A stretch of 64,000 bases of DNA from an uncultured Paracoccaceae bacterium (lineage in GTDB: Bacteria; Pseudomonadota; Alphaproteobacteria; Rhodobacterales; Rhodobacteraceae): the NCBI GenBank assembly GCA_947500775.1, contig CANMTD010000001.1, positions 248,001-312,000 on the forward strand, written 5' to 3'. Positions within the stretch are counted from its first letter, which is position 1. Each line of letters opens with the position of its first letter. The notes below the pieces were generated by a model that was not told the origin of the DNA, did not search any database, and was given only the letters and a program-made list of their open reading frames with translations. A program made the position numbers and the translations under genes. Positions 1 through 64,000 of the stretch are shown in pieces.

Positions 1-492
1 GGTATGGGCTTCATCGAAGAAACCGGTGCGGCGCAATATCTGCGCGATGTGCGGGTCACCTCGATCTACGAAGGCACAAACGGCATTCAGGCGATGGATC
101 TGGTGGGCCGCAAGATGATGGATGGGGGCGAAGCCGCCTATCGCCTGCTGGAAGAGATCGAAGCAGGCGCCGAGGCGGCGCGGGTAACCATGCCCGATCT
201 CGCCGAAGAGGTCTGGGCCGCCGCTGAAACCCTGCGCGAAACCACCGAATGGATCGTGGGTCAGGAAATGAACGACCGCTTCGCCGGTGCGGTGCCCTAT
301 CTGCGGGCCTTTGCACGGGTTCTGGGCGCGCATTTCCACCTGAAGGCCGCGATGGCCGGGAACGGGCCACGTCTGGCGCTGGCGCAGTTCTTCATCAAGC
401 GGTTGTTGCCCGAACATGCGGCGCTGCTGGTGCATGCCCGTGCCGGGGCCGATGGGCTGTATAATCTGTCCACCGACGATCTGGCCGCGTGA
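1..492 (+). CDS. Acyl-CoA dehydrogenase, C-terminal part (cut by window start)
   Basis: Only the last ~163 residues are present; the reading frame is open from base 1. The sequence YEGTNGIQAMDLVGRK is the conserved C-terminal stretch of FAD-dependent acyl-CoA dehydrogenases, next to the residues that close the active site. The ~110 residues after it (GAVPYLRAFARVLGAHFHLKA and following) match the extra helical C-terminal domain of the long acyl-CoA dehydrogenases, which include the DMSP-demethylation enzyme DmdC. That domain plus the roseobacter setting makes a DmdC-type enzyme possible, but the N-terminal two thirds are missing and other substrates are equally allowed. The stop codon overlaps the start of the next gene (TGATG), which suggests one transcript. 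Confidence 0.85.
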   Translation, partial: GMGFIEETGAAQYLRDVRVTSIYEGTNGIQAMDLVGRKMMDGGEAAYRLLEEIEAGAEAARVTMPDLAEEVWAAAETLRETTEWIVGQEMNDRFAGAVPYLRAFARVLGAHFHLKAAMAGNGPRLALAQFFIKRLLPEHAALLVHARAGADGLYNLSTDDLAA

Positions 493-1538
493 TGGATGCG
501 ATGCCTGCCCCGCTGCGGTACCCTTGGGATACGCCGCCGGGCAAAGGCATGGCGACCGAGGTGGCTCAGGGCGTGTTCTGGATGCGCCTGCCGCTGCCGA
601 TGAAACTGGACCACGTCAACGTCTACGCGTTGGATGACGGCGACGGCTGGACAGTGGTGGATACCGGCTTTGCCTCGCCGGAAACGCGGGAAATCTGGGA
701 AACCCTGCTTGACGGGCCGCTGGCTGGCAAGCCGGTCAAGCGGGTGATCGTCACCCACCACCACCCCGATCACATCGGTCTGGCGGGGTGGTTCCAGTCT
801 GAACACGGGGCCAGGCTGACCACCACCCGCACCGCATGGCTGTTTGCGCGGATGCTGTTGTTGGACGATCAGGACCGTCCGGCGGACGAAACGCTGTCGT
901 TCTGGCGGCAGGCGGGAATGGACGCCGACATATTGGCGACCAGGGCGTCGGAACGTCCGTTCAACTATGCCGATTGCGTGGCGCCGATGCCTTTGGGGTT
1001 CGACCGGATCGCCGAAGGATCGACCCTGCGCGCCGGTGGCCGCGACTGGATTGTGCGCATCGGCAATGGCCATGCGCCCGAACACGCCACCCTGTGGAGC
1101 ATGGATGACAATCTGGTGCTGGGCGGGGATCAATTGTTGCCCTCGATCTCGCCCAATCTGGGGGTTTATGCGACCGAACCCGAGGCCGATCCGGTTGCCG
1201 ACTGGCTGGAGGCCTGCGAACGGCTGGCCGGATATGCCCGCGACGACCAACTGGTCCTGCCGGGGCACAAGCTGCCGTTCACTGGCCTGCCCACACGGAT
1301 GCGTCAGCTGATCGAGAATCATCACGGCGCGCTGGGTCGGTTGCGCGCGCATCTGGACCAGCCGCAGACAGCGGCGGAATGTTTCGACGTGCTGTTCAAA
1401 CGGCGGATCGGCGCCGCTGAATACGGGCTTGCCCTGGTCGAGGCCATTGCCCACGTCAATCATCTGTACCAAGCTGGTGACGTGTCGCGCGAGTTGCGCG
1501 ACGACGGCGCATATATCTGGCAGATGAAAAAGGCCTAA
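492..1538 (+). CDS. MBL-fold metallo-hydrolase
   Basis: The protein has 348 residues. The metallo-beta-lactamase metal motif HHHPDH lies near residue 89. Later metal ligands fit GNGHAPEHATLW (~190), GGDQLLP (~210) and PGHKLPF (~255), so a complete two-metal site is likely. The C-terminal ~80 residues are helical, as in the glyoxalase-II-like or thioesterase-like branch. The start is the ATG inside the upstream stop (TGATG); a GTG one codon earlier is also possible. The tight coupling to an acyl-CoA dehydrogenase suggests a hydrolase acting on an acyl thioester or a breakdown product. That role is inference; the substrate cannot be read from the sequence. Confidence 0.85.
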   Translation: MDAMPAPLRYPWDTPPGKGMATEVAQGVFWMRLPLPMKLDHVNVYALDDGDGWTVVDTGFASPETREIWETLLDGPLAGKPVKRVIVTHHHPDHIGLAGWFQSEHGARLTTTRTAWLFARMLLLDDQDRPADETLSFWRQAGMDADILATRASERPFNYADCVAPMPLGFDRIAEGSTLRAGGRDWIVRIGNGHAPEHATLWSMDDNLVLGGDQLLPSISPNLGVYATEPEADPVADWLEACERLAGYARDDQLVLPGHKLPFTGLPTRMRQLIENHHGALGRLRAHLDQPQTAAECFDVLFKRRIGAAEYGLALVEAIAHVNHLYQAGDVSRELRDDGAYIWQMKKA

Positions 1539-1541
1539 GTC

Positions 1542-2039
1542 ATGGACGATGAGATAAAGACGACGGCCGAAATTGTCGAAAACCACCGCCGCCCGCCCTG
1601 CGCCCATGCGGTGCACGCCGACCCCGATGCCCCGGCGACGACCGAACAGAAACCCCTGCCCGACGCGGTCAAACGCAAACCGGTAGAGCAGAAAAGCCCG
1701 GCCGAATGGGCCTATGAGCGGCTGATCCTTTATATCCAGAACTTCGAAGAACTGCTGGACAACGAACATGAGATCGCGATGGGGTTCACCGGCGGCAGCG
1801 CGGGCATCATGCGGATCGAAGGTCTGGGATATTTCGACCCCGACATCATCACCTTTTACGGCACCGAACCGGACGGCACCCGCACGCAGCTGGTTCAGCA
1901 TGTCAGCCAGTTGAACGTGATGTTGCGGGCCTTGCCCAAACATGAAAGCAAGGAAAAGCCCAATCGCATCGGGTTCCGGCTGGCCGCTGATCTGGAACAG
2001 GGCGACGGCCCGGAAGAAACATCGCCATCTGACCCGTGA
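1542..2039 (+). CDS. DUF6173 family protein
   Basis: This 165-residue soluble protein starts three bases after the MBL gene and is probably co-transcribed with it. The first ~55 residues are rich in Pro, Glu and Lys and look disordered. The conserved part begins at KSPAEWAYERLILYIQNFE and continues through MGFTGG and FYGTEPDGTRTQLVQHVSQL, a pattern I recognise from a Rhodobacteraceae family with no assigned function (DUF6173). There is no signal peptide, membrane segment or catalytic motif. The tail from ~150 is acidic. The family name is from memory; the function is unknown. Confidence 0.75.
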   Translation: MDDEIKTTAEIVENHRRPPCAHAVHADPDAPATTEQKPLPDAVKRKPVEQKSPAEWAYERLILYIQNFEELLDNEHEIAMGFTGGSAGIMRIEGLGYFDPDIITFYGTEPDGTRTQLVQHVSQLNVMLRALPKHESKEKPNRIGFRLAADLEQGDGPEETSPSDP

Positions 2040-2106
2040 CAGTCCCGATCAAATCGGCTATTTCAGGGCCAACGCACAGGGACGAACAGGTTAAAGGACC
2101 AATCAC

Positions 2107-2241
2107 ATGGCAGAGCACAAGCACGGTTCGATGGATATCGAAGTTCAGGAAAAGACCTTCGAGGGCTTTATCAAATTCGCGACCTGGGGCGCGGTGATCT
2201 CGATTCTGGTTCTGATCTTCATGGCCGTGTTCAACAGCTGA
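2107..2241 (+). CDS. ctaH: aa3-type cytochrome c oxidase subunit IV
   Basis: A 44-residue protein: a short polar N-terminus (MAEHKHGSMDIEVQEKTFEG) followed by one membrane helix (about residues 22-42, WGAVISILVLIFMAVF). This is the whole of the bacterial aa3 oxidase subunit IV family (PF07835), a single-helix subunit first described in Paracoccus. It sits in the inner membrane beside subunits I-III and is not needed for catalysis. The gene is alone here, with no other oxidase subunit within the window, which is usual for this family. It lies 67 bases after the DUF6173 gene on the same strand. Confidence 0.88.
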   Translation: MAEHKHGSMDIEVQEKTFEGFIKFATWGAVISILVLIFMAVFNS

Positions 2242-2282
2242 TACGACGCTGTACAGTAACCCGTTTTCAAAGTGTGATCGCC

Positions 2283-2918
2283 ATGCGTCGCTTGTTTCTA
2301 CCCTTGGCTTTTCCGCTTTTGCTGATGGCCTGCACCGCCGAAAGTGTCTGGGCCCCGGATGAGGCCGTGCAGCGCGCGGCCTATCACCACACCGCCCCCA
2401 CATCGATCACGCTGATCACCATGATCAACAACCGCTCGCAAGAGGGGGCGCATAGTGCGCTGTTGATCAACGGCAGCCAGCGGGTGGTGTTCGATCCGGC
2501 GGGCAGTTGGTGGCATCGCTATGCCCCGGAACGCAATGACCTGCATTACGGCATGACCCCGACGATGATGAAATTCTACGTCGATTACCATGCGCGCGAA
2601 ACCTATCACGTGGTGATGCAGACGGTCGAGGTTTCGCCCGAGGTTGCCGAAAAGGCGCTGCGGATTTCGCAGCAATACGGCGCGGTGCCAAAGGCGTTCT
2701 GCGGCCGGTCCACCAGCCAGGTGTTGCGGCAATTGCCGGGGTTCGAAACCGTCCCGCGCACTTTTTACCCCGGGCGGATCATGCGCGGCTTTGCCAAGGT
2801 GCCCGGCGTGACGGTTCAGCGGATCTATGACGACGATCCCGATGACAACGGTGGCGTGCTGCGCGATCAGAACCGGGTTCAGGTGGCCGATTGGGCGGCA
2901 ACTCAGCCCAACAAATAA
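2283..2918 (+). CDS. Putative lipoprotein, possible permuted papain-fold protein
   Basis: 211 residues from the ATG; a GTG three codons upstream is an alternative start. A short hydrophobic signal ends in a lipobox, LLMAC, with the lipidated Cys at 17, so the product should be membrane-anchored on the periplasmic side. Further along are GAHSALLI (His57) with FDPAGSW behind it, and KAFCGRSTSQVL (Cys140). A His near the start of a beta strand followed ~80 residues later by a Cys at the start of a helix is the order seen in circularly permuted NlpC/P60 or LRAT-like enzymes. That resemblance is my inference, not a recognised family match. The 3' end runs convergently into azlD with a 16-base overlap. 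Confidence 0.7.
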   Translation: MRRLFLPLAFPLLLMACTAESVWAPDEAVQRAAYHHTAPTSITLITMINNRSQEGAHSALLINGSQRVVFDPAGSWWHRYAPERNDLHYGMTPTMMKFYVDYHARETYHVVMQTVEVSPEVAEKALRISQQYGAVPKAFCGRSTSQVLRQLPGFETVPRTFYPGRIMRGFAKVPGVTVQRIYDDDPDDNGGVLRDQNRVQVADWAATQPNK

Positions 2919-3232
2919 AGCGTGCCGAACAGGGTGATCGCGCCGGCCGGTATGGCCAGCAGCACATTCTTGGTAACCATCCCCACAATCAACGTCACCG
3001 CCGCGGCCAACAGGCGCGCGGCGTCCGGCTGTCCGCCGGTGGCCGTCGGCCACAGGATCAGGGGCGCGATCAGCGCGGGCATCACGGCGACCGGCGTATA
3101 GCGCAGGTGGCGCAGCACCCAGTCGGGCAGCTTGCGATCCCCCACCAGCCCCAGAAACGAGAACCGGATCAGAAACGTGCCCACGGCCATGGCCGCGATG
3201 ATCAGCCAGATCTCGGATGCGCTTTGTGTCAT
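2903..3232 (-). CDS. azlD: AzlD-type small subunit of an amino acid exporter
   Basis: 109 residues, almost all hydrophobic, with three to four membrane helices. The start chosen is the ATG (MTQSASEIWLII), whose codon overlaps the azlC stop as ATGA; a GTG seven codons upstream is open but less like the family. AzlD proteins are short partners of AzlC, and the pair exports branched-chain or other amino acids across the inner membrane. The translational overlap with azlC supports the pairing. Its 3' end converges on the preceding lipoprotein gene. Confidence 0.85.
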   Translation of the reverse strand: MTQSASEIWLIIAAMAVGTFLIRFSFLGLVGDRKLPDWVLRHLRYTPVAVMPALIAPLILWPTATGGQPDAARLLAAAVTLIVGMVTKNVLLAIPAGAITLFGTLYLLG

Positions 3233-3939
3233 CCCCGGCGCCTTTCCATCCACAGTTCGACCTGCGCGCCGACCATCATCGCGACAACCGCCGCGATCAT
3301 CAGCCCGCCGTTATAAGGCAGAAACGCCAGCGCCAGCCCCAGAATGACCGAGACAAGGGCCGCGGCCACATGGGCCAGCGTGCGCAACGCCGGGGCGATC
3401 AGGGCCAGAAAGGTGATCGGAACCGCAAAATCCAGCGCGTATTCAGGCGGGATTTCCTGCCCGACAAGCGCGCCGAACAGGGTCATCGCGTACCACATCG
3501 GGGCAATCGGGGTCATGGTGCCAAAGAAATAGGCGCATCTCTGCGCCACCGACAGTTCAGGCGCCTGTTCATAGCGGTTCATCGCCACCGCATAGGACTG
3601 ATCGACCAGCAGATAGGCAATCAGCGCGCGTTTCCACAACGGGGCCGCGCCCAGATGCGGGGTGATCGATGCCGAATACATCGCCATGCGCATGTTCACC
3701 GCCAGTGCCGTGGCGACAACGATCAGCGTGGGGGCGTTGTCGACCATCAGCTGCAGGGCCGCAAACTGTGACGCGCCCGCGATGACCAGCACGCTGAAGC
3801 CCATGACTTCGGTGATGTTCAGCCCCGCCTCGGTCCCGACCACGCCGAACAAAACGGCAAAGGGAACCACGACCATGATGAACGGCGCGCCGTCACGAAA
3901 GCCCCGCCAGAAAGCGGATTTGTTTGATGATGCAGTCAT
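3229..3939 (-). CDS. azlC: AzlC-type branched-chain amino acid exporter, large subunit
   Basis: 236 residues. The N-terminus (AFWRGFRDGAPFIMVVVPFAVLFGVVG) is typical of AzlC/YgaZ proteins, followed by further membrane helices and the conserved internal segment GASQFAALQL. With AzlD it forms an inner-membrane exporter; characterised members act on valine, leucine, isoleucine or analogues. The substrate here is unknown. The gene is first in a two-gene operon with azlD (4-base overlap). No adjacent Lrp-type regulator is present, unlike in Bacillus. Confidence 0.88.
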   Translation of the reverse strand: MTASSNKSAFWRGFRDGAPFIMVVVPFAVLFGVVGTEAGLNITEVMGFSVLVIAGASQFAALQLMVDNAPTLIVVATALAVNMRMAMYSASITPHLGAAPLWKRALIAYLLVDQSYAVAMNRYEQAPELSVAQRCAYFFGTMTPIAPMWYAMTLFGALVGQEIPPEYALDFAVPITFLALIAPALRTLAHVAAALVSVILGLALAFLPYNGGLMIAAVVAMMVGAQVELWMERRRG

Positions 3940-4011
3940 TTCAAGATTCGCAGTCAGCTACCCTTCGGCACTATGCGATTCAGTGGCGGGATACAATCAG
4001 ATTGCAGCCGG

Positions 4012-5025
4012 TCAGTCGAAGGTGCCCGACACCCGCCCCAGCAACATGAAGGCCCGCGCCGACCGGGTTTCGGCCAGATCGCTGAGCTCCTGATCGGTGG
4101 CCTCTTTTTCGAAATCGGTCAGCGTGTGATCGAACTGGCGCAGGAAATGGTGTGCGGCATCGCGAAACACCGGGTCCTGACGCATGCGCCCGGCGGTCAG
4201 CGCCAGACAGGACCGGTCGCGCACACCGCCCAGACCGGCAATCGCCGGGCCGCGTTCGCCGGTTGCGAATTTGCGCCAGATCTCGGGCCGGGCCCGGTCG
4301 GGGCGCAGGTCGTCCATGTAGATGCCGTCGTGGCTCAGCAGGGTCAGCACGTCCTGCGCCGACCGCACCAGCCGCGACGCGACCCGGTCCTCCAGCGCAT
4401 GACGCAGGGCGCGGAACCCTTCGCGGTCTTCGGCGGTTTCGGGAAAGTTCAGCGCGCGGATGAAATCCGCGATCGACAATGGTGCGCGCATCTCTTCGGC
4501 GGTGGTGCCCAGGGCCAGCGACGGCTGCGCGTCGTCTTGCGGGGTGTGGGCGGCCTGCGCGCGGGCCGCTTCGATCCGGGCGCGGGTCGAGGCAAAGGTG
4601 GCCATCGCGGATTCGGTCTGCTTGGCCGAGGCGGCGATTTCTTCAAGCTTTTGTTCGACCGACGGGCGCACCGCCATGCTGGCGGTCTGTTGCTGCTGGA
4701 TATAGGTGTGGCGCATCGCGTCGATGGCGGCCTGCAGGCGGGCCGATTCCTCGCGCATGATCTTGGCACTTTTGGCGGCCGAGGTGCCGACCCAGATCAG
4801 CGCGATCGGCATGGTCACGGCCAGAAAGGTAAAGACGAAGGTCAGCGGATCAAAGCCCAGCCCGGCGCCGCCCAGCCGGGCCACGCCGAAAAAGATCGCC
4901 GTGGCCACCAGCCACAGCAGGCTAAGCGACAGAGCAATGATATCGGCCGCGGCCAGCCCGTGATTTTGCCCCCGGCGCCCAAAAACGCCCAGATTTACCG
5001 GCAAACTCTTTTTTTCGTCTGACAT
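4012..5025 (-). CDS. Membrane protein with coiled-coil region, unknown function
   Basis: 337 residues. Two membrane helices lie near residues 25-50 and 60-80, followed by a long charged helical stretch (about 85-165, KSAKIMREESARLQAAIDAM and on) that should form a coiled coil. The rest is a soluble alpha-helical domain with no motif I know. There is no signal peptide, so the hairpin of two helices probably leaves both ends in the cytoplasm. I recognise it only as a conserved roseobacter hypothetical. It ends 72 bases before azlC on the same strand and begins close to the greA 3' end. Confidence 0.75.
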   Translation of the reverse strand: MSDEKKSLPVNLGVFGRRGQNHGLAAADIIALSLSLLWLVATAIFFGVARLGGAGLGFDPLTFVFTFLAVTMPIALIWVGTSAAKSAKIMREESARLQAAIDAMRHTYIQQQQTASMAVRPSVEQKLEEIAASAKQTESAMATFASTRARIEAARAQAAHTPQDDAQPSLALGTTAEEMRAPLSIADFIRALNFPETAEDREGFRALRHALEDRVASRLVRSAQDVLTLLSHDGIYMDDLRPDRARPEIWRKFATGERGPAIAGLGGVRDRSCLALTAGRMRQDPVFRDAAHHFLRQFDHTLTDFEKEATDQELSDLAETRSARAFMLLGRVSGTFD

Positions 5026-5049
5026 GGCAATCGTTTCCGAATCGTACCG

Positions 5050-5520
5050 TTAGACATATTTAATATTCAAAACTTCATAACTTTTGATGCCGCCCGGCGT
5101 TTTGACTTCGACGCTGTCGCCTTCGTCTTTGCCGATCAGGGCGCGGGCCAGCGGGGATTTGATGTTCAGCAGGCCCTTTTCAATGTCGGCCTCGGCCTCG
5201 CCAACGATCTGGTATGTCTTTTCTTCATCGGTGTCTTCATCGACCAGCGCGACGGTGGCGCCGAATTTGATGGTGCCGGACAGGCGCGCGGGATCGATCA
5301 CTTCGGCCAGCGACAGCAATGCCTCCAGCTCTTTTACGCGGCCTTCGATAAAGCTCTGTTTTTCGCGGGCGGCATGATATTCGGCGTTTTCCGACAGATC
5401 GCCATGTTCGCGCGCTTCGGCGATGGCTTTGATCACGGCGGGACGTTCCACCGATTTCAACTGTTTCAACTCTATATCAAGCGCGGCGTGGCCCGCGCGG
5501 GTCATCGGTATTTTTTCCAT
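5050..5520 (-). CDS. greA: Transcription elongation factor GreA
   Basis: 156 residues, the normal length. The N-terminal coiled coil carries [19 protein letters not shown], with the acidic loop residues that reach into the RNA polymerase secondary channel and stimulate cleavage of backtracked transcripts. The C-terminal FKBP-like domain follows ([21 protein letters not shown], then [14 protein letters not shown]). The frame stays open about 90 codons further upstream, but [19 protein letters not shown] is the family start and is preceded by GGAAAA. Confidence 0.96.
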
Positions 5521-5684
5521 CGCACTCTTCGGACGTGTCTTGAAGGCAGGTCTGAAACCCCTGCCTTGGTTAAAGATTACCACAACTGACCCGAGTGATG
5601 CGGCGAATGCAAGGGCTGCGCGCGATTTTGGACGCGATATGGCCGGAAAATGCTGCAATGCGACATGGTGATGTCGCGTTACAA

Positions 5685-5714
5685 TTGACCGGGTTAGCCG
5701 CTGTAAGCTATCGC
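5685..5714 (+). promoter_or_regulatory. Possible sigma-70-type promoter of the ETF-QO gene
   Basis: TTGACC (5685-5690) and TATCGC (5709-5714) are separated by 18 bases in the gap between greA and the ETF-QO gene, about 55 bases before the start codon. The -35 element is good and the -10 is weak. The gene itself has a strong ribosome-binding site, AGGAGG, near 5755. The 248-base gap otherwise shows no gene. Confidence 0.4.
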
Positions 5715-5768
5715 TTTTCGGAATAATTTGCGGAACGAAGGGCGCGATCAGCGCAGGAGGATGACACG

Positions 5769-7421
5769 ATGGCCGAGATCGAACGGGAATCAATGGAATA
5801 TGATGTGGTCATCGTGGGGGCCGGTCCTGCCGGTCTGTCCGCCGCGATCCGTCTGAAACAGCTTGATCCGGATACCAGCGTCGTCGTCCTGGAAAAAGGG
5901 TCCGAGGTGGGCGCGCATATCCTGTCGGGCGCGGTGCTGGACCCCTCTGGCCTGGATGCGCTGATCCCCGACTGGAAAGCCAAGGGCGCGCCGCTGAACG
6001 TTCCGGTGAAACAGGACAACTTCTATGTGCTGGGCGAGGCGGGCAAGATGCGCCTGCCCAATTTCATCATGCCGCCGCTGATGAACAACCACGGAAACTA
6101 TATCGTCAGCATGGGCAATGTCTGTCGCTGGATGGCCGAACAGGCCGAAGAGCTGGGCGTCGAAATCTTTCCGGGCATGGCCTGTTCGGAACTGGTCTAT
6201 GGCGACGATGGCGCGCTAAGCGGCGTGGTCGCCGGTGAATTCGGCAAAAACGAAGACGGCACGCCCGGCCCGAACTATGAACCGGGCATGGTGCTGGCCG
6301 GCAAATACGTGTTCCTGTCCGAAGGCGTGCGCGGCAGCCTGTCGAAAGAGGTGATCGCGAAATACGGTCTGGCGGACAATTGCGATGTGCCCAAGTTCGG
6401 CATCGGCATGAAAGAGATTTGGGAGGTCAAACCCGAAAACCACAACGAAGGCGAGGTGACCCACACGATGGGCTGGCCGCTGGGGTGGAAAAATTCGGGC
6501 GGGTCCTTCATCTATCACCTTGATAACAATCAGGTATACGTCGGCTATATTGTCGATCTGAACTACAAGAACCCCTATCTGTTCCCCTATATGGAGTTTC
6601 AGCGGTTCAAACATCACCCGGCCATCGCCAAGGTGCTGAAGGGCGGCAAGCGCGTGGCTTACGGCGCGCGGGCGGTGACCAAGGGCGGGTTCCAGTCGAT
6701 CCCGCAATCGGCCTTCCCCGGTGGCGCGCTGCTGGGCTGTTCGGTGGGGCTGGTGAACCTGCCACGGATCAAGGGCAACCACAATGCGATGCATTCGGGC
6801 ATGGCCGCGGCCGAGGCGGCCCATGCCGCGCTGAAAGACGGGCGCGCGGGCGATGTACTGGACGGGTACGATGCCGCGCTGCGCAGCGGCCCGGTGGGCA
6901 AGGACCTGAAAAAGGTCTGCAACGTCGCCCCGCTGAACAGCCGCTTTGGCCCCCTGGGCGGGCTGATGCTGGGCGGGTTCGACATGTGGTTCCAGTCGGT
7001 ATTCCAGTTCAGCCTGTTCGGCACGCTGAAGCACGGCAAAACCGATGCGCAGGCCACCGAAGACGCCAGCAAACATCAACCCATCGACTATCCCAAACCC
7101 GACGGCACGCTCAGCTTTGACCGGCTGACCAACGTCAGCTTTTCGATGACCAACCACGAAGAAAGCCAGCCCTGCCATCTGCAGCTGAAAGATGCCGCCG
7201 TGCCGATCGATGTGAACCTGCCCCGGTTTGCCGAACCGGCACAGCGCTATTGCCCGGCGGGGGTTTACGAGGTGGTCGAAGAACAGGGCAAGGATGCGCG
7301 CTTCGTGATCAATTTCCAGAACTGCGTGCACTGCAAGACCTGCGACATCAAAGACCCCAGCCAGAACATCAACTGGGTCACGCCACAGGGCGGTGACGGT
7401 CCGAACTACCCAAATATGTAA
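5769..7421 (+). CDS. Electron transfer flavoprotein-ubiquinone oxidoreductase
   Basis: 550 residues, full length. The FAD-binding motif [13 protein letters not shown] is near residue 18, and the conserved [20 protein letters not shown] follows. The C-terminal ferredoxin-like domain has the cysteines of the 4Fe-4S cluster (CPAGVYEV, then [13 protein letters not shown]). The enzyme sits on the inner membrane and passes electrons from reduced ETF to ubiquinone, which links acyl-CoA dehydrogenases such as the one at the start of the window to respiration. The start ATG has an AGGAGG site. It is followed by a hairpin and is probably monocistronic. Confidence 0.97.
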
Positions 7422-7433
7422 CACCTGCGTCAA

Positions 7434-7458
7434 CAGGGCGGCGGAATTTGCCGCCCTG
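7434..7458 (+). terminator. Hairpin after the ETF-QO gene
   Basis: CAGGGCGGC (7434-7442) pairs with GCCGCCCTG (7450-7458): nine base pairs with a seven-base loop, 13 bases after the stop codon. The following CATTGCTTT has only a weak T run, so it may be an inefficient terminator or a 3'-end stabiliser. Confidence 0.5.
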
Positions 7459-7517
7459 CATTGCTTTGGGGCATCCGCGCGACTAGTTTCTGTTCAAAGA
7501 GCAGTCGGAGAAAGCTT

Positions 7518-9227
7518 TTGCCCCTATTCTCGATCCGTTCCGCCGGTCTGGCGCTCAGTACCGCAATCACCCTGTCGCTGGCGGTGCCCGCCGTGGCACA
7601 GGACGGGTTGGCAGGCGCCTATCTGGCGGCCCGCCATGCCGGTCTGACCAGCGATTACGCGGCGGCGGCGCAGTATTTCACCCGCGCCCTGACCCGCGAC
7701 CCGTCGAACCCGGAATTGCTGGAAAGCGCGCTTTTGGCCTTTGTCGGTCTGGGCGAGGTCGACAAGGCCGTGCCTATCGCGCGCCGGATGCAATCGGGCG
7801 GCATGGACAGCCAGGTTGCGCATATGGTTCTGCTGGCCGATCAGCTGAACCGCGACGCATTCGACGACGCGCTGGAGGATTTGCAGGCCGGGCGTGCCAT
7901 CGGGCCGCTGGTCGATGGGCTGGTTCTGGCCTGGGGCCATTTCGGCGCCGGGCGGATGACCGAAGCGCTGGAAGCCTTCGACAAAGCCTCTGCCGATACC
8001 GGGCTTGCGGCCTTTGGCCTGTACCACAAGGCGCTGGCGCTGGCCGCTGTGGGCGATCTGGAAGGTGCCGACAAGATTTTTTCGGAAGAGGCCGGTCAGC
8101 CGCTGCGGATGACCCGCCGGGGCATTCTGGCCCATGTCCAGATCCTCAGCCAGTTGGAACGCAACGACGAAGCGGTCGCCCTGATCGACGAGGTCTTTGG
8201 CCGCGAACTGGACCCCGGTCTGGCGGCGCTGCGGACCCGGCTTGAGGATGGCGACACGCTGAGCTTTGACACGATCCGCAATGCACGGGACGGTGCGGCC
8301 GAGATTTTCTTTACCGTCGCGGGCGCGCTGAACGGCGAAGCTTCGGATGGCTATACGCTGCTTTATGCGCGGATCGCCGAATATCTGCGCCCCGATCATG
8401 TGGACGCGATGTTGCTGACCGCCTCGTTGCTGGAAGCGCAGGGCAGATACGAACTGGCCACCGCCGCCTACCAACGCGTGCCTGCCGCCGATCCGGCATT
8501 CTATGCCGCCGAACTGGGCCGGGCCGAGGCGTTGGAGCGGTCGGGTAAATCCGAAGCCTCGATCGAGGTGCTCAGCCAACTGGCCAAAACCCACGCCAAT
8601 GTGCCGATCGTGCATGTCACGCTGGGCGACGCATACCGGCGGCTGAAGCGGTTCGAAGAGGCGACAAAATCCTATGACCGCGCGCTGGAACTGTTTGGCG
8701 AACCTGAGGCTGGCCAATGGGTGATCTATTACGCACGCGGCATCACGCTGGAACGTCAGGATCGTTGGGAAAAGGCCGAAGCCGATTTTCTGAAGGCGCT
8801 GGAACTGCAACCCGGCCAGCCGCAGGTGCTGAACTATCTGGGCTATTCCTATGTCGAAATGGGCGTCAACTATGACGAGGCGCTGGACATGATCGAACAG
8901 GCCGTCGCCGCCCGCCCCAACGACGGCTATATCACCGACAGTCTGGGCTGGGTCCTGTTCCGGCTGGGCCGCTATGACGAAGCGGTGCCGCATATGGAAC
9001 GCGCCGCCGAACTGGAACCCGTGGACCCGATCGTGAACGATCATCTTGGCGATGTGTTCTGGGCCGTTGGGCGCAAGCTTGAGGCCGCGTTCCAATGGCG
9101 CCGCGCCCTGTCGTTCGACCCCGAAGAGGACGAGGCGGTCCGCATCCGCCGCAAGCTTGAGGTCGGCCTTGACGCCGTGCTGGCCGAAGAGGGCGCAGAC
9201 CCTATCGCGGTGGCCAATGGCAACTAA
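7518..9227 (+). CDS. Exported tetratricopeptide-repeat protein
   Basis: 569 residues from a TTG start at 7518, chosen because GGAGA lies about eight bases upstream and because it gives a clean signal peptide (MPLFSIRSAGLALSTAITLS, cleavage near AVPAVA|QDG). The frame is open further upstream to another TTG at 7461, which would add a charged leader. The mature protein is a series of ~34-residue helical pairs with TPR signatures, for example YDRALELFGEPEAGQWVIYY, LGYSYVEMGVNYDEALDMIE and LGWVLFRLGRYDEAVPHMER. It probably works as a periplasmic or membrane-associated scaffold. Its last 11 bases overlap ispE, so the two genes are translationally coupled, an arrangement I recall in other Rhodobacteraceae. 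Confidence 0.9.
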   Translation: MPLFSIRSAGLALSTAITLSLAVPAVAQDGLAGAYLAARHAGLTSDYAAAAQYFTRALTRDPSNPELLESALLAFVGLGEVDKAVPIARRMQSGGMDSQVAHMVLLADQLNRDAFDDALEDLQAGRAIGPLVDGLVLAWGHFGAGRMTEALEAFDKASADTGLAAFGLYHKALALAAVGDLEGADKIFSEEAGQPLRMTRRGILAHVQILSQLERNDEAVALIDEVFGRELDPGLAALRTRLEDGDTLSFDTIRNARDGAAEIFFTVAGALNGEASDGYTLLYARIAEYLRPDHVDAMLLTASLLEAQGRYELATAAYQRVPAADPAFYAAELGRAEALERSGKSEASIEVLSQLAKTHANVPIVHVTLGDAYRRLKRFEEATKSYDRALELFGEPEAGQWVIYYARGITLERQDRWEKAEADFLKALELQPGQPQVLNYLGYSYVEMGVNYDEALDMIEQAVAARPNDGYITDSLGWVLFRLGRYDEAVPHMERAAELEPVDPIVNDHLGDVFWAVGRKLEAAFQWRRALSFDPEEDEAVRIRRKLEVGLDAVLAEEGADPIAVANGN

Positions 9228-10116
9228 GGTCTTTGCCCCGGCAAAGATAAATCTGACCCTGCATGTGACCGGACAGCGGGACGATGGGTATCACCTGTTG
9301 GACAGTCTGGTCACCTTTGCCCCGGTGGGCGACATCCTGCATATTCAGCCCGGACCAGAGGTCTCGCTGGTCGTTGGTGGCCCAGAAGGTGCGGGCGTTC
9401 CCGGTGACATGGGCAACCTGGTGATGAAGGTCGCGGGGCTTTTGTCCAAAGGGCGGGGGGCCGCGATGACGCTGGTGAAAAACCTGCCCGTGGCGGCGGG
9501 GATCGGCGGCGGTTCGGCCGATGCGGCGGCGGCCTTTCGCGGGCTGATGGCGTTCTGGGACGATCGCGGCTTTGCCGATCTGCCCGATGCCGAACTGGCG
9601 CCGCTGGCCAAGGCGATGATGCGGCTGGGGGCCGATATTCCGATGTGCCTGCTGTCCTGCCCCGCGCGGGTGCGGGGCATCGGCGAAATGGTCGATCCGG
9701 TGGCGGGGTTGCCATCCCTTGCGGCGGTTCTGGTCAACCCGCGCGTGGCGGTGCCGACCCCATCAATCTTTGCCGCGCTGCGCCGCAAATCCAACCCGCC
9801 GATGTCGCCGCAACTGCCGTCCTTCGCAGGGCCGGAAGCTTTCATCAATTGGCTGGCGCAGCAACGCAACGACCTGCAGGAACCGGCGATTGCCACCGCC
9901 CCCATCATTGGCACCACATTGGAATGGCTGCGCCGGTCGCAGGGCTGTCTGCTGGCGCGGATGTCGGGATCGGGGGCCACCTGTTTCGGGCTTTATCCCG
10001 ACCTGAGCACCGCCAAAACCGCCGCTGCGGCCATCGCAGGCGCCAATCCGGCGTGGTGGGTGGAACCTTGTGTCCTGCAAGGACAATTCGACCGGGCCCA
10101 GCCGCAGGTCAGTTGA
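9217..10116 (+). CDS. ispE: 4-(cytidine 5'-diphospho)-2-C-methyl-D-erythritol kinase
   Basis: 299 residues from the ATG at 9217, giving the family N-terminus MATKVFAPAKINLTLHVTG. The GHMP-kinase ATP loop is PVAAGIGGGSADAAAAF, and the C-terminal motif is RMSGSGATCFGLY. IspE phosphorylates CDP-methylerythritol in the cytoplasmic MEP route to isoprenoid precursors. The start codon lies inside the end of the TPR gene (11-base overlap). The 3' end overlaps by eight bases the convergent polyprenyl diphosphate synthase gene, which uses the pathway's products. Confidence 0.96.
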   Translation: MATKVFAPAKINLTLHVTGQRDDGYHLLDSLVTFAPVGDILHIQPGPEVSLVVGGPEGAGVPGDMGNLVMKVAGLLSKGRGAAMTLVKNLPVAAGIGGGSADAAAAFRGLMAFWDDRGFADLPDAELAPLAKAMMRLGADIPMCLLSCPARVRGIGEMVDPVAGLPSLAAVLVNPRVAVPTPSIFAALRRKSNPPMSPQLPSFAGPEAFINWLAQQRNDLQEPAIATAPIIGTTLEWLRRSQGCLLARMSGSGATCFGLYPDLSTAKTAAAAIAGANPAWWVEPCVLQGQFDRAQPQVS

Positions 10117-11110
10117 CCCGCGCCACCACGTAATCTGCCAGATCGCGCAGCATGTCGCGCACCGGGCTGTCCGGCAGGGCGCTCAGCGCCGATTTCGCGG
10201 TTTCGGCCCAGGCCAGCGCGTCCTGGCGGGTCGCCTCCATCGTGTTGTGTTTGGCCAGCAGCGATTGCGCGTGATCCAGATCGCCGTCGCGCTGATCGCC
10301 TTTTTCGATGGTCCGCTTCCAGAATGCGCGCTCATCCGCATCGGCCTGTGCCACCGCCTTGATCACCGGCAGCGTCAGTTTGCGTTCGCGGAAATCATCG
10401 CCGATGTTCTTGCCGGTATTGCCCGGGTCCCCGCCGTAATCCAGCAGGTCGTCGACGATCTGAAAACTGATCCCCAGCGCATCGCCATAGGTGAACAGCG
10501 CGGCGATCTGATCCTCGGGGGCATCGGCGATCACGCCACCCACCTGCGTCGCCGCCGAAAACAGCGCGGCGGTCTTGCCGCGCACGATCTTCAGATAGAT
10601 GTCTTCGCTGGTTGCCAGATCCTGCGCTGCGGTCAGTTGCAGCACCTCACCCTCGGCAATGGTGGCCGAGGCGTTGGCCAGAATGTCCAGCACCCGCAGC
10701 GATCCGGTTTCCACCATCAACTGGAACGACCGGGCGAACAGGTAATCGCCGACCAGAACCGAACTTTTGTTGTCCCACAACAGGTTGGCCGTGGGCCGCC
10801 CGCGTCGCTGGTTGCTTTCGTCGACCACATCGTCATGCATCAGCGTCGCGGTGTGGATGAATTCGACCGTGGCGGCCAGATGGATATGATGCGGCCCGTC
10901 ATAGCCGCACATCCGCGCGGCGGCCAAGGTCAGCATCGGGCGCAGGCGCTTGCCGCCCGCCTCGATCAGATGGGCCGACACCTCGGGGATGCGGGGGGCA
11001 TGTTCGGACGCCATACGCGTCCGGATCATGGCATTGACTGCTGCCATGTCGGTTGCCAGAAATTCGTTCAGCCGTTCGTGCGGCTTGTTCGCTGTGTTAT
11101 CCAGACCCAT
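10109..11110 (-). CDS. Long-chain trans-polyprenyl diphosphate synthase (ubiquinone side chain)
   Basis: 333 residues from MGLDNTANKPHERL, which has GGGGACGGA just upstream; an ATG five codons earlier lacks a ribosome-binding site. The first aspartate-rich motif is DDVVDESNQRRG and the second is DDLLDYGGD, with GGKRLRP near residue 50 for isopentenyl diphosphate. The enzyme chains C5 units onto an allylic primer. In this group the product should be solanesyl or decaprenyl diphosphate for ubiquinone-10, so ispB-, sdsA- or ddsA-type names all fit; chain length cannot be read here. It is convergent with ispE. Confidence 0.92.
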   Translation of the reverse strand: MGLDNTANKPHERLNEFLATDMAAVNAMIRTRMASEHAPRIPEVSAHLIEAGGKRLRPMLTLAAARMCGYDGPHHIHLAATVEFIHTATLMHDDVVDESNQRRGRPTANLLWDNKSSVLVGDYLFARSFQLMVETGSLRVLDILANASATIAEGEVLQLTAAQDLATSEDIYLKIVRGKTAALFSAATQVGGVIADAPEDQIAALFTYGDALGISFQIVDDLLDYGGDPGNTGKNIGDDFRERKLTLPVIKAVAQADADERAFWKRTIEKGDQRDGDLDHAQSLLAKHNTMEATRQDALAWAETAKSALSALPDSPVRDMLRDLADYVVARVN

Positions 11111-11165
11111 TCCGTCCCCGTCCATCGGCTCGACAAGCCGGGATAAATACCATTAAGTCCCCACC

Positions 11166-11384
11166 ATGAAAGAGCTGCTTCGCACCAACGATCCGACCCT
11201 TGTCGCCTTTATACTGGCGCTCCTTCGGGGCGAAGAAATAAACTGCTTCGAAATGGATGTCCACATGAGCGTCCTTGAGGGCAGCATCGGCATATTGCCA
11301 CGGCGGTTGATGGTGCGGGACGCCGATCTGTTCCGCGCGCGTTCGATTTTGCGGGACAATGACATCGCCCTGCCCGAGAGGTAG
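11166..11384 (+). CDS. DUF2007 family small protein
   Basis: 72 residues. The sequence (MKELLRTNDPTLVAFILALL, then CFEMDVHMSVLEGSIGILPRRLMV) matches the DUF2007 fold, a small ferredoxin-like domain annotated as a putative signal-transducing, PII-like unit. No ligand is known. The gene is divergent from the polyprenyl synthase gene, with about 55 bases between starts. It is followed four bases later by the methyltransferase start, so the two are likely one operon. Confidence 0.85.
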   Translation: MKELLRTNDPTLVAFILALLRGEEINCFEMDVHMSVLEGSIGILPRRLMVRDADLFRARSILRDNDIALPER

Positions 11385-11388
11385 GCGG

Positions 11389-12144
11389 GTGGCGGAACTG
11401 ACACAAGACAGGTTTCTGGGGGGCCGATTATCGGTCTGGCAGCCGCGCGCGGGCTATCGCGCCGGGGTGGATGCGGTGTTTCTGGCCGCGGCGGTGCCCG
11501 CCCGCCCGGGGGAAACCGTGCTGGAACTGGGCTGCGGCGTCGGCGTGGCCAGCCTGTGCCTTGCCCGGCGGGTGCCGGGCGTGATCCTGTCAGGGATCGA
11601 GGTGCAGCCGGATTATGCCGAACTGGCGCGGCGCAACGCCACGGACAATGGCATCGCGCTGTCGGTCACCACCGGCGATCTGACCCGGATGCCAGAGGCG
11701 CTGCGCCAGCAAAGCTTTGATCACGTCATCGCGAACCCGCCCTATTTCCTGCGCGACCGCAGCACCCAGGCCACGGATACCGGGCGCGAAACCGCCCTTG
11801 GCGAAGGCACGCCGCTGGCGTCATGGATCGAGGCCGCGATCCGGCGGCTGGCGCCCAAAGGATGCCTGACGATGATCCAGCGCGCCGACCGGGTGCCCGA
11901 AATATTGGCGGCATTGGATGACCGGATGGGCGGGATTCAATTGTTGCCGCTGGCGCCACGCGCCGGTCGGCAGGCGAAACTGGTTCTGCTGCGCGCGGTC
12001 AAAGGCGCCCGCGCGCCCTTTGCGCTGTTGCCGCCGGTCGCCCTGCATGCGGGCGAAACCCACCGCGACGACGCCAAGGATTATGCGCGGCAAATTGATG
12101 CGGTTCTGCGCGAAGCCGCCGCGTTTCCCTGGTCCGATGCCTGA
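11389..12144 (+). CDS. TrmN6-like tRNA1(Val) adenine-N6 methyltransferase
   Basis: 251 residues from a GTG at 11389, with GAGAGG nine bases upstream; the frame extends ten more codons but without a site. The N-terminal segment FLGGRLSVWQPRAGYRAGVDAVFL is typical of the YfiC/TrmN6 family. The SAM-binding motif is LELGCGVG (45-52) and the adenine-N6 catalytic motif is NPPY (116-119). The E. coli homologue methylates A37 of tRNA1(Val). Related NPPY enzymes methylate other substrates, so the exact target is inferred. Confidence 0.88.
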   Translation: MAELTQDRFLGGRLSVWQPRAGYRAGVDAVFLAAAVPARPGETVLELGCGVGVASLCLARRVPGVILSGIEVQPDYAELARRNATDNGIALSVTTGDLTRMPEALRQQSFDHVIANPPYFLRDRSTQATDTGRETALGEGTPLASWIEAAIRRLAPKGCLTMIQRADRVPEILAALDDRMGGIQLLPLAPRAGRQAKLVLLRAVKGARAPFALLPPVALHAGETHRDDAKDYARQIDAVLREAAAFPWSDA

Positions 12145-12264
12145 AATCGTGACTGTTTCAACTTTGCCGGATTTCTCTAAGCGATCTTTCGCCACAGGGG
12201 CGTGACACGACTCGGATTGTGTGGTCGACTGTAACAGTTAGATGTCAATCAGAGGAGGACGGCC

Positions 12265-12432
12265 ATGACCATGAGTTCGCACCTGCAGGAACTCCGTAAG
12301 AAACATCAATCCCTCTCGGAGCGCGTTGAACTTGAACAGCGCAGCCCCGCAACTGACGATCTCCAGATTGCCGAGATGAAGAAACAAAAGCTCCGATTAA
12401 AAGAGCAGATCGAGCGTTTGTCACACGCCTAA
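12265..12432 (+). CDS. DUF465 (YdcH-like) small protein
   Basis: 55 residues: MTMSSHLQELRKKHQSLSER, then a segment ending in KKQKLRLKEQIERLSHA. This is the DUF465 pattern, a short helical hairpin rich in Lys, Glu and Leu, often present in several copies in Alphaproteobacteria; function unknown. An excellent ribosome-binding site (AGAGGAGG) lies just upstream. A short palindrome, ACTGT-A-ACAGT, is at 12228-12238 in the presumed promoter region. The last four bases overlap the convergent transporter gene. Confidence 0.88.
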   Translation: MTMSSHLQELRKKHQSLSERVELEQRSPATDDLQIAEMKKQKLRLKEQIERLSHA

Positions 12433-13295
12433 GGTTTTCTGGCGCTGGCGAATGCCGCCAGTGCCGCACCCGCCGTGATCAGACAGGCCGCCAATGCCAA
12501 TGTGGCCGTAAGGGGCGCGATTCCCGCCATGACCAATACAAATGTCGACAGCAGAGGGGCCGCATAGGATGCGACGCCCAGAAGTTGAATATCGCCGCGT
12601 TTGACGCCGATATCCCAGACGTAAAACGCCAACCCGACCGGACCCAGACCCAAGCCAAGGCACGACAGCCAGCCCAATGCGGTTGCGGGCCAGACCGTGA
12701 CCTCCAGCATCAGATGCAACGGCAGCGACAGCGCGGCGGTGGCCAGACAGAAGACGGCGACGCTGGCGGTGGGCGTGTCGCCCAACCGGCGCGACAGCAC
12801 CGAATACCCGGCCCATGTCACCGCGCACATCAGCGCCAGACCGTATCCGGGCAGGGCGGCGGGATCGAACCCGGTGGCCCCGCGCAGCACGATCAGCCCG
12901 GCGCCGATGAACCCCAGCCCGCCGCCGACGATATGCCCAAGGCGCAGACGTTCGCCGGGCAGCAGCCCGGAAAACAGCACGATCAGCAGCGGCCAAAGAT
13001 AGGCGATCAACCCGGCCTCGGCCGCCGGGGCAAGGCGCAGCGCGGAAAAATACAGCGCGTGATAGCCGAACAGGCCTAGCGTCCCGAACCCATAGGTGCT
13101 TAGCGGGATCTGGCGCAGTTGTGGCAGATCACCGGTGCGGGCGACCCAGATCAGACCCAGCAGCCCGCCAATGCCAAAGCAGATCGCGTTCAGCTGCAGC
13201 GCGGGCATCGGCGCGGTGCCCACCGTCAGCAGCGCCAGCAAGGCCCACAGCAACACCGCGATGAATCCGACGGCCGTCGCGCGGTGGCGGCTCAT
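12429..13295 (-). CDS. DMT/EamA family transporter, YddG-like
   Basis: 288 residues, ten predicted membrane helices in two EamA repeats. The sequence includes ALRLAPAAEAGLIAYLWPLLIVLFS, as in the YddG branch of the drug/metabolite transporter superfamily, which exports aromatic and other amino acids. It is an inner-membrane protein without ATPase or signal peptide. Its start overlaps the stop of the upstream LysR gene as ATGA, so the two are co-expressed and the regulator may respond to the exported compound. The substrate is unknown. Confidence 0.88.
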   Translation of the reverse strand: MSRHRATAVGFIAVLLWALLALLTVGTAPMPALQLNAICFGIGGLLGLIWVARTGDLPQLRQIPLSTYGFGTLGLFGYHALYFSALRLAPAAEAGLIAYLWPLLIVLFSGLLPGERLRLGHIVGGGLGFIGAGLIVLRGATGFDPAALPGYGLALMCAVTWAGYSVLSRRLGDTPTASVAVFCLATAALSLPLHLMLEVTVWPATALGWLSCLGLGLGPVGLAFYVWDIGVKRGDIQLLGVASYAAPLLSTFVLVMAGIAPLTATLALAACLITAGAALAAFASARKP

Positions 13296-14236
13296 GTTTT
13301 CGGCTCTTCGACGGCGATGAAATCATGATTTTCCCGGTATGAGTTCATTTTCTTCACCTCGGCCAGCATCCAGTTTTCAAAAGCAGCGATGTGGGGCCGG
13401 GTTTCCGCCCCCTTGGGGCAGACAAAACGGCACCGGTACGGCAATTGCAATGCCAGCCGGAACGGCGCAACCAACTGGCCGTCGCGCAGGGCGCGCTCGG
13501 CCAACGTATAGCGCCCCAAGACAACCCCGCTGCCCGCGATGGCGGCATCATGGGCGTGATCGGCCTGCGAAAACCGCGGCCCGCCCTTGGGCGGTACCGG
13601 CATCTTTGCGGCCGTAAACCAGGCGGGCCAGTCGATCGACTGGGGACCATAGGGATACAGGTCCTGATACAAAAGGGTCGCGGCCGACAGATCCTGTGGC
13701 GTGGACAGGGTTTCGGCAATGGCCGGTGCGGCCATGGGGGTGATCCAATCTTCGATCAGCGCCCGTGAATACAGGGTCGCATCATCGCCGCTGCCGAAGC
13801 GAATGGCGACGTCGATTTCATCCCGTTCGAAATCCATCAGGCGCAGGCTGGCGGAAAAGCGCAGTTCGATCTCGGGGTGTTTCTGCGCAAAATCGAACAT
13901 CCGCGGGGCCAGCCATTTGGCGGTGAAGGCGGGGCCCGATGTCACGTTCAGGACGGTCGTATTGGCCAGTCGGCGCGTGCTGTTCCAGGCCCGTTGCAGC
14001 GCATCAAAACCGTCCTGTGTGCCGGGTTGCAGGACGCGCCCCGCCTCGGTCAGTTCAACCGCCCGGTTCAGCCGCCGGAACACCGGCTGGCCCAGATGTT
14101 CCTCCAGCGATTTGATCTGAAAGCTCAGCGCGGCCGGGGTCACGTTCAATTCCGCCGCCGCATGGGCAAAGCTCAGGTGGCGGGCGGCGGCCTCGAATGC
14201 GCGCAGGGCGGTCAGCGGGGGCAATCTGTCGGTCAT
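13292..14236 (-). CDS. LysR-family regulator, GcvA-like
   Basis: 314 residues. The N-terminal winged helix reads LPPLTALRAFEAAARHLSFA, then AAELNVTPAALSFQIKSLEE, the GcvA/AmpR-like subgroup pattern. The effector domain follows from about residue 90 (NVTSGPAFTAKWLAPRMFDF). It probably controls the downstream transporter gene (4-base overlap) and perhaps the divergent 48-codon gene at 14349. An AT-rich gap of about 110 bases separates the two starts and should hold the operator. Confidence 0.92.
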   Translation of the reverse strand: MTDRLPPLTALRAFEAAARHLSFAHAAAELNVTPAALSFQIKSLEEHLGQPVFRRLNRAVELTEAGRVLQPGTQDGFDALQRAWNSTRRLANTTVLNVTSGPAFTAKWLAPRMFDFAQKHPEIELRFSASLRLMDFERDEIDVAIRFGSGDDATLYSRALIEDWITPMAAPAIAETLSTPQDLSAATLLYQDLYPYGPQSIDWPAWFTAAKMPVPPKGGPRFSQADHAHDAAIAGSGVVLGRYTLAERALRDGQLVAPFRLALQLPYRCRFVCPKGAETRPHIAAFENWMLAEVKKMNSYRENHDFIAVEEPKT

Positions 14237-14348
14237 ATCGGTTAAGTTTTTCTTGTCTATTTTTGCAATAACTCTCGTTTGTGCAAGGAAAAGTCAAGGC
14301 GCATATTGATTTCAGACAAGCAAGACTGATGACTGAACGGAGGCTGAA

Positions 14349-14495
14349 ATGCATATGGCGACCGCGACACCCGCAACCTGCGCCGCGCTTGAACGGGGCC
14401 GCCGGGCCCGTTCGCTGGCCTTTATGAGTTTGTTCCGCCGAACCCGCCCGCGCCGATCCGGAGGGGCCAAGACAGCAGGCCTGGCTGCGGTGTAA
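14349..14495 (+). CDS. Small basic protein, unknown (48 residues)
   Basis: An ATG with a consensus ribosome-binding site (GGAGG, seven bases upstream) opens a 48-codon frame divergent from the LysR gene. The product is basic, with an Ala/Thr-rich start (MHMATATPATCAALERGRRA) and an Arg-rich middle (FRRTRPRRS). I do not recognise a family. The strong site, the position opposite a LysR gene and the hairpin right after the stop argue for a real small gene. The composition could also be a chance frame in G+C-rich DNA. Confidence 0.45.
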   Translation: MHMATATPATCAALERGRRARSLAFMSLFRRTRPRRSGGAKTAGLAAV

Positions 14496-14531
14496 CAAAA
14501 AGGGCCGCCCCGATATCACCGGGGCGGCCCG
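14496..14531 (-). terminator. Rho-independent terminator of phaB
   Basis: An 11-base-pair perfect stem (GGGCCGCCCCG at 14502-14512 with 14520-14530) has a seven-base loop. On the minus strand it is followed by TTTTT, so it ends transcription coming from phaB, whose stop is 22 bases upstream. On the plus strand there is a hairpin but no T run. Confidence 0.85.
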
Positions 14532-14552
14532 TCAAAACGTCAGTGCCAGGGA

Positions 14553-15278
14553 TCAGGTGAAATACTGACCGCCGTTGGCCGTGATGGTCGATCCGGTGAT
14601 GAAACCTGCGTCATCCGAGGCAAGAAACACCACGCAGCGCGCGATTTCCTCGGGTTCGCCAAGGCGTCCGACCGGGATTTGCGGGATGATTTTTGAATTC
14701 AGAACGTCCTCGGGGATGGCGCGGACCATTTCGGTGCCGATATAGCCGGGGCAGATTGCGTTGACGGTGACGCCCTTGAAGGCCCCTTCCTGCGCCAGCG
14801 CCTTGGTGAACCCCAGATCGCCGGCCTTGGCGGCGGAATAGTTCGCCTGACCCATCTGACCCTTTTGACCGTTGATCGACGAGATGTTGATCACGCGGCC
14901 GAATTTGCGGTCGCGCATCCCGCCCCAGACCGGATGCGTCATGTTGAAGACGCCCGACAGGTTGGTGTCGATCACCTCTTTCCACAGTTGCGGGGTCATT
15001 TTGTGGAACATGGCGTCGCGGGTGATGCCGGCGTTGTTGACCAGAACGTCGATGGGGCCAAGATCGGCCTCGACCTTGGCGACACCTTCGGCGCAGGCGT
15101 CATAATCCGCGACCGACCATTTATAGGTCGGAATGCCGGTTTCTTCGGTGAATTTAGCCGCAGCTTCGTCGTTGCCTGCATAGTTTGCGGCAACGGTATA
15201 ACCGGCCTCTTTCAATGCTTTGGCGATTGCGGCGCCAATTCCGCGGCTGCCACCGGTTACAAGTGCGACTCGTGCCAT
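14553..15278 (-). CDS. phaB: Acetoacetyl-CoA reductase
   Basis: 241 residues from MARVALVTGGSRGIG, with GGAGG just upstream; a longer frame starts 11 codons earlier but lacks the family match. It is a short-chain dehydrogenase: cofactor motif TGGSRGIG, NNAG near residue 79, catalytic Ser, and YSAAK (Tyr and Lys). PhaB reduces acetoacetyl-CoA to (R)-3-hydroxybutyryl-CoA with NADPH, the second step of polyhydroxybutyrate synthesis. The ethylmalonyl-CoA pathway uses the same step, which fits the mcl1 gene elsewhere in the window. It lies 88 bases after phaA with a hairpin in between. Confidence 0.95.
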   Translation of the reverse strand: MARVALVTGGSRGIGAAIAKALKEAGYTVAANYAGNDEAAAKFTEETGIPTYKWSVADYDACAEGVAKVEADLGPIDVLVNNAGITRDAMFHKMTPQLWKEVIDTNLSGVFNMTHPVWGGMRDRKFGRVINISSINGQKGQMGQANYSAAKAGDLGFTKALAQEGAFKGVTVNAICPGYIGTEMVRAIPEDVLNSKIIPQIPVGRLGEPEEIARCVVFLASDDAGFITGSTITANGGQYFT

Positions 15279-15332
15279 GATTTCCTCCCAAAGGGTCTGT
15301 GTGTTCGGCAATACTGTTATAAAAAGAAATCA

Positions 15333-15357
15333 GGGTGCGCAATAATATTGCGCACCC
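15333..15357 (-). terminator. Strong hairpin between phaA and phaB
   Basis: GGGTGCGCAAT (15333-15343) pairs perfectly with ATTGCGCACCC (15347-15357), leaving a three-base loop. On the minus strand it is followed by TGATTTCTTTTT, a broken T run. It may end some transcripts after phaA, lowering phaB output, or it may protect the phaA message. I cannot tell which. Confidence 0.6.
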
Positions 15358-15366
15358 GTTTTTGAA

Positions 15367-16542
15367 TTATACGCGTTCGAGACACATGGCCACACCCATG
15401 CCGCCGCCGATGCACAGGGTCGCCAGACCCTTTTTCGCGTCACGACGTTTCATTTCGAACAGAAGGGTGTTCAGGATGCGGGCGCCGCTGGCGCCGATCG
15501 GGTGCCCGATGGCGATGGCGCCGCCGTTGACGTTCACGATCTCGGGGTTCCAGCCCATGTCCTTGTTAACGGCGCAGGCCTGTGCTGCGAAAGCTTCGTT
15601 CGCTTCGACCAGATCCAGATCCTCGGCTTTCCAGCCCGCCTTTTCCAGCGCCTTGCGCGACGCATAGATCGGGCCCGCGCCCATGATCGACGGGTCCAGC
15701 CCGACGGTGGCGTAAGAGGCGATGCGCGCCAGCGGTTCCAGCCCGCGCTTTTCGGCGTTATCCGCGCTCATCAACAGGGTGGCGGCGGCGCCGTCGTTCA
15801 GCCCGCTGGCGTTGGCGGCGGTGACCGATCCGTCTTTGGTAAAGGCCGGGCGCAGTTTTTGCATGGCCTCGATGGTGGCGCCGTGGCGGATGTATTCATC
15901 GGCATCGACGATGATGTCGCCTTTGCGGTGCTTGACGGTGAAGGGCACGATTTCATCGACGAATTTACCGGCCTTCTGCGCGGCCTCGGCCTTGTTTTGC
16001 GAGGCGACGGCGAATTCATCCTGCTGATCGCGGCTGATCTGCCATTTTTCGGCGACGTTTTCGGCGGTTTGCCCCATGTGATAGCCGTTGAAGGCGTCCC
16101 ACAGACCATCCCGGATCATTGAATCGATGAACTTCATGTCGCCCATCTTGTGTCCGGCGCGCAGGTTCGCCACATGGGGGCTGAGGCTCATGTTTTCCTG
16201 ACCGCCGGCCGCGACGATGGCGGCATCGCCAAGCTGAATGTGCTGGGCGCCCAGGGCGACGGCGCGCAGGCCCGATCCGCAGACCTGGTTGATGCCCCAA
16301 GCCGCGCTTTCGATCGGCAGGCCCGCGTTGACATGCGCCTGGCGCGCGGGGTTCTGGCCCTGACCGCCGGTCAGCACCTGACCCATGATGGTTTCCGAAA
16401 CCTCGGATTTATCAAGACCGGCGCGCGCGACCACGGCCTCCAGCACCGCGGCGCCCAGATCATGGGCGGGTGTCGTGGCAAACGAGCCGCTGAAACTGCC
16501 GACGGCGGTACGTCCGGCCGAAACGATCACTACATTGGTCAT
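15367..16542 (-). CDS. phaA: Acetyl-CoA acetyltransferase (beta-ketothiolase)
   Basis: 391 residues, full length. The acyl-accepting cysteine is in [11 protein letters not shown] (about residue 88). The C-terminal catalytic motifs are [20 protein letters not shown] and LCIGGGMG, which hold the other His and Cys. The enzyme condenses two acetyl-CoA to acetoacetyl-CoA, feeding PHB synthesis and the ethylmalonyl-CoA pathway. The start ATG has GGAGAGG eight bases upstream. It precedes phaB on the same strand; the PHB synthase gene is not in this window. Confidence 0.96.
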
Positions 16543-16698
16543 GGGCTAATCCTCTCCCCTTAGGTTGCGGTTGGGGAGAATAGAGCGGATCAAATCCTGT
16601 CTGATGCCTATGCGCCCCAAAAAACGTAGCCCCAGTCGTAAGGGGTTGCCGGGGGGGCCGCAACATGAACGCGAAGAGAACCTTGAAATGAATCCCTC

Positions 16699-17541
16699 CT
16701 AGGCGGTTTTCCGGTCGGCACCCGCGCTTTCCCACGGGGGCTGCACCGCGGGGGCGCCAAAGAAATACCCCTGCATGCAATCGATTCCGGCGGCCTGCAG
16801 GAACCGGGCGTCTTCGGCGGTTTCGACGCTTTCGGCCACGGTGAACATGTCGAACTGGCGCGCGATGGAAATCAGCGCCTTGGTCAGCACCTGATTGTCG
16901 GTGTCTTCGCTGATCCCGCGAATGAACTGGCCGTCGATTTTCAGCATGTCAAAGTAGAACTCGCGCAGATAGCGAAAGGCGGTATAGCCCGCCCCGAAGT
17001 CATCCAGCGCAAAGGCGATGCCGTGTTCCTGCAGATCGCGCATGAAGACCGACACCAGATCGGGCATGACCATGGCCGAGCTTTCGGTGATTTCCAGGAT
17101 CAGCCGTTCGCCCAGCGTGGGATCGTCCGCCAGCCCGCGGTCCAGCGTCTGTTTCCAGCGCGGATATCCGATCGACCGCGCGGACATGTTGATCGACAGG
17201 CGTAAATCCGGTGCCGCCGCCAAGGCCGCCAGCCCCAGTTCCAGCGCCAGACAGTCGATGATGCGTCCGGTTTCATTGGTTTCGACGGACCCGATAAAAT
17301 CCTTGGCCGGGATGATCCGCCCGGTGTCATCCATCACCCGGATCAACCCTTCGTAAAAGGCCGGGCGCATGTCGCCGGTCGCATTCACCACCGGCTGATA
17401 GGCCAGCATCACATCCTTGCGCCGCAACGCATCATGGACCATCGCCATCGTGTTCCTGTCGCGGAGCGAAACTGCGGCGGACAGCGGGCTGTCGTCCGAT
17501 GCAAGACTTGCCATTTCCGGGGTATCGACACCAATTTCCAT
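16699..17541 (-). CDS. Stand-alone EAL-domain cyclic-di-GMP phosphodiesterase
   Basis: 280 residues, essentially one EAL domain without a recognisable sensor or membrane part. The EAL signature is EGLIR (Glu64). All residues usually needed for metal binding and hydrolysis appear present: Asn118 in INMSARS, Glu150 in LEITES, Asp180-Asp181 in DDFGAGY, Lys201 in KIDGQFI, Glu237 in AESVET, and QGYFFG near the end. It should therefore hydrolyse c-di-GMP to pGpG in the cytoplasm. It lies 156 bases upstream of phaA on the same strand, with space for a separate promoter. Confidence 0.92.
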   Translation of the reverse strand: MEIGVDTPEMASLASDDSPLSAAVSLRDRNTMAMVHDALRRKDVMLAYQPVVNATGDMRPAFYEGLIRVMDDTGRIIPAKDFIGSVETNETGRIIDCLALELGLAALAAAPDLRLSINMSARSIGYPRWKQTLDRGLADDPTLGERLILEITESSAMVMPDLVSVFMRDLQEHGIAFALDDFGAGYTAFRYLREFYFDMLKIDGQFIRGISEDTDNQVLTKALISIARQFDMFTVAESVETAEDARFLQAAGIDCMQGYFFGAPAVQPPWESAGADRKTA

Positions 17542-17668
17542 TTGTCTCTCTCCGTTGCGGGATAACCCACAATTTGAGTGAAACTTCTAAGAAGCTCTTA
17601 ATATTCTTATTTTGTTCCAATTGTGCTAAAACCCGACCGATGTGGTAACCTGCTGAGGAATAAGGAAA

Positions 17669-18238
17669 ATGACAGAAAGATGCGGCTGGTGCGGGCAAGA
17701 AATGATTTACATTGAGTACCACGATACCGAATGGGGCGTGCCGGAATGGGACAGTCGCGCCCTGTGGGAGAAACTGATTCTCGACGGGTTTCAGGCCGGA
17801 CTCAGCTGGATCACCATCCTTAAAAAGCGTGATAATTTCCGGGTGGCCTTTCAGGAATTTGATCCGCGCGTGATCGCCCAGTGGGGCGACAAGGACATCA
17901 CCCGCCTGTTGGCTGACCCCGGCATCATCCGCCATCGCGGTAAAATCGCAGCCGCGATCAGCAATGCCCAGGCCTGGTGCCGGATCGAGGATCAGCAGGG
18001 GTTTGACCGGTTCCTGTGGGATTATGTGGACGGCAAGCCGATCCAGAACCGGTTCACAACCATGGCCGAGGTGCCCGCCCAGACCCCGCTGTCACAGCAG
18101 ATTTCGAAAGACCTGAAAAAGGCCGGGTTCAAATTCTGCGGTCCCACCATCGTCTATGCCTTCATGCAGGCGGTGGGCATGGTGAACGACCATGTGATCA
18201 CCTGCCCGGCCCATGACCGGGTGCGGGCACTGGGCTAG
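17669..18238 (+). CDS. tag: DNA-3-methyladenine glycosylase I
   Basis: 189 residues, normal length. The zinc-snap residues are all present: Cys5, His18, His175 and Cys179 (numbering within one of the E. coli protein). The core motifs are WGVPEWDSRALWEKLILDGF and QAGLSWITILKKR. Tag removes 3-methyladenine from alkylated DNA in the cytoplasm. A GAGGAATAAGGAAA stretch precedes the ATG. The last four bases overlap the convergent sterol-desaturase-like gene. The gene is divergent from the EAL gene, with an AT-rich gap that includes the palindrome CTTCT-A-AGAAG at 17584-17594. Confidence 0.95.
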   Translation: MTERCGWCGQEMIYIEYHDTEWGVPEWDSRALWEKLILDGFQAGLSWITILKKRDNFRVAFQEFDPRVIAQWGDKDITRLLADPGIIRHRGKIAAAISNAQAWCRIEDQQGFDRFLWDYVDGKPIQNRFTTMAEVPAQTPLSQQISKDLKKAGFKFCGPTIVYAFMQAVGMVNDHVITCPAHDRVRALG

Positions 18239-19176
18239 GGCGCGGTTTCCTCGAACCCCGGTGTGCCGCGATCTTCGGGGTGGCGGGCCAGATGTTTGGC
18301 TTTCAGCACCGGGGTCATGTCGCGGCTGCCGTCATGGCTCCAGCCCGGGGGGGCGACCGCATACATCAGCCGCTGGCGCAGGGTCAGGCCGGGCTGCGCC
18401 ATATCGCGGAAAATCGCGACCCATTCGTGAAAGGCGATGCGGATCGGGTTGAAGGTGGCCAGGTTATGCACCAGCCCGTAATCCACCTTTTCGCTGTCCA
18501 ACTCGGGCACGAAGGTGCCGAAGATCCTGTCCCAGATGATGAAGACCCCGGCATAGTTGCAATCCAGATAGCGCGCGTTGCGCCCGTGATGTGCCCGGTG
18601 GTGGCTGGGGGTGTTCATCACCGCCTCGAACCATCTGGGCAGGCGGTTGATGGCCTCGGTATGAATCCAGAACTGATAGATCAGGTTCAGCCCGCCGCAA
18701 AACAGCACCATCGCCGGATGAAACCCCAACAGGATCAGCGGCGCCCGCACCACCATCATGAAGGTGAAATACCCCGTCCATGTCTGCCGCAGCGCGGTGG
18801 TCAGGTTGTAGTGCTGGGATGAATGGTGGTTCACATGGCTGGCCCAGACCCAGCGGATGCGGTGGCCGAACCGGTGCACCCAGTAATAGCGCAGATCGTC
18901 CAGCACGAAACAGATGGCGATCACCATCCACGAGGTGCCCAGATCAAGCGGCGTGATCTGCCACAGCACCATGAAAAACCCATAGGCGATGAACCCCAGC
19001 AGGATGCCCGAGGCGATATTGCCCGCCCCCATGATCAGCGAGGTAAAAGCATCGCGCGTTTCATACCGCCCGCCGCGCCCCGTCGCGTGAATCCAGAACA
19101 ATTCGGCCAGAATGGCGGCGATGAACAGCGGGACCGCCCAGGAAACGACATCGGGAAAGGTGATATTGGCGGTCAT
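18235..19176 (-). CDS. Sterol desaturase / fatty acid hydroxylase superfamily membrane protein
   Basis: 313 residues with several membrane helices. The di-iron histidine clusters are complete: HRFGH (101-105), HVNHH (114-118), His172 and HHRAHH (192-197). These enzymes hydroxylate or desaturate lipids with oxygen at the membrane face. In bacteria members act on carotenoids, hopanoids, ornithine lipids and other lipids, so the substrate here is open. Its start overlaps the stop of the upstream small gene as ATGA, so the two are one unit. Confidence 0.9.
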   Translation of the reverse strand: MTANITFPDVVSWAVPLFIAAILAELFWIHATGRGGRYETRDAFTSLIMGAGNIASGILLGFIAYGFFMVLWQITPLDLGTSWMVIAICFVLDDLRYYWVHRFGHRIRWVWASHVNHHSSQHYNLTTALRQTWTGYFTFMMVVRAPLILLGFHPAMVLFCGGLNLIYQFWIHTEAINRLPRWFEAVMNTPSHHRAHHGRNARYLDCNYAGVFIIWDRIFGTFVPELDSEKVDYGLVHNLATFNPIRIAFHEWVAIFRDMAQPGLTLRQRLMYAVAPPGWSHDGSRDMTPVLKAKHLARHPEDRGTPGFEETAP

Positions 19177-19571
19177 GTGGCCTCGCTTGCGGTCAGGGTG
19201 TTGATCCAGTGGGGCTGATCCTGCGGCGGCAGGCTGATCCGCAGCTGCGCCGCGCCGTAATCGTCAAACCGCACGGTCAGCCCGGTCGCATCCGGCGTGA
19301 CCTCGGCACAATCCGCGCGCCGCGCGGTGGTATCCGCCCCCGCCGCCCACAACAGCCCCGCACCCGAACTGGCATGCACCAACGCCACGCGCCCGTCATC
19401 GGACATGGCGATCGCTTCGACCTGATCATCAGGAAATTCGCGGCACCACTGGGCGGCGACGAAACTCGGATCGCTCAGATCGACCTGCCGTGAATAGCCA
19501 AGCAGGTGCAACAGAACGGCAATCCCGGCGATGCCCCCCACAACCAACGGCAGTAATATCTGTAACGGCAC
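19173..19571 (-). CDS. Small membrane-anchored protein, unknown
   Basis: 132 residues from a GTG with a strong GGAGG site. One N-terminal hydrophobic helix (about residues 4-23) anchors a soluble domain of about 105 residues, probably periplasmic, with two cysteines (43 and 89) and a beta-rich pattern. I recognise no family. The ATGA overlap with the sterol-desaturase-like gene suggests it helps or accompanies that enzyme. Confidence 0.75.
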   Translation of the reverse strand: MPLQILLPLVVGGIAGIAVLLHLLGYSRQVDLSDPSFVAAQWCREFPDDQVEAIAMSDDGRVALVHASSGAGLLWAAGADTTARRADCAEVTPDATGLTVRFDDYGAAQLRISLPPQDQPHWINTLTASEAT

Positions 19572-19642
19572 GGTGTCCTCCCGGTTCCGATGATGGGCGA
19601 AACCGGGGGGGTGCCGTCAATATGGCCGTTACGTCAATCGGC

Positions 19643-20200
19643 TCAGCTTTCGGCCATCAGGGCCCGCAGAATCGCCTTGGCGCTGTCGCTGTCCCATTCG
19701 GCATCGCCGCGCAGCCGGGCGATTTCCTGACCCTCGGGGTTCAGGATCACGGTGATCGGCAGGCCCAGAACCGCCATGTGCCGCGCCATTTCCTGTTTGG
19801 GATCGCGCAGGATCGGCAGGTTCTGAATCTCGGCGGTCTCGAAGAACCGTTTGATGCCGGGCACCGGGTTGTGACCGGTGGCCACCGGCACCACGGCAAA
19901 ATTGTCGCTGCCCAGTTCGGCCTGCAACCGGTCCAGCGACGGCATTTCATGGCGGCAGGGCGCGCACCATGTGGCCCAGAAATTTAGCACCACATATTTG
20001 CCGTTGTATTCGCTTAACCGGTGCGGCGCACCTTCGGCATCGACCAGTTCGACATCGGCCACCGGTTTGGGCGCGCTGTGGAAGGTCAGTTTTTTCATCT
20101 GGCCATCGCGCAGCGCCTCGATCTGGGCGATGTCTGCGGATGCGGCATTTGCACCAAACGCAAGGGCCGTATAGAGAACGGCCAAACGGAACAGTTTCAT
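19643..20200 (-). CDS. TlpA-family thiol-disulfide oxidoreductase
   Basis: 185 residues. A signal peptide (about 1-22, cleavage near ANAASA|DI) directs a thioredoxin-fold domain to the periplasm. The active site is WCAPC (Cys79, Cys82), with the cis-proline later in [14 protein letters not shown]. TlpA/ResE-like proteins reduce disulfides for cytochrome c maturation or oxidase copper loading. The start has a GGAGGG site and lies only 21 bases from the divergent argH start, so the two promoter regions must overlap coding sequence. Confidence 0.93.
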
Positions 20201-20221
20201 TTTCCCTCCAGGGGCACAGCA

Positions 20222-21613
20222 ATGACCAAGACAACCTCAAACGCCATGTGGGGCGGGCGGTTCGCCGCAGGGCCCGATGCGATCATGGAGGCGATCAACG
20301 CCTCGATCGGATTTGACCAGCGGATGGCCGCCCAGGACATTCAGGGCTCGCGCGCCCATGCCGCCATGCTGGCGGCCACGGGCATTCTTACTTCTAATGA
20401 TGCCGATGCGATCGGGGAAGGCCTGCTCACGGTCTTGTCAGAAATCGAACGTGGCGAGTTCGCCTTTTCCACCGCGCTGGAAGACATCCACATGAACGTC
20501 GAGGCGCGGCTGAAAGACCTGATCGGCGAACCGGCGGGCCGTCTGCACACGGGCCGCAGCCGCAACGATCAGGTGGCGACCGATTTCAAACTGTGGGTCC
20601 GCGATCAGATGGATGCGGCTATTGCCGGGATCGAGGCGCTGATCGCCGCCTTTCTGGCACAGGCCGAGGCGGGCGCGGATTGGGTGATGCCCGGGTTCAC
20701 CCACCTGCAGACCGCCCAGCCCGTGACATGGGGCCACCACATGATGGCCTATGTCGAAATGCTGGGCCGCGATCTAAGCCGGTTCAAAGACGCCCGCGCC
20801 CGGATGAACGAAAGCCCGCTGGGCGCGGCCGCCCTGGCCGGGACCTCCTTTCCGATCGATCGGCACATGACGGCCGCCGCGCTGGGCTTTGACCGGCCTG
20901 CCGCCAATTCGCTGGATGCCGTCGCCGACCGCGATTTCGCGCTGGAATTCCTGTCGTCATCGTCAATCTGCGCCATGCACCTGTCCCGCTTTGCCGAAGA
21001 ACTGGTGATCTGGTCCAGCGCCCAGTTCCGCTTTGTGGTGCTGTCGGACCGGTTTTCCACCGGATCGTCGATCATGCCGCAAAAGAAGAACCCCGATGCG
21101 GCCGAGCTGATCCGCGCCAAGATCGGCCGGATCATGGGGGCGATGGTTGCGCTGTTCACGGTGATGAAGGGGCTGCCGCTGACCTATTCCAAGGACATGC
21201 AGGAAGACAAGGAACAGGTGTTCGACGCCGCCGACCACCTGATGCTGGCGCTGGCCGCGATGGAAGGCATGGTCCGCGACATGACCGCCAACCGCGACGC
21301 GCTGGAAACCGCCGCCGCCAGCGGGTTCTCGACCGCCACCGATCTGGCCGACTGGCTGGTGCGGACGCTGAACATGCCGTTCCGCGATGCCCACCATGTG
21401 ACCGGGTCGCTGGTGGCGCTGGCCGAAAGCAAAGGCTGCGATCTGCCCGAGCTGACGCTGGCCGACATGCAATCGGTCCATGCGCTGATCAGCGCCGATG
21501 TCTTCGACGTGCTGGGGGTCCATAATTCGGTCGCCAGCAGAACCAGCTATGGCGGCACCGCGCCCGATCAGGTGCGCGCGCAGGTCGCACGGTGGAAAGA
21601 GGTGCTGAAATGA
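20222..21613 (+). CDS. argH: Argininosuccinate lyase
   Basis: 463 residues from the ATG at 20222 ([20 protein letters not shown]). The fumarase/aspartase-superfamily signature is [12 protein letters not shown] (281-292), with HTGRSRND (109-116) and the catalytic His in FTHLQTAQP (161). It splits argininosuccinate into arginine and fumarate in the cytoplasm, the last step of arginine synthesis. The stop overlaps the start of a lipoprotein gene as ATGA. The order argH, small lipoprotein, DUF2834, lysA is one I recall from many Rhodobacteraceae. Confidence 0.97.
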
Positions 21614-21789
21614 AACGGATCACGGTTCTTCTGATCGCCACACTGGCGCTGGCCTCTTGCGGTGCCGATGGCAAACCGACGCGGCCCACGGCCAATGCCT
21701 CGGTCGGGGTCGACAGTTCGGGCAATATCCGCACCGGGGCCAGTGTCGGCACCCGGATCGGGCCGGTGGGCGTGTCGCTGGGGCTGTGA
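21610..21789 (+). CDS. Small lipoprotein linked to argH
   Basis: 59 residues. The N-terminal signal [17 protein letters not shown] ends in a lipobox with Cys17. The short mature part ([20 protein letters not shown], ending GPVGVSLGL) is Gly/Ser/Val rich and without catalytic features. The start codon sits in the argH stop (ATGA), so translation is coupled. Function unknown. It is too small to carry a known enzyme domain. Confidence 0.8.
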
Positions 21790-21804
21790 CCCGAACCGGC
21801 GGGT

Positions 21805-21832
21805 TTGCAAGGCCGCTGAATTGCTCTAAACG
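21805..21832 (+). promoter_or_regulatory. Possible internal promoter giving a leaderless DUF2834 message
   Basis: TTGCAA (21805-21810) and TAAACG (21827-21832) are 16 bases apart. The expected transcription start falls at about 21839, the A of the DUF2834 ATG. No ribosome-binding site precedes that ATG, which fits a leaderless start. Both boxes are imperfect. Confidence 0.3.
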
Positions 21833-21838
21833 CGCAGT

Positions 21839-22156
21839 ATGTCGTTGCTGCGTCTTGCATATCTGGCCCTTGCGGTCTGGGGTGCGATCCACCCGCTCAG
21901 CCTGCTTGTCGGGTGGTTTTCCGAACATGGCTGGCAGTTGGGCCCGATGATCGAGGCCTGGCAGGCGAACGCCGCGACCCGCGCCCTGGTCTGGGACCTG
22001 ACCATCGCTGCGCTGGCCCTGACCCTGTGGATCCTGGCCGAGGTTTACGTTCGCAAGAACTGGCTGGCGCTGATCGCGGTTCCGGCCACCTTCGGCATCG
22101 GGCTTGGCTGTGGCCTGCCGCTTTATCTGTTTCTTCGCTCAAGGCCTGTAACCTGA
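21839..22156 (+). CDS. DUF2834 membrane protein
   Basis: 105 residues with three hydrophobic helices (roughly 4-22, 48-68 and 75-98), the layout of DUF2834, a small inner-membrane family of unknown role. There is no ribosome-binding site before the ATG. Its TGA stop is followed directly by the lysA ATG, so it is probably read with lysA. Confidence 0.8.
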   Translation: MSLLRLAYLALAVWGAIHPLSLLVGWFSEHGWQLGPMIEAWQANAATRALVWDLTIAALALTLWILAEVYVRKNWLALIAVPATFGIGLGCGLPLYLFLRSRPVT

Positions 22157-23422
22157 ATGGATCACTTTCTGTATCGCGACGGCATCCTGCATGCCGAAGA
22201 TGTGCCGCTGCCGCAAATCGCGGCGGCTGTGGGCACGCCGTTCTATTGCTATTCCACCGCCACGCTGACCCGGCATTTCAAACTGTTCGACGAAGCGTTG
22301 GACGGCATGGACCATCTGGTCTGCTATGCGATGAAATCCAATTCCAACCAGGCGGTGATCAAAACGCTGGCGGATCTGGGCGCGGGCATGGATGTGGTAT
22401 CGGGCGGCGAATATGCGCGGGCCCGCGCCGCCGGCGTGCCGGGCGACCGGATCGTGTTTTCCGGCGTCGGCAAGACCCGCGAAGAAATGCGCATGGCGCT
22501 GACCGGCGGGGTGCGCCAGTTCAACATCGAATCCGAACCCGAGATGGAGGCGCTGAATCAGGTCGCCCTGTCGCTGGGTCTGGTCGCACCCATCACCGTG
22601 CGGGTGAACCCCGACGTCGATGCCAAGACCCACGAAAAGATCGCCACCGGCAAATCCGAAAACAAATTCGGCATCCCGATCGCCCGCGCGCGCGAGGTCT
22701 ATGCCCATGCCGCCGCCCTGCCGGGGCTGAAGGTCATCGGCATCGACGTGCATATCGGCAGCCAGCTGACCGAACTTGGCCCTTTTGAGCAGGCGTACCT
22801 CAAGGTTGCCGACCTGACCCGCGCGCTGCGCGCCGACGGGCACGATATCCGGCGGCTGGATCTGGGCGGCGGGCTTGGCATTCCCTATGAACGCTCCAAT
22901 TCGGCGCCGCCTTTGCCGGTGGAATATGGCGCGTTGATCAAACGCACAGTGGGCGATCTGGGGTGCGAGATCGAGATCGAACCGGGACGCCTGATTTCGG
23001 GCAATGCGGGCGTGATGGTCAGCGATGTGATCTATGTGAAGTCGGGCGAGGGGCGGAATTTCCTGATTCTCGACGCGGCGATGAATGATTTGATCCGACC
23101 GGCAATGTATGGCGCATACCACGACATCATCCCGGTGATCGAACCCGCGCCGGGGGCGGAACAGACGCCCTATGACATCGTCGGGCCGGTCTGCGAATCC
23201 GGGGATACCTTTACAAAACAACGGGATATGCCCCCGTTGGCGGCGGGCGACATGGTCGCTTTCCGGTCGGCCGGGGCCTACGGCGCGGTGATGTCGTCGG
23301 AATACAACACCCGCCCCCTGATACCAGAAGTTCTGGTCCATGGGGATCAATTCGCCGTCATTCGGGCGCGTCCGACCTTTGACGAGATGATAAACCGCGA
23401 TACCATCCCTGCATGGCTTTGA
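22157..23422 (+). CDS. lysA: Diaminopimelate decarboxylase
   Basis: 421 residues. The PLP-binding lysine is Lys60 in CYAMKSNSNQ. Other family motifs are VSGGEYARA, GIDVHIGSQL, the glycine-rich phosphate loop DLGGGLGIPY and CESGDTF, whose Cys joins the partner's active site in the dimer. The enzyme makes L-lysine from meso-diaminopimelate in the cytoplasm. Its ATG follows the DUF2834 stop with no gap. Confidence 0.97.
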   Translation: MDHFLYRDGILHAEDVPLPQIAAAVGTPFYCYSTATLTRHFKLFDEALDGMDHLVCYAMKSNSNQAVIKTLADLGAGMDVVSGGEYARARAAGVPGDRIVFSGVGKTREEMRMALTGGVRQFNIESEPEMEALNQVALSLGLVAPITVRVNPDVDAKTHEKIATGKSENKFGIPIARAREVYAHAAALPGLKVIGIDVHIGSQLTELGPFEQAYLKVADLTRALRADGHDIRRLDLGGGLGIPYERSNSAPPLPVEYGALIKRTVGDLGCEIEIEPGRLISGNAGVMVSDVIYVKSGEGRNFLILDAAMNDLIRPAMYGAYHDIIPVIEPAPGAEQTPYDIVGPVCESGDTFTKQRDMPPLAAGDMVAFRSAGAYGAVMSSEYNTRPLIPEVLVHGDQFAVIRARPTFDEMINRDTIPAWL

Positions 23423-23458
23423 TCCGCAGTCCCGCGGCAAGGCCGCCCGGACCGCAGA

Positions 23459-26059
23459 ATGACCGAACAGAGCCACACCCCTGAAACGACCCTGAAAGCG
23501 CTGGTCTGGCCGCTGCGCCTGACCCGCTGGGGTCTGGCGGCGGAACGTCTGACGCAGGCGTTCTGGCCGCTGTGGTCGCTGGTTCTGGCGGTTCTGGCGC
23601 TGCTGGCCTTCGGCTTGCACGAGGTTACGCCGCGCGGCGCGCTGATCACCGGGCTGATTGTGGTGGCCATTGCCGCGGCATGGCTGCTGATCCGCGGGCT
23701 GCGGCGGTTTCATGTCCCGTCCCGGGCCGAGGCGCTGGAGCGTCTGGATGCCACCCTGCCGGGGCGGCCGATCACCGCGCTGGGCGACATACAGGCCATC
23801 GGCGCGGGCGACAGCGCATCGGAATTCGTCTGGCAGGCGCATGTCGACCGGATGGCCCGTCGCGCGGCGGATGCCCGCGCCGTTCCCCCCGATCTGCGGG
23901 TGTCGCGCCGCGATCCGTTCGGGCTGCGCTATGTCGCGGTCACGGCGTTTCTGGTGGCGCTGGTGTTCGGCTCGCTGTGGCGCGTGGCTTCGGTCCCCGA
24001 TATGGCGGCGGGGCCGGGATCGGCGCTGGCCAGCGGCCCGGCGTGGGAAGGCTGGGTTGAACCCCCCGCCTATACCGGACGGCCCAGCCTGTATCTGAAC
24101 GATATCAGCGCCGCCTCTTTGCGGGTGCCGCAGGGCAGCGCCGTCACCGTGCGCCTGTATGGCGAGGTCGGCGCGCTGGGCCTGACCGAAACCGTTTCCG
24201 GCACAGCACCTTCGGTGCCGTCGGACGATCTGGTGCACCGGTTCGACATCACCCAAAGCGGCGCAGTATCCATCGACGGGCCCGGCGGGCGCGCCTGGGA
24301 CGTGGTGATGGAACCGGACGCAGCCCCCACCGTGACCATCGCGGCCAAGATGGAACGCGGGCGCGGCGGCGAGATACAGCAGAAATTCCTGGCCAAGGAT
24401 GACCACGGCGTTGTGGCGGGTACAGTCACGATCACCCTTGATCTGCCAACAGTGACCCGTGCCTACGGACTGGTGGCCGAGCCTGAGGACCGCGCACCGA
24501 TCGTCGTTGACCTGCCGATGCCGATCACCGGCGACCGGCGCACCTTCGAAGAGACATTGATCGAGAATTTTTCGGACCACCCCTGGGCACACCTACCCGT
24601 GCAGATGGTGTTCGAGGTGGCCGATACCCTTGGCCAGACCGGGCAAAGCAGCGCAATCAGCGCCAATCTGGGCGGGCGCCGGTTTTTCGATCCGCTGGCC
24701 GCCTCTATCATCGAACAACGGCGCGATCTGCTGTGGACCCGCGACAATGGCCGCCGGGTGGTGCAGATCCTGCGCGCGGTCAGCCACCGCCCGGATGAAA
24801 TTTTCCGCGACAGCTCGGCCTTTTTGCAGTTGAAGGTGGCGTTGCGGCGGCTGGACAGGGCTGTGACCGACGGCCTGACGCCCGAGGTGCGGGACGAACT
24901 GGCGCAGGTGCTGTGGGACATCGCGGTGCTGTTGGAAGACGGCGATCTGTCCGACGCGCTGGAACAGCTGCGCCGCGCGCAGGACCGGCTGTCGCAGGCC
25001 ATGCGCAATGGCGCCACCGACGAGGAAATCGCCGAGCTGATGGACGAGCTGAACAAGGCGATGCAGAACTACATGCGTCAACTGGCCGAACAGCAGCAAC
25101 AGGACGGCCAGCAACAGCAGCAGGCCGAAAAGCAGAACACGCAGGAAATCACCGCCGATCAGTTGCAACAGATGCTGGACCGGATTCAGGAACTGATGGA
25201 ACAGGGCCGCATGGCCGAGGCGCAGCAATTGCTGGATCAGTTGCAGCAGATGCTGGAAAACATGCAGGTCACCCAAGGCGAAGGCGGCGGCGGGCAAAGC
25301 CCCGGCCAGCAGGCGATGGACGGGCTGGCCGAAACCCTGCGCGATCAGCAGGGGCTTAGCGACGATGCCTTCCGCGACCTGCAGGAACAGTTCAACCCGA
25401 ATGCCCAGGCCGGTGAAAGCGGCGAGAATGAGGGGCGCAGCGGCGGTCAGGGCCGGGGTCAAAGCCACGATGGTCAGGGTCAGGGTAGCCAGCAGGGCGG
25501 CGAAGGTCAGGGCGAAGGGCAACAGCCCGGCCAGCAGGGGCAGGGCGGCGATGCCCAGCAACCGGGGCAAAGCCTTGCTGATCGTCAGCAGGCCCTGCGC
25601 GATGAATTGCGCCGCCAGCAGGAAGGGCTGCCCGGTGTCGGCGGCGCCGAAGGTCAGGCCGCCCGCGACGCGCTGGACCGCGCGGGCCGCGCCATGGGCG
25701 AAGCCGAAGAGGCGCTGCGCGAGGATGATCTGGCCGGCGCGCTGAACAATCAGGCCGAAGCGATGGAGGCCCTGCGCGAAGGCATGCGCAACCTGGGCGA
25801 GGCACTGGCCCAGCAGCAGAACCAGCAGGGCCAGCAGGGCGAAGCCATCGGCCGCGCCAACCCCGACAGCCAGCGCGACCCGCTGGGCCGCGAACGCGGC
25901 GCACAGGGCCGGGTCGGCACCGATGAAAACCTGCTGCAGGGCGAAGACCCCTATGGCCGCGCCCGCGACCTGCTGGACGAAATCCGCCGCCGCTCATCCG
26001 ATCAGGAACGCCCGCCGCTGGAACTGGACTACCTCAAACGGCTGCTTGACCGGTTCTGA
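23459..26059 (+). CDS. Large DUF4175 / TIGR02302-type membrane protein
   Basis: 866 residues. Two membrane helices near the N-terminus (about 38-55 and 60-80) and a third near 160-178 are followed by a long, probably periplasmic part. Residues ~440-600 are helical and Gln-rich (RQLAEQQQQDGQQQQQAEKQ). Residues ~640-720 form a Gly/Gln/Ser-rich low-complexity tract, and the rest is again helical up to a conserved C-terminus (LDYLKRLLDRF). I recognise the family (TIGR02302, DUF4175) as alphaproteobacterial and of unknown function. It follows lysA by 36 bases. Confidence 0.85.
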   Translation: MTEQSHTPETTLKALVWPLRLTRWGLAAERLTQAFWPLWSLVLAVLALLAFGLHEVTPRGALITGLIVVAIAAAWLLIRGLRRFHVPSRAEALERLDATLPGRPITALGDIQAIGAGDSASEFVWQAHVDRMARRAADARAVPPDLRVSRRDPFGLRYVAVTAFLVALVFGSLWRVASVPDMAAGPGSALASGPAWEGWVEPPAYTGRPSLYLNDISAASLRVPQGSAVTVRLYGEVGALGLTETVSGTAPSVPSDDLVHRFDITQSGAVSIDGPGGRAWDVVMEPDAAPTVTIAAKMERGRGGEIQQKFLAKDDHGVVAGTVTITLDLPTVTRAYGLVAEPEDRAPIVVDLPMPITGDRRTFEETLIENFSDHPWAHLPVQMVFEVADTLGQTGQSSAISANLGGRRFFDPLAASIIEQRRDLLWTRDNGRRVVQILRAVSHRPDEIFRDSSAFLQLKVALRRLDRAVTDGLTPEVRDELAQVLWDIAVLLEDGDLSDALEQLRRAQDRLSQAMRNGATDEEIAELMDELNKAMQNYMRQLAEQQQQDGQQQQQAEKQNTQEITADQLQQMLDRIQELMEQGRMAEAQQLLDQLQQMLENMQVTQGEGGGGQSPGQQAMDGLAETLRDQQGLSDDAFRDLQEQFNPNAQAGESGENEGRSGGQGRGQSHDGQGQGSQQGGEGQGEGQQPGQQGQGGDAQQPGQSLADRQQALRDELRRQQEGLPGVGGAEGQAARDALDRAGRAMGEAEEALREDDLAGALNNQAEAMEALREGMRNLGEALAQQQNQQGQQGEAIGRANPDSQRDPLGRERGAQGRVGTDENLLQGEDPYGRARDLLDEIRRRSSDQERPPLELDYLKRLLDRF

Positions 26060-26096
26060 AGGGCGGCCGTGCGCGCGGAACCGTCGTTTGCGGGAA

Positions 26097-26759
26097 CTAC
26101 ATAGCCAGTCCATTTGCACAAAGGGTCGCATACTCAACCGCTGCGTCTGACAAGTCAGGATTGCTATCGACATAGTTCTTTACAACACTTTTGGTGTCCG
26201 GGTGGAAAACGTGATTCAGCCCGTGCAAAGCTGCGAGCTGACAGTCAACAGAATCTAACTCAAGTATTTTCGACAATGTTTCAAACATTGCGCGCTGGAT
26301 TCGTTTGTGAGCCGGATTGTTGGCTGGGTCTGCAACACCCATCGGATGGATGTCATAGGCTAAGCTGTCCCACCACATCTCGCAGGCTTCTCCCAATGGA
26401 TCCGAAGCAAACAGGTTCCGGTACATGAAGAACATTGAAGAAATAAGCTCTTCCTTTGTTTCCAAGGGAATTTTACTTTTCCAGATCAGGTCATTCAGAT
26501 TTCCTTCGAAGCCAGAACCAAACATAGCCCAACAACCTTGCTCAAGCTTGGCCCGGTCATGTTTTGAGGGCAAGCTGCGCGCATTCTGGAACATCTCAAT
26601 CAGACATTGAGCGCTATGTGCTGCGTCATAGTAGATGACTAAATCCAATTGGTTGTACCAGGCCTTGTCGCTCCCGGCACCATGTACGTCATGATCAAAA
26701 ATAAAGTCCTCGAACTCGGGCAAAGAGGCTTTTCTAATGTCAATCGTTGTTTCCGGCAT
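26097..26759 (-). CDS. Hypothetical protein in AT-richer DNA, helical-repeat-like
   Basis: 220 residues from the ATG at 26759 (MPETTIDIRKASLPEFEDFI); a TTG six codons upstream is also open. By eye the gene is close to 45-50% G+C, clearly below its neighbours, and uses codons such as AAA, TCT and ACA that are rare around it. No signal peptide or membrane segment is seen. Leucine-spaced helices and ALHGLNHVFHPDTKSVVKNY near the C-terminus suggest a HEAT-like repeat protein. I do not know its function. Composition suggests recent transfer as a single gene. Confidence 0.7.
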   Translation of the reverse strand: MPETTIDIRKASLPEFEDFIFDHDVHGAGSDKAWYNQLDLVIYYDAAHSAQCLIEMFQNARSLPSKHDRAKLEQGCWAMFGSGFEGNLNDLIWKSKIPLETKEELISSMFFMYRNLFASDPLGEACEMWWDSLAYDIHPMGVADPANNPAHKRIQRAMFETLSKILELDSVDCQLAALHGLNHVFHPDTKSVVKNYVDSNPDLSDAAVEYATLCANGLAM

Positions 26760-26928
26760 GCTTCTTTGTTGCACCAAATGTAGTGATTTGCACTATCTGA
26801 AGATGGGACAGCTATGGGCCTAAAGCCGCGGCTCGCCTGTTCCGCTATTTTCAATGCCCTTACCGATTGATTTGACAGAATGCTGCAATGCAGAGAAACT
26901 ACCTGCATTTAACCCAAGGAGTTTCGCA

Positions 26929-27297
26929 ATGCTGACCCCATTTGACATCTGGGCGCCGATGTTTCGCGCGCCGTTTTCAGGCGATGTGACCCAGGAAATC
27001 GTGCCGCGTCTGTTTTCCCCCGATATCAAGGGCATCCCGGAAATCGAGGCCCGGGTTCAGACCGAGGTTGCCAGTTACGGCAAGCAGCTTGGCAAGGTTC
27101 TGGAGGCGCTTCAGACCCTGTCGGCCGCCACCAATACACCCCTGCCCGAAATCGACGCGCTGGTTGCCGGGATCAAAGAGGTAAAGGACGACAGCCGCGC
27201 CGATTTCCGCGCAGATGCCGAAGCGGCGCTGGCGCGCCTGCGGGCGGTGGATGAGGACGGCTGGCGCGCCGTCGTGGGCGCGCCCCAGCCGGGCTGA
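26929..27297 (+). CDS. Small helical protein, unknown (122 residues)
   Basis: The start at 26929 has AAGGAG eight bases upstream; the frame is open 25 codons further but has no site. After a hydrophobic, aromatic start (MLTPFDIWAPMFRAPFSGDV) the protein is a predicted coiled coil of Ala, Glu, Leu and Lys (IEARVQTEVASYGKQLGKVL). Size and helical make-up are reminiscent of phasins, the PHB-granule coat proteins, but I see no decisive motif, so this is only a possibility. It converges on the zinc-ribbon gene. Confidence 0.75.
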   Translation: MLTPFDIWAPMFRAPFSGDVTQEIVPRLFSPDIKGIPEIEARVQTEVASYGKQLGKVLEALQTLSAATNTPLPEIDALVAGIKEVKDDSRADFRADAEAALARLRAVDEDGWRAVVGAPQPG

Positions 27298-27303
27298 ACC
27301 AGC

Positions 27304-28218
27304 CTATTCCGAGGCTTTGTTGATCACGTCGACCAGCGCCCTCAGCTGGTTGTCCAGCGCAAGGCGGGCCTGATCTATGGTCGCGACATAGGCGTTCAGC
27401 GCCGGTTCCGCCGGCGGCGCCATGGCCACGATTTTCGGGGCCAGCACATAGACGCCCAGCAGGATCACCGCCAGCAGGATCATCACGCTGAACCCACGCC
27501 CAAAGCCGCTACGCCCCTGAGGTTCGTCGACGTCCTGTTCGATCGCGATGATACCGGGGTCCTGTTCCTGACTGTGACGCTCGGATGTGGCGCGCAGGGT
27601 CGAGTTGATTTCTTCGACATCGGGCAGCAGATCGCGGCGCGATCCGGCCGCGTTGTCGTGAACATCCACCGTCTCTTCGGTGTCGATCCCGCGCAGCCGG
27701 GCCATGCGTTCCTGCAGGCCGGATCGTTTCTTGCGCGGTGCGGCGGCGGATTCCTCAAGGCCCAGATCGGGTTGGCTTTCGATCGCGGCGCCTCGTCCCT
27801 CTTGGCTGCGGGCCTGTTGTTCCAGCTCGGCCTCTTCGCGCAGCACGTTGATGATGGACTCGTCCACCGTTGACCGGACCGGCTCTGTGGCGGGCGCGGG
27901 CTTTTCTGCTGCGCTGTCTTCGAGCTCCGGTTCCTCAGGCGCTTCAAACCGCTCTTCTGCGGGCGCCTCCACCGGATCGGGTTCGCCAGAGATTTCGACC
28001 TCGGGTTCGGAAATGATGGGGGCGTCTTCGGCCTGCGGGGCGGTTTCCGTCGTCTCCGGCCCAAGGATCAGCTCGGGGCTGTCTTCAAATTCCTTGTTCG
28101 CGGCATCCTGAAACCAGGTATGTCCGCAGTTTGAACACTGCACATCCCGCCCATTTTCTGGAATAACGGAATCGTCCACCTCGTATTGCGCATCGCAATT
28201 CGGGCAAATCAGTCGCAT
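27304..28218 (-). CDS. Zinc-ribbon protein with one membrane helix
   Basis: 304 residues. The N-terminal zinc ribbon has Cys5, Cys8, Cys28 and Cys31 (CPNCDAQYEV, then QCSNCGHTWF), the MJ0042 type. A long acidic, Pro/Glu-rich linker (about 40-220) leads to a single membrane helix (about 238-262, MILLAVILLGVYVLAP) and a short C-terminal tail. The ribbon and linker should be cytoplasmic. The gene is divergent from ftsE, an arrangement I recall from other Rhodobacterales, but its role is unknown. Confidence 0.85.
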   Translation of the reverse strand: MRLICPNCDAQYEVDDSVIPENGRDVQCSNCGHTWFQDAANKEFEDSPELILGPETTETAPQAEDAPIISEPEVEISGEPDPVEAPAEERFEAPEEPELEDSAAEKPAPATEPVRSTVDESIINVLREEAELEQQARSQEGRGAAIESQPDLGLEESAAAPRKKRSGLQERMARLRGIDTEETVDVHDNAAGSRRDLLPDVEEINSTLRATSERHSQEQDPGIIAIEQDVDEPQGRSGFGRGFSVMILLAVILLGVYVLAPKIVAMAPPAEPALNAYVATIDQARLALDNQLRALVDVINKASE

Positions 28219-28376
28219 CTTGCCTCACCTTCGCGCGTGGGTTCCCATCGCGGCACTGCCTCTATTAATCTGCATGTTGTATCAACTGGGCGGGAAATTC
28301 AAAGGATTTGCGTCATAGCGCAATTGAAACCTGCTAAAACCTCGGGCAAAACACCCCTAAATCATCGGAGAGCGGC

Positions 28377-29054
28377 GTGATCGAACTGCAAAACGTGACC
28401 CACAGCTATGGTGGGGGAGAATTGTTGTCGGATATCACGCTCCGCCTGCAGCCGGGGTCGTTCCATTTTCTGACCGGCCCGTCGGGCGCGGGCAAAAGCA
28501 CCTTGCTGAAATTGTGCTATGGCGAATTGCGCCCGGCGGCGGGCAACGTTCAGCTGTTCGGCCGTGATCTGGGCGACATGGACCGTGACGCGATCGCCCA
28601 TGCCCGGCGGCGGATCGGGGTGGTGCATCAGGATTGCCAGTTTCTGGATCATCTGCCGCTGCGCGACAACCTGGCGCTGCCGCTGGCGGTGTCGGATCGC
28701 GACCCGGCGGCCGAACAGGGCAATCTGGACGAACTGCTGTCCTGGGTCGGGCTCAGCGCGCGGGCCGGGGCGCGCCCGCCCGAACTGTCGGGCGGCGAAC
28801 GCCAGCGCGCGGCGCTTGCGCGCGCGGTGATCATGGCGCCGGATGTGGTTCTGGCCGATGAGCCCACCGGCAATGTCGATTGGGACATGTCGCAGCGATT
28901 GCTGACCCTGCTGGTCGAGCTGAACCGGATGGGCAAGACGATCCTGATCGCCACCCATGATCTGGCGTTGATCCGGGCGGCGAAATCGCAGGTCGCGGCG
29001 CGGGTGCTGCGGATCAAGGACCGGCAGTTGCAACTGGCGGGGGCGGATTTGTGA
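28377..29054 (+). CDS. ftsE: Cell division ATP-binding protein FtsE
   Basis: 225 residues from a GTG with GGAG upstream. ABC-ATPase motifs are complete: Walker A GPSGAGKST, signature LSGGERQR, Walker B VVLADEPTG and the switch His in ATHD. FtsE works with FtsX at the division site, where ATP hydrolysis drives FtsX to activate peptidoglycan hydrolases through periplasmic partners. The stop overlaps the ftsX start by four bases (GTGA). Confidence 0.93.
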   Translation: MIELQNVTHSYGGGELLSDITLRLQPGSFHFLTGPSGAGKSTLLKLCYGELRPAAGNVQLFGRDLGDMDRDAIAHARRRIGVVHQDCQFLDHLPLRDNLALPLAVSDRDPAAEQGNLDELLSWVGLSARAGARPPELSGGERQRAALARAVIMAPDVVLADEPTGNVDWDMSQRLLTLLVELNRMGKTILIATHDLALIRAAKSQVAARVLRIKDRQLQLAGADL

Positions 29055-29956
29055 AGATGGTTCTGATCACCCTTCGCGCCCTGATCGCGGGCGATCCGCA
29101 GGCCGACCGGGTTGTGCCGCCCACCGGGTTCACCGTCCGGCTGACCATGTTCACCGCCGGTGCCATGGCGTTTCTGGCGGTCTTTGCGCTGGCCCTGTCG
29201 CTGGCCACCGGGCGGCTGGCCGATCGCTGGTCCGAGGCGCTGGCACGCACCGCGACGGTGCGCATCTCTGCGCCCGAAGGCCAGATGCAGACCCAGACCG
29301 AGGCCGCGCTTCAGGTGCTGCGCACCACCCCCGGTATCGGCGAGGTGCGGGCCCTGTCCGACGCCGAACAGCGCGCCCTGCTGGCGCCGTGGTTCGGCCC
29401 CGATCTGCCGGTGGATACCTTGCCGGTGCCGCAATTGATCGAGGTCGCGGAAACCGGCGATGGCTATGACGCCGAAGGGCTGCGCCTGCGCCTGTCCGCC
29501 GAAGCGCCGGGCGCGGTTCTGGACGATCACACCCGCTGGCGCAGGCCATTGGTGCAGGCGGCGGACCGGCTGCGGATGCTGGGGCTGGTGTCGATCGGGT
29601 TGATCGGGCTGACGACGGCGGCGATGATCACCCTGTCGGCCAATGCAGCCCTTGCCGCCAATGCCGGGGTGGTCCGTGTGCTGCGGCTGGTGGGCGCGCG
29701 CGACGTCTATATCGCGCGGGCCTTCGTGCGGCGTTTCACCGGGCGCACCTTGCAGGGGGCGGCGGCGGGCACTGCGCTGGGGATGCTGGCGATTGCCCTG
29801 CTGCCGGGCGTGTCCACGGCGGGCGGGTTCCTGACCGGGCTTGGGTTTCACGGCTGGCACTGGCTTTGGCCGCTGATCATCCCCATTGTCGCGGCGGGGG
29901 TTGCGTTCTGGGCCACGCGGATGGCCGCCCTGCGGATGTTGAGGGAGATCACCTGA
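29051..29956 (+). CDS. ftsX: Cell division membrane protein FtsX
   Basis: 301 residues from the GTG overlapping the ftsE stop; an ATG two codons later is possible. Four membrane helices: one near residues 35-55 and three in the C-terminal half (about 175-290). A large periplasmic loop of about 110 residues lies between helices 1 and 2, as in FtsX. It transmits FtsE ATPase movement to murein hydrolase activators. The next gene starts directly after the stop, so ftsE, ftsX, the acyltransferase and probably the PPOX gene are one operon. Confidence 0.92.
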   Translation: MKMVLITLRALIAGDPQADRVVPPTGFTVRLTMFTAGAMAFLAVFALALSLATGRLADRWSEALARTATVRISAPEGQMQTQTEAALQVLRTTPGIGEVRALSDAEQRALLAPWFGPDLPVDTLPVPQLIEVAETGDGYDAEGLRLRLSAEAPGAVLDDHTRWRRPLVQAADRLRMLGLVSIGLIGLTTAAMITLSANAALAANAGVVRVLRLVGARDVYIARAFVRRFTGRTLQGAAAGTALGMLAIALLPGVSTAGGFLTGLGFHGWHWLWPLIIPIVAAGVAFWATRMAALRMLREIT

Positions 29957-30694
29957 ATGATAGGCTATGTCGTGCAATGGCTGCGGTCGCTGGTGTTTGT
30001 CGGGCAGATGTACCTGATGATGGCGGTGCTGGCGGTGTTCTTCACGCCCTGGGCGATGGTGGACCGGCGCGGCGCTTTTGCCGGGATTCACACCTATTGC
30101 CGCTGGGTGCGCTGGACCGCGGGCTGGATGATCGGGCTGAAATCCGAAATCCGCGGGCAGGTGCCCACCGACGAGGTGCTGATTGCCGCCAAGCACCAGT
30201 CGTTTTTCGACATCATCATGATCGTGTCGGTGGTGCCGCGCCCCAAGTTCATCATGAAGAAATCCCTGCGCTGGGCGCCGATCCTTGGCTATTACGCCTA
30301 TCGCATCGGCTGTGTCGCGGTGGATCGCGGCAAACGCGGGCAGGCCATCCAGAAAATGGTGCGCGATGTGGACAACGGGCGGCAATTGCCCGGCCAGCTG
30401 ATCATCTATCCCCAAGGCACCCGCGTCGCCCCGGGGGTGTCGCGCGGATACAAGATCGGCACCGGCATCCTGTATGACCAACTGGCGCAGGACTGTGTGC
30501 CGGCGGCCACCAATGTCGGCGTGTTCTGGCCGCGCACGGGTATTTACCGCAAGCCGGGGCTGGCGGTGGTGTCGTTCCTGCCGCGCATCGCGGCCGGAAA
30601 ACCGACCGATGAATTCATGGTCGAACTGGAACAGGTGGTGGAAACCGCCTCGGATAAACTGATGGCAGAGGCGGGCTTTGACCCCGAAGGGTGA
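29957..30694 (+). CDS. plsC: 1-acyl-sn-glycerol-3-phosphate acyltransferase
   Basis: 245 residues. The acyltransferase motif HX4D is HQSFFD (80-85), and the glycerol-phosphate-binding motif is YPQGTRVAPG (151-160), a variant of PEGTR with Gln in place of Glu. An N-terminal hydrophobic helix (about 13-33) places it at the inner membrane, where it makes phosphatidic acid from lysophosphatidic acid. It starts one base after the ftsX stop. The Gln substitution is seen in many alphaproteobacterial PlsC proteins, as far as I recall. Confidence 0.9.
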   Translation: MIGYVVQWLRSLVFVGQMYLMMAVLAVFFTPWAMVDRRGAFAGIHTYCRWVRWTAGWMIGLKSEIRGQVPTDEVLIAAKHQSFFDIIMIVSVVPRPKFIMKKSLRWAPILGYYAYRIGCVAVDRGKRGQAIQKMVRDVDNGRQLPGQLIIYPQGTRVAPGVSRGYKIGTGILYDQLAQDCVPAATNVGVFWPRTGIYRKPGLAVVSFLPRIAAGKPTDEFMVELEQVVETASDKLMAEAGFDPEG

Positions 30695-30696
30695 CA

Positions 30697-31299
30697 ATGG
30701 AATACCTGACCGATATCGCAGCGCTTGAGGCGCTTTACGGCACCCCCAGCGTGCCCGCCATGCGCAAGGTCGCGCAGCAGATGACGCCGCAATACCGGCG
30801 CTGGATCATGACATCGCGGTTCTGCGTGCTGTCGACCGTCGGGGCCGGGGGCACCGACGGCAGCCCGCGTGGCGACGACGGCCCGGTGGTACAGGAACTG
30901 GACCCCCATACGCTGGCCATGCCCGACTGGCGCGGCAACAACCGTATGGACAGCCTGCGCAATATCGTCGAGGACGGGCGCGTGTCGCTGATGTTCATGG
31001 TGCCGGGGTCCAACACCGTGGTGCGGGTGAACGGCACCGCGCGGATCACGCTGGACGATGATCTGCGCGCCCGGTTCGACCACAAGGGCAAACTGCCGCG
31101 CAGCGTGATCGTGATCGCGATATCCGAGGTTTATACCCAATGCGCCCGCGCGGTCATGCGGGCCGGGCTGTGGTCGCGCGACGACAGCGCGGACCTGCCC
31201 ACGCCGGGCGATATCCTGTCCGACGTGACCCGGCAGGAAATCGACGGTCAGGCCTATGACCGGGACTGGGCCGACCGTTCGTCCAAGACCATGTGGTAA
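30697..31299 (+). CDS. Pyridoxamine 5'-phosphate oxidase-family flavoprotein
   Basis: 200 residues from the ATG at 30697 (GAAGGG five bases upstream); a GTG two codons earlier overlaps the plsC stop. The split-barrel FMN-binding fold is indicated by FCVLSTVGAGGTDGSPRGDD, then MPDWRGNNRMDSLRNI, resembling the MSMEG_1061/DR2398 subgroup of PPOX proteins. Those bind FMN, but their reaction is unknown. It is last in the ftsEX-plsC run. A short hairpin (CCCC-GTAA-GGGG) follows the stop. Confidence 0.85.
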   Translation: MEYLTDIAALEALYGTPSVPAMRKVAQQMTPQYRRWIMTSRFCVLSTVGAGGTDGSPRGDDGPVVQELDPHTLAMPDWRGNNRMDSLRNIVEDGRVSLMFMVPGSNTVVRVNGTARITLDDDLRARFDHKGKLPRSVIVIAISEVYTQCARAVMRAGLWSRDDSADLPTPGDILSDVTRQEIDGQAYDRDWADRSSKTMW

Positions 31300-31326
31300 A
31301 GAGACCCCGTAAGGGGGGGCATCGCT

Positions 31327-31710
31327 TTAACGCGCGGCGTCGGAAACGGCCGGTTCCACCACCCGGATTTTCCGCCCCCCGGCCCTGACGAACTGAACCA
31401 CGTCGTTTTTACGCACCCGCCGCGGGGATGTGATCGGGGGCTGTTCAGCGGTCTCGGCGGCCGGATCGGTCATCCCGCGCAAACGGCGCCGGAACACCAG
31501 TATATGGCGCTGCTGCACAGGCCTGCGCAGCATCCAGCCGCGCCGACGATGCGGAAGCGTTTCGGCGCGCACATAGTCCCAGCCGTCCTGACCAAGCTCG
31601 TTCATCAGCCCTGAAATGGTCAGTGAAAAACTGTCGTCCCCCCGTTTCAGGCCCTTGATCCGCCGCGACTGATCCGGCGCAGGAACGACTTTAAACTCGT
31701 AAACAGCCAT
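31327..31710 (-). CDS. DUF4177-like small protein
   Basis: 127 residues from MAVYEFKVVPAP, chosen for its GGGGAG site; the frame is open further upstream. The first ~65 residues (MNELGQDGWDYVRAETLP) match the DUF4177 pattern, a small alpha/beta domain of unknown role. The rest is basic and Pro/Arg-rich and probably disordered. It is convergent with the PPOX gene and lies downstream of the di-haem gene's terminator, so it has its own promoter. A TTGACA is present on its strand at 31784-31789 without a good partner. Confidence 0.75.
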   Translation of the reverse strand: MAVYEFKVVPAPDQSRRIKGLKRGDDSFSLTISGLMNELGQDGWDYVRAETLPHRRRGWMLRRPVQQRHILVFRRRLRGMTDPAAETAEQPPITSPRRVRKNDVVQFVRAGGRKIRVVEPAVSDAAR

Positions 31711-31821
31711 AACACTCCCCTTGCCCCCACACTCAGCGTTACCCATCGGGGCAGGGTCCGGCAAATTAATTGTGGCAAAATCTTGTCAAAACAGTGTTCA
31801 CAACTTGGCAACAGCCCAATC

Positions 31822-31880
31822 AAAAGGGGGGCGAACCCCTTGGCGACGGACAGCCGTGCCAAGGATTTCGCCCCCCAAAA
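31822..31880 (-). terminator. Long nested hairpin terminator after the di-haem gene
   Basis: Outer stem GGGGGGCGAA (31826-31835) pairs with TTCGCCCCCC (31867-31876). Inside it CCTTGGC and GCCAAGG form a second stem. On the minus strand the structure ends in CCCCCC followed by TTTT, 16 bases after the stop of the di-haem gene. Confidence 0.75.
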
Positions 31881-31895
31881 ACAGGGTCAGCGCCC

Positions 31896-33665
31896 TTAGA
31901 TGGATTTCAGATATTCCAGGATCGCTTTTTTCTGGGTTTCGGACAACGAGGTGCCGTATTCATGTCCGCACCTGCTGTTGCCGCTGTCCAGATCGGAACA
32001 ATCGGTCGTTTCCAGCGTGTGATCGAAAAATGTCTGATCCGCCGCCAGCCCGACCGCCTCGATGTCATAGTTCCCGCCCAGCTTGAAACTTGCGGCCCGT
32101 TCGGACGCGGGTTTCAGCAGATCGCTTAACGACTGGACCGATCCGTTGTGCAGATAGGGGGCCGCCGCCCAGATGCCCTGCAACACCCGCGCCTCGTATC
32201 CGCAGCTTGGCCCGGCGGTCAGCGCGGCCTGATCCGACACCTCGGGTTCGGGCAGGGTGAACGCTTCGGACAGGCCTTCGAATTCGGCCGGGTATCCGCG
32301 GGTGCCCGACGGATCGGCGCTGCGCATCAGCGCGTTGTCGTCCAATGCGGCGACATCTTCGTCCAGCCCGTGGGTAAAGTTCTGGACGATCCCCCCAAGG
32401 ACCGAGGTCGCAAGCACCTGAAACGCGGTTTCCTCTGGCCCCAGTTTGTCCAGCGAGAACGGGACAAAGGCGCCGTCCAGCACCCCGGTTTTCACGGTCC
32501 GCGTCAGGATCTGGCATTCGCGTCGGTCAGTGCCCACATCCACAACCGGCGTTTTCCATGTGGAATGAAAGATCGACCGGAACGCGCCCTTCTTGATCCC
32601 GTGGCATTCGACGCAGCCACCGTTTTCCGTGGACAGGTTGAAAATCTGCTCACCCTGCGCGGCCAGATCGGTATCCAGTTCCCAGGGCCATTTCGGCGCG
32701 CCGATTTTCCAGATCCAGTCCTCCAGCACCTTCAGCCCTTCGAAATTGGCCGAGTTGTTGGTGATATAGTCGCGGTTCAGATAGCCCGATTTCTTGACCG
32801 GGTGAAATTCGCCGAAGACGCCGTAAACCTCGCCCAGATTGCGGGCCAGACCCAGGATCGCGTCGCCATTGGAGGCAAAGCCCGGCCATTGGGTCCGGTC
32901 CTGGCGGGCGGCGTTCCACAGGAAGGGATAGCGTGTCGGCGCATCCGCCACGGCGATGTTTTCGGGGATCAGGTGATCCGGCGCCTCGCCCAGATCAAGC
33001 CCGGCCAGCCGGTTGAAGATCATCGACACCGCATCCAGCCGCGATGGCCCCCACGCAGGATCGGGCAGCGCGCGGTCGATCAATGTGTGGAACCGCAGGC
33101 TCCACATTTCGACCTCGACCTTCAGGGCGGCGATTTTGGCGGCGGGGGCGTCGTCGCCCAGTATGTCGGTTGCAAAAGTGGCAAAGCTGGCGTCGTCGAC
33201 CAAGGTGGCCAGAACCGCGTCATCCAGATCTTTCAGAAAGGCCTGAAAATCGACAACCGCCGGACCGCCGTCGATCCGGTAATTGGTGCCGTTCACGTCG
33301 ATCTGCCGGGTGTGGCAGGCCGAACAGGTCATACCGATCGAGGTTTCCGGACCCGTTCCGGTCAGGGTAAAGCCCAGCGGAACATCGGCATCTTCGCGCC
33401 CCTGCAACGCAAGGTATCCATAGCGTGTCAGCGCATCGTCCAGAAATCCGGCGCCATCGGCTGTTTTCAGTGCCCGCATCCAGGCCACCGGCATGATCCG
33501 CGATCCCTGATCCTGGGTATAGAACCTGTTGCGCAGCGAATTGGTCCAATCCTGACCCTGATCGACATATACGGTTTGCGCTGACACAGGGGCTGCAAGA
33601 ATGATGCCCAAAACAGGGCCTAAAACTAAACTGGATACGCGAAATATAATATTTCTTCCCGTCAT
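31896..33665 (-). CDS. RoxA-like di-haem cytochrome c peroxidase-family protein
   Basis: 589 residues. A signal peptide (about 1-29, cleavage near VSAQ|T) sends it to the periplasm. Two haem c motifs are present: CSACH (114-118) and CVECH (351-355). Segments such as RYPFLWNAARQDRTQW, ARNLGEVYGVFGEF and IWAAAPYLHNGSVQSLSDLL resemble the large di-haem branch that includes rubber oxygenase RoxA, rather than ordinary CcpA or MauG proteins. The substrate is unknown; peroxidase or oxygenase activity are both possible. A GGAGG site precedes the start. It is single, with its own regulated-looking promoter and terminator. Confidence 0.85.
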   Translation of the reverse strand: MTGRNIIFRVSSLVLGPVLGIILAAPVSAQTVYVDQGQDWTNSLRNRFYTQDQGSRIMPVAWMRALKTADGAGFLDDALTRYGYLALQGREDADVPLGFTLTGTGPETSIGMTCSACHTRQIDVNGTNYRIDGGPAVVDFQAFLKDLDDAVLATLVDDASFATFATDILGDDAPAAKIAALKVEVEMWSLRFHTLIDRALPDPAWGPSRLDAVSMIFNRLAGLDLGEAPDHLIPENIAVADAPTRYPFLWNAARQDRTQWPGFASNGDAILGLARNLGEVYGVFGEFHPVKKSGYLNRDYITNNSANFEGLKVLEDWIWKIGAPKWPWELDTDLAAQGEQIFNLSTENGGCVECHGIKKGAFRSIFHSTWKTPVVDVGTDRRECQILTRTVKTGVLDGAFVPFSLDKLGPEETAFQVLATSVLGGIVQNFTHGLDEDVAALDDNALMRSADPSGTRGYPAEFEGLSEAFTLPEPEVSDQAALTAGPSCGYEARVLQGIWAAAPYLHNGSVQSLSDLLKPASERAASFKLGGNYDIEAVGLAADQTFFDHTLETTDCSDLDSGNSRCGHEYGTSLSETQKKAILEYLKSI

Positions 33666-33713
33666 TTGACCGGTCCTCCAAAAAATTATGCGTTAAAATA
33701 AACTCGTGAATAT

Positions 33714-33736
33714 CCATACACGTTATAATTGTATGG
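33714..33736 (-). promoter_or_regulatory. Inverted repeat around the -10 region of the di-haem gene
   Basis: CCATACA (33714-33720) and TGTATGG (33730-33736) form a seven-base inverted repeat with a nine-base spacer. On the minus strand the spacer holds TATAAC, a fair -10 box, with TTGCGA 15 bases further up. A repressor bound here would block the promoter. The surrounding ~90 bases are AT-rich. The rest of the 234-base gap to accA shows no gene. Confidence 0.45.
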
Positions 33737-33899
33737 CGATTCTCGCAATTTAATTTTCCGAAAAGGCTTGCCTGACGTGTGGGTCAACGGGCGGACGGTC
33801 GGTCGCGCAGCGTCAGGAATTAAAGGCATTCCCACGGTTTAAAATGGCACCGGCAATGGCACCGTAGGGATCGCAAAGTTGCTTGGAAAGGGGGCCGGA

Positions 33900-34859
33900 T
33901 CAGGCCGCCAGCCCCTTGCTGCCCATTTGCAGGAATTTCTTGCGCCGGTCCGCGATCAGCGTGGCGCGGTCCATGCCGTCCATCCCGCTCAGCATGTCGT
34001 TGATCGTGCGCCCGACGGTGGCGATGGTCTTGTCGCGCGCCCGCTGTGCGCCGCCCTGCGGTTCCTTGATGATCAGGTCGATCACGCCCAGTTTCTTCAG
34101 GTCCTGCGCGGTCAGGCGCAGCGCCTCGGCCGCTTCGCGCATCTTTTCGGCGTCTTTCCACAGGATGCTGGCGCAGCCTTCGGGCGAAATCACCGAATAG
34201 ACCGAATGTTCCAGCATCGCCAGACGGTTGGCCGTGGCAAAGGCCACCGCCCCGCCCGATCCGCCTTCGCCGATGATGACCGAAATCAGCGGCACGCCGA
34301 TTTCCAGACATTTCTGGGTGCTGCGGGCGATCGCCTCGGACTGGCCGCGTTCCTCGGCCCCCTTGCCGGGATAGGCACCGGGGGTATCGACCAGCGTGAC
34401 CACCGGCAGGTTGAACTTGTCGGCCATCTCCATCAGGCGGATCGCCTTGCGGTATCCTTCGGGCCGGGCCATGCCGAAATTCCGTTCGATCCGCGATTTG
34501 GTGTCGGTGCCCTTTTCATGGCCGATCACCACCACGGGGCGGTCGTTCAGCCGCGCCAGCCCGCCCATGACCGCGTGGTCATCGGCAAAGTTCCGGTCGC
34601 CCGCCAGCGGGGTGTATTCGGTGAACAGCGCCTTGATGTAATCCTGACAATGCGGCCGGTCGGGGTGGCGCGCGACCAGGCATTTGCGCCAGGGGGTCAG
34701 GTCCTTGTACAGGTCGCGCAGCAGATCGGCGGCCTTCTTGTCCAAGGCCGAGGCCTCTTTCTCGACGTCCATCTCTTCGTTCTTGCGGGCCAGCGCGCGC
34801 AATTCTTCGGCTTTGCCTTCGATCTCGGCCAGCGGCTTTTCGAACTCGAGATAATGCAT
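33900..34859 (-). CDS. accA: Acetyl-CoA carboxylase carboxyltransferase, alpha subunit
   Basis: 319 residues from [20 protein letters not shown], with GGGAG upstream. The core contains GARHP-type residues ([15 protein letters not shown]), [40 protein letters not shown] and [10 protein letters not shown], the crotonase-fold oxyanion-hole region. With AccD it transfers carboxyl from biotin to acetyl-CoA to make malonyl-CoA for fatty acid synthesis. The gene stands alone, with a terminator-like hairpin upstream belonging to the preceding gene. Confidence 0.97.
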
Positions 34860-34920
34860 GAACGGCTCCCAACTCAGTCGCTGGATATATGACCTTGGTC
34901 GCAGGGATTTGCAACGCCCC

Positions 34921-34952
34921 GCAAAAGACCGCGCCCGGACGACCGGGCGCGG
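34921..34952 (-). terminator. Terminator of the Spy-like gene
   Basis: CCGCGCCCGG (34929-34938) pairs perfectly with CCGGGCGCGG (34943-34952) over a four-base loop. On the minus strand it is followed by TCTTTTG. It lies 11 bases after the stop of the Spy-like gene and upstream of accA. Confidence 0.75.
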
Positions 34953-34962
34953 GGCGGATTGT

Positions 34963-35376
34963 CTATTTGACGACGGCCAGATCCAGCAGCATCGCAAACT
35001 GATCTTGCGTCAGGACGCCGCGCCAGTGATCGGTGCAGGCCGACCGCATCATCACCAGCCGGGTTTCGGCATCCCCGACCTGTTCGGCCAGCGCCTGACG
35101 TTCGGCCTGGGGCGCGCCCGAGACAATCGCATCGCGCAAAAGGCCCCGCAGGGAAATCGCCTCTGCCTCCAGCGCCTTGCGCTTGGCGGGCATGGTTGCC
35201 GTCCAGTTCTTCAGGTCGGCCTTCTGTTCGGGTGTCAGGGCCAATGCCTCGGCGTTCTTCACGATGACCGGGGTGAAGGACACGATCGGGGAGGACAGTT
35301 CCGACCGCATCGGCTGTGCCCCGGCGGCCCCCGCCAGCAAAAGACCCAGCGCGGCAGACAACAGCAGTTTCGACAT
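34963..35376 (-). CDS. Spy/CpxP-like small periplasmic protein
   Basis: 137 residues. A signal peptide (about 1-20, [10 protein letters not shown]) is followed by an all-helical mature domain. [20 protein letters not shown] holds the LTPEQ motif seen in Spy/CpxP-type and heavy-metal-sensor proteins, and LTQDQF appears near the end. Such proteins bind unfolded proteins or metals in the periplasm. AAGGAGC precedes the ATG. A perfect FNR box lies 69-82 bases upstream of the start codon, so expression should respond to low oxygen. Confidence 0.8.
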
Positions 35377-35444
35377 GATCAGCTCCTTGGCAGTGATGGC
35401 GGTATTTCGCCCGCGCAGGGTTGCAGACGGGCAAGCTGCGTGCC

Positions 35445-35458
35445 TTGATTCACATCAA
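35445..35458. promoter_or_regulatory. Perfect FNR/FnrL box
   Basis: TTGAT-TCAC-ATCAA matches the FNR consensus TTGAT-N4-ATCAA at all ten fixed positions. It sits right behind the stop of the racemase-like gene and about 75 bases upstream of the Spy-like ATG. FnrL in Rhodobacteraceae activates genes under low oxygen. A site centred near -41 would need a transcription start at about 35410 on the minus strand, which is plausible. Confidence 0.75.
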
Positions 35459-35460
35459 TT

Positions 35461-36084
35461 TTATTGAATGTGTTTTCCGACCAAGGCGCGAAACGCCAGT
35501 TCGGGGGTGGCCAGCACTGGCACCCCGACCCCGTCCAGCGCGGGCGCTGCCACATCCATCGAGGCCTGGGCCAGAACAATTGCGGCCGTGTCGGGATGCT
35601 GTACCAGATGCGCCCGCACCCCATCGGCAATCGCCGTGGCATAGCCCGCCATATCCCCGGCCTCGAATGCTGCCCACGCGGCCTGCAGGGGCAGGGGGGT
35701 GATCCGCGCGGTGCCGCCCGCCCGGTCAGCCGCCTCTTGCAGCAGCGCGCGGCTGGCCTGGGCCGTGCTGTCCAGACAATAGGCAAGGCACAGGTGCCCG
35801 CCGATGGCAGCGGCGGCCTGCATGACCGGACGGTCGATCCGCAGCGCGCCTGCCCCTTCGGCGACTTCGCCGATGGTGGTGCAACTGCACAGGCTGGGGC
35901 CGGTGGCCGCTGCGATCTCTGCCGCGATCTCATCCCGCAACGCAGGCTCCATGCCACCCTGCGCGCGGGTCAACCAATCGGGCCGCACCACATGGGTCAG
36001 CCCTGCGCCGGGGGCGATCCGGTCGCGCAACCGGTCGAACCGGGCGCGGTGCACCTTGGCGGTGTGAAAAAGCGTGAAATCCAT
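35461..36084 (-). CDS. Asp/Glu racemase-superfamily protein lacking the second cysteine
   Basis: 207 residues from MDFTLFHTAKVHRARFDRLR; the frame is open 27 codons further without support. Fold clues are PSLCSCTTIGEVAEG, whose CTT around Cys68 corresponds to the first catalytic cysteine of aspartate/glutamate racemases, and IVLAQASMDVAAP near residue 170-181, where the second cysteine is expected but Ala/Ser stand. One-cysteine members of this superfamily include maleate isomerase and arylmalonate decarboxylase, so true racemase activity is doubtful. It lies downstream of mcl1 on the same strand, across a hairpin-rich gap of 120 bases. Confidence 0.75.
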   Translation of the reverse strand: MDFTLFHTAKVHRARFDRLRDRIAPGAGLTHVVRPDWLTRAQGGMEPALRDEIAAEIAAATGPSLCSCTTIGEVAEGAGALRIDRPVMQAAAAIGGHLCLAYCLDSTAQASRALLQEAADRAGGTARITPLPLQAAWAAFEAGDMAGYATAIADGVRAHLVQHPDTAAIVLAQASMDVAAPALDGVGVPVLATPELAFRALVGKHIQ

Positions 36085-36105
36085 GTCGCACCTGCAAAAA
36101 GATGA

Positions 36106-36197
36106 ACGGGGCCGCATGGGGCCCCGTCTGCACAATCGTATGTACGCTGTGTGTACGCAAGACATACAGTTTCCGCATGGCGGTTTCGGCCATGCGG
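36106..36197. repeat. Three consecutive inverted repeats between mcl1 and the racemase-like gene
   Basis: ACGGGGCC (36106-36113) pairs with 36120-36127. GTATGT (36138-36143) pairs with ACATAC (36162-36167), with two direct copies of GTACGC inside. CCGCATGG (36173-36180) pairs with CCATGCGG (36190-36197). The last one is next to the mcl1 stop and may act as a terminator, although no T run follows. Confidence 0.6.
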
Positions 36198-36204
36198 ACC
36201 GGGA

Positions 36205-37161
36205 TTAACCGCCGATCATTTCGGACTGGCGCACGATCACTTCGGCCTGTTTGATGCTGGCGATATCGACCAGCCGGCCCTTGTACACGGTGGCGCCTTC
36301 GCCCTTGGCCTTGGCCGCTTCCATTGCTGCCAGAATTTCGCGCGCTTCGGCCACCTGTTCGTCCGAGGGGGTGAACACCTCGTTTGCGATGGCGATCTGT
36401 TTGGGATGGATCGCCCATTTGCCGACCATGCCCAGCGTCGCCGACCGCCGCGCCTGTGCCCGGAACCCTTCGTCGTCGCTGAAATCGCCAAAGGGTCCGT
36501 CCACCGGCAGAACCCCGTGGGTGCGGCAGGCGGCGACGATGGCGGCCTGCGCCCAGTGCCACGGATCGGACCAGTGTTTCTGGCCCTCATGCACCATGTA
36601 ATAGTTTTCCTGCGTGCCGCCGATCCCGGTGGTCTGCATCCCCATCGAGGCCGCAAAATCCGCTGCCCCCAAGGACATAGCCTGCAACCGGGGGCTGCTG
36701 GCGGCGATTTCCTCGACATGGGCGATGCCAGCCGCGCTTTCGATGATGACCTCAAAGCTGATCGGTTTGGTCCGGCCCTTGGCGGTCTCGATCGCGGTCA
36801 CCAGCGCGTCGACGGCATAGACATCGGCGGCGCAGCCGACCTTGGGGATCATGATCTGGTCCAGCCGGTCACCGGCCTGTTCCAGCAGGTCCACCACATC
36901 GCGGTACCAATAGGGCGTGTCCAGCCCGTTGATCCGCACGCTCAGGTATTTGGTGCCCCAGTCGATATCGCCGATCGCCTGAATGATATTGGCGCGGGCG
37001 GCGTCCTTGTCCGTGGGGGCTACGGAATCTTCAAGATCAAGGTTTATGACATCGGCAGCGCTGGCCGCCATCTTTTCGAAAATCGCGGGGCGCGATCCGG
37101 GGCCGAACAGCTGACAGCGGTTCGGACGGGCGGGGGCGGCGGGCTGAATGCGGAAGCTCAT
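36205..37161 (-). CDS. mcl1: L-malyl-CoA / beta-methylmalyl-CoA lyase
   Basis: 318 residues, the length of the Rhodobacter Mcl1 protein. HpcH/HpaI/CitE-fold motifs include VINLDLEDSVAP (metal-binding Asp/Glu region), SVRINGLDTPYWYRD, ISFEVIIESAAGI and MQTTGIGG. The enzyme splits malyl-CoA to acetyl-CoA and glyoxylate, and beta-methylmalyl-CoA to propionyl-CoA and glyoxylate, in the ethylmalonyl-CoA pathway that replaces the glyoxylate shunt. This fits phaA and phaB earlier in the window. GAGG lies before the ATG. The gene is divergent from the dgc genes. Confidence 0.94.
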   Translation of the reverse strand: MSFRIQPAAPARPNRCQLFGPGSRPAIFEKMAASAADVINLDLEDSVAPTDKDAARANIIQAIGDIDWGTKYLSVRINGLDTPYWYRDVVDLLEQAGDRLDQIMIPKVGCAADVYAVDALVTAIETAKGRTKPISFEVIIESAAGIAHVEEIAASSPRLQAMSLGAADFAASMGMQTTGIGGTQENYYMVHEGQKHWSDPWHWAQAAIVAACRTHGVLPVDGPFGDFSDDEGFRAQARRSATLGMVGKWAIHPKQIAIANEVFTPSDEQVAEAREILAAMEAAKAKGEGATVYKGRLVDIASIKQAEVIVRQSEMIGG

Positions 37162-37249
37162 GGGATGCAGGGCCTCTTGGTAATGATGTTACGTTTTGAT
37201 TTGGGTGTTTGGTAGAATATTGCGTGACTGGCATCAAGAGGAGTTTTGC

Positions 37250-37411
37250 GTGCGCAGCGTATCATGCCGCGACGCGGCGATATCGGCCCGGTTGCGGGCG
37301 ACTCATGTTTGGATGATGTCGGCGGCATCGACGGTTATTCTGTGCATTATTCGAAGAATATTTCATCCAAATCAAAATTATCGGGAAAATCTTGTTCATA
37401 TCTTTCCCTAA
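37250..37411 (+). CDS. Possible 53-residue leader peptide or small protein upstream of dgcN
   Basis: A GTG start at 37250 has a near-ideal ribosome-binding site, AAGAGGAG, six bases upstream. The product begins MRSVSCRDAAISARLRATHV, has a hydrophobic middle (MMSAASTVILCIIRRIF) that could be a short membrane helix, and ends in HIFP before TAA. I recognise no family. The frame runs in the direction of dgcN and ends 74 bases before it, so it could be a leader peptide. Chance cannot be excluded. Confidence 0.3.
   Translation: MRSVSCRDAAISARLRATHVWMMSAASTVILCIIRRIFHPNQNYRENLVHIFP
37348..37360 (+). promoter_or_regulatory. LysR-type palindrome upstream of dgcN
   Basis: TATTC-GAA-GAATA is a perfect five-base inverted repeat that fits the LysR box T-N11-A exactly. 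The dgcNA genes of a marine Pseudoalteromonas are activated by a LysR-type protein, DgcR, so this may be the equivalent operator. It lies ~100 bases before the likely transcription start, further than usual. Confidence 0.45.
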
Positions 37412-37445
37412 GCGCGTGAAATCACAACCTCCTTTCCAAGCGGCT

Positions 37446-37454
37446 TGGTATACT
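37446..37454 (+). promoter_or_regulatory. Extended -10 promoter element of dgcN
   Basis: TGGTATACT contains the TG extension and a -10 hexamer, TATACT, one base from consensus. No matching -35 box lies at 16-18 bases, which is typical of activator-dependent or extended -10 promoters. The start codon of dgcN follows 32 bases after the hexamer. Confidence 0.5.
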
Positions 37455-37485
37455 CCTGCACACACATGCCTGCGGAGCTGCGCCA

Positions 37486-38487
37486 ATGATCGACACACCT
37501 TATCTGCTTTTTCTGGGCGACGCCCCGGACCAACTGGCCGCCAAGGTCGCCCAAGGCATCAAGGACTGGCGCCCGGAAAACGCGCTGGGCCAGTACCGCC
37601 TGCCCGGCTGCGGCGCCGATCTGGGGCTGGCCGACATGTCGCTGGAACAGGCCAAGGCCGCTGGTGTCAAGACGCTGGTGATCGGGGTTGCCAACCGGGG
37701 CGGGGTGATCTCGGCCGCGTGGAAAGAGGTTCTGATCAAGGCGCTGGAAATGGAATTCGACATCGCCAGCGGGCTGCACAACCTGCTGCGCGACGAAGGC
37801 GATCTGGTCGCCGCCGCGCAGACCTATGGCGGCACGCTGCATGACGTGCGGGTGCCGACCGTGGGCTATCCGATCGCCAACGGGGTGAAACGCAGCGGCA
37901 AACGCTGTCTGGCCGTCGGCACCGATTGTTCGGTGGGCAAGATGTATACCGCGCTGGCGATGGATGCCGAAATGCGCAAGCGCGGCCTGAAATCCACCTT
38001 CCGCGCCACCGGCCAGACCGGCATTCTGGTCACCGGCCACGGCGTGCCGCTGGATGCGGTGATCGCCGATTTCATGGCGGGTTCGGTCGAATACCTGACC
38101 CCCGACAATGACGCCGATCACTGGGACCACATCGAAGGTCAGGGCAGCCTGTTTCACGTGTCCTATTCCGGTGTGACCATGGCCCTGATCCACGGCGGCC
38201 AGCCCGACGCGCTGATCCTGGCGCATGAACCCACACGCACGCATATGCGCGGCTTGCCCGGCTATGACCTGCCGACGCTGGAACGGTTGCGCGACACCGC
38301 CCTGCCGCTGGCGCAGGTGGCCAATCCGGCCTGTGTGGTGGCCGGGGTGTCGGTGAACACCCAGCATCTGAGCGATGCCGACGCCACCGCCTATCTGGCC
38401 AAGGTCGAGGCGCGCATGGGCCTGCCCGCGGTCGATCCCTACCGCCATGGCGCGGGACGTCTGGTGGATGCGCTGGCGGCGCTATAG
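37486..38487 (+). CDS. dgcN: D-glutamate N-acetyltransferase DgcN (DUF1611 family)
   Basis: 333 residues. An N-terminal Rossmann-like part (MIDTPYLLFLGDAPDQLAAK, GVANRGG) is followed by a P-loop-like segment GTDCSVGKMYTALAM (145-159) and GQTGILVTGHGVPLD, the DUF1611 pattern. Homologues in marine Pseudoalteromonas were shown to acetylate D-glutamate on nitrogen, and the family was noted as common in Rhodobacterales. N-acetyl-D-glutamate is then handed to DgcA. The next gene starts ten bases downstream. Assignment rests on family memory plus the DgcA neighbour. Confidence 0.85.
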   Translation: MIDTPYLLFLGDAPDQLAAKVAQGIKDWRPENALGQYRLPGCGADLGLADMSLEQAKAAGVKTLVIGVANRGGVISAAWKEVLIKALEMEFDIASGLHNLLRDEGDLVAAAQTYGGTLHDVRVPTVGYPIANGVKRSGKRCLAVGTDCSVGKMYTALAMDAEMRKRGLKSTFRATGQTGILVTGHGVPLDAVIADFMAGSVEYLTPDNDADHWDHIEGQGSLFHVSYSGVTMALIHGGQPDALILAHEPTRTHMRGLPGYDLPTLERLRDTALPLAQVANPACVVAGVSVNTQHLSDADATAYLAKVEARMGLPAVDPYRHGAGRLVDALAAL

Positions 38488-38497
38488 GGTGCCGGGC

Positions 38498-39463
38498 ATG
38501 GAACTGACCGTTACCCAAGATGTCTTTCGGCTGGCGCAGGTGTTCACCATCTCGCGCGGGTCGCGGACCAAGGCGCAGGTGCTGACCGTGCGCGTGAGCG
38601 ATGGCGCGGCGCAGGGCTGGGGCGAATGCGTGCCCTATGCCCGCTATGATGAAACGCTGGACAGCGTGACGGCGCAGATCGAAACCCTGCCGATGCCCCT
38701 GACCCGCGCGGCGCTGCAATCGCTGCTGCCCGCCGGGGCCGCCCGCAACGCCGTCGATTGCGCGCTGTGGGATCTGGAGGCGAAACGCGCCGGTAAACGC
38801 GTCTGGGATCTGGCCGGTCTGCCCGCGCCGCGACCCGAGGTTACCGCCTATACCCTGTCGCTGGACACGCCCGAAAACATGCAGGCCGCCGCAGCCCAAA
38901 ACGCCCACCGCCCGCTGTTGAAGATCAAACTGGGCACGCCCGACGACATGGCACGGCTGGAGGCGGTGCGCGCCGGGGCCCCCCGCGCCCGGATCATCGT
39001 CGACGCCAACGAAGGCTGGAGCGCCGAGGTCTATTCCGATCTGGCCCCGCATCTGGTGCGCCTTGGGGTCGAACTGGTGGAACAGCCGCTGCCTGCGGGG
39101 GCCGACGACATGCTGGCCGAAATCGCCCGCCCGTTGCCGGTCTGCGCCGACGAAAGCTGCCATGACCGCGCCTCGCTGCCCGCGCTGAAGGGCAAATACG
39201 ATCTGGTCAACATCAAGCTGGACAAAACCGGCGGCCTGACCGAGGCGCTGGCCCTGCGCGATGCGGCGCGGGCGCAGGGCTTCGGGGTGATGGTCGGCTG
39301 CATGGTCGGGTCGTCGCTGGCGATGGCGCCTGCGACCTTGGTTGCACAGGGCGCGGCCTTTACAGACCTTGACGGACCGCTTCTTCTGGCCGAAGACCGA
39401 TCTGAACCGCTGACATTCGACGCGGCGGGGGTGCATCCGCCGGATGCCGCGCTTTGGGGCTGA
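38498..39463 (+). CDS. dgcA: Enolase-superfamily epimerase DgcA (N-acetyl-glutamate racemase)
   Basis: 321 residues from MELTVTQDVFRLAQVFTISR; the frame is open upstream within dgcN, but this ATG gives the family N-terminus. Muconate-lactonizing/dipeptide-epimerase layout: catalytic KIK (142-144), metal ligands Asp169 (VDANEGW), Glu195 (EQPLP) and Asp218 (ADES), and second catalytic Lys240 (NIKLDK). Two lysines on opposite faces suit 1,1-proton transfer. On its own it would be called an L-Ala-D/L-Glu epimerase. Beside dgcN it more likely converts N-acetyl-D-glutamate to N-acetyl-L-glutamate. Confidence 0.85.
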   Translation: MELTVTQDVFRLAQVFTISRGSRTKAQVLTVRVSDGAAQGWGECVPYARYDETLDSVTAQIETLPMPLTRAALQSLLPAGAARNAVDCALWDLEAKRAGKRVWDLAGLPAPRPEVTAYTLSLDTPENMQAAAAQNAHRPLLKIKLGTPDDMARLEAVRAGAPRARIIVDANEGWSAEVYSDLAPHLVRLGVELVEQPLPAGADDMLAEIARPLPVCADESCHDRASLPALKGKYDLVNIKLDKTGGLTEALALRDAARAQGFGVMVGCMVGSSLAMAPATLVAQGAAFTDLDGPLLLAEDRSEPLTFDAAGVHPPDAALWG

Positions 39464-39481
39464 ACAAAAAGGACAGATGAC

Positions 39482-40345
39482 ATGGGCCGAACAGTTTACG
39501 TGAACGGGGCATACCTGCCTGAAAATCAGGCCCATGTGTCGATCTTTGACCGTGGCTTCCTGATGGCCGATGGTGTTTACGAGGTGACCAGCGTGCTGGA
39601 CGGCAAGCTGGTGGATTTCGACGGCCACGTCGCACGGCTGGCCCGGTCGCTGAGCGAGCTGGACATCGAAAACCCCCTGACTGCCGATGAGCTGCTGGAC
39701 ATTCACCGTGAACTGGTGCGCCTGAACGATGTGGTGGATGGCGGGGTTTACCTGCAGATCACCCGCGGTGCCCCCGGCGACCGCGATTTCGTGTTCCCCG
39801 ACCCCGAGGAAACCAAACCCACCGTCGTTCTGTTCACCCAGTCGAAACCGGGTCTGGCCGACAGCCCGGTCGCCAAGACCGGGATCAAGGTGATTTCCAT
39901 CGACGACATCCGCTGGGGTCGCCGCGACATCAAGACGGTGCAGTTGCTGTACCCGTCGATGGGCAAGATGATGGCCAAGAAAGCGGGCTGTGATGACGCC
40001 TGGATGGTCGAAGACGGCCATGTCACCGAAGGCACTTCGAACAACGCCTATATCGTCAAGGGCGGCAAGATCATCACCCGCAACCTGTCCACCGACATCC
40101 TGCACGGCATCACCCGCGCCGCCGTTCTGGCCTTCGCCCGCGAGGCGCAGATGGTGGTCGAGGAACGCCCCTTCACCATCCAAGAGGCGCAGGACGCGGA
40201 TGAGGCGTTCATCACCTCGGCCTCGATGTTCGTGATGCCGGTGGTCGAGGTGGACGGGGCCGCGGTTGGCACCGGCACCCCCGGCCCGGTGGCCGCCCGC
40301 CTGCGCGAAATCTATCTGGAAGAAAGCCGCAAGGCCGCGATCTGA
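39482..40345 (+). CDS. D-amino-acid transaminase (fold-type IV PLP enzyme)
   Basis: 287 residues. The start segment VYVNGAYLPENQAHVSIFDR and FLMADGVYEV match D-alanine aminotransferases. The PLP lysine is Lys151 in RRDIKTVQLL, and EGTSNNAYIV (183-192) binds the cofactor phosphate region. These enzymes move amino groups between D-alanine, D-glutamate and other D-amino acids and their keto acids. The gene follows dgcA by 18 bases on the same strand, so D-glutamate made from D-alanine and 2-oxoglutarate could pass to DgcN. Branched-chain transaminases share the fold, but the N-terminal motif favours the D-specific group. Confidence 0.9.
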   Translation: MGRTVYVNGAYLPENQAHVSIFDRGFLMADGVYEVTSVLDGKLVDFDGHVARLARSLSELDIENPLTADELLDIHRELVRLNDVVDGGVYLQITRGAPGDRDFVFPDPEETKPTVVLFTQSKPGLADSPVAKTGIKVISIDDIRWGRRDIKTVQLLYPSMGKMMAKKAGCDDAWMVEDGHVTEGTSNNAYIVKGGKIITRNLSTDILHGITRAAVLAFAREAQMVVEERPFTIQEAQDADEAFITSASMFVMPVVEVDGAAVGTGTPGPVAARLREIYLEESRKAAI

Positions 40346-40361
40346 GCGATCGGCACGCCCG

Positions 40362-41390
40362 TCAGATATGCAGCAACATCGCCTCGCGCCGTTTCAGCGC
40401 GGGGCGGACAAAGGCCGCGATCTTGTCGCGGATCATGCCCAAAAGCTCCATCTCCATCTTGGCAGAGGGGGCTATGCAATCGGTGCCGGGATACAGGCTT
40501 TCGGTGCGCACGCCATTCACGATCAGGATTTCGTGCTCGGCCAGCAGAATATGCCGATAAGTGATTTCTGAACTGTCGGGGGCCCAGCAAATGCTGTCGC
40601 CGTTGATCAGGCTGACCGCCGAGGCCAGAACCTCGGTTTCGCCAAACAACAGATCCGTCTCGGCAGAGGAAATCAAAAAGCGGTGCTGCGGCGACACCAC
40701 CATATCCGCAGAGGGTTCGCTTGGGCCAAAGGCATCTTTGCGGATCAGAACCGGGCGCATCATCGGAAACAGCATCAGCTCTAGCGGCGATGGCACCCGC
40801 GACCCCAGCCACAGAATGGGCTGCGCGCCACTGTCGAGAGTGGAGACAAGATCGCCAACCTTCAGGTCTTCGATGGCGACGGGACCGCTGGGAGTATTGA
40901 CCATCGCACCGTCGGTGAAACAGGGCACTTCTTCTTCGGGGACGGCCTGACTGTCCGCGTTGCTTTGCACCGTATAGCTGGTGCCGGGCGTCGGCAGCAC
41001 AGGGCCACTGATGCCGACGTTGACGCCGTCGATGCGCACCACCCAAAACGTTTCGCCCGTTGTTGTCGTGAAGGCAAATTCAAGCTCGATCTGATCGCCG
41101 ACCTGAAAATTCCGGCCGTTGATCGAGATGTCTTGAGTCAGAAGCTGATCGTTGTTGTTGTTTGACGGATTCGAGCCATTGCCGGGCACGTCAATGAAAC
41201 CATCGTGAAAGTCATTGTCGGGCGAACCGACCGGGTTCCCGTCGTCATCCTGAACATGGACAATGCTCAGCGCTGCGGGGTCGTTCAGCCTGAAGGTGGT
41301 CCCAATGCCGTAGCCGGTTGTGCTGTTGGTATTCGCACCAGACCACTGGTCGAAGCCATATATAGGTACTGTGAAGTTGAAAACGGCCAT
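40362..41390 (-). CDS. Hint-domain protein
   Basis: 342 residues. The N-terminal half (to ~150) is Asn/Asp/Gly-rich, without a signal peptide and resembling secreted adhesin or bacteriocin-type segments. The Hint domain starts at PCFTDGAMVNTPSGPVAIED (Cys157), with SPQHRFLI (His236) and YRHILLAEHEILIVNG (His280, His286), as in hedgehog/intein-like domains that cleave or rearrange the chain at the cysteine. Many roseobacter genomes carry such proteins near the cell surface or in RTX-type secretion. No secretion genes are nearby. There is no clear ribosome-binding site before the ATG; TTATAC upstream could be a -10 box. Confidence 0.85.
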   Translation of the reverse strand: MAVFNFTVPIYGFDQWSGANTNSTTGYGIGTTFRLNDPAALSIVHVQDDDGNPVGSPDNDFHDGFIDVPGNGSNPSNNNNDQLLTQDISINGRNFQVGDQIELEFAFTTTTGETFWVVRIDGVNVGISGPVLPTPGTSYTVQSNADSQAVPEEEVPCFTDGAMVNTPSGPVAIEDLKVGDLVSTLDSGAQPILWLGSRVPSPLELMLFPMMRPVLIRKDAFGPSEPSADMVVSPQHRFLISSAETDLLFGETEVLASAVSLINGDSICWAPDSSEITYRHILLAEHEILIVNGVRTESLYPGTDCIAPSAKMEMELLGMIRDKIAAFVRPALKRREAMLLHI

Positions 41391-41771
41391 GGGGTCACTA
41401 CGAACTGTATAAGGTTACTGGGAAAGCGCCGATGCCGTACAAGAGATCGAGGAATGGCGCAAATGGTGTTTGTGGGCGTGTTGTCGCAGGGGCGACCCAT
41501 AGCAACCCTGCGTTGTCAATGGGCGGTTATTCATGCGCTTTAAGGGGTGTTTGGGGCGGTTTTGGCAAAATGAACTCACTAAGAACTATAAGCTTTCGGT
41601 TCCACACGTGGCGGTCTGTTCCGCCGGTCAGAATTATGATCGCTCGTTTGGTTTTCGGGTCGGGGGCTGTCGCGGGGTCGGGCGTTTGAGCCGCAGCCTC
41701 TGACAGCCAGTTGCGGCGGTCAGAAATTCAGACCGCGCGTGTCAAAGCTGACCCCAGACTGGGCGCAGCCC
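41391..41771. other. 381-base intergenic region with paired short repeats
   Basis: No convincing gene is seen. CGGTCAGAA occurs twice (41625-41633 and 41717-41725). GCGGTCTG (41611-41618) is the reverse complement of CAGACCGC (41729-41736). The second copy forms the inverted repeat GCGGTC-N9-GACCGC (41716-41736). The stretch from about 41690 to 41770 resembles degenerate intergenic sequence I associate with roseobacter genomes, which may be decayed coding or repeat DNA. Confidence 0.5.
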
Positions 41772-42026
41772 CTATTTTCTGGGAATGGTGAACACCCCTT
41801 CGTTGGCGATGGCTTTTATCGCGGTGCGTTTTTCGCCATTGCTGTTCTTGCTGTCCATCATCGCCAAGATCGCTACGATCTGCGATTTGGTCAGGGTTGA
41901 GATATCCTTGTGAACGCCATAATAGCGCAACTCGGACGCAACCTGCCGTTCCAGCTGTGTGTCAGCCAGGGCGGTTTGCGAAAAACTCAGCAGGGCGATG
42001 ATCGCAGGGGTAATAAGCTGTTTCAT
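41772..42026 (-). CDS. Small secreted protein, unknown (84 residues)
   Basis: A signal peptide, MKQLITPAIIALLSFSQTAL with cleavage near ALA|DT, precedes a mature part of about 62 residues: mostly helical, charged, and ending TIPRK. Segments such as VASELRYYGVHKDISTLTKS and QIVAILAMMDSKN suggest a small helical periplasmic domain. I recognise a similar type in other Rhodobacteraceae but no named family. Codon use is slightly less G+C-rich than in neighbours. It stands alone after a long gap. Confidence 0.7.
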   Translation of the reverse strand: MKQLITPAIIALLSFSQTALADTQLERQVASELRYYGVHKDISTLTKSQIVAILAMMDSKNSNGEKRTAIKAIANEGVFTIPRK

Positions 42027-42082
42027 GCCCCAGAGCTAGGTACTGCCCCGCGCAGGTTCAATTCACATTTGTATGATCCCGG

Positions 42083-42382
<300 letters not shown>

Positions 42383-42399
42383 CGTGGTCTCCTCTCTGG

Positions 42400-43140
42400 T
42401 CACAGATTGGTTGCGGCAAGCACCTCGTCAAGGATCGGTGCCAATCGCTTGGCCCAGGCCACCTGCGCCGCCGGATCGGTGATCAGATCGTTGCGCAGTT
42501 CGATCAGGGCGTTGGGGCGTCCGGGGACAATGGCGTGGCGATCAACGGAATCGCCGTCCAGATGGCCGCCGTAGGGTTCGTTTTCGCCAACGCAAAGATC
42601 GGGTTCCAGCCTCAGCCGGTCGATCAGCGGACGGGTCAGACGATCGTCCGCGCCATGCAGGATGCCGATGTGCCAGGGGCGCAGCGGGCGCCCTTTCAAC
42701 TGCGGCGTATAGCTGTGGATCGACAGCAAAATACTGTCATCGCGCCGGGCCAGCAGCTTGGCCTGCGCCTTGTGATACGGGCGATAACAGGCCTCCAGCC
42801 GCTGTTCCAGGTCCTGCGCATCGGCGTGGCGGTTGGCCGGAATGATCGACCCGTCGTACAGCCGCATCAGCAGCGTGGGGTCGTCTTCGCCCCGGTTGGG
42901 GTCGATCACCAGCCGCGAGAAATTGGAAAACAGCGCGGGCGCGTCCAGCAATTCGGCCAGATGCCGGGTCAGCCCGGCGGCCCCCACATCATAGGCGATA
43001 TGGCGGTTCATATCCTCGGGCGGCAATCCCAGACTGCCACCGCCCACGAAAGGTGGTATGGTGTTGGCGGCGTGGTCGCAGGTCAGCACCCAGCGTGCGG
43101 GTCGGGTTTCCCCGATGATTTCGAAAGGTTGGTAAGTCAT
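42400..43140 (-). CDS. N-formylglutamate amidohydrolase family protein
   Basis: 246 residues from MTYQPFEIIGETRPARWVLT. Family signs are TCDHAANTIPP, SNFSRLVIDPNRGEDDPTLL and LSIHSYTPQL, with conserved His and Asp/Glu residues expected to bind zinc. HutG-type members release formate from N-formyl-L-glutamate at the end of histidine breakdown, but no hut genes are nearby. The many stand-alone members may act on other N-acyl amino acids. It is paired with DUF1244. Confidence 0.88.
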   Translation of the reverse strand: MTYQPFEIIGETRPARWVLTCDHAANTIPPFVGGGSLGLPPEDMNRHIAYDVGAAGLTRHLAELLDAPALFSNFSRLVIDPNRGEDDPTLLMRLYDGSIIPANRHADAQDLEQRLEACYRPYHKAQAKLLARRDDSILLSIHSYTPQLKGRPLRPWHIGILHGADDRLTRPLIDRLRLEPDLCVGENEPYGGHLDGDSVDRHAIVPGRPNALIELRNDLITDPAAQVAWAKRLAPILDEVLAATNL

Positions 43141-43284
43141 CGCCCTGTCATCTTTTCGGGTCAAACACCGATCTATGACAGTTCCGCAAAAAGCGCCAGT
43201 TGTCTTGTAACCTGATACGCTCTAACAGTGTTAGCGCAAACTCGCACGTCCGAAGCCGCAGCAGCCGAAAAGAGATCCCGCCTG

Positions 43285-44730
43285 ATGAGACGCCATCGCA
43301 ATGTGAAAATCGTGGCCACCCTGGGTCCCGCCTCTAACGACTACGACATGATCCGCGCCTTGTTCGAGGCCGGGGCCGATGTGTTCCGTCTGAACATGAG
43401 CCACGGGGCGCATGAGGAAATCCGCGAACGGCACGCCATCATCCGCAAGATCGAAGAGGACGTCGGCCGCCCGATCGCCATTCTGGCGGATCTGCAGGGG
43501 CCGAAGCTGCGCTGCGGTGTTTTTGCCGATGACAGCGAAGAACTGGTCGAAGGTCATCCGTTCCGGTTTGATCTGGACCCTGCCGAAGGCGATGTGAAAC
43601 GGGTGTGCCTGCCGCACAAGGAAATCTTTGCGGCACTGACTCCGGGATCGTCTTTGTTGGTCAATGACGGCAAAATCCGCCTGAAGGTTGAAAACTGCGG
43701 CGCCGATTTTGCCGATTGTATCGTGGTGACCGGCGGCACCATTTCGAACCGCAAGGGTGTGAACGTGCCGGATGTGGTGCTGCCCTTGGCGGCCCTGTCC
43801 GACAAGGACCGGCGCGATCTGGAATTTGTCTGCGAATTGGGTGTGGACTGGCTGGCCCTGTCGTTTGTCCAGCGCCCCGAGGATGTGACCGAGGCCCGCG
43901 AACTGGTCAAGGGCCGCGCGGCCATCCTGTCGAAGATCGAAAAACCCGCCGCGGTCAAGGCGTTTGCCGAAATTCTGAAAGTCTCGGACGGGATCATGGT
44001 GGCGCGTGGCGATCTGGGTGTCGAACTGCCGGTGCAGAATGTGCCGCCGATCCAGAAACAACTGGTGCGTGGCTGTCGGGCTGCGGCCAAACCGGTGATC
44101 GTGGCCACCCAGATGCTGGAAAGCATGATCGAAAGCCCTGTGCCCACCCGGGCCGAGGTGTCCGATGTCGCCACGGCGATCTACGAAGGCGCCGATGCGG
44201 TGATGCTGTCGGCGGAATCCGCGGCCGGGAATTATCCGATCGAGGCGGTGACAACCATGAACAACGTCGCGGTCGAGGTCGAGAACGACCCGACCTACCG
44301 CGACATTCTGGATGCCAGCCGCACGGTTCAGCGCGATACGGTGGCCGACGGGATCGTTCTGGCCGCGCGTGAAATTGCCGAAACAACCGATGTCAAGGCG
44401 ATCTGCTGTTTCACCCATTCCGGGACGACGGCCAGCCTGGTGTCCCGCGAACGTCCGCGCGTTCCGATCATCGCGCTGACGCCGTTCAGCGGAACCGCCC
44501 GGCGGCTGTGCCTGACCTGGGGCACCAACTGTTTCTTCTCGGGCGATGTGCAGCGGTTCAAGATGGCGGTGGTTGGCGCCGCCCGTGCGGCCCTTGCCGG
44601 AGGCTATGCAACGGAAAGCGATCAGATCGTCGTGACCGCCGGTGTGCCGTTCAACGTGCCCGGAACAACCAACATTCTTCGGGTGGCCCCCTGCGAAGAA
44701 AGATTGATTTTTAGCACCGATCCCGAATAA
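43285..44730 (+). CDS. pyk: Pyruvate kinase
   Basis: 481 residues from MRRHRNVKIVATLGPAS, the family start. A GTG at 43228 in the same frame would add 19 residues; neither start has a strong ribosome-binding site. Motifs: RLNMSHG, ADLQGPKLR, SKIEKPAAV (catalytic Lys and Glu), VARGDLGVEL and the ATQMLESMI segment. The C-terminal regulatory domain has FTHSGTTA. It makes ATP and pyruvate from phosphoenolpyruvate in the cytoplasm. A small membrane-protein gene follows by 27 bases. Confidence 0.95.
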   Translation: MRRHRNVKIVATLGPASNDYDMIRALFEAGADVFRLNMSHGAHEEIRERHAIIRKIEEDVGRPIAILADLQGPKLRCGVFADDSEELVEGHPFRFDLDPAEGDVKRVCLPHKEIFAALTPGSSLLVNDGKIRLKVENCGADFADCIVVTGGTISNRKGVNVPDVVLPLAALSDKDRRDLEFVCELGVDWLALSFVQRPEDVTEARELVKGRAAILSKIEKPAAVKAFAEILKVSDGIMVARGDLGVELPVQNVPPIQKQLVRGCRAAAKPVIVATQMLESMIESPVPTRAEVSDVATAIYEGADAVMLSAESAAGNYPIEAVTTMNNVAVEVENDPTYRDILDASRTVQRDTVADGIVLAAREIAETTDVKAICCFTHSGTTASLVSRERPRVPIIALTPFSGTARRLCLTWGTNCFFSGDVQRFKMAVVGAARAALAGGYATESDQIVVTAGVPFNVPGTTNILRVAPCEERLIFSTDPE

Positions 44731-44757
44731 TGCCCGCATAGGGTAAAGGGAATTGAA

Positions 44758-44982
44758 ATGAATAGCGATATTTACCTCGTGGTCGGGGTGGTCGTGGGCG
44801 TACTTGCCATACCGTCACTGTTGGGGGCTTACTCAGGCGGGCGCCCACCGCGCGCCGGGGCGATCATGGTGCTGATTGCAGGCGGATTGATCACGCTTGC
44901 GGCGATGAACAACCCGAAGGGATACACATTGCAGGACGTGCCAAAGGCATTTGTGCGCGTGATCGGGAAGTTCGTGAACTAA
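44758..44982 (+). CDS. Small membrane protein, two helices (74 residues)
   Basis: The ATG has AAAGGG upstream and follows pyk closely, so it is likely co-transcribed. Two hydrophobic helices (about 5-24 and 34-50) flank a short Gly/Pro/Arg loop (SGGRPPRAG), followed by a small polar C-terminus. No motif or known family is recognised. It may be a conserved Rhodobacteraceae inner-membrane protein. The end of its frame abuts the presumed rpmI promoter. Confidence 0.75.
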   Translation: MNSDIYLVVGVVVGVLAIPSLLGAYSGGRPPRAGAIMVLIAGGLITLAAMNNPKGYTLQDVPKAFVRVIGKFVN

Positions 44983-44987
44983 TCCTC

Positions 44988-45016
44988 TTGCCAGCGGTCG
45001 CATCCGGCCTTATACG
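44988..45016 (+). promoter_or_regulatory. Promoter of rpmI-rplT
   Basis: TTGCCA (44988-44993) and TATACG (45011-45016) are exactly 17 bases apart, the best sigma-70-type pair in the window. The expected start near 45023 leaves a leader of about 75 bases before rpmI. Confidence 0.65.
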
Positions 45017-45097
45017 GCGCATTCTTAATCTGGCACGACCGGCCAAAGTGGCATGCCGAGTCGCGCTGTAACCGCCCGAATGATCAAGGAGACGGAA

Positions 45098-45298
45098 ATG
45101 CCCAAGATGAAGACGAAATCGAGCTGCAAGAAGCGGTTCAAAGTGACGGCCTCTGGTCGCGTGAAAGCCGGACAGGCGGGCAAGCGCCACGGCATGATCA
45201 AACGTTCGACCAAATTCATCCGCACAGCCCGCGGAACCACCACGCTGTCGGCCCCTGACGAGAAAATCGTCAAGTCGATGATGCCTTACGCGCGCTAA
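45098..45298 (+). CDS. rpmI: 50S ribosomal protein L35
   Basis: 66 residues from [20 protein letters not shown], the L35 start; AAGGAG lies upstream. It is highly basic, with [14 protein letters not shown] in the core. L35 is a small late-assembling protein of the large subunit. Cys10 (SSCKKRF) replaces the more usual Ala or Gly, as in several roseobacters I recall. rplT follows 13 bases downstream. infC, often found before rpmI, is not here. Confidence 0.97.
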
Positions 45299-45311
45299 GG
45301 GAGGATAGGAT

Positions 45312-45674
45312 ATGTCGAGAACCAAAGGCGGAACCGTCACCCACGCACGTCACAAGAAGGTCATTGATGCGGCCAAAGGCTATTACGGCCGTCGCAGCAC
45401 CAACTTCAAGACAGCCACTCAGGCCGTCGACAAGGCCAACCAATACGCCACACGCGACCGCAAGAACCGCAAGCGCAACTTCCGCGCGCTGTGGATCCAG
45501 CGGATCAACGCCGCTGTGCGCAGCCATGACGAGGCGCTGACATACAGCCGCTTCATCAACGGCCTGTCGCTGGCCGGTGTTGAAGTGGACCGTAAGGTTC
45601 TGGCCGATCTGGCCGTGAACGAACCTGACGCGTTCACCGCCATCGTTGACAAGGCGAAAGCCGCGCTGGCCTAA
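45312..45674 (+). CDS. rplT: 50S ribosomal protein L20
   Basis: 120 residues: [20 protein letters not shown], then [14 protein letters not shown] and [18 protein letters not shown], the L20 signature. It binds 23S rRNA early in large-subunit assembly. The start has AGGATAGGA. A rho-independent terminator follows the stop, closing the rpmI-rplT operon. Confidence 0.98.
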
Positions 45675-45699
45675 GAATTCTTCCCTACCCGGGAAATCG

Positions 45700-45731
45700 A
45701 AAAGCCGCAGGCAGATCGCCTGCGGCTTTTT
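45700..45731 (+). terminator. Terminator of rpmI-rplT
   Basis: AAAGCCGCAGGC (45701-45712) pairs perfectly with GCCTGCGGCTTT (45718-45729) over a five-base loop and is followed by further Ts, a textbook intrinsic terminator 26 bases after rplT. Confidence 0.93.
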
Positions 45732-45874
45732 CTGTTGGGGGCTGCTGTTAAAATGAAAACGCCTTTGGCGTTTGCACCTTTTATGCCCGGGTCAGATGAC
45801 CCGGGCGGTGGGCGCCCGCTTGCAATCGTGTGATCTTGTGATAGCAGGGCGGGGAAGATTTGGAAGGGCCGAAC

Positions 45875-46948
45875 ATGGATGATCTGAGGCAGAAATATCT
45901 GGATGCCATCGCGAATGCCGCGGATGAGGCCGTGCTGGAAGATTTGCGGGTACAGGCCGTCGGCAAAAAGGGCGAGGTCAGCCTGAAGATGCGCGAGCTG
46001 GGCAAGATGACGCCCGAAGAACGGCAGGTGGCCGGTCCCGCGCTGAACGCCCTGAAGGACGAGATCAACAGCGCGCTGGCCGCCAAGAAGGCGGGGCTGG
46101 CGGATGCCGCTCTGGATGCGCGGCTGCGCGACGAATGGCTGGACGTGACCCTGCCCGGCCGCACCCGCCGCCCTGGCACGATTCACCCGATCAGCCAGGT
46201 CACCGATGAGGTCACCGCGATTTTCGCCGATATGGGCTTTGCCGTGGCCGAAGGCGGTCAGGTCGAAAACGATTGGTACAACTTCGATGCGCTGAACATT
46301 CCCGGCCACCACCCGGCCCGCGCGGAAATGGACACGTTCTATATGCACCGGGCCGAAGGCGACAATCGCCCGCCGCATGTGTTGCGGACCCACACCAGCC
46401 CGGTTCAGATCCGCAGCATGGAACTGCAGGGCGCGCCCCTGCGCGTGATCTGCCCCGGCCGCGTCTATCGCGCCGATTACGACCAGACCCACACGCCGAT
46501 GTTCCATCAGGTCGAAGGGCTGGCGATCGACACCGATATTTCGATGGCCAACCTGAAATGGGTGCTTGAGGAATTCGTCCGTTCATTTTTCGAGGTGGAC
46601 GACGTGGAGCTGCGGTTCCGGGCCAGCCATTTCCCCTTCACCGAACCCTCGGCCGAGGTCGATATCCGCTGTTCCTGGGAAGGCGGCACGCTGAAGGTGG
46701 GCGAAGGTGACGACTGGTTGGAGATTCTGGGCTCGGGCATGGTGCACCCCAAGGTGTTGCAGGCCGGCGGGATCGACCCCGAGGTGTATCAGGGCTTTGC
46801 CTTTGGCATCGGGATCGACCGGATCGCCATGCTGAAATACGGCATCCCCGATCTGCGCGCCTTTTTCGACAGCGACCTGCGCTGGCTGCGCCATTACGGG
46901 TTTGCCAGCCTGGACCAGCCGAACCTGCAGGCGGGATTGTCGCGGTGA
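45875..46948 (+). CDS. pheS: Phenylalanyl-tRNA synthetase, alpha subunit
   Basis: 357 residues from [20 protein letters not shown], with GGAAGG upstream; a TTG five codons earlier is open but unneeded. Class II motifs: [10 protein letters not shown], the motif-2 region [10 protein letters not shown] with [20 protein letters not shown], and motif 3 in [15 protein letters not shown]. PheS carries the catalytic site and pairs with PheT. The stop overlaps the ASCH gene by four bases. pheT itself starts 1.4 kb downstream. Confidence 0.97.
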
Positions 46949-47367
46949 GCGACGAGATGGAGGACCTGCAGGTCACCTATCCGGGGGCCGGCACCTTCAA
47001 ATTCGGCGATAATGCCAAACTATGCGCTGCGCTGATCGCCCTGGTCCGCGCGGGCAAGAAACGTGCAACCTGCGAAGCGTATCGTGAATTCGAAGACGAT
47101 CCCGCCGCGATGCCGGTGGTCGGGCGTTGTGATATCGCGGCAAACTGGGATGGCACACCGGCCCTGGTGATCAAGACCACCCGGGTCGACAAGGTCCGGT
47201 TCTGCGATGTCAGCGCAGAAATGGCGCTGGCCGAAGGCGAAGACGACACGCTGGATGGCTGGCGCGCCAATCATCAGGCCTATTTCGCGCGCAACGGCGG
47301 GTTCGATCCGCAGATGATGCTGGTGTTCGAACATTTCGACGTGATCGAGGATCTGGCCGACCGCTAG
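46945..47367 (+). CDS. ASCH-domain protein
   Basis: 140 residues from a GTG overlapping the pheS stop (GTGA). [20 protein letters not shown], then [14 protein letters not shown] and the acidic helix [19 protein letters not shown] match the ASCH fold, a PUA-like beta barrel thought to bind RNA; some members are N4-acetylcytidine amidohydrolases. Function here is unknown. Its translational coupling to pheS suggests a link with translation or RNA metabolism, but that is inference. Confidence 0.88.
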
Positions 47368-47453
47368 GCCCGGTCCGCAAACCCCACGCCAATTTGATCT
47401 GACATTCCGCGCCACGCACTTAGGGTTAACCCGGAACAACCCCCGAGGCCCCG

Positions 47454-48251
47454 ATGCGCATCTTTCTGATCCTGCTTTTTCTGGCAACCACCCCCACGGC
47501 GCAGGCTGCCGATACCTGCCACGCCGATGTTCCGTGCCCGCTGGGCGACCGGTCGTATCATGTCAAGGAACCCGACGATTGGGACGGGGTGACGCCCCTG
47601 CCGGTCCTGCTGCATTTCCACGGGTGGCAGCGACAGGGCACGCTGGTTGTCAACCACGGGCGCATTTCGGGCGCGACCCGGCGGCGCGGGGTTCTGTTGC
47701 TGGCGCCCAACGGGCGGCGCAAAAGCTGGGATTTCTGGTCGCCTGATACCGATGACGTCGATTTCGCCGCCGCGGTGATCGAGGATGCGGCCAAACGCTA
47801 TCCGATCGACCGCAGCCGGATTTACGTGTCGGGTTATTCCTTCGGCGGGGCGATGGCCTGGCGGTTTGTCTGCGAACGGGGCAATGATATTGCCGCGCTG
47901 TTCGCGGTCTCGGGGTCGATCCGTCAGGATGAAACCTGTCCGCAGGCCCCGCATGAGGTGCGCCATGTACACGGGCTGAGCGACCGGGTGATGGATTTCC
48001 CGATGGGGCCGGGGGGCGATACCACCTATCCGGTGGCGCTGTGGCGGCGCGAATTCGACTGCCACGGGGCCGGTCCCGCAAGCCAGTGGCGCGCCACATC
48101 GGACGATCTGTTCACCCGCACCGAATGGACCGATTGCGCGGGCGGCGCCCGCGTCACGCTGGACCTGCACAGGCGCGGCCATTTCATCCCCAAGGGCTGG
48201 ATCGCCCGGCAGTTGGACGAGGTTCTGGGCCGGGCGCCGTCCTATCCCTAG
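47454..48251 (+). CDS. Secreted alpha/beta-hydrolase esterase, LpqC / PHB-depolymerase-like
   Basis: 265 residues. Signal peptide MRIFLILLFLATTPTAQA is cut before ADTCHADVPC. The nucleophile elbow is SGYSFGG (Ser129), the oxyanion segment is LLHFHGWQRQG, the Asp is probably in HGLSDRVMDF and the His in RRGHFIPKGW. This is the LpqC/feruloyl-esterase/extracellular PHB-depolymerase branch; the actual ester substrate is unknown. Several Cys pairs suggest disulfides in the periplasm. It lies between the ASCH gene and pheT on the same strand, with gaps of 86 and 87 bases. Confidence 0.88.
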   Translation: MRIFLILLFLATTPTAQAADTCHADVPCPLGDRSYHVKEPDDWDGVTPLPVLLHFHGWQRQGTLVVNHGRISGATRRRGVLLLAPNGRRKSWDFWSPDTDDVDFAAAVIEDAAKRYPIDRSRIYVSGYSFGGAMAWRFVCERGNDIAALFAVSGSIRQDETCPQAPHEVRHVHGLSDRVMDFPMGPGGDTTYPVALWRREFDCHGAGPASQWRATSDDLFTRTEWTDCAGGARVTLDLHRRGHFIPKGWIARQLDEVLGRAPSYP

Positions 48252-48338
48252 GCCAATTCGGCGCCAAGCCTTGCACCTGACCGGATTCTTTGCCATTGGC
48301 TATGGCAACTCCGGACCATGGCCCAAAGGCGACGCGTA

Positions 48339-50735
48339 ATGAAATTCACCCTTTCCTGGCTGAAAGAACACCTGGACACCACCGCGACGGTGGATGAAAT
48401 CACCTATGCCCTGACCGATCTGGGGCTAGAGGTCGAAGGGGTCGAAAACCCGGCCGAACGTCTGGCCGATTTCACGCTGGGCTTCGTCAAAAAGGCCGAA
48501 AAACATCCCGATGCCGACAAGCTGCGGGTCTGCGTGGTCGAAACCGACGAAGGCGATAAACAGATCATCTGTGGCGCGCCCAACGCGCGCGAAGGGATCA
48601 CCGTCGTCGTGGCCAAACCGGGCACCTATGTGCCGGGCATCGACACCACCATTCAGGTTGGCAAGATCCGCGGCATCGAAAGCTTCGGCATGATGGCGTC
48701 CGAGCGTGAGATGGAGCTGTCGGACGAACATGACGGTATCATCGAGCTGCCCTCGGGCAAGGTCGGGGATCGGTTCACCGACTGGCTGGCCGAAAACGAC
48801 CCGGCCAAGGTCGATACGGTGATCGAAATCGCGATCACGCCGAACCGGCCCGATGCGCTGGGCGTGCGCGGCATCGCCCGCGATCTGGCGGCGCGGGGGC
48901 TGGGCACGTTGAAACCCTGCGATGTGACCCCCGTTCCCGCGAGTTTCGCGGCGCCGCTGAAGGTCACGATCGACGACGACACGCTGGACGGTTGCCCGGT
49001 CTTCACCGGGCGGGTGATCCGGGGCGTCAAGAACGGCCCCAGCCCGCAGTGGTTGCAGGATATGCTTAAGGCCATCGGCCTGCGCCCGATCAGCTTTCTG
49101 GTCGATGTGACCAATTTCTTCACCTATGACCAGAACCGCCCCTTGCATGTGTTCGACATGGACAAGGTCAAGGGCGACCTGCGGGTGCACCGCGCCACGG
49201 GCGGCGAAACGTTGGTGGCGCTGGACGACAAGGACTACACGCTGCAAGCGGGGCAGATGGTCATCTCCGATGACACCGGACCCGAAAGCATCGCGGGCAT
49301 CATGGGCGGGCTGGCGACGGGCTGCACCGATGAAACGGTCAATGTCTTTGTCGAAAGCGCCTATTGGGACCCGGTGCAGATCGCCTATACCGGCCGCGCG
49401 CTGAAGATCAATTCCGACGCGCGGTACCGGTTCGAACGCGGGGTGGACCCGGCGTTCACGCCTGTCGGGCTGGAACATGCGGTGCGGATGATCGTGGATC
49501 ACGCGGGCGGCGAAGCCTCGGAACTGATCGTGACCGGCGCCGTGCCCGACACTGATCGCGCCTATAAGCTGGACACCGACCGCGTGCAGTCGCTGGTGGG
49601 GATGGAAATCGCCGCCGACGAACAGCGCGCCACGCTGACCGCACTTGGGTTCACGCTGGACGGCGACATGGTGCATGTGCCCAGCTGGCGGCCCGACGTC
49701 ATGGGCTCGGCCGATCTGGTCGAAGAGGTGGCGCGCATCGCCTCACTGACCAAGCTGCAGGGGCGGCCGATGCCGCGGGTGCAGACCGGCGTGCCCATGC
49801 CCATTCTGACACCGATGCAGAAACGCGAAAGCATCGCCCGGCGCCAGATCGCGGCACTGGGGTACAATGAATGCGTGACCTACAGCTTCATCGACCGCGA
49901 CAGTGCGGCGCTGTTTGCGGGCGGCGACGATGCGACCATGCTGGAAAACCCGATCAGCACCGAAATGAGCCATATGCGCCCCGCATTGCTGCCCGGCCTG
50001 CTGCAGGCCGCTGCCCGCAATCAGGCGCGCGGCTTCATGGACCTGGCCTTGTTCGAGGTCGGCCCCGCCTTTCACGGTGGCGAACCCGGCGAACAGCACC
50101 TTCTGGCCAGCGGTATTCTGATCGGCCACACCGGCCCCAAGGATGTGCATGGCGACCGCCGCCCGGTGGACGTTTATGACGCCAAAGCCGATGCCGAGGC
50201 GGTGCTGGCCGCCATCGGCGCCCCGGCCAAGGCGCAGATTCTGCGCGGCGCGCAGGAATGGTGGCATCCGGGGCGGCACGGCATGATCTGCCTGGGGCCG
50301 AAAAAGGTGCTGGGCATCTTTGGCGAGCTGCACCCGCGCGTGCTGACCGCGATGGATGTCAAAGGCCCTGCTGTCGGGTTTTCCCTGTTCCTGGAAGAAC
50401 CGCCGTTCCCGAAAAAGAAATCGGCCATCCGGCCCGCGCTGATCCTGCGCGATCTGCAGGCGGTTGAACGCGATTTCGCCTTTGTGGTCGATGCGGATGT
50501 CGAAGCTCTGACGCTGGTCAACGCCGCCGCCGGGGCCGACAAGGCGCTGATCGATCAGGTGCGCGTCTTTGACGAATTCATTGGCGGGTCGCTGGGCGAG
50601 GGCAAGAAATCCATCGCCATCGCCGTGCGCCTGCAACCCACCGACGCCACGCTGACCGAAAAGGATATCGAGGCTGTCGGTGCCAGGATCGTCGAAAAAG
50701 TCGCCAAGGCGACCGGCGGCACCCTGCGGGGATAA
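48339..50735 (+). CDS. pheT: Phenylalanyl-tRNA synthetase, beta subunit
   Basis: 798 residues from MKFTLSWLKEHLDTTATVDE; AAGG lies upstream. Domains in order: N-terminal with the OB-fold tRNA-binding part (ADFTLGFVKKAEKHPDADKL), the B3/B4 editing domain, B5 helix-turn-helix, the class-II-like core, and the C-terminal anticodon-binding ferredoxin fold (RDLQAVERDFAFVVD, ending GGTLRG). It forms the alpha2-beta2 enzyme with PheS and edits mischarged Tyr-tRNA. It is separated from pheS by two genes. Confidence 0.97.
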   Translation: MKFTLSWLKEHLDTTATVDEITYALTDLGLEVEGVENPAERLADFTLGFVKKAEKHPDADKLRVCVVETDEGDKQIICGAPNAREGITVVVAKPGTYVPGIDTTIQVGKIRGIESFGMMASEREMELSDEHDGIIELPSGKVGDRFTDWLAENDPAKVDTVIEIAITPNRPDALGVRGIARDLAARGLGTLKPCDVTPVPASFAAPLKVTIDDDTLDGCPVFTGRVIRGVKNGPSPQWLQDMLKAIGLRPISFLVDVTNFFTYDQNRPLHVFDMDKVKGDLRVHRATGGETLVALDDKDYTLQAGQMVISDDTGPESIAGIMGGLATGCTDETVNVFVESAYWDPVQIAYTGRALKINSDARYRFERGVDPAFTPVGLEHAVRMIVDHAGGEASELIVTGAVPDTDRAYKLDTDRVQSLVGMEIAADEQRATLTALGFTLDGDMVHVPSWRPDVMGSADLVEEVARIASLTKLQGRPMPRVQTGVPMPILTPMQKRESIARRQIAALGYNECVTYSFIDRDSAALFAGGDDATMLENPISTEMSHMRPALLPGLLQAAARNQARGFMDLALFEVGPAFHGGEPGEQHLLASGILIGHTGPKDVHGDRRPVDVYDAKADAEAVLAAIGAPAKAQILRGAQEWWHPGRHGMICLGPKKVLGIFGELHPRVLTAMDVKGPAVGFSLFLEEPPFPKKKSAIRPALILRDLQAVERDFAFVVDADVEALTLVNAAAGADKALIDQVRVFDEFIGGSLGEGKKSIAIAVRLQPTDATLTEKDIEAVGARIVEKVAKATGGTLRG

Positions 50736-50761
50736 ACGCGACCCATTCAGCAATGAACAAT

Positions 50762-50790
50762 AAAATGCGCCCTTTCGGGGCGCGTTTTTT
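50762..50790. terminator. Terminator between pheT and a convergent LysR gene
   Basis: GCGCCC (50767-50772) pairs with GGGCGC (50778-50783). TTTTTT follows on the plus strand and TTTTA on the minus strand, so it can serve both converging genes. It overlaps the last two bases of the LysR stop codon. Confidence 0.8.
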
Positions 50791-51682
50791 ATGGTGTCGC
50801 GGCCAGGAAATCCGCCAGCAGATCAAACACCAACCGGATGCGACGGCTGGTATGAAGTTCGCGGTGGGTGGTCAGCCAGATGGGGAAGCTTACCGGCGCG
50901 AGGGACGGCAGAACCTGTTCCATCCCCGGGCGCGCCTGCGCTACCTCATCCGACATCGCGATGATCCCCAGACCCTGACAAGCGAATTCCCAAGCGACGG
51001 TGCCGCTTTGCGATCCGACCCGGAAATTGTCGCGGGTCAACGGCAACCCAAGCGGCAGGTAATGGCCAAGCATTTCGTCAGTGTCGCCGAAGGAAATGAA
51101 ATCATGGCGGGCAAGATCGTCCAATGTCGCCGGGCGGCCCTTGCGGTCAAGATAGCTTGTGGCGGCATAGAAACTGGCGCTGGCGTCGCGCACAAGGCGG
51201 GCGATCAGATCGGGCTGTTCGGGGCGTATGTGGCGGATGGCGATATCGGCTTCGCGGCGCATCAGGTCGCGGATGTCATTTGCCGCGATGATGTCGATGT
51301 CCAGCAGCGGGGCCTGCCTGCGCAGCCGGTGCAGAAAGGGTGGCAGGATGTGGGCGGAAAACACATCCGACGCGGTGATGCGCACCCGCCCTTCGATGGC
51401 GTGCGAATGACCCGAAGCGGCCAGCGCAATCCGGTCGGCCGCCGCCCCCATCGCGCGGGTGTGGTCCAGCAACTCCAGACCGGCCTGCGTCAGTTCCAGC
51501 GACCGGCCAATACGTTCAAACAGCATGATCCCAAGTTCGTCCTCCAGCGCGGCAACCTGACGGCTGAGCGTCGGCTGGGTCTGACCCAGCACCCGGGCGG
51601 CGGCGGAAAGCGAGCCCTGTTCCGCCGTGGCCAGAAAGGCGCGGATACGGTTCCAGTCAAATGTCTTGGGCAGGTTGCTCAT
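50789..51682 (-). CDS. LysR-family regulator
   Basis: 297 residues. The DNA-binding part is FDWNRIRAFLATAEQGSLSA, then ARVLGQTQPTLSRQVAALED, followed by an effector domain from about residue 95 (GRVRITASDVFSAHILPPFL). It is divergent from a SAM-dependent methyltransferase gene, with 84 bases between starts that include CATA-N11-TATG. LysR regulators usually control the divergent neighbour, so the methyltransferase is the likely target. The inducer is unknown. Confidence 0.93.
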   Translation of the reverse strand: MSNLPKTFDWNRIRAFLATAEQGSLSAAARVLGQTQPTLSRQVAALEDELGIMLFERIGRSLELTQAGLELLDHTRAMGAAADRIALAASGHSHAIEGRVRITASDVFSAHILPPFLHRLRRQAPLLDIDIIAANDIRDLMRREADIAIRHIRPEQPDLIARLVRDASASFYAATSYLDRKGRPATLDDLARHDFISFGDTDEMLGHYLPLGLPLTRDNFRVGSQSGTVAWEFACQGLGIIAMSDEVAQARPGMEQVLPSLAPVSFPIWLTTHRELHTSRRIRLVFDLLADFLAATP

Positions 51683-51719
51683 GCATATATGTATAAAGAG
51701 CCTGCATTTTTCGGCAATT

Positions 51720-51738
51720 CATATCCGGTTTCCGTATG
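51720..51738. promoter_or_regulatory. Possible LysR operator between the regulator and methyltransferase genes
   Basis: CATA (51720-51723) and TATG (51735-51738) form an inverted repeat with an 11-base spacer in the 84-base divergent gap. The other part of the gap holds an AT-rich ATATATGTATAAA next to the regulator's start. Arms are short, so chance is possible. Confidence 0.35.
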
Positions 51739-51766
51739 GGTATTGTCCCGGTAAAGGAGATCAGCC

Positions 51767-52408
51767 ATGCAGAAAACCGCAAGATTCTGGGACAAGGTTG
51801 CCGCGAAATACGCGAAAATGCCGATCCGGGATACCGAGGCTTATGAATATACGCTGGACCGGACCCGTTCATATCTGAAGGACACCGACAAGGTGCTGGA
51901 ACTGGGCTGCGGCACCGGCTCAACCGCGCTGCGGCTGGCCGGACATGCGGATACGATCGTGGCCAGCGATATTTCCGGGCAGATGCTGGAGGTGGGGCAA
52001 CAGCGGGCGCAGGAACAGGGCACCTCAAATGTCCGCTTTGTCAAATGCGACGCAACCGGCGTGCCCGGCGTGCCCGGCGGCCCCTATGACGCGGTGATGG
52101 CCTTCAACCTGCTGCATCTGATCAGGGATCTGGATGGCACGCTGACCTGTATCAGCGGATTGGTGAAACCGGGCGGGGTGTTCATTTCCAAGACGTTCTG
52201 CAAGCCTGAAAACGGCGGGTCGCTGATGTATTGGATGATCCGGGTCGCCCTGCCGGTGCTGCGATTGCTGGGCAAGGCGCCCGATGTGACCTTCCGGCGG
52301 ATTGCCGAATTGGAGACGGCCATAGCGCGCGCAGGCTTTGAAATCATCGAGACCGGGAATTACCCGGCAAAACCGCCAAGCCGCTATATCGTCGCGCGAA
52401 AGCTGTGA
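51767..52408 (+). CDS. Class I SAM-dependent methyltransferase
   Basis: 213 residues; AAAGGAG precedes the ATG. The SAM site is VLELGCGTGSTALRL (about 43-57), with the acidic residue in IVASDISGQML and motif post-I/II in YDAVMAFNLLHLI. The layout is UbiE/phospholipid-methyltransferase-like. The C-terminal third has a hydrophobic stretch (YWMIRVALPVLRLLG) that could touch a membrane or a lipophilic substrate. The substrate is unknown. It is probably regulated by the divergent LysR gene. Confidence 0.88.
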   Translation: MQKTARFWDKVAAKYAKMPIRDTEAYEYTLDRTRSYLKDTDKVLELGCGTGSTALRLAGHADTIVASDISGQMLEVGQQRAQEQGTSNVRFVKCDATGVPGVPGGPYDAVMAFNLLHLIRDLDGTLTCISGLVKPGGVFISKTFCKPENGGSLMYWMIRVALPVLRLLGKAPDVTFRRIAELETAIARAGFEIIETGNYPAKPPSRYIVARKL

Positions 52409-52471
52409 GTTTCCGGCTTGGTCGCCCGCCGCAGAGCGCTTAGGTTGGGCACAGTATCAACGGAGGGTGGC

Positions 52472-52921
52472 ATGGGATTGAAGGTTTATCTGTCGGGCGA
52501 GATTCATACCGATTGGCGGGAACAGATCATCGACGGGGCGGCAGGGCTGGATGTGCATTTCAGCAGTCCGGTGACCGACCATGGCGCGTCCGACGATTGC
52601 GGCGTTGCCATCATGGGGGCAGAGCCCGACAAGTTCTGGCACGACAACAAAGGCGCCAAGCTGAACGCGATCCGGACCCGCAAAGGCATTGCCGACGCCG
52701 ATGTGGTGGTCGTGCGCTTTGGCGATCAGTACAAGCAATGGAATGCGGCCTTTGACGCCGGTTATGCCGCCGCCCTGGGCAAATCGCTGATCGTGCTGCA
52801 CGGCCCCGACCATCAGCATGCGCTGAAAGAGGTGGACGCCGCCGCCCTTGCCGTCGCAAGCGAACCGCGGCAGGTCGTCGAAATCCTGCGCTATGTCCTG
52901 AAAGGCACCCTGCCAGCCTGA
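52472..52921 (+). CDS. YtoQ family protein
   Basis: 149 residues from MGLKVYLSGEIHTDWREQII, with a GGAGGG site; the open frame reaches 18 codons further upstream. The start motif and the IRTRKGIADADVVVVRFGDQ and KQWNAAFDAGYAAALGKSLI segments are typical of YtoQ, a family related in fold to nucleoside 2-deoxyribosyltransferases. Its function is not established. The 3' end carries a hairpin that overlaps its stop codon. Confidence 0.88.
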   Translation: MGLKVYLSGEIHTDWREQIIDGAAGLDVHFSSPVTDHGASDDCGVAIMGAEPDKFWHDNKGAKLNAIRTRKGIADADVVVVRFGDQYKQWNAAFDAGYAAALGKSLIVLHGPDHQHALKEVDAAALAVASEPRQVVEILRYVLKGTLPA

Positions 52922-52930
52922 CAGGGTGCC
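52904..52930. terminator. Hairpin overlapping the ytoQ-like stop codon
   Basis: GGCACCCTG (52904-52912) pairs with CAGGGTGCC (52922-52930) over a nine-base loop that contains the TGA. Only ATTTCG follows on the plus strand. It lies between convergent genes and may serve as a weak terminator for either. Confidence 0.5.
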
Positions 52931-52945
52931 ATTTCGTCAGGGGGC

Positions 52946-53647
52946 CTAGACTGACGGGGGCTGCGCCCAGCCGCGAATGACCGCCGGGCGCGCCTCGAAC
53001 CGGTCGACATAGGCCACCACGTTCTTGAAGCTGAAATAGTCCAGAACGTCCTCGGCCTGATAGAATTTGCGCACCGAGGTAATCCAGGGCGCGATGGCGA
53101 TATCGGCGATGGAATAGGTGCCGGTGATCCAGTCCTTGCCTTCAAGCTGTTTGTCGATCACGCCCAGAATGCGTCTGGCTTCAGCGATATAGCGTTCGCG
53201 CGGCCGGGGGTCTTCGATCTTGGACCCGGCAAAGCGGTAGAAATAGCCAAGCTGACCGAACATCGGACCAACGCTGCCCATCTGGAACATCAGCCACTGC
53301 AGGGTGTTCATCCGTTCGACCGGATCGGTGGGCAGCAACTGCCCGGTCTTTTCCGCCAGATAGATCAGGATCGCCGCGCTTTCGAAAATCGCGATGGCCT
53401 GACCGTCCGGGCCATTGGGGTCGATCAGCGCCGGGATTTTGTTGTTGGGGCTGATCTCTAGAAACTCGGGCGTGAACTGATCCCCGTCGTGGATCGAGAT
53501 GCGGTGAACGTCATAGTTCAGACCAAGCTCTTCCAGCATGATCGAGACTTTCACGCCATTCGGGGTTCCCAGAGAATACAGTTGGATAGCTTCCGGATTC
53601 TTGGGGGGCCAGCGTTTGGAAATCGTATAGTCAGACAGTTTGGGCAT
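52946..53647 (-). CDS. Glutathione S-transferase, YghU/YfcG-like
   Basis: 233 residues from [20 protein letters not shown], with AGGAG upstream. The N-terminal thioredoxin fold holds [20 protein letters not shown] and [12 protein letters not shown] with [14 protein letters not shown], which contact glutathione. The helical C-terminal domain contains [12 protein letters not shown]. The [11 protein letters not shown] pattern belongs to the nu-class (YghU/YfcG) enzymes, which act as disulfide-bond reductases with two glutathione molecules. It is divergent from mscL. Confidence 0.9.
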
Positions 53648-53733
53648 ATCGGCTCCTGGTGCTTTAGTGCCGAACATAGGATTCTTTTCCCCTTAAAAAA
53701 ATGCTCACGTTTTGTAACACCCGTGATAGTGTT

Positions 53734-53749
53734 TGTGCGCGAACGCACA
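53734..53749. promoter_or_regulatory. Small inverted repeat between the GST gene and mscL
   Basis: TGTGCG (53734-53739) pairs with CGCACA (53744-53749) over CGAA, a stable tetraloop-type hairpin. It sits 39 bases before the mscL ATG and 86 bases from the divergent GST start. It could be an operator or a 5'-leader hairpin. Confidence 0.4.
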
Positions 53750-53788
53750 CTTGAAATGAACAGGACAATAACTAAGGAAAGCTGGGAC

Positions 53789-54184
53789 ATGCTAAGCGAA
53801 TTCAAGGACTTTATCGCCAAAGGCAATGTGATGGACATGGCCGTTGGTATCATCATCGGGGCCGCGTTTACCGCGATTGTGACATCGTTGGTGGGTGACC
53901 TGATCAATCCGATCATCAGCCTGTTTATGGGTGGCATCGATTTCTCGGGAATGGGTATCCGTCTGTCCGAAGGCGAAGATGGGGCCGTGTTTGCCTATGG
54001 CAACTTCATCATGGCGCTGATCAACTTCCTGATCATCGCGTTTGTGGTGTTCATGCTGGTCAAAATGGTGAACCGGGTCAAAGACGCCGCTGCCAAAGAG
54101 GAAGAAGCGGTCGAAGAGGCGCCCGCTGGCCCCTCGCAGGAAGATCTGCTGAGCGAAATTCGCGATCTGCTGAAAAAAGCCTGA
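53789..54184 (+). CDS. mscL: Large-conductance mechanosensitive channel
   Basis: 131 residues from [20 protein letters not shown], the family N-terminus; an ATG 11 codons upstream is open but adds an atypical leader. Helix TM1 is [20 protein letters not shown], the gate region, and TM2 is [20 protein letters not shown] charged cytoplasmic helix ends [12 protein letters not shown]. MscL is a pentameric inner-membrane channel that opens on sudden osmotic downshift. A strong terminator follows. Confidence 0.97.
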
Positions 54185-54202
54185 TCGCCATCGTACCGAA
54201 AG

Positions 54203-54232
54203 AAAAGGCCCGCCAATCTGGCGGGCCTTTTT
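54203..54232. terminator. Terminator between mscL and ald
   Basis: AAAAGGCCCGCCA (54203-54215) pairs perfectly with TGGCGGGCCTTTT (54219-54231) over a three-base loop, with T runs on both strands. It serves mscL and the convergent ald gene. Confidence 0.93.
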
Positions 54233-54235
54233 GCG

Positions 54236-55354
54236 TCAGGTCTTAAGCGCCAGACCGGGGGCCAGAACATCGATCCCCAGGGCCTTGCCCACGGCGTAAT
54301 AGGTCAGCTTGCCCGCATGCACGTTCAGCCCGTTCAGCAGGTGCTCATCCTCTTCGCAGGCCTGACGCCAGCCTTTGTCGGCCAGGGCCAGCATGAAGGG
54401 CATCGTCGCATTGCCAAGCGCGATGGTCGAGGTGCGCGCAACAGCGCCGGGCATGTTGGCCACGCAATAATGCATGATGCCGTCCACCTCATAGATCGGG
54501 TCCTGATGGGTGGTCGCGTGCGATGTTTCAAAGCACCCGCCCTGATCAATCGCCACATCCACAATCGCCGCCCCCGGTTTCATTTCCGATAGCTGTGCCC
54601 GGCTGACCAGTTTGGGCGCCGCAGCACCGGGGATCAGCACCGCGCCGATCACCATATCCGCCTGTTGAACCAGTTCGATCGTATTGCCCGCGCTGGCATA
54701 GCTGTTCTTGAAGGTGCCGCCAAAGACATCGTCCAGATACCGCAGGCGGGCCAGCGAGCGGTCCAGAACGGTGACATCCGCCCCCATGCCTGCGGCAATC
54801 TTGGCCGCATGGGTGCCGACAACGCCGCCGCCGATGACCACGACACGGGCCGGGCCAACGCCCGGGACGCCGCCCATCAGAACGCCACGACCGCCATTGG
54901 CTTTTTGCAGGGTCCAGGCGCCGACCTGCGGCGCCAGACGGCCGGCGACCTCGGACATGGGCGCCAGCAGGGGCAGGCCGCCCCGGTTGTCGGTCACGGT
55001 TTCATAGGCGATCGCGGTACAGCCGCTGGCCAGCAGATCGTGGGTCTGATCCGGGTCGGGGGCAAGGTGCAGATAGGTGAACAGCAGCTGCCCTTCGCGC
55101 AGCATCTTGCGCTCGCCCGCCTGCGGTTCCTTGACCTTCACAATCATGTCGGCTGTGGCAAACACCTCGGCGGCGGTGTCCAGCATCGTGGCGCCCGCCG
55201 CGATGTAATCGCTATCGGGAAAGCCCGACCCGATCCCGGCCCCGGTCTGCACCACGACCTGATGCCCGTGGTTCACGGCCTCGCGTGCTGCGTTGGGGGT
55301 CAGCCCGACACGGAATTCTTGTGGTTTGATTTCTGTTGGGCATCCGATTTTCAT
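54236..55354 (-). CDS. ald: Alanine dehydrogenase
   Basis: 372 residues from MKIGCPTEIKPQEFRVGLTP, with GGAGG upstream. Conserved parts are the substrate Lys in KVKEPQ, the catalytic His in FTYLHLAPD (about 96), the NAD-binding VVVIGGGVVGTHAAKIAAGM and the IVDVAIDQGG segment. The enzyme interconverts L-alanine and pyruvate plus ammonia in the cytoplasm with NAD. The divergent Lrp-type gene is its presumed regulator; a palindrome lies between them. It can supply pyruvate and ammonium from imported alanine peptides. Confidence 0.96.
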   Translation of the reverse strand: MKIGCPTEIKPQEFRVGLTPNAAREAVNHGHQVVVQTGAGIGSGFPDSDYIAAGATMLDTAAEVFATADMIVKVKEPQAGERKMLREGQLLFTYLHLAPDPDQTHDLLASGCTAIAYETVTDNRGGLPLLAPMSEVAGRLAPQVGAWTLQKANGGRGVLMGGVPGVGPARVVVIGGGVVGTHAAKIAAGMGADVTVLDRSLARLRYLDDVFGGTFKNSYASAGNTIELVQQADMVIGAVLIPGAAAPKLVSRAQLSEMKPGAAIVDVAIDQGGCFETSHATTHQDPIYEVDGIMHYCVANMPGAVARTSTIALGNATMPFMLALADKGWRQACEEDEHLLNGLNVHAGKLTYYAVGKALGIDVLAPGLALKT

Positions 55355-55447
55355 TGTGTCCTCCCGGGTTTGCTTGGGCGAAGACTGCGGTATCGGCTGT
55401 GAAATTGCTTTGAAAAAGACGTGGAACATATGGCCGATGTGTGGAAG

Positions 55448-55471
55448 TATTGTGCATAAAATAGCGCAATA
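55448..55471. promoter_or_regulatory. Lrp/AldR-type operator between ald and its regulator
   Basis: TATTGTGC (55448-55455) and GCGCAATA (55464-55471) form an inverted repeat with one mismatch and an eight-base AT-rich spacer, in the 138-base divergent gap. The position, 22-45 bases before the regulator gene and 94-117 before ald, suits control of both. Confidence 0.6.
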
Positions 55472-55492
55472 TTCGAAGGAATGTGCAAGTAA

Positions 55493-55951
55493 ATGGAAAT
55501 GGACAGTATAGATCGACGAATCTTGACCGTGCTGCAAGCGACCGGGCGGATTTCAAACGCAGAGCTGTCGGAAAAGGTGAATTTATCCCCCTCGGCCTGT
55601 CACCGGCGGGTTCACCGGCTAGAGGAAGAGGGGGTCATCCGCGATTATGTGGCGCTGGTTGATCCGCGTAAACTGGGCCGGGCGACAACCGTTTTTGTGG
55701 AAATCACCCTGTCGGCGCAGGCCGATGAGGTGCTGGACGCCTTTGAACGCGAGGTGGCGCTGGTGCCCGACATACTGGAATGCCATCTGATGGCGGGCAA
55801 ATCCGATTATCTGCTGAAGGTCGTGGCCGAAGACGGCGATGATTTTGCGCGCATCCACCGCCGCTATCTGGCCCGGTTGCCGGGGGTGGCACAGATGCAG
55901 TCAAGTTTCGCATTGCGGACAGTGTTCAAAACCACCGCCCTGCCGATTTGA
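55493..55951 (+). CDS. Lrp/AsnC-family regulator (AldR-like)
   Basis: 152 residues; AAGGAA precedes the ATG, with a second ATG two codons later. The N-terminal helix-turn-helix is MDSIDRRILTVLQATGRISN, then ELSEKVNLSPSACHRRVHRL. The C-terminal RAM domain follows (VFVEITLSAQADEVLDAFER, ECHLMAGKSDYLLKVV), which binds amino acids and forms the octamer. Placed divergently from ald, it most likely activates ald in response to alanine. Confidence 0.94.
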   Translation: MEMDSIDRRILTVLQATGRISNAELSEKVNLSPSACHRRVHRLEEEGVIRDYVALVDPRKLGRATTVFVEITLSAQADEVLDAFEREVALVPDILECHLMAGKSDYLLKVVAEDGDDFARIHRRYLARLPGVAQMQSSFALRTVFKTTALPI

Positions 55952-56023
55952 CACAAAAGCGTTAAGTGGGACTGTTAGCAGAACATTCGGTAAATTGCCC
56001 AGCGAAGAAACGGAGCCAAAAGC

Positions 56024-56935
56024 ATGGACACGGACGATCAGACCAAAGACTGGCTTGAGGCGGAACTTGAAGACACGCTGGACGAGGATTTCGAGATCGA
56101 ATTCAGCGAACCGATGCTGTCGATGGAAATCCGCAAGATCTATAACAAGGCGCATCCCGCAATGCTGGACCGGAAAACCTATTTCCGGAACCTGCTGCGG
56201 TTGCAGTCCGAGCTGATCAAGCTTCAGGATTGGGTGCAGCATACCGGCGCCAAGGTTCTGGTGATCATGGAAGGCCGCGACAGTGCCGGCAAAGGCGGGG
56301 TGATCAAACGGATCACCCAGCGGCTGAACCCGCGTGTGGCCCGTGTGGTGGCATTGCCCGCCCCGTCGCGTCGCGAACAAAGCCAGTGGTATTTTCAGCG
56401 CTATGTGCCGCATCTGCCTGCGGGCGGGGAAATCGTGCTGTTCGACCGCAGCTGGTACAACCGCGCGGGCGTCGAACGGGTGATGGGGTTTGCGACCGAG
56501 GATCAGGTCGAAAACTTCTTTCAGGACGTTCCCGAATTTGAACGGATGCTGGTCCGCTCGGGGACCATCGTTTTGAAATACTGGTTTTCGATCACCGACG
56601 AGGAACAGCAGTTGCGGTTCCTGATGCGCATCCACGATCCGATGAAGCAGTGGAAACTGTCACCGATGGATCTGGAAAGCCGTATCCGCTGGGAACAATA
56701 CACCAAGGCCAAGGAAGACATGTTCGCCCGCACGAATATCCCCGAAGCGCCGTGGTACATCGTCGAAGGCAACGACAAGAAACGCGAACGCCTGAATTGC
56801 ATCGAGCATCTTCTGTCGCAAATCCCTTACGAAGAAGTGCCCAGCGAAAAGGTTTCCCTGCCGGATCGCAAATACAATCCCGACTATGAACGGCAGGTTC
56901 TGCCGGACGACCTGTATGTGCCCAAGATCTATTGA
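56024..56935 (+). CDS. ppk2: Polyphosphate kinase 2
   Basis: 303 residues. Walker A is EGRDSAGKGG (83-92) and Walker B is EIVLFDRSWYNRAGVERVMG (136-155); LPAPSRREQSQWYFQRYVPH is also characteristic of the single-domain PPK2 class. An acidic N-terminal tail (1-35) precedes the domain. PPK2 enzymes phosphorylate ADP or GDP with polyphosphate, or run in reverse. The 5' gap of 72 bases follows the Lrp gene on the same strand. Confidence 0.95.
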   Translation: MDTDDQTKDWLEAELEDTLDEDFEIEFSEPMLSMEIRKIYNKAHPAMLDRKTYFRNLLRLQSELIKLQDWVQHTGAKVLVIMEGRDSAGKGGVIKRITQRLNPRVARVVALPAPSRREQSQWYFQRYVPHLPAGGEIVLFDRSWYNRAGVERVMGFATEDQVENFFQDVPEFERMLVRSGTIVLKYWFSITDEEQQLRFLMRIHDPMKQWKLSPMDLESRIRWEQYTKAKEDMFARTNIPEAPWYIVEGNDKKRERLNCIEHLLSQIPYEEVPSEKVSLPDRKYNPDYERQVLPDDLYVPKIY

Positions 56936-56942
56936 CCGGATC

Positions 56943-56974
56943 GGCTGATGCCGCCCGTATGGGTGGTATCAGCC
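56943..56974. terminator. Long hairpin at the convergent ends of ppk2 and the ABC ATPase gene
   Basis: Bases 56943-56956 pair with 56961-56974: 14 pairs including two G-U pairs (for plus-strand RNA), over a four-base loop. It overlaps the stop codon of the minus-strand ATPase gene. Neither side has a clear T run. Confidence 0.55.
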
Positions 56975-57715
56975 CCCGATCGAGGCTTGCAGCAGCGCCT
57001 GTGAATAGGGGTGCGTCGCCTGATTGTGGCGCAGGGCGTCGGCGGACATCACCTCGACGATCTCGCCGCCTTTCATGACGGCCAGCCGTTCGCACATATG
57101 CCCCACAACCGCCAGATCATGCGACACCATCAGATAGGTCAGTCCGCGATCTTCGCGCAGATCGGTCAGCAGGTTCAGAATTTCGGCCTGTACCGACACG
57201 TCCAGGGCCGAGGTGGGTTCGTCCAGCAACAGCACCTCGGGTTCGCCCGCCAACGCCCGTGCAATGGCCACGCGCTGGCGTTGCCCGCCGGACAGCTGAT
57301 GGGGATAGCGGAACCGGAATTTACCGCCCAGCCCGACATCGTCCAACAGTTTGCTGACCCGTTTGTCGATATCGCCCAAGCCGTGCAGATACAGGGTTTC
57401 GCCCAGCACCTGATCCACCGAATGGCGCGGATGAAGCGAGGCATAGGGGTCCTGAAACACCATCTGAACGGTCTTATAGAACGCGCGGTCCCGTTTCGGG
57501 CCCAGCGGTTTGCCCGCCACGGTGATCTGCCCGGACCAGGTGGAAACCAGACCGGTGATCGCCCGCAGGATCGTGGATTTCCCCGATCCGCTTTCGCCCA
57601 CCAGACCAAAGCTTTCGCCCTTTTCAACGCTGAACGTGGCGCCTTTGACCGCATCCACGCGGTCGCGGCCATGGCCGAACCAGACGTTCAGATTGTCGAT
57701 TGTCAGTTCGGTCAT
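56969..57715 (-). CDS. Dipeptide/oligopeptide ABC transporter, ATP-binding protein (DppF-type)
   Basis: 248 residues from MTELTIDNLNVWFGHGRDRV. Walker A is GESGSGKST, the signature is LSGGQRQRVAIARAL, Walker B is LLLDEPTSALD, and SHDLAVVGHMCERL follows. It is the second ATPase of a peptide-type (PepT family) importer, shorter than usual because it lacks the ~70-residue C-terminal OppF extension with its iron-sulfur or zinc motif. It overlaps the previous gene by four bases. It is the last gene of the operon. Confidence 0.92.
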   Translation of the reverse strand: MTELTIDNLNVWFGHGRDRVDAVKGATFSVEKGESFGLVGESGSGKSTILRAITGLVSTWSGQITVAGKPLGPKRDRAFYKTVQMVFQDPYASLHPRHSVDQVLGETLYLHGLGDIDKRVSKLLDDVGLGGKFRFRYPHQLSGGQRQRVAIARALAGEPEVLLLDEPTSALDVSVQAEILNLLTDLREDRGLTYLMVSHDLAVVGHMCERLAVMKGGEIVEVMSADALRHNQATHPYSQALLQASIGG

Positions 57716-58566
57716 TGGCGTCCTCCGACGCTGGGGGCTTCGGACCATGCGGGGTCGCGTTTCAGCACCTCAAGCCGTTTGCGCGGCGCATCCAGACGGG
57801 GCAGCGAATTCAGCAGGCCACGCGTGTAAGGATGCTGCGCCTCATGCAGATTGGCGGCATCGCAAACCTCGACGATCCGGCCCGCGTACATGATCAGCAC
57901 GCGGTCGCAGAATTCGGACACAAGGTTCAGGTCATGGCTGATAAAGATCAGCCCCATGCCGCGTTCGGTCACCAGCTTGTCCATGATCGACAGCACCTGC
58001 CGTTGCACCGACACATCCAGCGCCGAGGTGGGTTCGTCGGCGATCAGGATTTTCGGGTTGGGGATCAGCATCATCGCGATCATGATCCGCTGGCCCATAC
58101 CGCCCGACATTTCATGCGGATAGGCCCGCATGACGCGCGCGGCATCGCGGATGGCCACCGCCTCCAGCATCGCTATGGCCTTGTCATAGGCCTGGGCTTT
58201 GGTGGATTTGCTGTGCAAACGATAGGCTTCGATGATCTGGTCGCCGATGGTCATGACCGGGTTCAGCGAAAACTTGGGGTCCTGCATCACCATCGAGATT
58301 TTCTGCCCGCGCACGTCGCGCATGTCACGTTCGCTCAGGGTCATCAGGTCCTGACCCTCCAGCGTGATGTGATCGGCGGTGACGATCCCCGGCGGGCGGA
58401 TCAGCCGCAGGATCGCGCGGCCGGTCATCGACTTGCCCGATCCGCTTTCGCCGACGATCCCCAGCCGTTCGCGCCCCAGCGTGAAGGACACGCCGCGCAC
58501 CGCATCGAAGATGCCTTGGCGGGTCGGGAATTTGACCCACAGGTTTTCAACATCAAGCAGGGTCAT
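57712..58566 (-). CDS. Dipeptide/oligopeptide ABC transporter, ATP-binding protein (DppD-type)
   Basis: 284 residues. Walker A is GESGSGKSM, with Met after the Lys-Ser, the signature MSGGMGQRIMIAMML and Walker B ILIADEPTSALD. The C-terminal oligopeptide-transporter segment appears in ARIVEVCDAANLHEAQHPYT and RGLLNSLPRLDAP. Both signature (MSGGM) and Walker A endings are slightly off consensus, as in many DppD proteins. ATGA overlaps link it to the permease upstream and the ATPase downstream. Confidence 0.92.
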   Translation of the reverse strand: MTLLDVENLWVKFPTRQGIFDAVRGVSFTLGRERLGIVGESGSGKSMTGRAILRLIRPPGIVTADHITLEGQDLMTLSERDMRDVRGQKISMVMQDPKFSLNPVMTIGDQIIEAYRLHSKSTKAQAYDKAIAMLEAVAIRDAARVMRAYPHEMSGGMGQRIMIAMMLIPNPKILIADEPTSALDVSVQRQVLSIMDKLVTERGMGLIFISHDLNLVSEFCDRVLIMYAGRIVEVCDAANLHEAQHPYTRGLLNSLPRLDAPRKRLEVLKRDPAWSEAPSVGGRQ

Positions 58567-59477
58567 TGGCCGCTATCCTTCGGGTCAAGCACATCGCGCA
58601 ACCCGTCACCCAACAGGTTGAAGGCCAGCGATACGGTGAAAATGGCCAGTCCGGGCATGGTGGCGACCCACCAGTAATCCAGAATGAACCGGCGGCCTTC
58701 GGAAATCATCGCGCCCCATTCGGGGCTGGGGGGCTGTGCGCCCAATCCCAGAAAGCCCAGACCGGCGGCGGCCAGAATGATGCCCGCCATGTCCAGCGTG
58801 ACGCGTACAATCAGCGACGAAATGCACAGCGGCCAGATGTGTTTGGTGATGATCCGCAGCGGCCCCGCGCCTTGCAGGCGAATGGCGCTGATGAAATCGG
58901 ACGACCGGATCGTCAGCGTTTCGGCCCGCGCGATCCGCGCATAGGGCGGCCATGCTGTCAGTGAAATCGCCAGCACCGCGTTTTCGATGCCCGCCCCCAG
59001 GGCGGCGACAAAGGCCAGCGCCAGAACCAGCCGCGGGAAGGCAAGGAAGATATCGGTGATCCGCATCAGGATCATATCGATCCAGCCGCCCGCATAGCCC
59101 GACACCGTCCCGACCAGCAGCCCCGCGATCGGGGCGATCAGCGCGACAAGCGTCACGATATACAGCGTGATCCGCGACCCATAGATCAGACGGCTCAGGA
59201 TATCGCGGCCCAGACTATCGGTGCCCAGCACATGGTCTTCGGCCCCCAGCGGGCCCAGCCGGTTGCCAAGATCCTGAAAGAACGGATCATGCGGCGCCAG
59301 CAGCGGGGCGGCGGCGGCGATCAGGCCAAGGATGATCAGAATGGCCAGCCCGAACATGGCCATGGAATTGCTGCGCAACGACAGCCAGCCCTTGTACAGG
59401 CTGGCCAGTTTCGCATGGCGCCGCGATGTCGGCGCATCGGTCAGCAACCATGCGCGCAGGGTTTGTGTCTCGCTCAT
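58563..59477 (-). CDS. Dipeptide/oligopeptide ABC transporter, permease (DppC-type)
   Basis: 304 residues. One membrane helix near residues 38-60 and five more in the C-terminal part. LGTDSLGRDILSRLIYGSRI is the DppC/OppC family motif, and the EAA loop is YARIARAETLTIRSSDFISA. It forms the inner-membrane channel with the DppB-type protein. Overlaps at both ends mark a tight operon. Confidence 0.93.
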   Translation of the reverse strand: MSETQTLRAWLLTDAPTSRRHAKLASLYKGWLSLRSNSMAMFGLAILIILGLIAAAAPLLAPHDPFFQDLGNRLGPLGAEDHVLGTDSLGRDILSRLIYGSRITLYIVTLVALIAPIAGLLVGTVSGYAGGWIDMILMRITDIFLAFPRLVLALAFVAALGAGIENAVLAISLTAWPPYARIARAETLTIRSSDFISAIRLQGAGPLRIITKHIWPLCISSLIVRVTLDMAGIILAAAGLGFLGLGAQPPSPEWGAMISEGRRFILDYWWVATMPGLAIFTVSLAFNLLGDGLRDVLDPKDSGQ

Positions 59478-60532
59478 TTCGCCCTCGGATCAAAGACGCG
59501 GTACAGCAGGTCGGAAAAGATGTTCAGCAGGATGAAGATCAGCCCGACAACCACGGTTCCGCCCAGCACGGCATTCATATCCGCCGACAGAAGGGCGGTG
59601 GTGATATAGGACCCGATGCCCGGCCAGCTGAAGATGATCTCGGTCAGGACCGACCCTTCCAGCAGGTTGGCATAGCTAAGTGCGATGACCGTGATCAGCT
59701 GCACCCGGATGTTGCGGAATGCGTGGCGCCAGATCACGGCGCGTTCGGACATGCCCTTGACCCGCGCGGTGGTGATATACTCGGCGCTCAGCTGTTCCAG
59801 CATGAAAGACCGGGTCATCCGACTGACATAGGCCAGCGAATAATACCCCAGCAGCGAGGCGGGCAGGATGATGTGGCTGAAGGCATCCTTGAAGACGGTC
59901 CAGTTGCCGTCGATGATGCTGTCGATCAGGATCATGCCGGTGACGGACGGCACCACATCGACATAGAAAATGCCAACCCGGCCCGGGCCACCGACCCACC
60001 CCAGAATGCCGTAAAACACCAGCAGACCCATCAGGCCCAGCCAGAAGATCGGCATGGAATATCCGACCAATGCGACCACCCGCGCGATCTGGTCGATCCA
60101 CGATCCGCGGCGCACGGCGGCGATCACGCCCAGCGGCACGCCCAGCACGATGCCGAACAGCACACCCAGGCTGGCCAGTTCCAGCGTGGCGGGGAACACC
60201 CGGCGGATGTCGTCGGCCACGGGGCGCGCGTTCAACAGCGAGGTGCCGAAATCGCCGTGCAGGACGTCCCAGATGTAGTAGAAAAACTGTACCAGCAGCG
60301 GCTTATCCAGCCCAAGCTGGTTGTAAACCGCGTCATAGGTCGATTTCGAGGCCCGTTCACCCACGATCGACAGCACCGGATCGATCGGCATGACCCGCCC
60401 GATGATAAAGGTCACGAACAGCAGGCCCAACATGGTCACGGTGACCGATCCGAACGTCATCAACGTCCGTTTCAGCCAAGGGGGGAAAGCCGGATCGCGC
60501 CGGCTCTCCCCAGAATTGTCACTGACGCTCAT
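59474..60532 (-). CDS. Dipeptide/oligopeptide ABC transporter, permease (DppB-type)
   Basis: 352 residues; six membrane helices. After a short polar N-terminus comes MLGLLFVTFIIGRVMPIDPV and then GDFGTSLLNARPV, as in DppB/OppB proteins. The EAA loop reads YITTARVKGMSERAVIWRHA. The N-terminus is longer than usual (about 25 extra residues). Its ATG follows the TAA of the binding-protein gene with no gap (TAAATG), so translation is coupled. Confidence 0.93.
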   Translation of the reverse strand: MSVSDNSGESRRDPAFPPWLKRTLMTFGSVTVTMLGLLFVTFIIGRVMPIDPVLSIVGERASKSTYDAVYNQLGLDKPLLVQFFYYIWDVLHGDFGTSLLNARPVADDIRRVFPATLELASLGVLFGIVLGVPLGVIAAVRRGSWIDQIARVVALVGYSMPIFWLGLMGLLVFYGILGWVGGPGRVGIFYVDVVPSVTGMILIDSIIDGNWTVFKDAFSHIILPASLLGYYSLAYVSRMTRSFMLEQLSAEYITTARVKGMSERAVIWRHAFRNIRVQLITVIALSYANLLEGSVLTEIIFSWPGIGSYITTALLSADMNAVLGGTVVVGLIFILLNIFSDLLYRVFDPRAK

Positions 60533-62128
60533 TTATTTCGTAACGGGCCAGTAAGAGACCGCGGTGATCGCGCCGCCCAAGGTCAGGTTCTTGACGTTTT
60601 CGCTGCGGCCGGTCTGTTCGATCTTCTGGAACAGGATCGCAAATGGCGCAGTTTCGCGGAATTCTGCCTGGATGTCATGATACATCTGGGCGCGCACTTC
60701 GCGGTCGCCTTCGACAACAGCGGCATCCACTTTTTCGGTCAGACCGCCCGTATCCCAGGCATTGCGCCATGCCAGCAGACCGGTTGCCTGTGCCTCGACC
60801 GAGTTGTCGGGGTTATAGGCAAAGGTCCCGGCGTTTGTCTGGGGATCGGGATAATCCGGACCCCAGGCGCCCATATACACATCCAGATCACGTGCGCGGT
60901 AACGCGCCAGAATTTGTTTCGCGGTCCCGACGGTGATGTTCAGCGTAATGCCGGCCTGCGCAAAGGTGTTCTGCAAGGATTGGGCGATTTCGATCCGTTC
61001 CTGCGCTTCACGCACGCCGACCTCGATCTCCAGACCGGAAACACCTGCTTCGGCCAGCAGTTCCTTGGCCTTGTCGATGTTCAGAGTGAACGGGTTTTCA
61101 TTGACGGCGCCCAGATAGGTCTGCGGCAGGAAGTTCTGATGGATGGTGTACTGACCATTGAGAAAGCTGTTCTGCATCCCTTCATAGTCGACCAGATATT
61201 TGATCGCCTGCCGCACCTGCGGTTTCGACAGTTCCGGGTGGTTTTGGTTCAGCGAGATATACATCAGGCGCCCACGCAGTTCGTCGTCAATCGCAACACC
61301 TGCGACACTGCGCGCACCGGCGATGTCTTCGGGGTTCAGGTTGCGGGCGACGTCGATGTCACCACGTTCCAGCAACAGCCGCTGTGTGGCGCTTTCCTGT
61401 ACGTGGCGCACGATCACGCGCTCCATCGCCGGGGCACCCAGATAGAAATCGGGGTTCGACACCATGGTGACGCTGTCGTTGGGTTTCCAGCTTTGCACCG
61501 TATAGGCGCCGGACCCGGCGGTGTTGGTTTTCAGCCATGTGTTGCCCATGTCGCCGTCCGCCTCGTTCGCCATGACGGTTTTCATGTCGACGATGCCGCC
61601 GATGGTGGCAGTCAGGCAGTTCAGAACAAACGAGGTCGCATAGCGTTTGTCCGTGGTGATGGTCAGCGTGTTGCCATCCGCCTTGATCGTCTGTTCGACG
61701 TTTTCGGGGGTAAAGCCGAACTGGGTCAGGATAAACGCCGGTGTCTTGTTCAGGATCACGGCGCGGCGCAGCGAATATTCCGCATCCTGTGCGGTCACCG
61801 GGTTGCCCGAATGAAATTTGACGCCTTCACGCATGGTGAAGGTGATGGATTTGCCGTCCTCGGACACGGTCCAGCTTTCGGCCAGATCGGGCTGGTACCC
61901 TGCGCCCATGTTCAGCGGATCGAAATTCACCAGCTTGCCATAGACGTTGCGGCTGACGTCCGAGCCCGCGAATTCAAAGGATTCCGCCGGGTCCAGCGTG
62001 GTGATGTCGTCAATCCGGTTTGCAATCACCAGCATATTGGCGGGCGTTTCGGCCCAGGACGGGACCGAGGTCACCGCCACGGCCAACCCCAAGGCCGCGG
62101 TTGTCATAAGTCTGTTCAGCGCATTCAT
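60533..62128 (-). CDS. Periplasmic peptide-binding protein of the ABC transporter
   Basis: 531 residues. A signal peptide (1-26, cleavage near PSWA|ETP) is followed by an SBP_bac_5-type domain: TTLDPAESFEFAGSDVSRNV, then WTVSEDGKSITFTMREGVKF and SGAYTVQSWKPNDSVTMVSN. It captures peptides or similar ligands and delivers them to the permeases. AGGAGAGG lies before the start, making it the first gene of the five-gene operon. The neighbouring M19 dipeptidase suggests dipeptides. Other members of this family bind glutathione, nickel or sugars, so the ligand is inferred. Confidence 0.93.
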   Translation of the reverse strand: MNALNRLMTTAALGLAVAVTSVPSWAETPANMLVIANRIDDITTLDPAESFEFAGSDVSRNVYGKLVNFDPLNMGAGYQPDLAESWTVSEDGKSITFTMREGVKFHSGNPVTAQDAEYSLRRAVILNKTPAFILTQFGFTPENVEQTIKADGNTLTITTDKRYATSFVLNCLTATIGGIVDMKTVMANEADGDMGNTWLKTNTAGSGAYTVQSWKPNDSVTMVSNPDFYLGAPAMERVIVRHVQESATQRLLLERGDIDVARNLNPEDIAGARSVAGVAIDDELRGRLMYISLNQNHPELSKPQVRQAIKYLVDYEGMQNSFLNGQYTIHQNFLPQTYLGAVNENPFTLNIDKAKELLAEAGVSGLEIEVGVREAQERIEIAQSLQNTFAQAGITLNITVGTAKQILARYRARDLDVYMGAWGPDYPDPQTNAGTFAYNPDNSVEAQATGLLAWRNAWDTGGLTEKVDAAVVEGDREVRAQMYHDIQAEFRETAPFAILFQKIEQTGRSENVKNLTLGGAITAVSYWPVTK

Positions 62129-62181
62129 TTTCAGAACCTCTCCTGTTCGGTTTCAATTGCGGCCGGCGTTCCTTTGGGGGT

Positions 62182-63243
62182 TCATTGCCCCCAGGTTTTT
62201 TCCAGAACACGCAGCCAGTTCGCGTGGCACAACTTGGTCATCAATGCATCGTCATAGCCGTGTTGTGCCATTGCCTGTCTCAGATTGGGCAGATCGACGA
62301 TGGTTGTCAGATCTTCGGGCACCACCGCGCCGTCATAATCCGATCCTAACCCGACCCTGTCTTCTCCGATACGTTCGATTAAATAGTCCAGATGGCGCAG
62401 CATCTGTTCGATTGGAACATCCGCCAGCATGCGCCCGTCGTCGCGCAGAAACGCCACCGCGAAATTCAGCCCGACCATACCGTCGCTTTCGCGGATCGCG
62501 TCCAGCTGTTTGTCCGTCAGGTTGCGGGTATGCGGGCAGATGTTGTGCACGTTCGAATGCGTGGCGACCAGCGGGTTTTCCGAATGCCGCGCCACATCCC
62601 AGAATCCGGCTTCGTTGATGTGGGACAGATCGACCATGATGCCCAGATCGTTGCAGCGTTTGATCAGCCGCAGCCCGGTGTCGGTCAGCCCGTCGCCGGT
62701 ATCGGGCGAACTGGGGTACCGAAACGGGACGCCATGGCCGAAGATCGTGCTGCGGCTCCAGACCGGACCAAGCGACCGCAGACCGGCCTGATACAGCACA
62801 TCCAGCGTGTGCAGATCGGGGTCGATCGCCTCGGCGCCTTCGATATGGAAAATCGCGGCGATCTTTCCGGCGGCCATGGCGGCGCGGATGTCGGCCACGG
62901 ATCGGCAGACCACAAGCGCGCCGCGTTCCTGCAGATTGAACAGGATCGCCGCCTGCGACATCGCGACAGGCAGCGCATCCTCCCAATCAATCGGATCGGG
63001 CAGGGGCAGGTCATAGGCCGCCTTGGTCATTTCTTGGTATTTGGTGTCGGGATCGCTGGGCGAGGGGACATAGACCGCGAAAAACCCGCCGCCAAAGCCG
63101 CCCGCTTGCGCCTTGATGACATCAATCGCGCCATCCCGACCGGTTTCGAAAGATCCCGCCGCAGACAGGCCGCCATCGCGGTACAGATTCAACAGCACAT
63201 CGTTATGGCCGTCAAAAATCAATGGTGTGGTCGTGCCGCTCAC
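62182..63243 (-). CDS. Membrane dipeptidase, peptidase family M19
   Basis: 353 residues from a GTG (MSGTTTPLIFDGHNDVLLNL) with GGGGA upstream; the frame opens 11 codons earlier at a TTG. Zinc ligands of renal-dipeptidase-like enzymes are visible: His13 and Asp15 (DGHND), Glu135 (HIEGAEAID), His208 (DLSHIN) and His229 (VATHSNVHNICPHTRN). GLGSDYDGAVVPEDL lies near the C-terminus. No signal peptide is seen, so it is probably cytoplasmic. M19 enzymes split dipeptides, often with a D-residue in the second place. It lies 53 bases upstream of the transporter operon on the same strand and may be its first gene. Confidence 0.92.
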   Translation of the reverse strand: MSGTTTPLIFDGHNDVLLNLYRDGGLSAAGSFETGRDGAIDVIKAQAGGFGGGFFAVYVPSPSDPDTKYQEMTKAAYDLPLPDPIDWEDALPVAMSQAAILFNLQERGALVVCRSVADIRAAMAAGKIAAIFHIEGAEAIDPDLHTLDVLYQAGLRSLGPVWSRSTIFGHGVPFRYPSSPDTGDGLTDTGLRLIKRCNDLGIMVDLSHINEAGFWDVARHSENPLVATHSNVHNICPHTRNLTDKQLDAIRESDGMVGLNFAVAFLRDDGRMLADVPIEQMLRHLDYLIERIGEDRVGLGSDYDGAVVPEDLTTIVDLPNLRQAMAQHGYDDALMTKLCHANWLRVLEKTWGQ

Positions 63244-63314
63244 CGAAAGTCCCCAGTCCAAAACCCAGACCGGCAAAGCTTACACATTGTTTTTTCATGC
63301 ACGAGCGAAAATCG

Positions 63315-63331
63315 TATGATAAAAAGTCATA
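63315..63331. promoter_or_regulatory. Possible LysR operator between the M19 and LysR genes
   Basis: TATGA (63315-63319) and TCATA (63327-63331) form an inverted repeat with a seven-base A-rich spacer that includes a T-N11-A pair. It lies in the 117-base AT-rich divergent gap. Confidence 0.4.
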
Positions 63332-63360
63332 TAGTTATTCAAAATACTGGGACGCGCAGC

Positions 63361-64000
63361 ATGGCCAAGCAAAAATCCTGGCACAGCCTGGCCGAATATC
63401 AGGCAATCCGCGCGATGATGCAGGGTGGTACAACCACCGCGGCGGCCCAGCGGCTGGGGTTATCGCAATCGGCGATCAGCCGGTCGATCGCGAATCTGGA
63501 GGGGCGCACAGGCCTGACCCTGTTCGAACGCGAAGGCGGCCGCCTGCGCCCGACGGAAGAGGCGGTTCGCCTGAACCGGCGTCTGGACCCGCTGTTCGAC
63601 GCGCTGGACCGGATCGAAGGCCCGGCCGAACCCGTGCAGGAAACCCTGCGCCTGATCGCGCCGCCGACCTATGCCCACCGGTTTCTGGTGTCGCAGATCA
63701 ACAGCTTCCTGAAGGCCAACCCGCATTTCTTTGTCAGTCTTGAGGTCAATACCTCGGACGAGGTGATCCGCGGGCTGTTGGATGACCGGTTCGATCTGGG
63801 GGTGACCGGGGTCGAACAGTCGCGTGCGGGGGTCAAGCTGATGCCCTACCGTGTATCCCCGGCTGTCTGCGCGATGCCGAAATCGCATGTCCTGGCGGAT
63901 CGGACGACGATTGGGCCGGCGGATTTGCACGGTCAGGCAATGGTCGCGCTGACCCATCGCCATGCCCGCCGGGCGCAGATGGATAAATTGCTGCACGAAG
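63361..64000 (+). CDS. LysR-family regulator, N-terminal part (cut by window end)
   Basis: The first 213 residues are present. The DNA-binding region is WHSLAEYQAIRAMMQGGTTT, then AAQRLGLSQSAISRSIANLE; the effector domain begins near residue 92 (ETLRLIAPPTYAHRFLVSQI). No strong ribosome-binding site is seen before the ATG. It is divergent from the M19 dipeptidase gene and the dipeptide transporter operon and is the obvious candidate to control them. Confidence 0.92.
   Translation, partial: MAKQKSWHSLAEYQAIRAMMQGGTTTAAAQRLGLSQSAISRSIANLEGRTGLTLFEREGGRLRPTEEAVRLNRRLDPLFDALDRIEGPAEPVQETLRLIAPPTYAHRFLVSQINSFLKANPHFFVSLEVNTSDEVIRGLLDDRFDLGVTGVEQSRAGVKLMPYRVSPAVCAMPKSHVLADRTTIGPADLHGQAMVALTHRHARRAQMDKLLHE

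Follow-up and report, generated by a model that had tools for sequence, protein, structure and literature searches.

Among proteins with the RoxA fold, the literature that we found describes an activity only for the rubber oxygenases and for one pair of fatty-acid enzymes. In RoxA, the N-terminal haem, bound by His195, is catalytic and faces a distal pocket of hydrophobic character, in which Phe301 and Phe317 lie next to O2; the C-terminal haem is held by His394 and His641, and Trp302 lies between the two haems (accessible portions of PMC10837239, PMC6797691, PMC6311187 and PMC4496055). RoxA has a stable oxy-haem; most of its variants at Phe301 and Phe317 show a ferric N-terminal haem. A Trp at the Trp302 position does not decide the matter, as a table in PMC6311187 gives Val at this position for active RoxB. 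According to the same paper, expression of roxA in E. coli was not improved by additional maturation genes. The fatty-acid pair comprises PA2077, a 10S-dioxygenase, and PA2078 of Pseudomonas aeruginosa, FadCcp enzymes of the RoxA di-haem type with 634 and 624 residues. As printed in the accessible portion of PMC4496055, both carry Gln in place of Phe301, and PA2077 retains Trp302 and has a Phe (F269) at the Phe317 position.

The window analyzed here, by which we mean the whole 64,000-nucleotide stretch of DNA, encodes a protein related to these enzymes (Table 1). Its product contains the motifs CSACH (residues 114-118), CVECH (351-355) and PYLHNGSV (503-510). Both haem-binding motifs had been reported in an initial annotation of this DNA, which assigned the protein to a large di-haem family, and this assignment was borne out by profile searches. 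The protein matched NF040606 over the entire profile (438.3 bits against a cut-off of 150, profile positions 1-524 of 524) and the Pfam family RoxA-like_Cyt-c (58.9 bits against 26.7). Models of the rubber oxygenases gave only local matches, far below their cut-offs: 41.9 bits for RoxA (NF050033, cut-off 1000), 59.9 bits for RoxB (NF050034, cut-off 900) and 58.3 bits for RoxC (NF051462, cut-off 900). By profile models, the focal protein is a full-length member of NF040606 that is distinct from RoxA, RoxB and RoxC. A whole-genome profile search recovered a single NF040606 match in this genome, the focal gene itself. The N-terminus is of the export type by inspection, and the protein is probably periplasmic.

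Table 1. Positions of the focal gene and of the features around it, in window coordinates.
Feature	Position	Strand	Details
PNPOx_N-domain gene	30691..31299	+	Flank opposite accA
145-aa ORF between the focal and PNPOx genes	31327..31764	-	Weak DUF4177 similarity, 14.1 bits against a cut-off of 25
Terminator-like hairpin	31826..31876	-	10-bp outer stem, 12-bp inner stem, U-rich tail
Di-haem c-type enzyme gene	31896..33665	-	589 aa; NF040606 family; from ORF, profile matches and alignment
Export signal, residues 1-29	33579..33665	-	VSA/QT, by inspection; helix 6-23 in the AlphaFold2 model
Shine-Dalgarno-like GGAGG	33675..33679	-	Nine bases upstream of the focal ATG
Imperfect inverted repeat	33705..33745	.	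16-nt arms, 81%; core CCATACA-N9-TGTATGG at 33714-33736
accA	33900..34859	-	Upstream flank of the probable insertion

The name that NCBI gives to NF040606, "di-heme-cytochrome C peroxidase", favors a true periplasmic peroxidase, in which the N-terminal haem would reduce H2O2 or organic peroxides with electrons delivered by cytochrome c through the C-terminal haem. However, the Pfam scan, in which weak matches can be filtered, returned no match of the focal protein to PF03150 (CCP_MauG) at E<=0.1, although four other places in the same genome matched this family, one of them with 119 bits.

To examine the fold, we used an AlphaFold2 model built from 39 aligned sequences (mean pLDDT 86.8, pTM 0.87). 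A Foldseek search against the PDB yielded a sole match at E<=0.001, RoxA (4b2n, E 5.4e-11), with a loose global superposition (TM 0.46, rmsd 12.3 over 693 columns). RoxA was also the top match in VIA-align (Z 16.1, rmsd 4.2 over 408 residues, 21% identity), followed by the hydrazine synthase gamma subunit (Z 11.6), YhjA (10.4), BccP (10.2) and other CcpA/MauG entries down to 7.9. The CcpA/MauG-type entries thus spanned Z 7.9-10.4 over 193-243 residues; the core that YhjA, BccP and MauG have in common with the focal protein (Z 9-10) is in keeping with a peroxidase. From rank 31 downward (Z at most 5.2), the matches, many of them resting on a single long helix (residues 139-204), were treated as common arrangements. 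Because RoxA ranks first and the CcpA/MauG entries follow over fewer residues, the modeled protein is RoxA-folded on a common di-haem core. The initial description as a RoxA-like di-haem enzyme therefore stands with respect to fold and to the missing PF03150 match. It does not extend to function, since the scores against the RoxA, RoxB and RoxC models are at least 15-fold below their cut-offs and Phe301 is aligned with Gln.

Alignment to RoxA pairs His195, His394 and His641 with H118, H355 and H568 of the focal protein, the predicted haem ligands. We counted motifs in 80 clade sequences, namely the query and 79 of the best 80 of 184 relatives confirmed in a scan of named genomes; the remaining locus, L155, was dropped because it gave no full ORF by the rule used. 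The displayed alignment comprises 37 of the 79 clade homologues together with the query. The pattern GHx[FY] near the C-terminus occurred in 77/80 sequences. Hhalign paired RoxA F301-W302 with Q259-W260 (99.8% probability overall), as did phmmer, in which that stretch scores only 0.5 bits. These two residues open a segment, QWxG-x12-RNxx[E/Q], that was present in all 80 sequences, with Trp at 260 throughout and Glu (74 sequences) or Gln (6) as its last residue. Q259, R275 and N276 were furthermore invariant in 39/39 alignment rows, seven of them from outside the clade. Among further NF040606 members outside the clade (49 after removal of duplicates), the pattern fitted 24, with loops of 7-21 residues, and did not fit 25; in those that fitted, the residue before the Trp was Gln in 18, His in 5 and Pro in 1. 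The counterpart of Phe317 differed by alignment: phmmer (without a gap) gave R275 and hhalign gave F284; when motifs were aligned by eye, it was G278, E279 or G282. Overall, the active-site comparison that the initial annotation had proposed found the equivalents of the three haem-ligand histidines and Trp302 kept, but Phe301 replaced.

We also noted a pair of cysteines, C556 and C566 (encoded at 31968-32000 of the window), next to His568. Both were present in 78/79 clade homologues from the best 80 of 184 relatives, 73 by pattern and five by eye, as the pattern missed or only half-matched these five sequences. The one exception, a planctomycete MAG (L149), lacks both. Retention of the pair in nearly all homologues and its joint loss in the exception suggest a probable C556-C566 disulphide near the putative C-terminal haem ligand.

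In the focal clade, the conserved segment has Gln, Arg and Glu or Gln at positions that in RoxA are occupied by Phe301 and further hydrophobic residues, which argues for an amphipathic lipid or its hydroperoxide as the substrate. Lipids are our first guess because PA2077 and PA2078 likewise have Gln for Phe301 and PA2077 keeps the Trp after it. We thus tentatively read the product, with slightly less than even confidence, as a RoxA-folded di-haem c-type enzyme that is exported, probably to the periplasm, and belongs to an uncharacterized NF040606 clade, the most likely substrate being an amphipathic unsaturated lipid or its hydroperoxide and not polyisoprene. Put more broadly, our best guess is an oxygenase or peroxidase of lipids or peroxides. 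Sequence and model establish the family and fold of this putative enzyme, its two haem-binding motifs and a conserved segment, Q259-W260 ... R275-N276-x-x-E/Q279. The alignment further indicates that His355 and His568 would be the axial ligands of the C-terminal haem, with Trp260 at the place of the inter-haem Trp302. In such an enzyme, the N-terminal haem, with His118 as its proximal ligand and an open distal side, would be the catalytic center that activates O2 or peroxide, and the C-terminal haem may act as an electron relay.

A Glu or Gln on the distal side would suit a peroxidase equally well. A residue of this kind at 279 in 80/80 clade sequences is what would be expected of the acid-base residue, and it is because of this equal conservation that the plain peroxidase is the main rival. 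Met or Tyr is the C-terminal haem ligand of CcpA or MauG, whereas the corresponding ligand here aligns with His641 of RoxA. Moreover, the profile comparison with CcpA left the N-terminal haem region of the focal protein unaligned. Taken together with the Pfam result, we regard a plain peroxidase as somewhat unlikely.

An isoprenoid-cleaving oxygenase, acting on polyisoprene, squalene, carotenoids or similar compounds in the manner of RoxA and RoxB, appears improbable to us. It would fit the closest structural relative as well as the retained CSACH motif and the equivalents of Trp302 and His641, but the Rox profile models fail, all 80 clade sequences have Gln at the Phe301 position, and a true RoxA coexists with the focal-clade protein in the same Sphingomonas genomes. 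Specifically, both genomes of Sphingomonas kyeonggiensis encode two separate proteins, a true RoxA (1231 and 1247 bits, cut-off 1000) and a member of the focal clade. Since these two genomes carry both, RoxA and the focal-clade protein are distinct and have long evolved apart. The RoxA references were drawn from this species because the phylum sample provided none (0/398 over the cut-off). The initial judgment that rubber was an unlikely substrate agrees with these results. As a separate branch with a different predicted active site, the focal enzyme probably oxidizes something other than rubber.

To place the protein among its relatives, we inferred two trees. In a quick tree of 72 rows, the query fell within a clade of 35 focal rows (34 homologues and the query) with an SH-aLRT of 93, rising to 100 with L025 added, and this clade stood apart from RoxA and the Ccp proteins of the focal genome. 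Measured along tree paths, the query was nearest to rows from Leisingera, Salinarimonas, Primorskyibacter, Pseudophaeobacter and Rhodovulum. The initial placement of this gene in a marine roseobacter is thus roughly right for its nearest relatives, although the clade is far wider. In a careful tree of 34 rows (13 focal homologues and the query), the clade and its sister L025 received 99/99 and excluded the genome's own Ccp proteins; without L025 the support was 76/83. RoxA joined the long-branched family members L033, L028 and L032, with a long-branch warning. With long branches in play, AU tests rejected neither a grouping of the focal clade with RoxA (p 0.275) nor one with Ccp (p 0.397). A position among ordinary CcpA peroxidases, the outcome that the initial annotation had singled out as adverse, was therefore not seen in the tree itself, although the AU test tolerates the focal+Ccp grouping.

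The focal clade is well defined and widespread within the named family, with members dispersed among roseobacters, oxidizers of ammonia and of nitrite, methanotrophs and rhizobia. In the host's own taxonomic family, a profile search found NF040606 over its cut-off in 21/394 genomes. Members of the clade itself occurred in 6/394 genomes (the focal genome and five others, one of them with a fragment) at 59-65% identity, with a seventh at 42%. NF040606 members outside the clade, from the same family and the phylum, were 25-33% identical to the focal protein where tblastn aligned most of the length, and L025 42%. Hosts among the best 80 of 184 relatives included Leisingera, Ruegeria, Rhodovulum and Primorskyibacter. 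Ammonia oxidizers (Nitrosomonas, Nitrosospira and Nitrosovibrio) accounted for 14 of the same 80, which also contained methanotrophs (Methylobacter, Methylocystis, Methylocapsa and Methylomonas) and Nitrobacter, Methylobacterium, Bradyrhizobium, Rhodopseudomonas, Sphingomonas, Acetobacteraceae and MAGs assigned to other phyla. A protein search of the Nitrosomonadaceae, the family of Nitrosospira multiformis, found a 55-59% identical protein in 22/125 genomes, each of the 22 listed with one clade copy, and a more distant or partial one in nine others. The clade thus appears richer there (22/125) than in the host's own family (6/394), figures that are only roughly comparable because one search used a protein and the other a profile; this enrichment hints at a possible link to ammonia oxidizers.

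Several related observations emerged from the same searches. A clade-like protein at about 51% identity is carried by 11 Bradyrhizobium plasmids, for eight of which the source is given as Glycine max or soybean, a possible route of transfer. Two genomes of the host's family encode NF040606 members that are roughly 1000 aa long and carry an additional CxxCH near the N-terminus, hence three haem motifs (L022:109-3102 and L023:100-3111); the first also has a Cytochrom_C match, raising the question of whether an electron carrier has been fused to a di-haem enzyme. The focal genome itself holds two tandem MauG/Ccp-type genes of 382 and 374 aa, which are distant relatives (L169:211-2496, around C1:463644-465209).

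Examining the genomic setting suggested how the gene came to this site. We found accA in 35/36 other genomes and examined 29 of these loci. In four (L174, L176, L184 and L188), accA lies beside a PNPOx homologue at a distance of about 85 to 940 nt, with no focal gene between them, and none of these four genomes yielded a match to the focal protein. A further 24 of the 29 loci had no PNPOx gene within the fetched 1.5 kb and one ended at a contig edge; these are uninformative on the junction. In the window, by comparison, the accA-PNPOx junction holds the focal gene and the 145-aa ORF. At third codon positions, the focal gene has 73% GC, compared with 80-84% for five genes nearby. Because the junction lacks the gene in four relatives and its GC3 is low, it is probably an acquired accessory gene that was inserted in this lineage; gene loss elsewhere is an alternative compatible with these data. 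The putative enzyme would accordingly be a single-gene, patchily distributed accessory enzyme.

The gene neighborhoods bear on what such an enzyme might act upon. Across 89 neighbors of 29 loci, no Pfam family recurred in more than four members, among 25 of 119 families listed; some of these neighbors are spurious since they were picked by longest ORF, and many scanned singly had no Pfam match. The lack of a recurrent partner argues against a maturation role of the MauG type. A MauG/MbnH-like enzyme that oxidizes a protein side chain shares the core fold, as MauG and the MauG-like 6e1c align at Z of about 9.5, but no recurrent adjacent gene offers itself as the protein substrate and the MbnH-family model scores 12.8 bits against a cut-off of 362.85; we consider this reading very improbable. 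Likewise, no single lipid gene family was represented more than twice among the 89 neighbors, within the 25 of 119 families listed, which counts against the lipid reading. Ribosomal protein L25 and peptidyl-tRNA hydrolase, annotated beside one homologue (L040), were discarded as partners, as they are common to ten Rhodobacteraceae-type loci (L082-L091) and represent background synteny; an FMN dehydrogenase is also common to four of these ten. A short-chain dehydrogenase cluster, annotated from one example, was found in varied places at 14 of the best 80 of 184 loci. Elsewhere in the window, positions 40362-41390 on the minus strand encode a protein of 342 aa in which a Hint_2 domain scores 163.2 bits. 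In L043, an 899-aa Hint_2/RTX protein, 38% similar to it, lies directly downstream of the focal homologue, probably by coincidence.

We next consider the signals that flank the gene. The terminator-like hairpin lies 19 nt past the stop codon and is followed by UUUUGAUU on the coding strand. The 84-nt stretch folds at -47.9 kcal/mol (z -4.4), and 0/200 shuffles were as good, although a simple consensus scan of 31300-34000 listed no terminator (0 found, shuffle mean 3.2). Given the strength of this hairpin, its short U-rich tail and its closeness to the end of the coding sequence, a terminator belonging to the gene itself, as first proposed, is a reasonable reading.

On the promoter side, the seven-base inverted repeat that the initial annotation had placed around a possible -10 box is exactly as described and extends into longer, imperfect arms (Table 1). 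Yet perfect 7-nt arms arose in 46/200 dinucleotide shuffles of 33666-33860, and the score of the extended repeat was reached in 12/200. The repeat occurs without mismatch only at this site in the genome, and allowing two mismatches added one further site, against three for a reversed-pattern control. The upstream regions of 78 clade homologues showed no conservation of the repeat: the best hit, in one sequence, had three mismatches and the best in a control region had four. For a sigma-70 promoter, a consensus scan of 31300-34000 came back empty (0 found, shuffle mean 0.8). The suggestion of tight repression has nothing beyond the position of the repeat in its favor. An operator at this site was therefore set aside, as the arms are near chance level, the repeat is not conserved and no promoter was found by consensus.

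A broader proposal is that the clade forms a new branch of oxylipin-forming di-haem lipid oxygenases that spread horizontally through nitrifiers, methanotrophs, purple bacteria and roseobacters. We hold this to be rather unlikely, but if true, oxylipin chemistry in bacteria would extend far beyond the one case of Pseudomonas aeruginosa. The literature searched, outside which most subscription papers lie, returned no study of the clade. The clade is attractive for testing: it is compact, its putative active site lies near a clearly conserved segment, and growable hosts exist (Leisingera, Rhodovulum, Nitrosospira and Methylobacterium). One tested member would give a function to a protein named by similarity only, and a verdict on the automatic name "peroxidase".

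Compared with the known systems, the focal protein is closest in fold to RoxA, with which it shares 408 structurally aligned residues, CSACH, the Trp302 and His641 equivalents and a GYxAxxLxGxWAxAPYxHNGSV segment. It differs in length (589 aa against 676 aa for the RoxA precursor used here, L163), in its 21% structural-alignment identity and in the Gln at the Phe301 position. With CcpA/MauG (PF03150) it has the two-haem core in common, at the Z-scores given above, but it is larger, gives no PF03150 match at E<=0.1 and is set off by long branches in the trees. Within NF040606, which it matches over the full length with both CxxCH motifs, it falls in one deep clade. The comparison with the FadCcp enzymes uses only the residues printed in the accessible portion of their source. 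There, PA2077 and PA2078 form a pair of related genes, against one NF040606 match in the focal genome, and a Phe is kept at the Phe317 position where the focal counterpart is R275, F284, G278, E279 or G282, depending on the alignment used. A pattern search for the printed PA2077 motif, PYFHNGSVP, in 249 genomes of one genus and 25 of a second gave no hit. Nevertheless, the spacing of the haem histidines is similar (245 and 235 residues in PA2077 and PA2078, 237 in the focal protein), and the Gln at Phe301, Q259 here, is shared with both enzymes, as is the retained Trp302 with PA2077.
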